Assembly: GCA_029882355.1 (NCBI GenBank)
Contig: JAOUKV010000032.1
Coordinates: forward strand, 1-32,495
DNA from: Gammaproteobacteria bacterium
GTDB lineage: Bacteria > Pseudomonadota > Gammaproteobacteria > SZUA-229
Direction of reading: 5' to 3'
Length of the DNA: 32,495 bases
The notes beneath the pieces were generated by a model. That model did no database searches. It saw only the letters and a list, made by a program, of their open reading frames with translations, and was not told the DNA's origin. Made by a program: the position numbers and the translations under genes. Positions 1-32,495 of this stretch are shown here, in pieces; positions within the stretch are counted from its first letter, which is position 1; each line of letters starts with the position of its first letter.

Positions 1-79
1 CGAGAGGCCGATGGAGCACGCCTGGAAAGCGTGTATACGGTTAAACGTATCGAGGGTTCGAATCCCTCTCTCTCCGCCA
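1..79 (+). tRNA. tRNA-Ser (anticodon GGA), 5' end cut by window
   Basis: The sequence holds the D-arm remainder, an anticodon stem-loop reading CTGGAAA (anticodon GGA, decoding UCC/UCU), a long variable arm typical of serine tRNAs, the TpsiC arm GGTTCGAATCC and the 3' acceptor strand TCTCTCC-G with an encoded CCA ending at 79. The 5' acceptor strand (about 12 nt) lies before the window. The 3' half is nearly identical to that of the tRNA-Ser(CGA) at 15825-15914. Confidence 0.93.
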
Positions 80-85
80 AAAACA

Positions 86-113
86 AAAAAAGCCCCTTTT
101 GGGGCTTTTTTGT
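86..113. terminator. Bidirectional intrinsic terminator between tRNA-Ser and nasA
   Basis: The stem AGCCCC/GGGGCT (91-96 with 101-106) has a TTTT loop and is flanked by an A-run on the left and a T-run on the right. It therefore works as a rho-independent terminator for the tRNA on the plus strand and, read the other way, for the nirB-nirD-nasA operon that ends at 159. Confidence 0.85.
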
Positions 114-158
114 TTTTAGTGGTTAGCGAGGATTTGATGAGAAGACCATCACAACCTA

Positions 159-2810
159 TCATCCCCCACCAACCTCCACAATCAACTCCCGCAACTCCGG
201 CATGCAGGAACCACAATTGGTACCCGCCTGTAAGTGCTCACCGATCTGCTCTGGCGTTGTCAGCTTCATCTGTTTTATTTTCTTGCATAGCGTATTGCGA
301 CCAACGCTAAAACAGGAACAGACAATCTTGCCGGCATCTTCCTGACCCACGCCCGGCGTGCCGGACAGCACTCGCATACGTTCCTGTCGATCAACTATGT
401 CTTTGCTAAACAATTCAATCAACCAGTCGCGCGGTGGCAAATGGTAACCGGTGCCGATGAAGGCGCAGCTATCGAGCTGTCCGTCAATAAACCTTGCACC
501 ACGATACGTTTGTTTTGAAGAATCAAAAAACTCACTCCATTCAACGCCCTGCGCATCCGAACACAGTAGCTGCCTGGCATAATTAGCCCAGTCGTCGGCC
601 ATCTGGTTACCGGCGAGTTCGTAATGCCAAAGCCCCTGACGACGACTCCTTGCCCAGTAGGAAAACGAAGCTGTCTCGATCATGTCACGCGATAAAATAA
701 AGCCATACCAGGCTGCGTTATAAGGCGTCACCTGCACCGGCGTGTGCTTGAACTCGGGCTGACCGGAGATGGGATCGGTATAAGCATTGACCACTTTATC
801 GACTACCGCCGAACTGGCGAACTGGTCATTCCAGTGCATCGGTACAAAAACACTGCCACGACGTTGTGACTCATTGATGCTGGCGCGCACGATCACTTTG
901 CCTTGCGTACTTTTTACTTCGACCAGCTGCCCGGGATAGATTGCCATGGCCTTTGCATCAATCTTGTTTAACTCGGCATAGGATTCGATAACATGGCCAT
1001 TAAGGCGCGGCGATTTTCCTGTGCGTGTCATCGTGTGCCATTGATCACGCACACGTCCGGTATTCAATACCATTGGGTAATCGATATCAGGCAATCGACC
1101 CGGCGGCTGTGGCGTAACTGAAATAAATTTAGCACGACCATTGGCAGTAAAAAACTCGCCATTACCGAACACACGCGCCTGAGCCTGTTGCCCGGTTTTT
1201 ATTGGCCATTGCGTGGGCTTAAAATTCTCATAAGACTCTGCATCAATATCAGCGAGTGCAGATAAATCGAAATCACGTGTGCCGTTATTTTCAAAAGCTG
1301 ACAAAGCTGCATGTTCGCGAAAAATTTGTTGCGGCCGCTGATAATCAAATCCATGGTAGCCCATACGCTGTGCCACCTGGGACAGAATCCACCAGTCCGC
1401 TTTCGCATTCTCCGGTGCTTCAAGAAATGGCCGTTGACGTGAGATGCATCGCTCTGAATTTGTTACCGTACCAGATTTTTCTCCCCATGCTAACGCTGGC
1501 AACAACACATCCGCCAAAGCAGTCGTATCTGTCTGCGTAGCGCAATCGGATACCACCAGAAAATCACATTGCTGCATGGCCTGCCTGACGCGGTAAGCAT
1601 CCGGCATACTCACCGCCGGATTGGTGGCGATGACCCATAGCGCCTTGATCTCACCACGGTGCAGCGCTTCAAATAAATCGACGGCTTTTAAACCCGGCTT
1701 TGTCGCCATCTTCGGTGCCTGCCAGAAGCGCTCGACACGATCGATATCTGCTTTATCAAAATCCATATGTGCGGCAAGCTGGTTAGATAAAGCACCGACC
1801 TCGCGCCCGCCCATGGCATTGGGTTGCCCGGTCACAGAAAAAGGACCCATGCCCGGCTGACCAATACGGCCGGTGAACAGGTGGCAATTAATAATGGCAT
1901 TGACCTTGTCGGTTCCACTGGAGGATTGATTAATACCCTGCGAATAAACTGTCACGGTTTTTTCTGTTTTCGAAAACCATTGATACAAAATTGCAACATC
2001 ATCGGTTCCCAGTTCGCAATGTTGTGCCGCCGCTTCTACATTAGGCGAAAACCATTGAGCTACACGCAAGGCCTCATCCAGTCCTTCAGTGTGCTTGTGA
2101 ATAAATTCTGCATCACCATGATTATGTTCGTTCAACCAGTTCAACAAACCATTAAACAAAATCGCATCCGAACCCGGCTTTAATGCAAGGTGCAAATCGG
2201 CAACATCGCAGCTTGCCGTGCGGCGCGGATCGATGACCACCACTTTCATTTCGGGATTATTTTTTTTCGCCTGCACAATGCGCTGATACAAAACCGGGTG
2301 ACACCACGCCATGTTCGAGCCGGTTAAGATCAGCAACTCGCACTGTTCCAGATCTTGATAACAACCCGGCACCGTGTCGGAACCAAAGGCACGCTTGTGC
2401 CCGGCAACCGATGACGACATGCACAAGCGCGAGTTGGTATCGATATTGGACGAACCAATAAAACCCTTCATCAGTTTATTGGCAACATAATAATCTTCGG
2501 TTAGCAGCTGTCCGGAAACATAAAAAGCCACCGCCTCGGGGCCATGCTGTTCAATCACTTCTTGAAAACGATCAGCCACAGTATCGAGCGCCATATCCCA
2601 GTCGCACTGCTGACCATTAACCACCGGTTGCAGTAAACGGTTTTCCATGTCCAGCGTTTCAGCCAGTGCAGAACCTTTGGAGCACAGCCGACCGAAATTG
2701 GCCGGGTGCTTTTTATCGCCACTAACCGAAAAAGTTTTATCATCATTATGGCTTACGACAAGGCCGCAACCGACACCACAATAAGGACAGGTGGTTTTAA
2801 CTTGTAACAT
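159..2810 (-). CDS. nasA: Assimilatory nitrate reductase catalytic subunit (molybdopterin)
   Basis: An 883-residue cytoplasmic nitrate reductase that reduces nitrate to nitrite for nitrogen assimilation. Residues C8, C11, C15 and C43 (CPYCGVGCG and RLCSKGSAL) form the N-terminal [4Fe-4S] site of the bis-MGD molybdenum oxidoreductase family. The body has the usual Mo-bis-MGD domains (for example GSNMAWCHPV and GQPNAMGGREVG). The C-terminus carries a BFD-like [2Fe-2S] domain with C831, C833, C866 and C869, as in Klebsiella-type NasA that receives electrons without a formate dehydrogenase-style partner. No Tat signal is present, which fits the assimilatory type. It is the last gene of the nirB-nirD-nasA operon, starts 2 nt after nirD stops, and is followed by a terminator. 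Confidence 0.95.
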   Translation of the reverse strand: MLQVKTTCPYCGVGCGLVVSHNDDKTFSVSGDKKHPANFGRLCSKGSALAETLDMENRLLQPVVNGQQCDWDMALDTVADRFQEVIEQHGPEAVAFYVSGQLLTEDYYVANKLMKGFIGSSNIDTNSRLCMSSSVAGHKRAFGSDTVPGCYQDLEQCELLILTGSNMAWCHPVLYQRIVQAKKNNPEMKVVVIDPRRTASCDVADLHLALKPGSDAILFNGLLNWLNEHNHGDAEFIHKHTEGLDEALRVAQWFSPNVEAAAQHCELGTDDVAILYQWFSKTEKTVTVYSQGINQSSSGTDKVNAIINCHLFTGRIGQPGMGPFSVTGQPNAMGGREVGALSNQLAAHMDFDKADIDRVERFWQAPKMATKPGLKAVDLFEALHRGEIKALWVIATNPAVSMPDAYRVRQAMQQCDFLVVSDCATQTDTTALADVLLPALAWGEKSGTVTNSERCISRQRPFLEAPENAKADWWILSQVAQRMGYHGFDYQRPQQIFREHAALSAFENNGTRDFDLSALADIDAESYENFKPTQWPIKTGQQAQARVFGNGEFFTANGRAKFISVTPQPPGRLPDIDYPMVLNTGRVRDQWHTMTRTGKSPRLNGHVIESYAELNKIDAKAMAIYPGQLVEVKSTQGKVIVRASINESQRRGSVFVPMHWNDQFASSAVVDKVVNAYTDPISGQPEFKHTPVQVTPYNAAWYGFILSRDMIETASFSYWARSRRQGLWHYELAGNQMADDWANYARQLLCSDAQGVEWSEFFDSSKQTYRGARFIDGQLDSCAFIGTGYHLPPRDWLIELFSKDIVDRQERMRVLSGTPGVGQEDAGKIVCSCFSVGRNTLCKKIKQMKLTTPEQIGEHLQAGTNCGSCMPELRELIVEVGGG

Positions 2811-2812
2811 GT

Positions 2813-3130
2813 TCAGACGATCAGAAAATCAACAAACACCTGTCCATTTTCTACTTTCGCAGGAAACACATTGGCACAGCCTTCATCGGGGCCAAGTGCT
2901 TCGCCGCTGGCCAGATCAATCTTCCAGTTATGCAACGGGCAGGTGACCGAAGTACCGTGCACAATACCTTCGGATAGCGGCCCGCCTTTATGCGGGCAGG
3001 CATTTTTAATCGCGAAGACCTTATTATCTGCGGTACGAAAAACGGCAATTTGTATTTCACCGGTTTCAACGACGCGAGAGCCCATGCTGGGGATAGCTTC
3101 CAGCTCAACAACTTCTGTCCAGTTACTCAT
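2813..3130 (-). CDS. nirD: Nitrite reductase [NAD(P)H] small subunit, Rieske type
   Basis: A 105-residue partner of NirB in the cytoplasmic NADH-dependent siroheme nitrite reductase, which reduces nitrite to ammonium. It has the Rieske-like pattern C45-P-H47 and C64-P-L-H67 (CPHKGG and CPLHNW), so the [2Fe-2S] ligands appear intact; many NirD homologues have lost them. The ATG overlaps the stop of nirB by one base (TAATG), which points to translational coupling, and nasA follows 2 nt downstream. Confidence 0.95.
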   Translation of the reverse strand: MSNWTEVVELEAIPSMGSRVVETGEIQIAVFRTADNKVFAIKNACPHKGGPLSEGIVHGTSVTCPLHNWKIDLASGEALGPDEGCANVFPAKVENGQVFVDFLIV

Positions 3131-5613
3131 TATGAAATCTCCAGAATTTTTTCTTCGCTACCGGCATCAAGCTGTAACTTCAATGGTGTAAATTCATGCG
3201 CGGCTTCACCTTCGGCGCGAGCCTTCCAGGGATCGATCTGCGCGTACTTCTGGCTGATCGCGAATCGCGCCGCCAGCGCTTTGCGTTCAACGTCATCGTT
3301 CAGCAAACGCGCTTTAATGCCGCTCAGGCCAACGCGCTCAACCCAGGGTGCGGTGCGTTCAAGGTAGTGTGCTTCTTCGCGATACATCTGACAGAATGCG
3401 CCGCAGTATTCCAGCACCTGTTCTTCGGTTTCGACTTTGGTTAGCAAATCGGTAACGCGAACCTTGATACCGCCATTACCACCAATCAATAATTCATAAC
3501 CGGAATCCACCGCGACCACACCAAAATCTTTAATGGTGGCTTCGGCGCAGTTGCGCGGACAACCCGACACCGCCAGCTTGAATTTATGCGGCATCCACGA
3601 ACCCCAGGTAAGTTCTTCGAGCTTCACACCCAGGCCGGTTGAATCCTGGGTACCAAAACGGCACCAGTTTTTACCGGCACAGGTTTTCACCGTGCGCATG
3701 GCCTTGCCGTAAGCGTGACCGGAAACAAAACCGGCAGCCGATAGGTCTTTCCACATCGGTGGCAGGTCTTCTTTTTTCACGCCGAATAAATCGATACGCT
3801 GGCCACCGGTGACTTTCATTTCCGGCACATCGTATTTATCACAAACATCGGCGATGGCGCGCAACTCATTGGGTTTGACCAGGCCACCGAACATGCGCGG
3901 CACAACCGAATAAGTACCATCTTTCTGGATGTTGCCGTGGGCGCGTTCATTAATGAAACGCGACTGCGCATCATCGGCATATTCTTCCGGCCAGCGTGCC
4001 AACAAATAATAATTCAACGCCGGGCGACAGGCGGCGCAGCCATCGGGCGTTTTCCATTCGAGGAATTCACGAACCGCCTGCATGGATTTCAGTTCGTGCT
4101 CCTTAATCGCATTAATCACTTCATCGTGACTGTGATCGGTGCAGCCGCAAACCGCTTTCTTGTTTGGCGTTTTATCGTAACCCTCGCCCACGGTTGAAGC
4201 CAGTATCGCTTCCACCAGCCCGGTGCACGAACCGCAGGACGAAGACGCCTTGGTATGCGCCTGTACTTCGGCCAGGGTGAACAAACCTTCTTTACTAATC
4301 GCATTAACGATGTCGCCCTTACAGACACCGTTACAGCCACAAATTTCTGCGCTGTCGGGCAAGGCCATCACCGCGGATGCGTCACCATGACCCGCATCAC
4401 CCAAATCGTGCTGGCCAAATAAAATCGTGTTACGAAAATCGGCAATACTGGTTTCATCGCGCATCAACTGGAAATACCAGGTGCCGTCCATGGTGTCGCC
4501 GTACATCACCGCGCCCTTGATTTTGTCATCGCGGATAACCAGTTTTTTATAAACACCCTGCGACGGGTCCTGCAACACCAGCGTTTCATCACCGTCAATT
4601 TCATCGAAGTCACCGGCAGAAAATAAATCGATACCGGTCACCTTGAGCTTGGTCGATGTTATCGAACCCAGATAACGGGTGCTGCCGACTTGCGCCAGAT
4701 GATTCGCCGCCACCTTCGCCTGTTCAAACAATGGCGCAACCAGCCCATAACATTCGTTGCGATGCTGCACACATTCACCCACCGCATAAATTTTCGGATC
4801 GTAAGTCTGCATGGTGTCATTCACCACGACACCACGTTCACAATGAATACCCGCTTTCTGTGCAAGCGACATATTAGGACGGATACCTACCGCCATCACC
4901 ACCAGATCAGCTTCCACTTCTGAGCCATCGGCAAACTTCACAGCGCTGACACGTTTATCACCAATTATCTCTGCCGTCTGCGCTTCCATCATAAAGCGCA
5001 AACCTTTTTCCTCCAGCGACAGCTTCAACATTTCTGAAGCCGTCTTATCGAGCTGGCGCTCCATTAAAGAGTCGAGCAAATGCACCACCGTCACATCCAT
5101 GCCCTGCTTCATCAAACCGTTAGCGGCTTCAAGGCCAAGCAGGCCACCACCAATCACCACCGCCTTTTTATATTTTTGCGCTGCATCAAGCATGGTGTGC
5201 ACATCGTGAATATCACGAAAACCAATCACGCCCTCTTTCTCAGCACCGGGTACAGGAATAATAAAGGGATTAGAACCGGTGGCGATCAACAGGCGGTCAT
5301 AGTCAATCTGCTTACCGCTTTCGGTAATAACGCACTGCTTAACGCGATTGATTTCAGAAACCGCATCACCGGTAATCAGCTCAATATTATTTTCAGCATA
5401 CCAGTCCAGACTATTGAGAATAATGTCATCAATCGTCTTCTCACTGGCCAGCACCGGCGACAGCATAATGCGATTGTAATTAGGGTGCGGCTCGGCACCG
5501 ATCACAGTAACATCGTATAAATCCGAACCCGCACCTTCACCGTGCTTGAACAGCTCCTCAAGCGTTCGCACACCCGCCATACCATTGCCGATTAAAATCA
5601 GTTTCTGTTTCAT
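3130..5613 (-). CDS. nirB: Nitrite reductase [NAD(P)H] large subunit
   Basis: Siroheme nitrite reductase large subunit of 827 residues from the chosen start. In order it shows an N-terminal FAD/NAD(P)H oxidoreductase (IGNGMAGVRTLEEL, ATGSNPF, VIGGGLLGLEAANGL), two BFD-like Fe-S segments (CGCNGVCKG...SCGSC and CGCTD...CAAC), a ferredoxin-like half-domain, and the siroheme/[4Fe-4S] cluster ligands TCAGKNWC and SGCPRNCAEA. The frame is open 20 codons further upstream, but the ATG at 5613 gives the canonical MKQKLILIGNGMAG start and has a GAGGCGAG ribosome binding site just upstream. It is the first gene of the operon, driven by the sigma-54-like promoter at 5657-5672. Confidence 0.95.
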   Translation of the reverse strand: MKQKLILIGNGMAGVRTLEELFKHGEGAGSDLYDVTVIGAEPHPNYNRIMLSPVLASEKTIDDIILNSLDWYAENNIELITGDAVSEINRVKQCVITESGKQIDYDRLLIATGSNPFIIPVPGAEKEGVIGFRDIHDVHTMLDAAQKYKKAVVIGGGLLGLEAANGLMKQGMDVTVVHLLDSLMERQLDKTASEMLKLSLEEKGLRFMMEAQTAEIIGDKRVSAVKFADGSEVEADLVVMAVGIRPNMSLAQKAGIHCERGVVVNDTMQTYDPKIYAVGECVQHRNECYGLVAPLFEQAKVAANHLAQVGSTRYLGSITSTKLKVTGIDLFSAGDFDEIDGDETLVLQDPSQGVYKKLVIRDDKIKGAVMYGDTMDGTWYFQLMRDETSIADFRNTILFGQHDLGDAGHGDASAVMALPDSAEICGCNGVCKGDIVNAISKEGLFTLAEVQAHTKASSSCGSCTGLVEAILASTVGEGYDKTPNKKAVCGCTDHSHDEVINAIKEHELKSMQAVREFLEWKTPDGCAACRPALNYYLLARWPEEYADDAQSRFINERAHGNIQKDGTYSVVPRMFGGLVKPNELRAIADVCDKYDVPEMKVTGGQRIDLFGVKKEDLPPMWKDLSAAGFVSGHAYGKAMRTVKTCAGKNWCRFGTQDSTGLGVKLEELTWGSWMPHKFKLAVSGCPRNCAEATIKDFGVVAVDSGYELLIGGNGGIKVRVTDLLTKVETEEQVLEYCGAFCQMYREEAHYLERTAPWVERVGLSGIKARLLNDDVERKALAARFAISQKYAQIDPWKARAEGEAAHEFTPLKLQLDAGSEEKILEIS

Positions 5614-5656
5614 TCTCGCCTCGTTAGCAAAAGGAAATTTATTTTGATAAACACAT

Positions 5657-5672
5657 AACAAGTTCTGTGCCA
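5657..5672 (-). promoter_or_regulatory. Sigma-54 (RpoN) -24/-12 promoter of nirB
   Basis: Read on the minus strand, the sequence TGGCACAGAACTTGTT matches the sigma-54 consensus TGGCAC-N5-TTGCW with correct GG-to-G spacing and one departure (TTGTT for TTGCT). The expected transcription start is near 5647, which leaves a leader of about 34 nt before the nirB ATG. Nitrogen assimilation genes are classic RpoN/NtrC targets. Assignment is by consensus only. Confidence 0.7.
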
Positions 5673-5678
5673 TGTTTT

Positions 5679-5753
5679 GGGGGGCGGTGGGATGGGGGTT
5701 TGGGGGGGTTTGGGGGGGTTTGGGGCGATGGGGGCACCATGGGGGTGCAGGGG
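5679..5753 (+). other. G-tract block with G-quadruplex potential upstream of nirB
   Basis: Eight runs of three or more G lie within 75 bp on the plus strand: 6 G at 5679, 3 at 5689, 5 at 5694, 7 at 5702, 7 at 5712, 4 at 5722, 5 at 5730 and 5 at 5741, with a further GGGG at 5750. The core is a TTTGGGGGGG unit repeated in tandem. Loops are only 1-7 nt, so stable G-quadruplexes are expected on this strand and i-motifs on the other. The block lies upstream of the predicted nirB start site, between the NtrC-like site and the -24 box. Confidence 0.85.
5733..5749 (-). promoter_or_regulatory. NtrC-like enhancer site for nirB
   Basis: On the minus strand the sequence is TGCACC-CCCAT-GGTGCC, 11 of 12 matches to the NtrC dyad TGCACC-N5-GGTGCA. 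A further half-site TGCACC is at 5762-5767. The centre lies about 94 bp upstream of the start site predicted from the -24/-12 element, within the usual range for an NtrC enhancer. Confidence 0.6.
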
Positions 5754-5889
5754 AATTGTTTGGTGCACAGAATAAGCGCGTGGGGTTGTTGTGGAGAGAG
5801 TACGCCCCAACTTGGGGACTTAGAAATCAATTCTAGTTAGATGGGATAAAAATAACTGGAACCTGTTAAATCAACTGAATCCTCCACCC

Positions 5890-5961
5890 TTACAAAACAA
5901 TCACTAAATACTTACAATATAGTAGCCATAACTTTACAATAAGACTATAATATCTTTACAA
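5890..5961 (+). promoter_or_regulatory. Four TTACAA boxes at exact 22-bp period over the promoter of the HTH-GHKL-STAS gene
   Basis: TTACAA occurs at 5890, 5912, 5934 and 5956. The three downstream copies extend to TTACAAT, and the last two to CTTTACAAT. Each start is exactly 22 bp from the next, about two helical turns, so all boxes face one side of the DNA. A perfect -10 hexamer TATAAT lies at 5946-5951 between boxes 3 and 4, and box 4 runs into the ATG. No Shine-Dalgarno is visible and the predicted start of transcription falls at or within a few bases of the ATG, so the mRNA may be leaderless. This looks like an operator array for the HTH domain of the gene itself. Confidence 0.7.
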
Positions 5962-7010
5962 TGAAAAACACAGAACTAGGCAAAACAAAGCGCTCAAGAC
6001 TAATCCGAAACTATTTGTTGAATGCAGTTAAATCTGACAATCAACAAATGATCCACGACAGTCCTGAAATATTTAAAGTCAGCCGCCAAACCATTCACTC
6101 TCATCTCTCAGCATTGGTAGATATGGGCTTTCTTGTGGCGCATGGAAATACCAAGGCAAGAATTTATAAACTTGGCTCAAAGCGTTCCCATAGCCAAAGT
6201 TACCCACTTCCTAACCTTCGTGAAAGCGATGTTTACTATCAAGACTTTAGTTTTATTTTTAAAGATTTACCCACTAATATTGAGGACATCTGCCACTATG
6301 GCTTCACTGAGATGCTTAATAATGCCATTGATCATTCAGGAGGGGAGTTTGTTTATGTGAGCACCGAGAGGAACGAAGATTACATAGAAATTTACATTTC
6401 AGATAATGGTGAGGGTATTTTTAATCACATTGCTCGCATTATGAGCTTAAGCGACCCGAGAGAATCAATTCTAGAGCTTAGTAAAGGCAAGCTAACAACA
6501 GATCCCGACAACCATACTGGTCAAGGCATATTCTTTACTTCTCGAACATTCGATTCTTTTCATATATTTAGCGGTGATTTAATTTTTACACATCATGATG
6601 ATGCCACAAAAGATTACCTGCTACACAATGACAAGGAGAATATTGGCACATCTGTGTTTATGAAGATTGCTATGACAAGCCCCAGAGATCTTGCGGATGT
6701 ATTTGATGCTTTCACAGGCACAGAAGATGAAGACTTCGCTTTCAATACCACAGTGGTACCAGTTAGATTAGTACTATATGAAGGTGAAAAATTAGTATCT
6801 AGATCACAAGCTAAACGGATTTTAAATCGTGTAGAAAAATTTAGTACTGTGCTTCTAGATTTTGAAGGTGTAGATTCAATAGGCCAGGCTTTTGCCGATG
6901 AGGTATTTCGAGTTTTCGCTAGAAAAAACCCACAGATTAGTATTCAACCAACACACACGTCAGATAGTATTAATAGAATGATTCTTGCAGCTAAAAGCAA
7001 TCAGGATTGA
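5961..7010 (+). CDS. HTH / GHKL-ATPase / STAS-like (DUF4325) fusion regulator
   Basis: A 349-residue protein with three parts. Residues 10-75 form a winged-HTH-like DNA-binding region (SRQTIHSHLSALVDMGFL). Residues 90-235 form a histidine-kinase-like ATPase with the N-box EMLNNAIDHS at 117-126, G1 DNGEGI at 148-153 and G2 HTGQGIFF at 185-192; no phosphoacceptor His domain is present. Residues 262-349 form a STAS-like DUF4325 domain (LLDFEGVDSIGQAFADEVFR). The layout resembles an anti-sigma-factor kinase and its STAS antagonist joined to a DNA-binding head. It is AT-richer than the flanking nas/nir/nrt genes, stands alone, and is followed by a palindromic element. Domain calls are firm; the biological role is unknown. 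Confidence 0.85.
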   Translation: MKNTELGKTKRSRLIRNYLLNAVKSDNQQMIHDSPEIFKVSRQTIHSHLSALVDMGFLVAHGNTKARIYKLGSKRSHSQSYPLPNLRESDVYYQDFSFIFKDLPTNIEDICHYGFTEMLNNAIDHSGGEFVYVSTERNEDYIEIYISDNGEGIFNHIARIMSLSDPRESILELSKGKLTTDPDNHTGQGIFFTSRTFDSFHIFSGDLIFTHHDDATKDYLLHNDKENIGTSVFMKIAMTSPRDLADVFDAFTGTEDEDFAFNTTVVPVRLVLYEGEKLVSRSQAKRILNRVEKFSTVLLDFEGVDSIGQAFADEVFRVFARKNPQISIQPTHTSDSINRMILAAKSNQD

Positions 7011-7040
7011 TAGTGATGATGGAAGATGGCATTAAAGCCC

Positions 7041-7123
7041 GTAGGATGCGGTGAAGAATGAACCGCATCAACCGCGCATTAACTCTCCCGACAGATGCGG
7101 TTCGCAAACTCACCACATCCTAC
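7041..7123. repeat. 83-bp palindromic element, GTAGGATGCGG type
   Basis: The left arm 7041-7069 (GTAGGATGCGGTGA...GAACCGCATC) is an imperfect inverted copy of the right arm 7094-7123 (GATGCGGTTC...TCACCACATCCTAC). Termini GTAGGATG/CATCCTAC are perfect. It resembles interspersed REP-like or MITE-like elements of proteobacteria. It fills the space between the HTH-GHKL-STAS gene and the zinc-ribbon gene. Confidence 0.75.
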
Positions 7124-7172
7124 AAATCATGCATCCCCACCCAAAAGCGCGGCAATAAAAAAAGGAAAAGCT

Positions 7173-7700
7173 ATGAACGAAATGAAAGAGTGTAAAACTT
7201 GCTTTGAAGAAATAAATGCAAAAGCATTGAAATTCCCGCACTGTCAAACCTGGCAGACGAAATGGAAATATGATCAGTCTAACCCTAAACATCATTTAAT
7301 ATTTTTAGCTATATTATTTGGCGCAATGGGCATTATGTTTTATAGCTCATTAGGCAGTATCTTTAACCCAAATGAATTCTCCGACAACAAATCTTCATTT
7401 GTAGTTAAAGAATCCAGGGTAAGTTTTACTGAAAAAGAATGTGGCACTACGGTGTCAATTATCGGAACTATTACAAATAACAGCGAAGTATCATGGAAAG
7501 ACTTTAATTTTGAAGCACAGTTCTTTAATGAAGATAATGAGCTAATTGACACTGTATCAGATCAAAACTACGATTTAATTCTTTTACCAAACGACGATGG
7601 TACTTTTAAAGTAACAGGTGCTGCGGACAAGTCAAAATCCTCATATCACCACCACAAAGTTATAATTAAGGATGCAAGAGAAAATGGCTCGTTATTTTAG
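7173..7700 (+). CDS. Small zinc-ribbon-like membrane protein, function unknown
   Basis: A 175-residue protein. The frame is open upstream into the palindromic element, but the ATG at 7173 follows a clear AAAGGAAA ribosome binding site and opens directly into the zinc-ribbon-like motif. That motif is C-x2-C (CKTC) followed by KFPHC instead of the usual KCPHC, so one of four zinc ligands is Phe and metal binding is doubtful. Next come a single transmembrane helix (HLIFLAILFGAMGIMFYSSL) and an extracytoplasmic beta-rich domain resembling FxLYD-type folds (GTITNNSEVSWKDFNFEAQFFN). It is AT-rich like the upstream regulator. No function can be assigned. Confidence 0.75.
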   Translation: MNEMKECKTCFEEINAKALKFPHCQTWQTKWKYDQSNPKHHLIFLAILFGAMGIMFYSSLGSIFNPNEFSDNKSSFVVKESRVSFTEKECGTTVSIIGTITNNSEVSWKDFNFEAQFFNEDNELIDTVSDQNYDLILLPNDDGTFKVTGAADKSKSSYHHHKVIIKDARENGSLF

Positions 7701-7704
7701 CACT

Positions 7705-7787
7705 GTAGGCTGGATTAGGCATTTCTTGCCGTAACCCAACATTTGTAAAACTGTTGGGTTTCATATAAAACATTCAACCCAGCCTAC
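7705..7787. repeat. 83-bp palindromic element, GTAGGCTGG type; likely also a terminator
   Basis: The termini GTAGGCTGG (7705-7713) and CCAGCCTAC (7779-7787) are perfect inverted repeats, and an inner hairpin AACCCAACA/TGTTGGGTT (7733-7741 with 7752-7760) is nested inside. It lies between the convergent ends of the zinc-ribbon gene and hipA and may terminate both. It has the same length as the element at 7041-7123 but a different inner sequence. Confidence 0.7.
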
Positions 7788-7791
7788 GATA

Positions 7792-9156
7792 CTAAAACCC
7801 CTCAAACCCCCCCCTAATATCCCGATGAATTTCAATCAACCTAACCTTGTTCTCTGCCGGCAATGTTTTTAATGCATTTATTCTCTTATCATAATCTTCG
7901 GTAACTTTTAGCAGTCGCTCAATAGAATTAAATAAGGCGTTTTTGCTGATGCCGAGGTTTTTACTAAAACGAAGGTAAGCTGTATTGAAATCGATCATTT
8001 TGCCATCGACTTCTTCGCCATAATTACCAAAACCCATTCCTGCTGGAAATAATGCGTTATGTATTGAATAGGCTCGCATTGGTACCGGATCATAGACAGG
8101 GGTGAATGAGAGTTTTCCATCACGCTCATAGATGGATAAATTTTCGAGATGTAAATCACCGTTGCCGGTTAACATCGCCATTATCAATCGTTCTAGCAAA
8201 TGTAATTTGGCCTGTTTGCGATCGGATACCAGTTGTACATAGGGATTGTCTATTGCTTGTCCTATATGGTCATAGGTCGTGCTGTAATGATTGGTAATTT
8301 TTTCATTACCTGATGCCAATATAGAGTAAATCGATTCCATAAAGACTGTGCCGCCATTTTTAATGCGATCAAAACGTTCTATCGCAATAGCATTTAGGTC
8401 ATTCACTTTAACTGGCCAGTATCTCGGTACATCAAAACCGGCATCATCATGCATTGCCAGTCCTAATGCCTCAAGCTCAATAATGCCGGGATACTGTGAT
8501 GTGTTTTCTAACTTGAGAATAATATCTGTACGATCGGTATCGCCAAATCGTGTTGGTAGACCAATACGTCCGTCCCAGCCGGCATGTTCAATAGATAGCG
8601 GAAGTTTCGGTATTGCACCACCAACCGATGGTGTTGGGCCGAGCACATCGATAAGAAATTCTGCATCACCATCAAACCAGGTCATGAATTCTTTTAAGCT
8701 AAAACCAAATTTTTTATCAAGCTCAACAAGTCCTTTCTTTGAGGGTGTTGAGTACCATTGCTGCGCTGCGCTATCACTTGCAAAGACATCCAGGTGGCCT
8801 ATGCCACCATGTCCTGCATTGATCAGGATATTCCAGTCAGTATCAAACCCCGGGTCTGGGTGAATATTAATTTTTTCCAGGTATTTCAATAAAAGTGCGC
8901 GTTGAAAATTGCGCTCTGCCCGTGATGGAATGAGGGATCTTATAGGCGGATGAAAATCAAAATATTCGGTACGGGGACGAACAATGGTACTGGTGAAATC
9001 TTTCGGAGGATAAGCTAATCCAAGACCAGGTAAATTAGTCTCGTCATAACCCGTTTCGTAGGTAAAGCGGCTCTCTATATCGGTAACACTCAAAGTACCC
9101 ATTTTAACGGGCTGTGTACCAAGACGGGTCCAAATTACAGCGTTGCGATCTTTCAT
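7792..9156 (-). CDS. hipA: HipA-family serine/threonine kinase toxin
   Basis: A 454-residue HipA-like kinase, the toxin of a type II toxin-antitoxin pair; in E. coli HipA inactivates glutamyl-tRNA synthetase, but the target here is not known. It shows the Ser-containing P-loop-like segment SVGGAIPK (177-184), ERFDR (260-264), the catalytic loop NGDLHLENLS (332-341, with D334 as presumed catalytic base) and the metal-binding VYD (354-356). The sequence departs from the E. coli type (TDAHGRN loop), so it belongs to another HipA subfamily. The HTH antitoxin gene ends 6 nt upstream and is cotranscribed in antitoxin-first order. All key residues are present, so the toxin is probably functional. 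Confidence 0.85.
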   Translation of the reverse strand: MKDRNAVIWTRLGTQPVKMGTLSVTDIESRFTYETGYDETNLPGLGLAYPPKDFTSTIVRPRTEYFDFHPPIRSLIPSRAERNFQRALLLKYLEKINIHPDPGFDTDWNILINAGHGGIGHLDVFASDSAAQQWYSTPSKKGLVELDKKFGFSLKEFMTWFDGDAEFLIDVLGPTPSVGGAIPKLPLSIEHAGWDGRIGLPTRFGDTDRTDIILKLENTSQYPGIIELEALGLAMHDDAGFDVPRYWPVKVNDLNAIAIERFDRIKNGGTVFMESIYSILASGNEKITNHYSTTYDHIGQAIDNPYVQLVSDRKQAKLHLLERLIMAMLTGNGDLHLENLSIYERDGKLSFTPVYDPVPMRAYSIHNALFPAGMGFGNYGEEVDGKMIDFNTAYLRFSKNLGISKNALFNSIERLLKVTEDYDKRINALKTLPAENKVRLIEIHRDIRGGFEGF

Positions 9157-9162
9157 GGCAAA

Positions 9163-9408
9163 TTAAAAGAGCTGGCCTTTTCTTACCAGCTCTGGAAGGT
9201 CAGTTGTATCGTCGACCCAAACAAGCTTCTTACCGACACTTTTGCCCAATTCAACAATGGTGCTAAGTTTCGCATCGTTTGCTTTCTTCAAGCGAGACAA
9301 GCCAACCTCACCGAGTGAGGATTTCTCTGCAAGGTCTTTTTGTTTCAAACCCTGCTCTTTTGCAGCTTGCAAAGCCTCATTAACCAATTTATGTAATATT
9401 GCGTCCAT
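9163..9408 (-). CDS. hipB: HipB-like XRE-family antitoxin
   Basis: An 81-residue helix-turn-helix protein of the XRE/Cro type (LKQKDLAEKSSLGEVGLSRLKK) followed by a short tail ending LPELVRKGQLF. By position and size it is the antitoxin and autorepressor of the HipA-like kinase 6 nt downstream. HipB-type antitoxins bind operator DNA as dimers; candidate operators lie at 9422-9534. No strong ribosome binding site is seen. Confidence 0.8.
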   Translation of the reverse strand: MDAILHKLVNEALQAAKEQGLKQKDLAEKSSLGEVGLSRLKKANDAKLSTIVELGKSVGKKLVWVDDTTDLPELVRKGQLF

Positions 9409-9561
9409 AAATTAACTCACATGATAATTAATAATAAAACATTACCTTAAATTAGCATTAAAAGCAATTTTAATAATTATCAACATTGTTAATTTATTCT
9501 ATTAAATAATATTTATTATCGTGTATGATAATTATATACCAGATATCACACCGCCAACCAA
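9409..9561. promoter_or_regulatory. AT-rich hipB upstream region with three TGATAATTA motifs
   Basis: This 153-bp gap between hipB and the end of nrtD is very AT-rich. The 9-mer TGATAATTA occurs at 9422-9430 (plus), 9474-9482 (minus orientation) and 9526-9534 (plus), with starts exactly 52 bp apart. A perfect inverted repeat ATTAAAA-GCAA-TTTTAAT spans 9457-9474. These are candidates for the HipB operator and the hipBA promoter. In so AT-rich a stretch, chance recurrence is possible. Confidence 0.45.
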
Positions 9562-10398
9562 TCAAGCAGCCTCCGCCCCCGCCACACTTAACCTGGGTGT
9601 TTCTTTTTCAACGGGCACATGCTGGCGCTCATAAAGAAAAGACAGCACGCGCTGACGATAGCGGTTGTATTCGGTATCATCGGCTAACTGCACACGATTA
9701 CGCGGGCGTTCCAGTTCGACTTTGAGTATTTCACCAATAGTGGCGGCGGGGCCGTTGGTCATCATGACGATGCGGTCGGACAGCAACACGGCTTCGTCAA
9801 CGTCATGAGTGATCATGATGACGGTGTTGTTGAGTTCGTTCTGAATTTCCATTAATGATTCCTGCATGTGCGCTCTGGTTAAAGCATCAAGCGCACCGAA
9901 GGGTTCGTCCATCAATAGAACTTTGGGTTGCATGGCGAGTGCGCGCGCAATACCGACGCGCTGTTTCATGCCGCCGGATATTTCGTCGGGGCGTTTGTGC
10001 ATGGCGTGCTCCATGTGCACCAGTTCGAGGTTGTGCTCAATCCAGTCTTTCATTTCGCTGTGGCTTTTTGTTTTACCAAATACCTGCTTCACTGCCAGTT
10101 CGACATTCTGGTAGGCGGTAAGCCATGGCAATAGCGAGTGGTTCTGGAAAACCACGGCGCGATCGGGGCCGGGCTCGTTCACTTCTTTGCCATCGAGCAC
10201 GACACCACCTTCGGTTGCCTGATGCAGACCTGCGACCACGTTCAGCACGGTGGACTTACCACAACCGGAGTGACCGATCAGTGAGACAAACTCGCCCTCT
10301 TCGATGATCAGGCTGACTTTATCTAGCGCCAGGAATGAACCCGTTGGCGTGGGGAATGCCATGGACACCTGTGAAATATTTAAATGTTCTTTTTTCAT
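9562..10398 (-). CDS. nrtD: Nitrate ABC transporter ATP-binding protein
   Basis: A 278-residue ABC ATPase of the nitrate/sulfonate/taurine importer class. Walker A GHSGCGKST lies at 42-50, Q-loop at VVFQNHSLLPW, signature SGGMKQRVGIARAL at 141-154, and Walker B LLMDEPFGALD at 161-171. It is a single-domain protein without the NrtC-type C-terminal nitrate-binding extension. It lies 21 nt after nrtB as the last gene of the nrtA-nrtB-nrtD operon; specificity for nitrate is inferred from the NrtA-like binding protein and nearby nasA/nirBD. Confidence 0.9.
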   Translation of the reverse strand: MKKEHLNISQVSMAFPTPTGSFLALDKVSLIIEEGEFVSLIGHSGCGKSTVLNVVAGLHQATEGGVVLDGKEVNEPGPDRAVVFQNHSLLPWLTAYQNVELAVKQVFGKTKSHSEMKDWIEHNLELVHMEHAMHKRPDEISGGMKQRVGIARALAMQPKVLLMDEPFGALDALTRAHMQESLMEIQNELNNTVIMITHDVDEAVLLSDRIVMMTNGPAATIGEILKVELERPRNRVQLADDTEYNRYRQRVLSFLYERQHVPVEKETPRLSVAGAEAA

Positions 10399-10419
10399 TA
10401 TTCTGTTTCCTTCAATTTT

Positions 10420-11385
10420 TTATCTCAGAATCGCACTTTTGTCCCAGGAAAACCGACGCTGCAACATCAGCATGGTTCTGTCGAGCATGAAGCCAACTAA
10501 GCCGATGGTGATCACGGCGACAATAATTCTGCCCAGTGAATTGGAACTGCCATTCTGGAATTCATCCCAGACAAATTTACCCAGGCCGGGATTTTGCGCC
10601 AGCATTTCAGCGGCGATCAAAACCATCCAGCCGATACTCAGGCTGAGGCGCAGGCCGGTGAAGATCATCGGCATGGATGAAGGCAGTACGATTTTATAAA
10701 TATTGGTGAACCAGTTCAGGCGTAGTACTTTGCTGACGTTGATTAAGTCTTTGTCCATCGATGAAACACCGACAGCGGTATTGATCAAGGTTGGCCACAT
10801 GCAACACAGGGTGACGGTGATCGCTGAAGTCACATAGGATTTTGAAAACATCGGGTCATCGGAAACATAAACCGCACTCACCACCATGGTAACAATCGGC
10901 AACCAGGCCAATGGTGACACTGGTTTTAATAATTGCACGATGGGATTGATGGCTTTGTACAGGCCATCACTCAGACCGGTAAGAATGCCGATGGGGATGG
11001 CAATCATGGATGCGATAACAAAACCGGTAAACACGGTCAGCAGGCTGGTAATAATCTGGTCAAAGAAGGTCGGCTTGCCGGTGTAGGGACGAATCTTTAT
11101 TTCTGCTTCTGGATTCTCCGCCAGTTTTTTTGCATTACGTTTTTCCTGGCGCTGGTAAAACGCAGTTTCTTTATCCCGTTCGGCAAAGTGTTCATCAAGC
11201 AGGTTACTGGCCTGCTGATAAACGGCGACGGGTCCGGGCAGCTGCCCCAGGGAAGTTTCGACCTGTGAAGCCGATGCGCTCCATAAGCCAAGAAATATCA
11301 TCATGGCGATTACCGGCAGTAACATCGAACGAATTAACTCGTTTGCCTGCTCTCGGCCAAAACCTTTTAAATTTGTTACAAACAT
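10420..11385 (-). CDS. nrtB: Nitrate ABC transporter permease
   Basis: A 321-residue inner-membrane permease of the nitrate/bicarbonate/taurine type. It has an N-terminal transmembrane helix (LLPVIAMMIFLGLWSAS), a charged periplasmic or loop insert, then the BPD-transporter core with several helices and the EAA-like loop AAEMLAQNPGLGKFVWDEF near residues 260-280 that docks onto the ATPase. It is flanked by nrtA and nrtD on the same strand and should form the membrane channel for nitrate import. Confidence 0.92.
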   Translation of the reverse strand: MFVTNLKGFGREQANELIRSMLLPVIAMMIFLGLWSASASQVETSLGQLPGPVAVYQQASNLLDEHFAERDKETAFYQRQEKRNAKKLAENPEAEIKIRPYTGKPTFFDQIITSLLTVFTGFVIASMIAIPIGILTGLSDGLYKAINPIVQLLKPVSPLAWLPIVTMVVSAVYVSDDPMFSKSYVTSAITVTLCCMWPTLINTAVGVSSMDKDLINVSKVLRLNWFTNIYKIVLPSSMPMIFTGLRLSLSIGWMVLIAAEMLAQNPGLGKFVWDEFQNGSSNSLGRIIVAVITIGLVGFMLDRTMLMLQRRFSWDKSAILR

Positions 11386-11404
11386 TACTCTCTCCGGTTA
11401 CTCA

Positions 11405-11431
11405 GGCGGCGCAGTGGTTAGCTGCACCGCC
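11405..11431 (-). other. Intercistronic hairpin between nrtA and nrtB
   Basis: GGCGG (11405-11409) and GCAG (11411-11414) pair with CTGC (11422-11425) and CCGCC (11427-11431) around a 7-nt loop, with one internal mismatch. No T-run follows in the direction of transcription, so it is not a terminator. Hairpins at this place in binding-protein operons typically protect the 3' end of the upstream cistron and raise binding-protein yield. Confidence 0.55.
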
Positions 11432-11448
11432 ATCATTTCTTGTAACAC

Positions 11449-12834
11449 TTATTTGATTTTATCTTTGCCTTTCAGCCCGATAGTTAAACTTTTCAGGTAG
11501 GCATTCGGTGTACTGCCGTCGAAAGTGACGTTATCGATAAATTCACTTTGTGGTGGACGGAAGCCGGTTTCCTTTTCAAAGTTTGGAAAATCTTTGGCAT
11601 CGGCCTTGCCTTCGGCGATCAACTCTTTGGCGGCGGCTGCGTAGATGTCCGGGCGGTAGACTTTTTTCGCCATGTCCTTATACCAGTCATCGGACTTGTA
11701 TTCTGAAATCTGTCCCCAGCGGCGCATCTGCGAGAGATACCAGACGGCATCGGAATAATACGGGTAGGTCGCGTTGTTGCGGAAGAACACGTTGAAGTCA
11801 GGCAGCGAACGCTTGTCGCCCTTTTCGTACTCGAAGGTGCCGGTCATGGAGTTGGCGATGACATCGTAATCAGCACCAACGTATTCTGGACGAGAAAGAA
11901 TTTTTGAGGCTTCTTTTCTGTTATCAAGCCCACCCTCGTCCAGCCATTGCGCCGCGCGGATCAAGGCCTTGACTACAGCTTTATGTGTGTTCGGGTATTT
12001 ATCCGCCCAGGCCCTGGATACACCAAAAACTTTTTCAGGATTGTCTTTCCAGATTTCGTAATCGGTAATCACCGGTACACCAATCCCTTTAAACACGGCC
12101 TGCTGGTTCCACGGCTCACCTACGCAATATCCGTCGATGGTGCCTGCTTCCATAGTGGCTGGCATTTGCGGCGGCGGGGTAACTGATAACAGAGCTTCGG
12201 CGTCGATGGTGCCGGAAGTGTCGCCTTTATGTGGTGCGTAGTATCCAGGGTGAATGCCGCCAGCCGCCAGCCAGTAACGTAATTCATAGTTATGAGTAGA
12301 GACGGGAAAGACCATACCCATTTTAAATGGCTTGCCCTCCTCCTTGTATTTTTCGACGACCGGTTTTAAATATTCCGCTTTGATGGGATGCACAGGTTTG
12401 CCATCTTTGTGTGGAATATTTTTCTTCATCTCCTGCCATACCTTGTTCGATACTGTGATCCCATTACCATTCAAGTCCATGGAGAATGCGGTAACCACTT
12501 CCGCCTTGGTACCAAAGCCAATGGTGGCTCCAAGTGGCTGACCGGCGAGCATGTGTGAGCCGTCGAGTTCGCCGTCGATGGTTCTATCCAGTAAAACTTT
12601 CCAGTTAGCCTGTGCTTCTAAAGTAACGTATAAACCTTCATCCTCGAAATAACCTTTTTCATAGGCAATAGCGAGTGGTGCCATATCGGTTAACTTGATA
12701 AAACCAAACTTTAGATCTTCCTTTTCAAGTCCTTTGGTTTCTGCAGACACACTCACTGCACCAGAAAGCATCAAGCTAGTAACTGCAAAACCTGTTGCTA
12801 TAGTTTTAATAAAATTACGTCGTGAAACTGACAT
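11449..12834 (-). CDS. nrtA: Periplasmic nitrate-binding protein, Tat signal
   Basis: A 461-residue solute-binding protein of the NrtA/CmpA type that captures nitrate and passes it to NrtB. The start at 12834 (GGGAG site upstream) gives [18 protein letters not shown], a textbook twin-arginine signal (SRRNFIK) with cleavage expected near VSVSAETKG. The mature protein has family features such as [21 protein letters not shown] and [18 protein letters not shown] longer frame reaching 12909 lacks a plausible signal. First gene of nrtA-nrtB-nrtD; preceded by a sigma-54-type promoter. Confidence 0.93.
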
Positions 12835-12905
12835 TATTCTCTCCCGTAAATCTCGATAAAAAAGCAACGATAAAAAAGAAGCTTCGCTCGAATTAATTTT
12901 TATTA

Positions 12906-12929
12906 GCACTGACCATGATTAGTCAGTGC
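12906..12929 (-). promoter_or_regulatory. Leader RNA hairpin at the 5' end of nrtA mRNA
   Basis: GCACTGAC (12906-12913) and GTCAGTGC (12922-12929) form a perfect 8-bp stem around an 8-nt loop. If transcription starts near 12934, as the -24/-12 element predicts, the hairpin occupies about +6 to +29 of the message. It might be an mRNA-stabilising structure or a target of a NasT/NasR-type ANTAR antiterminator. No convincing terminator follows: only a weak 4-bp stem before the T-run near 12870-12890 on the minus strand. Confidence 0.5.
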
Positions 12930-12944
12930 ACTTAGGAGTGTCAC

Positions 12945-12960
12945 TGCATGTACTGTGCCA
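12945..12960 (-). promoter_or_regulatory. Sigma-54 (RpoN) -24/-12 promoter of nrtA
   Basis: On the minus strand, TGGCACAGTACATGCA fits TGGCAC-N5-TTGCA with one mismatch and correct GG/GC spacing. The predicted start near 12934 leaves a leader of about 100 nt. A matching element precedes nirB, so both halves of the nitrate cluster seem to be under RpoN control. Confidence 0.75.
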
Positions 12961-13022
12961 ATTGCCGCACAGGCCTGTGTAATCGCTATTGCAGACGATC
13001 TACAGTGAAATTATTTTACTTC

Positions 13023-13071
13023 TGCACCATACTGGCATTTTAATAAACAGGTGTTGCACCTTTTTTGTGCC
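13023..13071. promoter_or_regulatory. NtrC-like enhancer region of nrtA
   Basis: Two TGCACC half-sites, at 13023-13028 and 13055-13060, lie about 95 and 130 bp upstream of the predicted nrtA start. The second reads TGCACC-TTTTT-TGTGCC, 10 of 12 against the NtrC dyad; the first has only a weak right half (GGCATT). Positions mirror the nirB control region. The following stretch, 13072-13316, shows no convincing gene or structure. Confidence 0.5.
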
Positions 13072-13316
13072 ACCAGGCTTAAACTATTAAAACTTATGAT
13101 GGGTTGGTGGGCATGGACAAATCTACCGGTGACTTTAGGATTATCAGGTAATCGAAAAATAAAAATGGAGCACATAAACGGCATCACTACTAATTTTGAT
13201 CGCGGCGCATATCTCAGTCTACTCTGGCAGTTTTAGAAGACAGATTGCTAAGGCCGTTTAGTGGTTTCCTGTTTTAACTCCTGGGCAGTCAGTTTTGCGA
13301 TATCACTAATCCCTAA

Positions 13317-13883
13317 TTAACCGACAATGTTGTGCTTGCCTATCAGGTGCACCGTGCTTGCCTGCGGGCCGTCATCACCCGCTTCCTCAGCAAACCGGAC
13401 TTTGTCACCTTCTTCTAGCGCATCGAAGTTGCCTTCGATTAGACTATTGCGATGAAAATATATTTCCCTGCCGTCGGAAGATTGTATCCGGCCATAGTCT
13501 TCATAAGGTACCAGCTCGAAAACCACACCATGAGGCGGAACTTCGTGATGCTTAACATCACCACGCTGCTTTCTGGAGAAATCCTGTAATTTTCTGCGTG
13601 CGGCATTGAAGGCATCACGAATAGCGACATATACATCTTCGTGAGCATGGTGCTCTTTCGGTGAACGGTTTACAACAAGTTCACCATTTGGCACCGTCAG
13701 GTCGATTCGAACATGGTAAAGCATACCCTTATGATGACGAGCATGTGGCGCTTCGACCATAACCTTACACGCCATGATCTGGTCATAGAACTCATCGAGT
13801 TTGGCGGCTTTTTCACGAATTTTTGCTTCTACAGCATCAGAGGGGGGGATATCACGGAAATTTACTTGCAAAGGCTGTCTCAT
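13317..13883 (-). CDS. Ribosome hibernation factor (HPF/RaiA) fused to cold-shock domain
   Basis: A 188-residue protein. Residues 1-105 are an S30AE (HPF/RaiA) domain that binds the small ribosomal subunit and blocks translation in stationary phase (LQVNFRDIPPSDAVEAKIRE, HHAHEDVYVAIRDAFNAARR). Residues about 125-185 form a cold-shock, OB-fold nucleic-acid-binding domain (YGRIQSSDGREIYFHRNSL). The start at 13883 has an ideal GGAGGT site 8 nt upstream; the ATG 15 nt further upstream overlaps that site and is unlikely. Monocistronic, convergent with nothing on the plus strand. An FNR/Anr-like box lies upstream. Confidence 0.88.
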   Translation of the reverse strand: MRQPLQVNFRDIPPSDAVEAKIREKAAKLDEFYDQIMACKVMVEAPHARHHKGMLYHVRIDLTVPNGELVVNRSPKEHHAHEDVYVAIRDAFNAARRKLQDFSRKQRGDVKHHEVPPHGVVFELVPYEDYGRIQSSDGREIYFHRNSLIEGNFDALEEGDKVRFAEEAGDDGPQASTVHLIGKHNIVG

Positions 13884-13973
13884 TAATCGAACCTCCATCA
13901 GTATTTATATTGAACTACATTCACATGGTATCTATATTTGCTCATCAAGTGTCCTTTTACATCAATCAATCAC

Positions 13974-13987
13974 TTGATATTGATTAA
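13974..13987. promoter_or_regulatory. FNR/Anr-like box upstream of the HPF-cold-shock gene
   Basis: TTGAT-ATTG-ATTAA matches the FNR dyad TTGAT-N4-ATCAA at 9 of 10 positions. It lies about 90 bp upstream of the start codon. More TTGAT/ATCAA half-sites occur close by (13944-13970). No clear -10 element at the ideal -41.5 distance was found, so regulation by oxygen is tentative. Confidence 0.4.
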
Positions 13988-14133
13988 GAAAACCCTGAAT
14001 AAATACCATCATATTTAAATATGCGTTTATGGCTTTCTACAACCATGCAAATAAACATATTATTTATAACGTCTTACTAAAACTGGTTTAGTACACTCAT
14101 ACTAACCCGAAAAATAAAACTAATTTCATTAGG

Positions 14134-14406
14134 CGTAATAGTGGTTATATTCATGGCTTCGAACTGGCGTTAGCTGAAACTGGCGACAAAGTCGATGGCG
14201 ATATGATTACTTACCGGCAACTCAGGGATACCGCCTGATCCCCGCACCGTGGTTCCATTCATCTGGATATTGGCCAGGCTATCGACCCGGAAACTATTAC
14301 CGATGAAAATAACAAGGACACATGGCATGTCGCTATTGGACTGCGCAACCGCAGCCGTGAGTTCATTTTACGTCACTGCGGTGAGCCGGATCTTTCCAGA
14401 AAATAG
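14134..14406 (+). pseudogene. Decayed coding remnant with internal TGA, family not recognised
   Basis: One reading frame with protein-like composition runs from about 14134 to TAG at 14404-14406, interrupted by TGA at 14236-14238. It reads as GYIHGFELALAETGDKVDGD before the stop and HRGSIHLDIGQAID and TWHVAIGLRNRSREFIL after it. There is no start codon or ribosome binding site at the left end, where the sequence turns AT-rich. I do not recognise the family. The rest of the 13900-14496 gap shows only the HPF control region and AT-rich sequence. Confidence 0.4.
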
Positions 14407-14483
14407 CCTTAAAAATCCAAAATATTCTCAATAACAGATCAATGTTTTTCTTCAGTGCGTTTCACCTGCCCACGGCTTCACTA

Positions 14484-14489
14484 TATAAT
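14484..14489 (+). promoter_or_regulatory. -10 hexamer of bioA, possible leaderless transcript
   Basis: A perfect TATAAT lies 7 nt before the chosen bioA ATG at 14497, so transcription would start at or next to the A of the ATG. The -35 region (TTCACC at 14461-14466, 17-bp spacer) is weak. No Shine-Dalgarno is visible and no BirA operator was found. Confidence 0.45.
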
Positions 14490-14496
14490 TCAGGCC

Positions 14497-15786
14497 ATGA
14501 GTTCCAACAACAACCCAGACTGGCTGGCTGATGATAGCCAACACGTCTGGCATCCCTACAGCGCCATTAATTCCGGCCTGCCAGTTTTCCCGATTGAATC
14601 AGCTGACGGTGTTCGCCTGAAACTGTCTGATGGCCGTGAACTGATCGACGGCATGGCCTCGTGGTGGTGCGCGATTCACGGTTACAACCATCCGGTTTTA
14701 AATGCAGCGATTAACAAGCAACTTGAGTCCATGGCACATGTCATGTTCGGCGGCCTGACGCACCAGCCCGCAGTTGCGCTCGCCAGCAAACTAATCGACA
14801 TCACCCCTGAGGCATTTCAGAGTGTGTTTTTCTCGGACTCGGGTTCGGTGTCAGTGGAAGTCGCGATGAAGATGGCGATTCAGTACTGGCACACAAAAGA
14901 GCAACCGCAGAAACAGAAATTCCTGACCGTTCGCGGCGGCTATCACGGCGATACCTTTGGCGCGATGTCGGTGTGTGACCCGGTCACCGGCATGCACTCG
15001 CTATTTGCTAACAGCATCAGCCAGCAGTTTTTTGTCGATGTGCCGACGCGTGGCTTCGGCGAAACCTGCAACGATGATGATATGCAGCCGATGCAGGCTG
15101 CACTGGAAGAATATGGAAACAACATCGCCGCCGTTATTCTCGAACCTGTGGTACAGGGTGCGGGTGGCATGCGTTTTTATTCGGCCGATTACCTCAATCG
15201 CCTGCGCGAACTTTGTGATGAACACAATGCATTGCTAATCTTCGACGAAATTGCCACCGGCTTTGGTCGCACGGGTAAACTGTTTGCGCTGGAACATTGC
15301 GAAATTACACCCGACATTCTTTGCCTGGGAAAATCACTCACCGGCGGTTACATGACACTGGCAGCAACCCTGACCACCAACGAGGTCAGCCAGACCATCA
15401 GCAATGGCGAACCCGGTTTATTCATGCACGGTCCAACCTTCATGGCCAACCCCCTGGCGTGCAGCGTCGCCCTTGCCAGTATTAATTTGCTACTCGACTC
15501 GCCGTGGCAGGAAAATATCGGCAGAATAGAACAACAGCTGAAACAGGAACTACAGGCTTGCACAACACTGGAAAGCGTTAAAGAAGTACGCGTACTCGGT
15601 GCCATCGGCGTAGTCGAAATGAAACAGCCGGTGGACATGAAAACCCTGCCACAACAGTTCGTCGATGAAGGTGTCTGGGTGCGCCCCTTCGGCAAACTGG
15701 TGTATTTAATGCCGCCTTTTATTATTCAGCCGGATGAACTCAGCATACTCACCAAAGCTATTTACAAGGTAATTAGTAAGATCTAA
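14497..15786 (+). CDS. bioA: Adenosylmethionine-8-amino-7-oxononanoate aminotransferase
   Basis: A 429-residue PLP-dependent class III aminotransferase that converts KAPA to DAPA with SAM as amino donor, in biotin synthesis. Family features are WHPYSAI near the N-terminus, DGMASWWCAIHGYNHP, the cofactor-binding FDEIATGFGRTGKLFA and the PLP lysine in LCLGKSLTGGYM. The start at ATG 14497 gives MSSNNNPDWLADDSQHVWHPY; the frame extends to a GTG at 14455 but the added residues are not family-like and overlap the likely promoter. No other bio genes are in the window. Confidence 0.95.
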   Translation: MSSNNNPDWLADDSQHVWHPYSAINSGLPVFPIESADGVRLKLSDGRELIDGMASWWCAIHGYNHPVLNAAINKQLESMAHVMFGGLTHQPAVALASKLIDITPEAFQSVFFSDSGSVSVEVAMKMAIQYWHTKEQPQKQKFLTVRGGYHGDTFGAMSVCDPVTGMHSLFANSISQQFFVDVPTRGFGETCNDDDMQPMQAALEEYGNNIAAVILEPVVQGAGGMRFYSADYLNRLRELCDEHNALLIFDEIATGFGRTGKLFALEHCEITPDILCLGKSLTGGYMTLAATLTTNEVSQTISNGEPGLFMHGPTFMANPLACSVALASINLLLDSPWQENIGRIEQQLKQELQACTTLESVKEVRVLGAIGVVEMKQPVDMKTLPQQFVDEGVWVRPFGKLVYLMPPFIIQPDELSILTKAIYKVISKI

Positions 15787-15824
15787 ACACAGACAGGAAG
15801 CAGCATAGTAGAATCACCGATTCA

Positions 15825-15914
15825 GGAGAGATGACAGAGCGGCCGAATGTGCTTGATTCGAAATCAAGTGAACCCTCGCGGGTTCCGAGGGTTCAAATCC
15901 CTCTCTCTCCGCCA
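15825..15914 (+). tRNA. tRNA-Ser (anticodon CGA)
   Basis: A complete 90-nt class II tRNA with encoded CCA. The acceptor stem is GGAGAGA/TCTCTCC, the anticodon stem CTTGA/TCAAG holds the loop TTCGAAA (anticodon CGA, decoding UCG), the long variable arm is CCTCGCGGGTTCCGAGG-like, and the T arm reads GGTTCAAATCC. A TAGAAT hexamer at 15809-15814 may be its -10 element. Confidence 0.95.
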
Positions 15915-16071
15915 TAAATAAACACCAGACTACCATTCAACCAGTAATCTAAGCCAAACAGCCCTCTTGTAGAACATTTCATCCACATATAATCTATTCT
16001 CTCTAATACAGATACAGTGTAATAAGGACAAAACCATCTCCGATAGAATATCCCATTTCCGCCTGATCACG

Positions 16072-17472
16072 ATGATACTGACTTTAATCGTCGGTATTAT
16101 CGTGTTCTTTTTTAATGGCCTACCCAAGCTTATGAATAAGCCTGTCCTGGAACAAATTATCGAATCAGGTGAACTCAGGGTAGTAACCCGCAATAGCCCC
16201 ACCACCTATTACGAGGGTGCCGACGGTCCAGCCGGTCTTGAATATGACCTGGTAAAAATGTTTGCCGATCAACTTGGCGTCAAACTCACTTTGATCGTAC
16301 CGGACTCTTTCAGTGGTTTACTGGATGATATTAAGAATGGTCGAGCTCATATTGCTGCGGCTGGCCTTAGCATTACAGAATCCAGAAAAGAAGTGCTTAA
16401 GTTTGGCCCCAGCTATCAGGAAGTAACCGAACAACTGGTGTACAACATCAATCATGATCGCCCCAAAGACCTGGGTGACATGGAAAACGGTTTGCTCGAA
16501 GTGGTCGCCGAGTCGAGCCATCAGGACACCTTGATGGCTGAGCAGGCCAATTACCCGGAGCTGAACTGGAAAAATAATGAAGAACTCGAAAGCGAGGAAT
16601 TATTACAACTCGTTTCTGATGAAGTCATCGACTATACCATCGCCGATTCCAACGAGTTTATTTTGAATCAACGCTTTTTGATCAACTTGCGCACGGCTTT
16701 TGATATCGGCTCTTCAAAAAAACTCGCCTGGGCATTCCCGAAAAAAGGCGACCACAGTTTACACGCTGAGGCTATAAAATTTTTTGAGCGTATTCGAAAA
16801 AACGGTGAGCTCACACGGCTTATGGAACGAGCCTACGGCCATGCTGAAAATTTTGACTATGTCGGCACTTTGTATTTCAGGCGCCACATTGAATCTCGTC
16901 TTCCTAAATACCAGAAGATGTTCGAACAGGCTGCCGACATTAATGATCTCGACTGGCAATTGCTGGCTGCCATCGGGTATCAGGAATCGCACTGGAATCC
17001 AAAGGCCATTTCACCCACGGGTGTACGTGGCATTATGATGCTAACTCAGGCTACCGCTGCACAAATGGGTGTAAAAAACAGGCTTAAGCCCAAGAGCAGC
17101 ATTGATGGTGGTGCGCGTTATTTCGCTTCCCGCCTCAAAAAGATTGATGAAACGATAGAAGAACCAGATAGAACATGGATGGCACTGGCTGCCTACAATG
17201 TTGGTACCGGGCATTTGGAAGATGCGCGCATTATTACTAAGCAACAGGGAAATGACCCCAACAAATGGATAGATGTAAAGCAATCACTGCCTTTACTGGC
17301 AAAAAGAAAATGGTATAAAAAAACAAAACACGGTTATGCGCGTGGTTGGGAACCGGTACGTTATGTAGAAAATATAAGAAGTTATTACGACATTTTGCAC
17401 TGGGTCAATGAAAATGGAAAAGATGAGAAAGCTGACCCAGATGCGCTTTCTATCCTACCTCAAGTACCTTAA
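16072..17472 (+). CDS. mltF: Membrane-bound lytic murein transglycosylase F
   Basis: A 466-residue murein hydrolase that cleaves peptidoglycan between MurNAc and GlcNAc with anhydro-MurNAc formation. It starts with an N-terminal hydrophobic helix (LTLIVGIIVFFF), followed by a solute-binding-protein-like regulatory domain (about 33-255) and a C-terminal SLT domain with catalytic E305 in GYQESHWNP, followed by SPTGVRGIMMLTQ, AAYNVG and GYARGWEPVRYVENI. The ATG at 16072 lacks a ribosome binding site and gives a very short cytoplasmic segment. The frame is open upstream without ATG, GTG or TTG; see the finding on a possible AUC start at 16036. Only a weak hairpin (near 17485-17508) separates it from convergent recO. 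Confidence 0.92.
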   Translation: MILTLIVGIIVFFFNGLPKLMNKPVLEQIIESGELRVVTRNSPTTYYEGADGPAGLEYDLVKMFADQLGVKLTLIVPDSFSGLLDDIKNGRAHIAAAGLSITESRKEVLKFGPSYQEVTEQLVYNINHDRPKDLGDMENGLLEVVAESSHQDTLMAEQANYPELNWKNNEELESEELLQLVSDEVIDYTIADSNEFILNQRFLINLRTAFDIGSSKKLAWAFPKKGDHSLHAEAIKFFERIRKNGELTRLMERAYGHAENFDYVGTLYFRRHIESRLPKYQKMFEQAADINDLDWQLLAAIGYQESHWNPKAISPTGVRGIMMLTQATAAQMGVKNRLKPKSSIDGGARYFASRLKKIDETIEEPDRTWMALAAYNVGTGHLEDARIITKQQGNDPNKWIDVKQSLPLLAKRKWYKKTKHGYARGWEPVRYVENIRSYYDILHWVNENGKDEKADPDALSILPQVP

Positions 17473-17510
17473 ACAACAATATAACTGGACTTGATTAGCC
17501 AGCTTTTTGT

Positions 17511-18233
17511 TCAGGTGCTACGAATATTGGGCCGTCGAAATAATTCACGACTTTTTAATTTTTTATTTCCAAGATGACCTGCCAGCACATAACGCATTAA
17601 TTTTTTTATTTCACTACGATGCTGTGCTGAGACTATTTCATTTCGCTCAAATGCTATCAGGCTCAAACCGGATAGTACTGGATTCTTAAGCTGTCGGTTT
17701 TGATCACACATAACTGGGCCATGTTCAAAATGATAGGCATAATAACAATCTTCTCGAACCGGCTCACCACTGTCCGCATCAACAATAAGATTTAGACCAA
17801 AACCCAGCAACTGCAATAGTTCTTTCTCAAACAGGCGTAGTACAAGCTCAATATTGTCTGTTTCTTTTAAAGCATATAAACAGGCATGATATTGGTCAAA
17901 GACTTCCTCATGCACATCGTTCTTATGCAACAAATAAACCAGTAGTTCATTGATATAGATAGCGGACATTTGCGACTTGCCGAACAAGGCAGGCGCTTTG
18001 AGATCCGCCATTTCGACACTGTTCAAAAATGGCATTTCACCACGTCCCTGCCAGCTCATCAGCAAAGGTCGAAAAATCTGTAGTAGACCACCAGTTTTAG
18101 ATTTTGCGCCACGACTACCTCGCGACATTAAACTAATGCGGCCATGCTCACGTGAAAACACATCAAGAATTTGACTGCTATCACGAAATGGACGTTTGTG
18201 AAGGATATACGCGACCTGAGTTTCAACGCGCAT
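17511..18233 (-). CDS. recO: DNA repair protein RecO
   Basis: A 240-residue RecFOR-pathway protein that helps load RecA onto SSB-coated gapped DNA. The N-terminal OB-fold is recognisable (AYILHKRPFRDSSQILDVFSREHGRI), followed by the helical region (YINELLVYLL, ELLQLLGFGLNL). Zinc-binding cysteines are absent, as in other gammaproteobacterial RecO. It ends the lepA-lepB-DUF4845-rnc-era-recO gene string, 13 nt after era. The pdxJ gene that often follows is missing here. Confidence 0.95.
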   Translation of the reverse strand: MRVETQVAYILHKRPFRDSSQILDVFSREHGRISLMSRGSRGAKSKTGGLLQIFRPLLMSWQGRGEMPFLNSVEMADLKAPALFGKSQMSAIYINELLVYLLHKNDVHEEVFDQYHACLYALKETDNIELVLRLFEKELLQLLGFGLNLIVDADSGEPVREDCYYAYHFEHGPVMCDQNRQLKNPVLSGLSLIAFERNEIVSAQHRSEIKKLMRYVLAGHLGNKKLKSRELFRRPNIRST

Positions 18234-18246
18234 GCTTTAGCCTATT

Positions 18247-19158
18247 CTACTCTTCGCCGTAACCCAGACCCCGAAGTGCCTGCTCATCATTCGACCACCC
18301 TTCACGGACCTTAACCCAAAGGTTCAGATACACTTTGTTGCCAGCCATGGCTTCAATGTCCTTGCGGGATTTAGTGCCAATTGATTTTAGGCGATCACCC
18401 TTGCGGCCAATAATAATAGTTTTCTGTCCTTTGCTCTCAACAAAAATAGTCGCGTGTATCCTGATTATGTCTTCACCATCTTCATATTTATCAATACTGA
18501 CTGTTGATGTATAAGGTAGTTCCTGACCTAACTCTCTAACCAGTTTTTCTCGAATAATCTCTGCTGACAAAAATCGCATACTACGATTAGTCAGCTGGTC
18601 ATCAGGATAAAAAGCTTCATTTTCAGGCAGCAAGGCAGCAACGGCTTGCTCAACTTTATCAAGATTCAAACTCTTAACCGCCGCAGCGGGTATGACATCC
18701 TGAAATTTAAATTTCGATGAAATATTATCAATAAAAGGTAGCAAGGTTTCTTTATCACTGACCTGATCAATTTTATTTACCACAAGGATCACAGGACAGG
18801 TCATTGGTTCCAGACGCTGTAAAACGGCATCGTCTTCATCTGTCCACTCCATCGCCTGGATAACAAACAATATAACATCGACGTCGGACATCACTGAAGC
18901 CGCTGATCGATTCATATATTTATTAATCGCCGAACTACGTCTCTGATGCAGGCCGGGAGTATCTACGTAGACCGTTTGCACATTTTCATCAGTTTTAATA
19001 CCAAGAATCTGATGCCGTGTGGTCTGAGGTTTTCTGGAAGTAATACTGAGTTTTATACCTAATATGTGATTTAGTAACGTGGACTTACCAACATTAGGAC
19101 GGCCGATAATAGCCACGTAACCACAACGATGTGCAACTTGATTTTCTGATTTAGACAT
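18247..19158 (-). CDS. era: GTPase Era
   Basis: A 303-residue GTPase for 16S rRNA maturation and 30S assembly. G1 is GRPNVGKST (19-27), G3 is DTPGLH (66-71), G4 is NKID (128-131), and the C-terminal KH domain has the loop IGRKGDRLKSIG that binds the 3' end of 16S rRNA. It overlaps the end of rnc by 8 nt, consistent with translational coupling of two RNA-processing factors. Confidence 0.97.
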   Translation of the reverse strand: MSKSENQVAHRCGYVAIIGRPNVGKSTLLNHILGIKLSITSRKPQTTRHQILGIKTDENVQTVYVDTPGLHQRRSSAINKYMNRSAASVMSDVDVILFVIQAMEWTDEDDAVLQRLEPMTCPVILVVNKIDQVSDKETLLPFIDNISSKFKFQDVIPAAAVKSLNLDKVEQAVAALLPENEAFYPDDQLTNRSMRFLSAEIIREKLVRELGQELPYTSTVSIDKYEDGEDIIRIHATIFVESKGQKTIIIGRKGDRLKSIGTKSRKDIEAMAGNKVYLNLWVKVREGWSNDEQALRGLGYGEE

Positions 19159-19843
19159 TCAATTTTTGTTTAACCTGTTTATAAGCAGTTTCTGCTGCTA
19201 GCTGTTCTGCTTTTCGGCGACTACCACCTTCTGCCTGTGTAATGCAATCAACTCCTTCAATGCTGCATCGCACCATAAAAGACTGAGCGTGAGCTTTTCC
19301 GCTAACACTAAGCACATCGTAGACAGGAATGGGCAAACGACGTGACTGAAGTAATTCCTGCAGGCGTGTTTTGGGATCTTTGAGGGTGTCAGTGTCGGGA
19401 AGATTTTTCAGTTTGTCCCCGAACAGTCTCAAAATCAAAGCCTGACAGGCATCAAAACCACCGTCACAATAAACGGCGCCTAAAATGCTTTCAACGGTGT
19501 CGGCAAGAATAGATGAACGTCTAAAACCGCCACTTTTTAACTCACCAGCGCCAAGCTTGACACAGTCACCAAGGTTCAGGTCTCGTGCAATTTCCGCGAG
19601 AGTTTCACCATTAACCAGGCTGGCTCGCAAACGACTCAGGTCACCTTCACGTAAATCGGGGCGTTGACGAAACAACGCATCTGCAATAACAAAGTTCAGG
19701 ATACCGTCACCCAAAAATTCAAGTCGTTCGTTATTACGAGAGCCTACACTCCTATGCGTCAATGATTCATCAAGCAAATCGAGGTCTTTGAATGAATAAT
19801 CAAGCCTGTTAATAAGCGCTGATATATGATAATTCTCGTTCAT
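19151..19843 (-). CDS. rnc: Ribonuclease III
   Basis: A 230-residue double-strand-specific endoribonuclease that processes rRNA precursors and structured mRNAs. The signature NERLEFLGD is at 38-46 and the second catalytic cluster LADTVESILGAVY includes D115 and E118. A dsRNA-binding domain occupies the C-terminal third (DPKTRLQELLQSRRLPIP onward). It lies between the DUF4845 gene (12-nt gap) and era (8-nt overlap). Confidence 0.97.
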   Translation of the reverse strand: MNENYHISALINRLDYSFKDLDLLDESLTHRSVGSRNNERLEFLGDGILNFVIADALFRQRPDLREGDLSRLRASLVNGETLAEIARDLNLGDCVKLGAGELKSGGFRRSSILADTVESILGAVYCDGGFDACQALILRLFGDKLKNLPDTDTLKDPKTRLQELLQSRRLPIPVYDVLSVSGKAHAQSFMVRCSIEGVDCITQAEGGSRRKAEQLAAETAYKQVKQKLNV

Positions 19844-19855
19844 AAATAAAAATTA

Positions 19856-20233
19856 TTACATTTTTATTTTAGCTACATGTTTGATGTTATAAATATAATC
19901 CAGCTTTCCTATAATCTTGTCTCTAGGCTCATATTCAACAGTCACAATGTAATAGCCTTTAGATTTTTTAATGCTGACCTTTTCCAGATCAAAACCATAG
20001 ATATTATTAACCTTTGTTTTTGCCAAAATGGCCTTATGAATCTGTTTCGGTGTTGCACCCACAAGTGCAACATCAGATTCTAGTTTTTTCCATACTGATT
20101 TTATTGCAAAATCTTCGGCAAACACAGGTCCAATTTTGACAAGCAACATAAACTGAAAACCCACAAAAACCAGAACAACTGTCCAGCTAATTAGTGTCAT
20201 CCCACTCTGTTTTTTCAAAGATTGTTTATTCAT
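19856..20233 (-). CDS. DUF4845 family single-pass membrane protein
   Basis: A 125-residue protein of the DUF4845 family, regularly found between lepB and rnc in gammaproteobacteria. The N-terminus has a pilin-like look (KKQSGMTLISWTVVLVFVGF): short charged leader, Gly, then a hydrophobic helix, followed by a small periplasmic domain. The start at 20233 has GGAGG 6 nt upstream; an ATG 15 nt further upstream overlaps that site. Function unknown; whether prepilin peptidase cleaves it is untested. Confidence 0.85.
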   Translation of the reverse strand: MNKQSLKKQSGMTLISWTVVLVFVGFQFMLLVKIGPVFAEDFAIKSVWKKLESDVALVGATPKQIHKAILAKTKVNNIYGFDLEKVSIKKSKGYYIVTVEYEPRDKIIGKLDYIYNIKHVAKIKM

Positions 20234-20258
20234 AAAAAACCTCCACATATACCGACTA

Positions 20259-21023
20259 TCAATTGATTATATTACCTAAGCGCTTCCAGTGCACTCCATC
20301 ACTCCAGTGCATCCATATCATAAATGCTTTACCAACGAGATTTTCTTCTGGAACAGCACCCCAGACACGACTGTCTGCACTATTGTCTCGATTATCACCC
20401 ATCACAAAATACATTTTTTCAGGAACGATGTACTCTCCTTCCAAACTATTTGGCCTTCCAGGCATCAGCAAGATAGGATGCTCCGCATCAACTAAATCTT
20501 CTACATATTCACTTGCATGCTCTTGACCAGGCCCTTCATACTGACCTTCAAACTTGCGTTGAACAGGATTACCATTTACATAGAGCACCTTGTTGTAATA
20601 AGCAATATGATCACCCGGCAAACCGACTACACGCTTAATGTAATCCAGCGAAGGATCACGTGGATAGCGAAAAACCATCACATCACCTCGCTCAGGATCA
20701 CCCGTTTCAATCACTTTTTTATTCAATACAGGTATACGTATACCATAGGCAAATTTGTTAACCAGAATAAAGTCACCAATGTATAGTGATGGCAGCATCG
20801 AACCCGACGGGATTTTGAAAGGCTCAACAATAAATCCGCGTAACAAAAAAACGACCAGCAATACCGGAAAAAATGACTTGGCATATTCCACCACAACTGG
20901 TTCTTTAATAATTTCTTCAACGTTAGAAGATCTTTTTTCTGCCAAATACAGACTATCAAAAGCCCAGATAACACCAGTTACCAGAACACCCATCAACAAA
21001 TAAAAAGAAAAATCAAATATCAT
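20259..21023 (-). CDS. lepB: Signal peptidase I
   Basis: A 254-residue inner-membrane leader peptidase that removes Sec and Tat signal peptides. Two N-terminal membrane helices (3-21 and about 50-64) precede the catalytic Ser in PSGSM (S75) and the catalytic Lys in YIKRVVGLPGD (K130); the conserved GDNRDNSADSRVWG box is present. It follows lepA by 34 nt in the usual lepA-lepB order. Confidence 0.97.
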   Translation of the reverse strand: MIFDFSFYLLMGVLVTGVIWAFDSLYLAEKRSSNVEEIIKEPVVVEYAKSFFPVLLVVFLLRGFIVEPFKIPSGSMLPSLYIGDFILVNKFAYGIRIPVLNKKVIETGDPERGDVMVFRYPRDPSLDYIKRVVGLPGDHIAYYNKVLYVNGNPVQRKFEGQYEGPGQEHASEYVEDLVDAEHPILLMPGRPNSLEGEYIVPEKMYFVMGDNRDNSADSRVWGAVPEENLVGKAFMIWMHWSDGVHWKRLGNIIN

Positions 21024-21057
21024 AATATTAACGCTATCTTCCGTTGTTCATTAAAAT

Positions 21058-22851
21058 TCAATTATCATCCACTCGCAAAACAGCCAAAAAGGCTTCCTGT
21101 GGGATTTCAACCTTACCAAACTGTTTCATCCGCTTTTTGCCTTTTTTCTGCTTCTCAAGCAATTTACGTTTACGACTGACATCACCACCATAACATTTCG
21201 CGATTACATTTTTGCGCAATGCCTTAACCGTGGTGCGCGCGATAATATTGCGTCCTATCGCCGCCTGTATTGCAACATCAAACATCTGACGGGGAATTAA
21301 TTCCCGCATCTTTTCAGCGACATCACGGCCGCGTCGTGTACTCACATCGCGGTGAGCAATCATTGATAAGGCATCGACTCTTTCGCCGTTGATGAGTATA
21401 TCCATTTTTACCAAATCTGCTGCCTGAAAGCGAGAGAACTCATAATCAAACGAGGCATAACCACGGCTGACCGATTTCAGCTTATCAAAGAAGTCCAGCA
21501 CCACTTCACTCAGCGGCATATCGTATTGCAGTGAAACCTGATTACCCATGTACTGCATATTGGTCTGAATGCCACGTTTTTCGATACACAAGGTAATGAC
21601 ATTACCGACATAATCCTGTGGCACCAATATATTTGTTTTAATTATAGGCTCACGCAACTCTTCAATGAGATTCACTTCTGGTAAGTCAGAAGGATTATGA
21701 ATTTCGAACACCTTACCTTTGGTATCGAGAATCTGATAAATCACGGTGGGCGCCGTGGTAATCAGGTTGAGGTCATACTCACGCTCCAGACGCTCCTGAA
21801 CGATTTCCATATGCAGCATACCGAGGAAGCCGATACGGAAACCAAGACCGAGTGCTGAGGAATTCTCAGGTTCGTATTTCAGCGAGGCATCATTCAGCGT
21901 GAGCTTATCTAGCGAGTCCCTGAAATCATTGTAATCATCCGACTCAACCGGGAACATGCCCGCAAATACTCGCGGCTGCACTTCTTTAAAACCTTCCAGG
22001 GCTTCGGCGGCGGGATTATCCGCCAGGGTAATGGTATCACCGACTTTTGCCGAATTAATTTCTTTGAGGTTGGCAATGATGTAACCTACCTGTCCGGAAG
22101 AAAGCACATCAGAGTCATTGCGTTTAGGCGTGAAGACACCCACCTTGTCGACCAGATAATTGCGCCCGGTCGACATCACCTGCATTTTCTGGCGTGGACG
22201 AATAGCACCCTGTTTAATACGGACCAGAACAATCACGCCAACATAGGGATCAAACCAGGAGTCGATAATCAGCGCCTGTAAAGGCGCATCGGGATCACCC
22301 GTCGGTGGTGGCACCTCGGCAACAATCTGCTCCAGCAGCTCATCCACGCCGACACCGGTTTTGGCACTGACCCGGCAGGCGTGCTCGGCTTCAACACCTA
22401 TTACATCTTCAATTTCCTTGATAACACGCTCAGGCTCAGCGGCCGGCAAATCAATCTTGTTGAGCACCGGGATCACTTCCAACCCCTGTTCGATAGCCGT
22501 GTAACAGTTGGCCACGCTCTGCGCCTCAACACCTTGTGATGCATCAACAATCAGTAAAGCACCCTCACAGGCCGACAGAGAGCGCGAAACTTCATAAGAG
22601 AAATCCACGTGACCGGGAGTATCAATAAAGTTGAGCTGATAAATCTCCCCGTCATTGGCTTTATAATTCAGCGTGACGCTCTGTGCCTTAATGGTGATAC
22701 CGCGCTCACGCTCGATATCCATTGAATCCAGCACCTGTGCTTTCATGTCTCGTTCAGCCAAACCTTCACAGGTTTGAATTAAACGGTCAGCCAGCGTCGA
22801 TTTGCCATGATCGATGTGAGCAATAATAGAAAAGTTACGAATATTTTTCAT
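21058..22851 (-). CDS. lepA: Elongation factor 4 (LepA)
   Basis: A ribosome-dependent GTPase of 597 residues that affects translocation and ribosome biogenesis. It has G1 [10 protein letters not shown]3 [10 protein letters not shown]4 NKIDLP and the LepA-specific C-terminal domain ([41 protein letters not shown]). I chose ATG 22851 because homologues start [16 protein letters not shown]; an ATG two codons upstream (22857) is equally possible. Confidence 0.97.
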
Positions 22852-22868
22852 TAACATTAATTGGTTGC

Positions 22869-23105
22869 CTAGGAAACAGCTTGAATTAAGGCTGCTTTAT
22901 CCAGAAAGTATTCACAAATCATATTATCCCCCATCATCAATACCGGAACTCGATGGCCGTAGACCTGCTCCAGTTCAGCATTGTTATCAATAGGAATAAT
23001 CTCGGTTATAAAATTTAGTTCAGTCGATAATTCAGACACAGCTTGCTCCATGTCCTCGCATAAATGACAACCGTGTCGGGTATATAGACTTAATTGTGCA
23101 GGCAT
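22869..23105 (-). CDS. Glutaredoxin-like thiol-disulfide protein
   Basis: A 78-residue glutaredoxin-like fold of the short DUF836/Grx type, with the redox motif C13-H-L-C16 in [13 protein letters not shown] and the cis-proline region HRVPVLMM. It is likely cytoplasmic; substrate unknown. It sits directly before lepA (11-17 nt), where Pseudomonas has mucD, and after the terminator that closes the rpoE-rseABC operon. Confidence 0.85.
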
Positions 23106-23162
23106 TTACTTTTATCGACTCTGTTTTACTGCTTAATGTCCGCGTTATCACAGACTGGACAG

Positions 23163-23184
23163 AAAAAAACCGGCCAACGCCGGT
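23163..23184 (-). terminator. Intrinsic terminator after rseC
   Basis: On the minus strand, ACCGGC-GTTG-GCCGGT is followed by seven T, a clear rho-independent terminator for rpoE-rseA-rseB-rseC. A second hairpin GCTGAG/CTCAGC (23194-23199 with 23215-23220) lies between it and the rseC stop codon. Genes from glutaredoxin-like onward therefore need another promoter or readthrough; none was identified with confidence. Confidence 0.85.
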
Positions 23185-23237
23185 CACATTATTGCTGAGC
23201 TCAGACTAGCTGAACTCAGCGCGGGAGTTTAGCATAA

Positions 23238-23726
23238 TTAATGACTATGCTCAGAAGGACTTTTACCGATCGAGACCGCCAGCAGAACAGGGTTGAAACG
23301 TTGTTGGCAGCGAGCTAAATGCAAATAGAGGCGACCTGCAAATAGCGCTAACACCAGACCAGAAAAAGCGGAGGCCGCAACAACCAGATCACGCCAGTAA
23401 AAAGAAGTCGACAGCCAGCTATCCATCAGTAGGGCTGCCGCTATCATAGCTAACAAGGGCAACAGATAAACCGTTAAAGCGCCCTGAGTGAGCGCTGACT
23501 CCTGCATCCCAACCAGCACATGATCACCCACAGAAACCTCTTCCAGGGGCTTATCAACAGGCTTATCCACATAAAACTGAAGATGTTTTTTATCGAACCA
23601 CTTTGCCAGCACTGAAGTACCACAGCCACTTTTTACCGCACAGCTCTGACAGGATGAACGCCGCTCGGCTTCTACCAGCAAACGGTGATCTTCAACCTCG
23701 ATAACTTGTACTTCTTGTTCAACCAT
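23238..23726 (-). CDS. rseC: SoxR-reducing system protein RseC (MucC)
   Basis: A 162-residue inner-membrane protein of the RseC/MucC family. The N-terminal cytoplasmic part has the cysteine cluster C26, C29, C35 (CQSCAVKSGCG), and two membrane helices follow (ALTVYLLPLLAMIAAALLM and DLVVAASAFSGLVLALFAG). RseC is linked to reduction of SoxR and to sigma-E signalling. It is the last gene of rpoE-rseA-rseB-rseC. Confidence 0.92.
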   Translation of the reverse strand: MVEQEVQVIEVEDHRLLVEAERRSSCQSCAVKSGCGTSVLAKWFDKKHLQFYVDKPVDKPLEEVSVGDHVLVGMQESALTQGALTVYLLPLLAMIAAALLMDSWLSTSFYWRDLVVAASAFSGLVLALFAGRLYLHLARCQQRFNPVLLAVSIGKSPSEHSH

Positions 23727-23732
23727 AGGAAA

Positions 23733-24692
23733 TTATTTGGCGGTGACTGTCTTAACAGCTTCAACTGACTGTGCGATTTGCATTACTGCCATCGCCGGAA
23801 CCTCACCGATGACAGTGACAAAATGCTGGTTTATATGAGATCTATAAGCATTCAGCGCGCCCATCATCGAAGCACCTTCACGCTTCTGGTGTATCGCACC
23901 TGCCGGTTCGACAAATACCGACACCGATGCCAATCCGTCCGAGTAGGCCAGATGTAAAATTTCACCTTTTTCTGTTTGGCGGGCGCGGCTCTGGGTCAAC
24001 ATAAAACCACCTGGCAGATTGCTCACCTGCCAAACCGGATTTTTCTGTACTGGATTCACTGGATCTAATCGCTTCTCTTCAAAACCCTCACGATCTATCT
24101 CAGTAAATGCTGAAACGGGTACATCAGGCAAATACTCCAACATGGTAAACATCATTTGCTCGACCACTTGACGTTTCTCATTTAACAAGTCGCAACGCAG
24201 TAATACGCCAGTTTTTGCATCCAGCCAGTAGCGATAGCCGTAACGGAAACCGTCATTGGGTACCACATCCAGCACCGCCGCCTGATGGTCTGCAATTCGG
24301 TCGTCTTTTAGCCTGTTGATAGTGTAATACGCTTCCAGCTTCTGGAAATTGGCCGGTAAAGCAGGATGCAGGGTATGTTTGTCTGTATTGTGTGTGACCG
24401 TTAATAACTGACGTTCTGGATAAATCGAGGTGACCTCATCATTCAAACGAACCACTCGACGAGCTTCACCGTTCAAAGACATCATGCTTTCCCAGATACC
24501 ACGACCATCTGCGCCATGCTCAACACGCATAGCGACCATATTATTCGATTTCCGTAAAACTAAAACACCCTGATAATTAAGCAGCCCATCCGCATCGGTC
24601 ATTTTTCTCAGTAAAGTTGAAACCTCACTGGCAACAACTGGATTACTCAAACAGACAGAAAAAAATAATACCGGTGCTAATACAAAACGCAT
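23733..24692 (-). CDS. rseB: Sigma-E factor regulatory protein RseB (MucB)
   Basis: A 319-residue periplasmic protein with Sec signal peptide (MRFVLAPVLFFSVCLSNPVVA). It binds the periplasmic side of RseA and shields it from DegS cleavage until envelope stress. The MucB/RseB two-domain layout is visible (YQGVLVLRKSNNMVAMRVEH, YRYWLDAKTGVLLRCDLLNE, then the C-terminal domain PGGFMLTQSRAR). It lies 7 nt after rseA. Confidence 0.94.
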   Translation of the reverse strand: MRFVLAPVLFFSVCLSNPVVASEVSTLLRKMTDADGLLNYQGVLVLRKSNNMVAMRVEHGADGRGIWESMMSLNGEARRVVRLNDEVTSIYPERQLLTVTHNTDKHTLHPALPANFQKLEAYYTINRLKDDRIADHQAAVLDVVPNDGFRYGYRYWLDAKTGVLLRCDLLNEKRQVVEQMMFTMLEYLPDVPVSAFTEIDREGFEEKRLDPVNPVQKNPVWQVSNLPGGFMLTQSRARQTEKGEILHLAYSDGLASVSVFVEPAGAIHQKREGASMMGALNAYRSHINQHFVTVIGEVPAMAVMQIAQSVEAVKTVTAK

Positions 24693-24699
24693 CTACTAT

Positions 24700-25302
24700 T
24701 TACTCCGCTTCGTAGCTCACGGCTCGAACATAAGGAATGCGCCCTTGTAGGGTGTCCTGTGCAGCGAATTCGGCATGTTCAGTGAGATAAGCATCAAACT
24801 CAGCCATCTGTTGTTTCTGGTTTACCACTGGTATATCAGGTATCGCCGATGGTAATGTGGCCGGTGAGGCTGCCAACTGCTGACCACGTTCTAGCGATTC
24901 CATTTGCACAACCGTCACCACCATCAACACCGCCACCGATGCAGCCACTGCCATGCCAGCCAGGGGTCTGGCCATTGAGCCGAAGAAATTATCCAGCCAT
25001 GTCACCAGATTAAAACTATTTTTTATCTGTTTAGTTGCCTGCATTGATTCAACTGCATCAAATGATTCATTGCGTAATGCCAAATGAATTTGTGCACTGA
25101 CATCAACCATCGAAGCATCACTCAGCTCACCACGTAAGGCATCACCGACCATGTGATAACGTGCCGCCACAGAAAAATGCTCATCAGACTGCTCGACCGA
25201 TTCGTTCATCCTGATTAAAGATTCAATTTCTTCCGCATTCAAAGCATCATCAATGTAAGCCGAAATTTTTTCAGCGGCTAGATTTTCATTATTAGTATTC
25301 AT
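24700..25302 (-). CDS. rseA: Anti-sigma-E factor RseA (MucA)
   Basis: A 200-residue inner-membrane anti-sigma factor. The N-terminal cytoplasmic domain (EKISAYIDDALNAEEIESLI, YHMVGDALRGE) holds sigma-E, a single membrane helix lies near 115-132 (PLAGMAVAASVAVLMVVTVV), and the C-terminal periplasmic tail is the site of regulated proteolysis. It follows rpoE and precedes rseB, the standard order. Confidence 0.94.
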   Translation of the reverse strand: MNTNNENLAAEKISAYIDDALNAEEIESLIRMNESVEQSDEHFSVAARYHMVGDALRGELSDASMVDVSAQIHLALRNESFDAVESMQATKQIKNSFNLVTWLDNFFGSMARPLAGMAVAASVAVLMVVTVVQMESLERGQQLAASPATLPSAIPDIPVVNQKQQMAEFDAYLTEHAEFAAQDTLQGRIPYVRAVSYEAE

Positions 25303-25357
25303 AGGCTTACTCTCACTAACATCGCGGATTTTTTAACGACTAATAAAATAATAGTGT

Positions 25358-25963
25358 TCATGTATTGCCTACGTTATGACTGTAGTCATCGAGCAATGGT
25401 TCCAACCGTTCATCAATTGCTTCACGCGCTCGAAAAATTCTTGAACGCACCGTGCCGATCGGGCAATCCATGGCACTTGCAATCTCTTCATAACTCAAAC
25501 CTTCCATCTCGCGCAACATAATGGCCTCACGCAAATCGGGCGGCAGATTACTCACCGCCTGATTAACATTAACCTGAATTTCAGCCGCCAGCGCTTCTCT
25601 CTCTGGTGTGGCATATTCTTTTAACCAGTCGCTGGCACCATAATCTTCCGCATCCTGCACATCGATACTATTGGCCGGTGATTTACGACTCATAGACACC
25701 AGATGATTTTTCGCGGTATTAATCGCGATTCTATAAATCCACGTATAAAAAGCACTGTCACCCCTGAAATTGGGCAGCGCTCTGTAGGCCTTGATAAAGG
25801 TATCCTGCACCACATCGGGCACATCTGATGGATTGCGCAAAAAGCGCGCCACCAGCTTGCTGACTCGCAACTGGTATTTCAAGACCAGTAAATCGAATGC
25901 TTTTTTATCACCTTGCTGTACACGCTCGACCAGCGCTTGATCAATACTTCTCTCGTCGCCCAT
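25358..25963 (-). CDS. rpoE: RNA polymerase sigma factor RpoE (AlgU)
   Basis: A 201-residue ECF sigma factor for envelope stress. Region 2 is visible (DVVQDTFIKAYRALPNF, FYTWIYRIAINTAKNHL), and region 4 has the HTH LSYEEIASAMDCPIGTVRSR. It is the first gene of the rpoE-rseABC operon, divergent from nadB as in Pseudomonas. I could not find a convincing sigma-E autoregulatory promoter. Confidence 0.96.
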   Translation of the reverse strand: MGDERSIDQALVERVQQGDKKAFDLLVLKYQLRVSKLVARFLRNPSDVPDVVQDTFIKAYRALPNFRGDSAFYTWIYRIAINTAKNHLVSMSRKSPANSIDVQDAEDYGASDWLKEYATPEREALAAEIQVNVNQAVSNLPPDLREAIMLREMEGLSYEEIASAMDCPIGTVRSRIFRAREAIDERLEPLLDDYSHNVGNT

Positions 25964-26085
25964 TCAGGCCCTTCCCCTCATAGCCTGTAACAATGACCGC
26001 ATATACCCTGGAGGTATGTGGCAACACCATTCTGCTATAGTTCAAAAAAATTTAATCTGGATTATCGATTAGCCTATTATCAAAC

Positions 26086-26091
26086 TATAAT
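26086..26091 (+). promoter_or_regulatory. -10 hexamer of nadB
   Basis: A perfect TATAAT in the rpoE-nadB divergent gap, 48 nt before the nadB ATG. The -35 region is weak (TTATCG near 26062). Predicted start near 26097. Confidence 0.45.
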
Positions 26092-26139
26092 AACAACACT
26101 TGCAACACGAACTTGGCCAACAGGCGTTTTTATATTCCT

Positions 26140-27783
26140 ATGACTATCTCTCATCATCATGATGTACTCATCATTGGCGGCGGCGCAGCAGGTCTGAGTC
26201 TGGCATTACGTCTGGCTGATCACGCCTCGGTAGCGATCATCACCAAAGCCCCGGATAAAGATGGCAGCACTTATTATGCCCAGGGTGGTATTTCGGCGGT
26301 GGTCACCGATCAGGATTCATTTGAATCGCATATATCTGATACTTTACAGGCCGGAGCAGGCTTATGCGATCCAGAAACGGTTAAGTTCACCATTGAACAT
26401 GGCCCTGAAAATATCAAGTGGCTGGAAAAGCTGGGGGTTCCCTTTAGTAAGGAGGCATCCAACACGGGTAAGCGAAAACTGCATTTAACTCGTGAGGGTG
26501 GTCACAGTCAGCGACGAGTGATTCACGCAGCCGATGCTACTGGCAAGGCGCTGTCTGATACTCTGACCAACCATGCCAAACATCACAGTGCGATTAGTTT
26601 CTTTGAGAATCATATCGCCGTCGATCTCATCACCTCGGAGAAACAGGGTCGCAGTACAAAAAGCAACAATCAATGTATCGGCGCTTATGTGCTCAACAAA
26701 AAAAGCCGCCATGTAGAAACATTCCATGCCCGTCACGTTGTTCTGGCGACCGGCGGTGCCAGTAAAGTATATCTCTACACCAGCAATCCCGATGGCTCCA
26801 CCGGTGATGGTATTGCTATGGCATGGCGTGCGGGTTGCGAGGTCAGCAATCTTGAATTCAATCAGTTTCACCCTACCTGCCTGTATCACCCGGAAGCCAA
26901 ATCATTTTTAATTTCCGAAGCCGTACGTGGTGAAGGTGGTCACTTATTATTGCCTGATGGTTCACGCTTCATGCATCGTTTTGATGAACGCGGAGAACTA
27001 GCTCCGCGTGATATCGTTGCCCGCGCCATCGACCATGAAATGAAACGACTCGGAGCCGCCTGCGTTTATCTTGACATCAGCCATCGTCCAGCGGCCTTTA
27101 TCATTTCGCACTTTCCAACTATTCATGCACGCTGTCTTGAATTTGGTTTTGATATCACCAAAGAACCCATTCCCGTCGTCCCCGCTGCGCACTATACCTG
27201 CGGCGGTATCGTCACCAACCTACAGGGCAAAACCAATATCGGTGGACTCTACGCCATCGGCGAAGTGGCACAAACGGGTTTGCATGGTGCTAACCGTATG
27301 GCCAGTAATTCGCTGCTTGAATGTCTGGTGTTCGCCGAATCCGCCAGTAAGGATATTATCGAAAAGCTTAAAACACCTGACGAAAAAAATGAAATCGCGC
27401 CCTGGGATGAAAGTCGTGTTACTGATTCCGATGAAGAAGTCGTAGTCTCGCATAACTGGGATGAACTACGTCGTTTCATGTGGGATTATGTTGGCATCGT
27501 ACGCACAAATAAACGGCTGGAACGCGCCTTACGTCGTACCCAATTATTGCAACATGAAATCGACGAGTATTACAGCAACTTCCGCATAACCAGTGATCTC
27601 ATCGAATTACGTAATCTGGCACTGGTCGCCGAGCTAACTGTGCGCTGCGCCATGCAACGCAAAGAAAGTCGTGGTCTGCATTTCTCGCTGGACTATCCGC
27701 CCGCAAAAGAAAACAGTGTCGCAAAAAACACCGTGTTAACACCGGAAACCAACTTAACCAACAACATAAAAATCATAAAGTAA
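26140..27783 (+). CDS. nadB: L-aspartate oxidase
   Basis: A 547-residue flavoprotein that oxidises L-aspartate to iminoaspartate, the first step of de novo NAD synthesis. It shows the FAD-binding [54 protein letters not shown] and the C-terminal FAD contact [19 protein letters not shown]. The ATG at 26140 opens right before the Rossmann motif; a TTG at 26113 in frame is less likely. A sulfurtransferase gene follows after 4 nt, probably cotranscribed. Confidence 0.96.
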
Positions 27784-27787
27784 CATT

Positions 27788-28591
27788 ATGCCTTTAATTA
27801 TTGAACCCAATGAACTTGATCAACTACTAGACAAAGCCGACGTTGTAATCGTCGACTTATGCAAAGCTAAACAATACGCACAGGCACATATACCCGGCGC
27901 TCATTTTATCAACTATATAGATATCGTTCGCATCGACAAACCGGTTATGGGGTTATTACCCGATGCAGAAAGTTTTTCTAAGTTAATTTCAGATTTAGGT
28001 ATTACTGAAAACACACAGGTTATTGCTTACGATGATGAAGGTGGCGGCTGTGCTTCACGATTCATCTGGACACTGAATGTATTTGGTCATAGCAACGCTG
28101 CTCTATTGAATGGGGGTTTACACAGCTGGGCAAATGAAGGCCATGCTTTAACCAACGAAACGACGACTAGCGCTGATCCCAGCAATTACTCACTCAGCAA
28201 CACCGGAAACTACAGCGCAGATCGCGAACATATCGAGCAACATCTGGATGACAAAAATACCGTCTTGCTAGATGCCAGATCAGCTGCTGAATTTAGTGGT
28301 GAGAAAAAATTTGCAGATAAAACCGGACACATTCCCGGCGCCATTCACTTTGAGTGGACCGACGCCATGGATCGCAACAATAACTTACGTTTACTACCCG
28401 AAGGCATTATCGAACAACGTTTAGAACAGCTAGGTATCACCAAAGAAAAGGAAGTGATTTGTTATTGCCAGTCACACCATCGCTCTGCCTTCTCTTATTT
28501 AATGCTACGACACTTAGGCTATGAAAATGTGAAAGGTTATCCGGGATCTTGGTCAGATTGGGGTAATCAGGCTGATACACCAATCGAATAA
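27788..28591 (+). CDS. Two-domain sulfurtransferase (rhodanese family)
   Basis: A 267-residue tandem rhodanese. The N-terminal domain is non-catalytic (IVDLCKAKQYAQAHIPGAHF, LLNGGLHSWANEGH). The C-terminal domain carries the active Cys, C227, in CQSHHRS, an active-site loop different from CRKGVT of bovine rhodanese and CGSGVT of E. coli SseA, so donor and acceptor cannot be assigned to thiosulfate or mercaptopyruvate. It is placed 4 nt after nadB and ends before a strong terminator. Confidence 0.9.
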   Translation: MPLIIEPNELDQLLDKADVVIVDLCKAKQYAQAHIPGAHFINYIDIVRIDKPVMGLLPDAESFSKLISDLGITENTQVIAYDDEGGGCASRFIWTLNVFGHSNAALLNGGLHSWANEGHALTNETTTSADPSNYSLSNTGNYSADREHIEQHLDDKNTVLLDARSAAEFSGEKKFADKTGHIPGAIHFEWTDAMDRNNNLRLLPEGIIEQRLEQLGITKEKEVICYCQSHHRSAFSYLMLRHLGYENVKGYPGSWSDWGNQADTPIE

Positions 28592-28638
28592 TTTCAAAAC
28601 AGATTAGCCACTAAATTAAAATGCAGGCATAAAAAAAG

Positions 28639-28668
28639 CGGGGTCGACTAATCGACCCCGATTTTTTT
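28639..28668. terminator. Strong bidirectional terminator between sulfurtransferase and lipoprotein genes
   Basis: CGGGGTCGA (28639-28647) and TCGACCCCG (28652-28660) form a perfect 9-bp stem with a CTAA loop, flanked by seven A on the left and seven T on the right. It can terminate both the nadB-sulfurtransferase unit and the convergent lipoprotein gene. Confidence 0.92.
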
Positions 28669-28685
28669 CAGTTCATGAATTCTTA

Positions 28686-30131
28686 TTAGTTAGGCATCAT
28701 GTCATAAGTCAACCTGCCGCTATAGGTAACCGTAACTGCAAGATCATTTGCAACAGAATGATCAACAATATTCTGTAGATCCTGCAATACAGCTGGAGGT
28801 AATGCGCTATAGGTCAGTAATTCAGCTTCGGTCATGGTTGCAAAAGAATCTTTGAATAACGCGGTAAACATAAATCCAGGTTCCAGGAAGCTGATAACCA
28901 GAGTGTCATAATTTGTACTACCAGGTGTGCTCTCGATGGCAGTAACACTGATTTCACAAGGCAGTGCACCGGCGTGATGACGGCCCGTACCCATCGCCTG
29001 TTTAGCGTACAAGGGTGAGCATGCTTCGATAATAAAGTTATTATAAGCAACAGCAGCATCATCAACACCAACACCGGGCAGGCCTAATGGGAAACTACGC
29101 GCAGAACGCCATGATGAATCGGGACTAAGCAGTGATTCCAATGCTGGAACATGTTCACCATTGATTCGTCCATCGGTTGTTGTTAAACCATGAATACTCA
29201 TAGTCTGAATAATAGCCGATGCAACGCCTTTAACTTCAGCGGCGGTAAATTCAGAGGCATCTGGTTTCATATATGAGAAATGTATATAAGGTGAATCATA
29301 GGGGGACTCATCAACAACAGTGAGAATTTCATCCTGTGTATACTCAGGCCCTATTTTCTCAGCTAAAGCGGTATAAGCAAAAGATGCATCAGCCACCACA
29401 GCCTCATCAAGAGCAGCATAAATGATGGTTTTTAACTCTGTTTTAACTGTACCCGGCAGCTGACTAATTTCAGTAGCAAAAGCGGCATCATCCATCTGTG
29501 CACCAAATACAGTATCACTGAAGAACAAGGTGAAGATAGCATCTGGATTCAGCATATCAACATAAATATTCACACCATCGTTGTATACAGATACCTCGCA
29601 TGGCAGTGCTGGTGCATGAATAAAACCATCAGCAACTTTCTGTCCTGTAACAATATCTGTTTTTCCAAGTGCTTTAGCTGCGTAGTAGCTATTACAAATA
29701 TCCATCACCTTCACTTTATAGGTATTTGCCGGTGACGCAGCAACGGCAGGATCAATCAAATCTGTAGAGGGTATTTGAGTGATACCACCTAAAAATGCAG
29801 GACTATCCTGCCCCGCAATTATCCAGTTAGCAGGATAATTAGTGCCATCATCATGCGTAAAAGTTGTTTCGTCTGTTGCTATAAAGTAATCATGAATAAC
29901 ATCAGCAACTGCCTGAGTTTTGGCGTAAGTAGCAACATAATCGACTGCACCAGCTGCATCTGTCACCACATCCAAAGTGGCAATACGTTCAAATGGGGTA
30001 AATGTTTCATCCGCTACAGGAGCGGGAGTACTGTTATTACTACATCCGCTCACGCCAAGTACGACAATAAAAGCCGCACCCAGGAGCGAGTTTTTTTTCA
30101 GCAAGCCAGGATCTTTCTTGATCGTTTTCAT
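28686..30131 (-). CDS. Lipoprotein with two DUF302-like repeats
   Basis: A 481-residue predicted lipoprotein of unknown function. The start at 30131 follows an AGAGGAAA site and gives a signal peptide with lipobox GVSGC (C30). Two internal repeats are visible: residues 146-245 (CNSYYAAKALG ... ALPCEVSVYNDG ... LNPDAIFTLFF) and 371-465 (CSPLYAKQAMG ... ALPCEISV ... LEPGFMFTALF). Each keeps a Cys pair (C146/C178 and C371/C392). The pattern resembles DUF302 proteins of unknown function. A non-repeated segment of about 120 residues separates them. It is divergent from the ompR-like gene across a 295-bp gap. Confidence 0.75.
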   Translation of the reverse strand: MKTIKKDPGLLKKNSLLGAAFIVVLGVSGCSNNSTPAPVADETFTPFERIATLDVVTDAAGAVDYVATYAKTQAVADVIHDYFIATDETTFTHDDGTNYPANWIIAGQDSPAFLGGITQIPSTDLIDPAVAASPANTYKVKVMDICNSYYAAKALGKTDIVTGQKVADGFIHAPALPCEVSVYNDGVNIYVDMLNPDAIFTLFFSDTVFGAQMDDAAFATEISQLPGTVKTELKTIIYAALDEAVVADASFAYTALAEKIGPEYTQDEILTVVDESPYDSPYIHFSYMKPDASEFTAAEVKGVASAIIQTMSIHGLTTTDGRINGEHVPALESLLSPDSSWRSARSFPLGLPGVGVDDAAVAYNNFIIEACSPLYAKQAMGTGRHHAGALPCEISVTAIESTPGSTNYDTLVISFLEPGFMFTALFKDSFATMTEAELLTYSALPPAVLQDLQNIVDHSVANDLAVTVTYSGRLTYDMMPN

Positions 30132-30370
30132 ATTTAATTTCCTCTGAGGATACTTTAAGTAATTATTTTTCTGGGAGTAAAGACTCATTTTTTTGGATCA
30201 TTTTGTAAGAGGATTCTCCTCTATAGGATTCAGTGGCATTTAGTCTTATTACTCTGTCTCATCAGAAATTTAAGATGTTTATAAATGAAACGCCTACCAC
30301 TAAGCCCATACATATAGTAATGTGATACTTCAATTAAAAGGGTTTCAGTCTGTTTCTGATCACGCAGGAA

Positions 30371-30397
30371 TTGTTACAAATTGTTTCAATTTAGAAT
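30371..30397 (+). promoter_or_regulatory. OmpR-like 10-bp tandem box and -10 element before the response regulator
   Basis: TTGTTACAAA (30371-30380) and TTGTTTCAAT (30381-30390) form a head-to-tail repeat with exact 10-bp period, as in OmpR sites that bind two molecules side by side (GTTACA-type core). TAGAAT at 30392-30397 can serve as the -10. This suggests autoregulation. The rest of the 30132-30426 gap has no further recognisable element. Confidence 0.5.
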
Positions 30398-30426
30398 GGA
30401 TCAACATCAAGTAATCAACTAGCACC

Positions 30427-31164
30427 ATGACAATAAAAAAATCGACTAAAAAAAACGGCGAACCACAATTACTGGTTGTCGATGATGACGCTGAATTGTG
30501 CGCCCTGCTTGAAAGCTATTTAGAAGAACACGGTTATGCGGTGTCCTACGCTGGTGATGGCGTAGAAATGGATCAGTTTCTCAGCAACAATACGGCTGAC
30601 TTAGTCATACTCGATCTGATGCTACCGGGTGAAGACGGACTATCGCTGGCTCAACGTCTGCGCCAAAGCAGTAACATCCCGGTCATCATGCTGTCTGCAC
30701 GCGGTGAAGAAATCGACCGCATCATCGGCCTGGAAATGGGCGCTGATGACTATCTGGCCAAACCATTCAATCCCCGTGAACTGCTGGCGCGAATCAAGGC
30801 ACTGCTTCGGCGCAGCACAACCACCCAACTGGCAGCAACGGCCACGGCCAAAAGCTATACTTTTTCGAACTTCCATCTAGACATCGTGCAACAACATTTG
30901 TTGAACAACAATGAACCCGTGGCATTGACCACGGGAGAGTTCTGCCTGCTACGAGTATTGGTGGAGAATCCAGATCAGGAATTAAGTCGTGACGATCTGG
31001 TGCAAAAGCTCAAGGGTTATGAACGCCAGCCCTATGACCGCAGCATTGATGTCTGCATCACCCGGCTGAGAAAAAAGATAGAACCCGACCCATCCAAACC
31101 CAGCTTTATTCATACTGTGTGGGGGCGGGGTTATATTTTTATCCCTACGGGTGATCAGACATGA
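30427..31164 (+). CDS. ompR: OmpR-family response regulator
   Basis: A 245-residue two-component regulator. The receiver domain has the acidic pair D19/D20/D21, phosphoacceptor D63 in VILDLMLPGEDG, and K112 in LAKPFNP. The C-terminal winged helix is of the OmpR/PhoB type (LTTGEFCLLRVL, SIDVCITRLRKKIEPD, HTVWGRGYIF). Sequence and pairing with a downstream EnvZ-like kinase support an OmpR assignment. The stop overlaps the kinase start (ATGA). No ribosome binding site is evident before the ATG. Confidence 0.9.
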   Translation: MTIKKSTKKNGEPQLLVVDDDAELCALLESYLEEHGYAVSYAGDGVEMDQFLSNNTADLVILDLMLPGEDGLSLAQRLRQSSNIPVIMLSARGEEIDRIIGLEMGADDYLAKPFNPRELLARIKALLRRSTTTQLAATATAKSYTFSNFHLDIVQQHLLNNNEPVALTTGEFCLLRVLVENPDQELSRDDLVQKLKGYERQPYDRSIDVCITRLRKKIEPDPSKPSFIHTVWGRGYIFIPTGDQT

Positions 31165-32495
31165 GAATTATTGATGAATTTCGTCGCGGTACCCTGTTCG
31201 CCAAAACAGCACTGACGACGACCCTGGTCTCTTCACTATTCCTGATCTTTACGCTGACTCTGCTGGCTATATTTATCATCGTACCCACCAGTCAACGCTC
31301 TGCTGCAAGTCTGGCATCATTGATTTCTCTATCTGCCGATGTCTGGCAGAATTTATCGGAACAACAACGCTCAGCATTTACCGACCAATTGAATCAACGC
31401 TACCAGATCGAACTCACAACAATACGCCCTGATCTGGTGGCACGTACTCGTCATCCTCCATTTTTTGCTTTACTGGAAGACAAGATGGAGCAGCTGATGG
31501 GTGAAAAAGTAACAATACTTCAGTCCAACAAACCTGCTGAACGTAGCCGTTACTGGGTGCCCATCAGACAAGCTGACGGAACAATTCTGGTTGGTTTCGA
31601 ATATAGCCACATGGGTCTGGATCCACCGATTACCATTTTGATTCTTATTGTCGTTGGCGTGATTGCCTCTTTCATTGCGGCCGTGATTCTTGCTCATCGC
31701 CTGACCAAACCTCTGGCAAGTCTGGCACGTGCATCACAGCAGATTGGTTGTGGAGCAGCCATCAAACCCTTGCCGGAACAGGGGCCGCTGGAGCTGGCTG
31801 AGCTAGTGCAGAGCTTTAATATTATGGCATTGCAGATTCAGGATCTATTGGCCAATCGAACCACCCTGCTTGCCGGTATATCGCACGACTTACGAACACC
31901 ACTAACCAGACTGAAATTAGTGTTAGAGATGCTGGAAAAAGACTGCAATCCAGCGTTACTCAAGCAGGCGAAAAATGATATCGGTCAGATGGATCGTCTT
32001 ATCGGCCTGTTTCTTGAAGTTAGCCGTGGCCTGCAGGAAGAAAAACGTCAGCGGATCAATATCAAACCATTACTCGATAAAGTGGTGGAAGAGTTTATAC
32101 AGGGCGGTGCAAAGATCACCTGGCAACCAGGCCCGGATTGTTTCAAGTTGATCCACCCACTCGCACTACGACGTATCATTGGTAATCTACTAGAAAATGC
32201 CGTGCGCTACGGCGAAGGCAAAGCGATCATCTTGAACTACAGGGTCGAAGGAAAGACTGATTCAGAAGTAGTGATCATCGAAGTACTGGATCAGGGACCA
32301 GGCATTCCAGATGACCAGCTGGATGCGGTCTTTCAACCTTTCCACCGACTGGAGCAGTCTCGCAGCACACACACTGGCGGCAGCGGTTTAGGACTCAGCA
32401 TCGCACAACAGCTTGCTTCAGCCAATGGCTGCAAGGTGGAGTTGATACCGCGAGACAGTGGCGGAATCTGCGCCCGCATCACCATTGGACAAAAA
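31161..32495 (+). CDS. envZ: EnvZ-like sensor histidine kinase, 3' end beyond window
   Basis: An open frame of 445 codons starts at ATG 31161 within the ATGA overlap with ompR and runs off the window without a stop. It has a first membrane helix at about 20-41, a periplasmic domain of about 115 residues, a second helix at 157-178, then HAMP (HRLTKPLASLARASQQIG), the H-box with H242 (AGISHDLRTPLTRLKLVLE), N-box IIGNLLENAVRYGEG, G1 DQGPGIP, F/G2 FQPFHRLEQS and GGSGLGLSIAQQLA. Nearly complete, only the extreme C-terminus is missing. Confidence 0.92.
   Translation, partial: MRIIDEFRRGTLFAKTALTTTLVSSLFLIFTLTLLAIFIIVPTSQRSAASLASLISLSADVWQNLSEQQRSAFTDQLNQRYQIELTTIRPDLVARTRHPPFFALLEDKMEQLMGEKVTILQSNKPAERSRYWVPIRQADGTILVGFEYSHMGLDPPITILILIVVGVIASFIAAVILAHRLTKPLASLARASQQIGCGAAIKPLPEQGPLELAELVQSFNIMALQIQDLLANRTTLLAGISHDLRTPLTRLKLVLEMLEKDCNPALLKQAKNDIGQMDRLIGLFLEVSRGLQEEKRQRINIKPLLDKVVEEFIQGGAKITWQPGPDCFKLIHPLALRRIIGNLLENAVRYGEGKAIILNYRVEGKTDSEVVIIEVLDQGPGIPDDQLDAVFQPFHRLEQSRSTHTGGSGLGLSIAQQLASANGCKVELIPRDSGGICARITIGQK

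Follow-up and report, generated by a model that had tools for sequence, protein, structure and literature searches.

Four TTACAA boxes, set exactly 22 bp apart, run into the start codon of a gene for a single-chain regulator in which a wHTH, a SpoIIAB-like GHKL ATPase and a STAS-like domain are joined, on a 32,495-nucleotide stretch of gammaproteobacterial DNA (contig JAOUKV010000032.1; hereafter the window). The best explanation for the data as a whole, in which we place good confidence, is that the boxes serve as the operator for the protein whose gene follows them immediately. Comparable arrays precede homologous genes in several phyla, where the spacing is kept while the box word changes.

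The boxes and the encoded protein

On the + strand of the window, TTACAA begins at 5890, 5912, 5934 and 5956, and the pattern described by the first-pass annotation was recovered in full: the period is exactly 22 bp, the boxes at 5912, 5934 and 5956 read TTACAAT, a TATAAT lies between boxes 3 and 4, box 4 reaches into the start codon as far as its A (ATG at 5961), and no similarity connects the inner spacers. A better consensus for the boxes in the window is [CT]TTACAA(T) (Table 1). The number of TTACAA copies in the whole window is ordinary (20 found, 22.9 expected); the unusual feature is their phasing. A first-order model of the local AT-rich region predicts only about 4.5e-6 cases in which any 6-mer would occur four times with a constant period between 15 and 30 bp. 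The TATAAT also forms a 10/12 promoter match, TAGCCA-17-TATAAT. This promoter had been called leaderless-looking, a description that fits the window because no Shine-Dalgarno-like sequence lies 5' of the ATG, but that fails as a trait of the family, since an AGGAG-type ribosome site lies beside or overlaps the last box in the homologous loci L020, L022, L028, L036, L063 and L070. Farther upstream, between the array and a nitrite reductase gene on the minus strand, dense G-runs (GGGGG/TTT repeats) occupy positions 5678-5755, possibly a G-quadruplex former in the nirB promoter region.

Table 1. Positions of the array elements and of the regulator gene in the window
Feature	Position	Strand	Basis
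Box 1, CTTACAAA, the most degenerate	5889..5896	+	Direct reading
Box 2, CTTACAAT; may double as the -35 of TACAAT in box 3 (18-bp spacer)	5911..5918	+	
Box 3, TTTACAAT	5933..5940	+	
Predicted -10 element TATAAT, 9 bp ahead of the ATG; kept in L001	5946..5951	+	
Box 4, TTTACAAT, overlapping the start codon	5955..5962	+	
Gene for the single-chain regulator, 349 aa	5961..7010	+	Pfam, AlphaFold model, fold matches
Domains: wHTH, residues ~9-76; SpoIIAB-like GHKL ATPase, ~73-240; STAS-like DUF4325, ~262-349			Pfam, AlphaFold, fold matches
wHTH turn and recognition helix, residues 36-51, EIFKVSRQTIHSHLSA	6066..6113	+	
STAS alpha-2 region, residues 308-319, invariant GQAFADEVFRVF	6882..6917	+	

Pfam assigned a HATPase_c/GHKL domain and DUF4325 (PF14213; 59.1 bits against a curated cut-off of 23) to the encoded protein, and an ArsR-like wHTH was found below the Pfam cut-off. 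A search of PDB sequences with the protein returned generic histidine kinase and wHTH matches only, and with DUF4325 alone nothing useful. The AlphaFold model of the full protein has a mean pLDDT of 83.9, and its GHKL part is closest to SpoIIAB (1til_E; Z 15.1, rmsd 2.4, 133 residues), with histidine kinases and gyrase at Z about 9-10. This part has the SpoIIAB fold, the N box, the G1 and G2 motifs and the catalytic Glu and Asn of a SpoIIAB/RsbW-type GHKL domain. The protein is expected to bind ATP, given that 70 homologues keep E117, N121, D148, G150, G152, G187 and G189 without exception. The C-terminal domain, folded alone, reached a pLDDT of 91 and matched the STAS folds of RsfB, RsbS, SpoIIAA and SLC26 proteins at Z about 7, a weak value when taken singly, and nearly all listed matches are STAS domains. 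Its alpha-2 begins at the invariant G308-Q309-A310-F311, and no more than 25 of the 78 sequences have a Ser at position 306. By secondary-structure equivalence, the start of alpha-2, the SpoIIAA-type phospho-acceptor place, has no conserved serine, making canonical STAS serine phosphorylation unlikely.

Conservation and uniqueness of the array

The comparison drew on 80 homologues of 42-92% identity. Their record titles place them in beta- and gamma-proteobacteria, cyanobacteria, Desulfobacterota, Chloroflexota, Planctomycetota and Nitrospirota; many are MAGs, so individual assignments could be mistaken. Scanning of 78 loci revealed upstream boxes with the 21-23-bp phasing expected by the first-pass annotation, in the form TT[TG]AC[AG] at 21 or 22 bp. 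Strict pairs numbered 40 at 21 bp and 79 at 22 bp, with echoes at 42-44 and 66 and other distances almost empty; the remainder of those loci (1.5 Mb, both strands, 1156 boxes) yielded a single 21-bp pair and no 22-bp pair. A loose-scoring chain scan, which gave chance triples in controls, was dropped in favour of strict boxes, and an AT-matched control gave 0 pairs, below expectation, so the pair-distance count was relied on instead. At least two strictly phased boxes were present in 65 of the 78 loci and at least three in 46; three boxes are usual, mostly spaced 22+22 or 21+22. The last box lies a median of 19 bp from the ATG (range 6-102), and the arrays run in the direction of the gene (76 same-sense, 0 antisense). 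Held-out loci from later searches carry the same arrays. This conservation of period and polarity supports the earlier proposal of selection for phase on one face of the DNA. Unusually long arrays, with 4-6 strict boxes at exactly 22 bp, lie upstream of the gene in the Dehalococcoidia MAGs L047 and L059.

A chance origin of the array was rejected on the 4.5e-6 expectation in the window and the near-empty pair-distance control. Decay of a tandem duplication was rejected as well: the spacers differ, words and period persist across phyla, and the period persists across unrelated words.

In the window's own genome, the gene is single-copy and the array occurs here only. Among 50 carrier genomes, the three-box pattern was found essentially at the own gene alone, the exceptions being one minisatellite family and two stray matches; 13 of the 50 lack a perfect three-box array. 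The two-box pattern was present at the own gene in 30 of 30 genomes and elsewhere about as often as a reversed-pattern control. A regulon of such arrays was therefore rejected, with around 20 non-own matches (three in one minisatellite) against 14 for the reversed pattern. As far as two- and three-box patterns were searched, the multi-box array is essentially unique in each genome and lies at its own gene; single-box targets may lie elsewhere. The genome of L044 (G090, contigs C77, C155 and C205) carries a minisatellite, TTTACACCTGTCCAGAAACCA, with a 21-bp period and an unrelated word. A TTGACAA/TTTACAA pair, possibly a second target or an ordinary promoter, lies upstream of a topoisomerase III-like gene at about 1501-1528 of L131, and the L063 genome (G102:C29) has one that is almost the same.

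The array and the gene also travel together without cargo. The window and L001, whose proteins are 92% identical, share the DNA that begins with box 1 and ends with the stop codon, and no similarity can be recognised beyond it; box 1 is the first common element, with identity 5' of it at background. No neighbour family recurs across loci, where adjacent genes are unrelated (PADLOC and Pfam families next door included), and only 29 of 75 loci have a downstream neighbour that shares the strand of the gene. An operon or defence partner was rejected on these grounds. The absence of conserved neighbours and of other multi-box sites supports the earlier description of a one-gene, self-contained switch. 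Carriers are scattered: 6 of 58 relatives (the window's own genome included), about 11 of 140 genomes at class level by near-full-length match, and 7 of 398 at phylum level under a stricter cut-off. Searches of two annotated collections gave no plasmid or phage match, and relatives are encoded on 19 viral contigs. The viral contigs L112-L129 that carry relatives are probably prophage, and phrog_3364, whose function is unassigned, matches the protein at 3e-12.

Several features next to the gene were also recorded. In the window, a HipA-like kinase (HipA_C) and a small HTH partner, a HipBA-type toxin-antitoxin pair, adjoin the gene on the minus strand (7792-9408) and are not conserved at other loci. 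Between the regulator gene and hipA, positions 7095-7700 encode a protein whose length is 182-201 aa according to which start codon is used; CxxC motifs lie close to the N-terminus, and Pfam gave no match. L093 (about 3427-3630) and L100 each have a further DUF4325-like segment, some 1 kb downstream of the DUF4325 in the homologue itself.

Box words, the HTH and other possible readers

The period outlasts the word. L089 has three CCTTTAAGAA boxes at 21 and 22 bp and a recognition helix reading TPQAVNSH, and L050 has three GTTGTCGAT boxes at the same spacings and the helix SKQATARH. Other words repeated at a 21/22-bp period are GGTTTATAT (L046), GTAACATGT (L094), AGTAGCAAG (L129) and ACARTGCAG (L118). 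A motif-free scan placed the best repeat lag at 20-23 bp in 20.1 of 36 distant loci compared with 4.2 in shuffles, and a repeat of at least 8/9 at 21/22 bp was present in 79 of 102 loci. By the repeat-lag scan, the array is absent in several distant homologues (L106, L107, L110, L111 and L126). Besides its three direct boxes, L089 has a reverse copy, CTTAAAGG, directly before the start codon.

The box spacing is also that of sigma-70 elements, so operator and promoter elements may be superposed. A run of nested sigma-70 promoters, in which each box serves as the -35 (TTTACA/TTGACA) for the next as -10 (TACAAT/GACAAT), would reduce the period to a 17-18-bp spacer and need no dedicated binder. 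Box-to-box pairs in the window are indeed promoter-like (TTTACA-18-TACAAT), a 21-bp period gives a 17-bp spacer, and the middle box is TTTACAATA after TTGACA in L020, L063 and L070. Yet the same period is kept with words unlike either hexamer (CCTTTAAGAA, GTTGTCGAT, AGTAGCAAG, TGCAGG), and on the sequences compared the sigma-70 spacing leaves such non-TTKACA words unexplained. Moreover, the three-box form is the rule where two boxes would suffice for one promoter, the last box often lies over the ribosome-binding site or the ATG, and phased pairs elsewhere in the genomes are no commoner than the reversed pattern. We consider this account improbable.

The word also follows the HTH. Among 61 non-redundant loci, word distance correlated with HTH distance once the distance of the remaining protein had been partialled out (partial Mantel r=0.28, p=0.001); with HTH distance partialled out, its correlation with the remaining protein was lower (r=0.13, p=0.04). 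Judged from these alignments, the association is much confounded by relatedness and goes beyond overall protein relatedness in the partial test. In the recognition helix, R42-Q43 is nearly invariant and residues 46-48 vary by box class: S46-A47 occurs in 7/7 arrays of the TTTACGTTT class, and K47 in 20/26 of the TTGACAA class and 4/20 of the TTTACAA class. In column-wise mutual information with the box word, residues 47 and 46 ranked 14 and 20 of 264, a ranking that does not set the recognition helix apart and in which kinship is not separated from contact. We therefore claim the association at the level of the domain and not of single residues.

Operators of foreign regulators commonly lie at such places, and a different host regulator or nucleoid protein might bind the array while the gene's own protein acts elsewhere. 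This is very improbable, as array and gene move together from one unrelated context to another, the remainder of each genome is essentially free of the array, and its word tracks the gene's own HTH. Iterons and partition sites typically show phased direct repeats beside a gene that encodes a wHTH protein, and the wHTH here is weakly similar to archaeal AspA (E=0.03), so the protein might instead assemble on the array for DNA maintenance and not for transcription control. With no match among the annotated plasmids and phages, no replication or segregation partner, a protein that is not a Rep by Pfam, a gene that sits in the chromosomes of scattered species, and an array that always overlaps the gene's promoter and start, such an iteron- or centromere-like role is hardly credible. 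A 5'-leader element bound as RNA has a negligible chance of being right: the last box often falls within the likely transcribed leader, but the remaining boxes are 5' of plausible start sites, the 21/22-bp period is that of the DNA helix, and the N-terminal domain is a wHTH.

Together, because period and polarity are conserved, the word changes with the HTH, each genome has one array, and array and gene are the only DNA shared between the window and L001, the array is very probably a self-operator of the gene's own protein, and its assignment to the HTH of the adjacent protein in the first-pass annotation is the most likely reading.

Proposed mechanism and relation to known switches

We propose that each wHTH would read one box. 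With 21-22 bp being two turns of B-DNA, successive protomers would sit head-to-tail along the same face of the helix, and the direct repeats imply translational, not two-fold, symmetry of the assembly. The aligned protomers would occlude RNA polymerase, giving cooperative autoregulation whose net effect is fairly likely to be repression. By a weaker inference, the STAS domain of one protomer could dock on the SpoIIAB-like GHKL domain of its neighbour, a SpoIIAA-SpoIIAB contact made in trans, and ATP binding or hydrolysis, or some ligand or partner, could make or break the chain; such a head-to-tail GHKL-STAS chain is only tentatively put forward. It is rather unlikely, if conceivable, that this solitary, horizontally moving gene encodes a single-chain, DNA-binding partner-switch that forms a head-to-tail, ATP-gated filament of fixed two-turn pitch on its own array and, as the genome has no other array, that assembly at one chromosomal place is itself the functional device (a memory, a sensor or an immune trigger).

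The nearest functional precedent is CapK/CapS, a pair that controls immune operons in bacteria (EMBO J 2026, PMC13373217). CapKS comprises two proteins, the HTH-STAS-GHKL kinase CapK and the STAS-wHTH repressor CapS; it acts at palindromic TTAA operator sites, with an immune operon downstream, and autoregulates its own promoter, ssDNA being the activator (PMC13373217). CapS is phosphorylated at a serine (Ser54) that lies where STAS alpha-2 begins and is absolutely conserved, and its oligomerisation along DNA has been suggested (PMC13373217). The window protein shares the SpoIIAB-like GHKL fold, the STAS fold and the wHTH and, in the mechanism proposed above, would also share autoregulation and assembly along DNA. 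In contrast to CapKS, it is encoded by one gene in the order wHTH-GHKL-STAS with no STAS-wHTH partner among the neighbour families, its family lacks a conserved serine at the alpha-2 start (by secondary structure, not residue alignment), its boxes are non-palindromic direct repeats two turns apart, and no PADLOC or Pfam neighbour recurs. On this comparative evidence the window system is not a member of that group, but by analogy it may work like a one-gene CapKS.

Other known systems share parts of this design. The partner-switching pairs SpoIIAB/SpoIIAA and RsbW/RsbV, each an anti-sigma factor kinase with a STAS antagonist, have in common with the window protein a GHKL domain with catalytic Glu and Asn and a STAS fold. 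The window protein, in contrast, fuses both domains and a DNA-binding domain in one polypeptide, its family does not conserve the canonical phospho-serine, and no sigma factor is known for it. VapK of the VapKSC toxin-antitoxin system, found in a defence/stress setting, also joins STAS and GHKL in one chain and acts with VapS and VapC (PMC13373217), whereas VapK has no described wHTH and the window has no VapS/VapC partners. Autoregulated one-component wHTH repressors with direct-repeat operators have an operator that lies over their own promoter and is read by their own wHTH, as is proposed for the window system; the window system adds the ATPase and STAS domains, a strict two turns per box and essentially no other multi-box site. 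Plasmid iteron systems are plasmid-borne and lie beside a replication initiator gene, unlike the present gene. We found no description of the wHTH-GHKL-STAS architecture or of its array in the open-access literature.

The best explanation of the comparative sequence data is thus a solitary, mobile, self-targeting regulator that would be new as a variant of known switch parts. It raises the question of why a multi-box array is present solely at the regulator's own gene. The scattered DUF4325 family, which spans several phyla and viral contigs, gains an exactly defined candidate DNA target, and the fixed spacing, with word and recognition helix changing, offers a specificity code to test. With partner-switching domains and a DNA reader in one chain, the protein would be a single-gene equivalent of the CapK/CapS immune switches, which were described in 2026 and need two genes.
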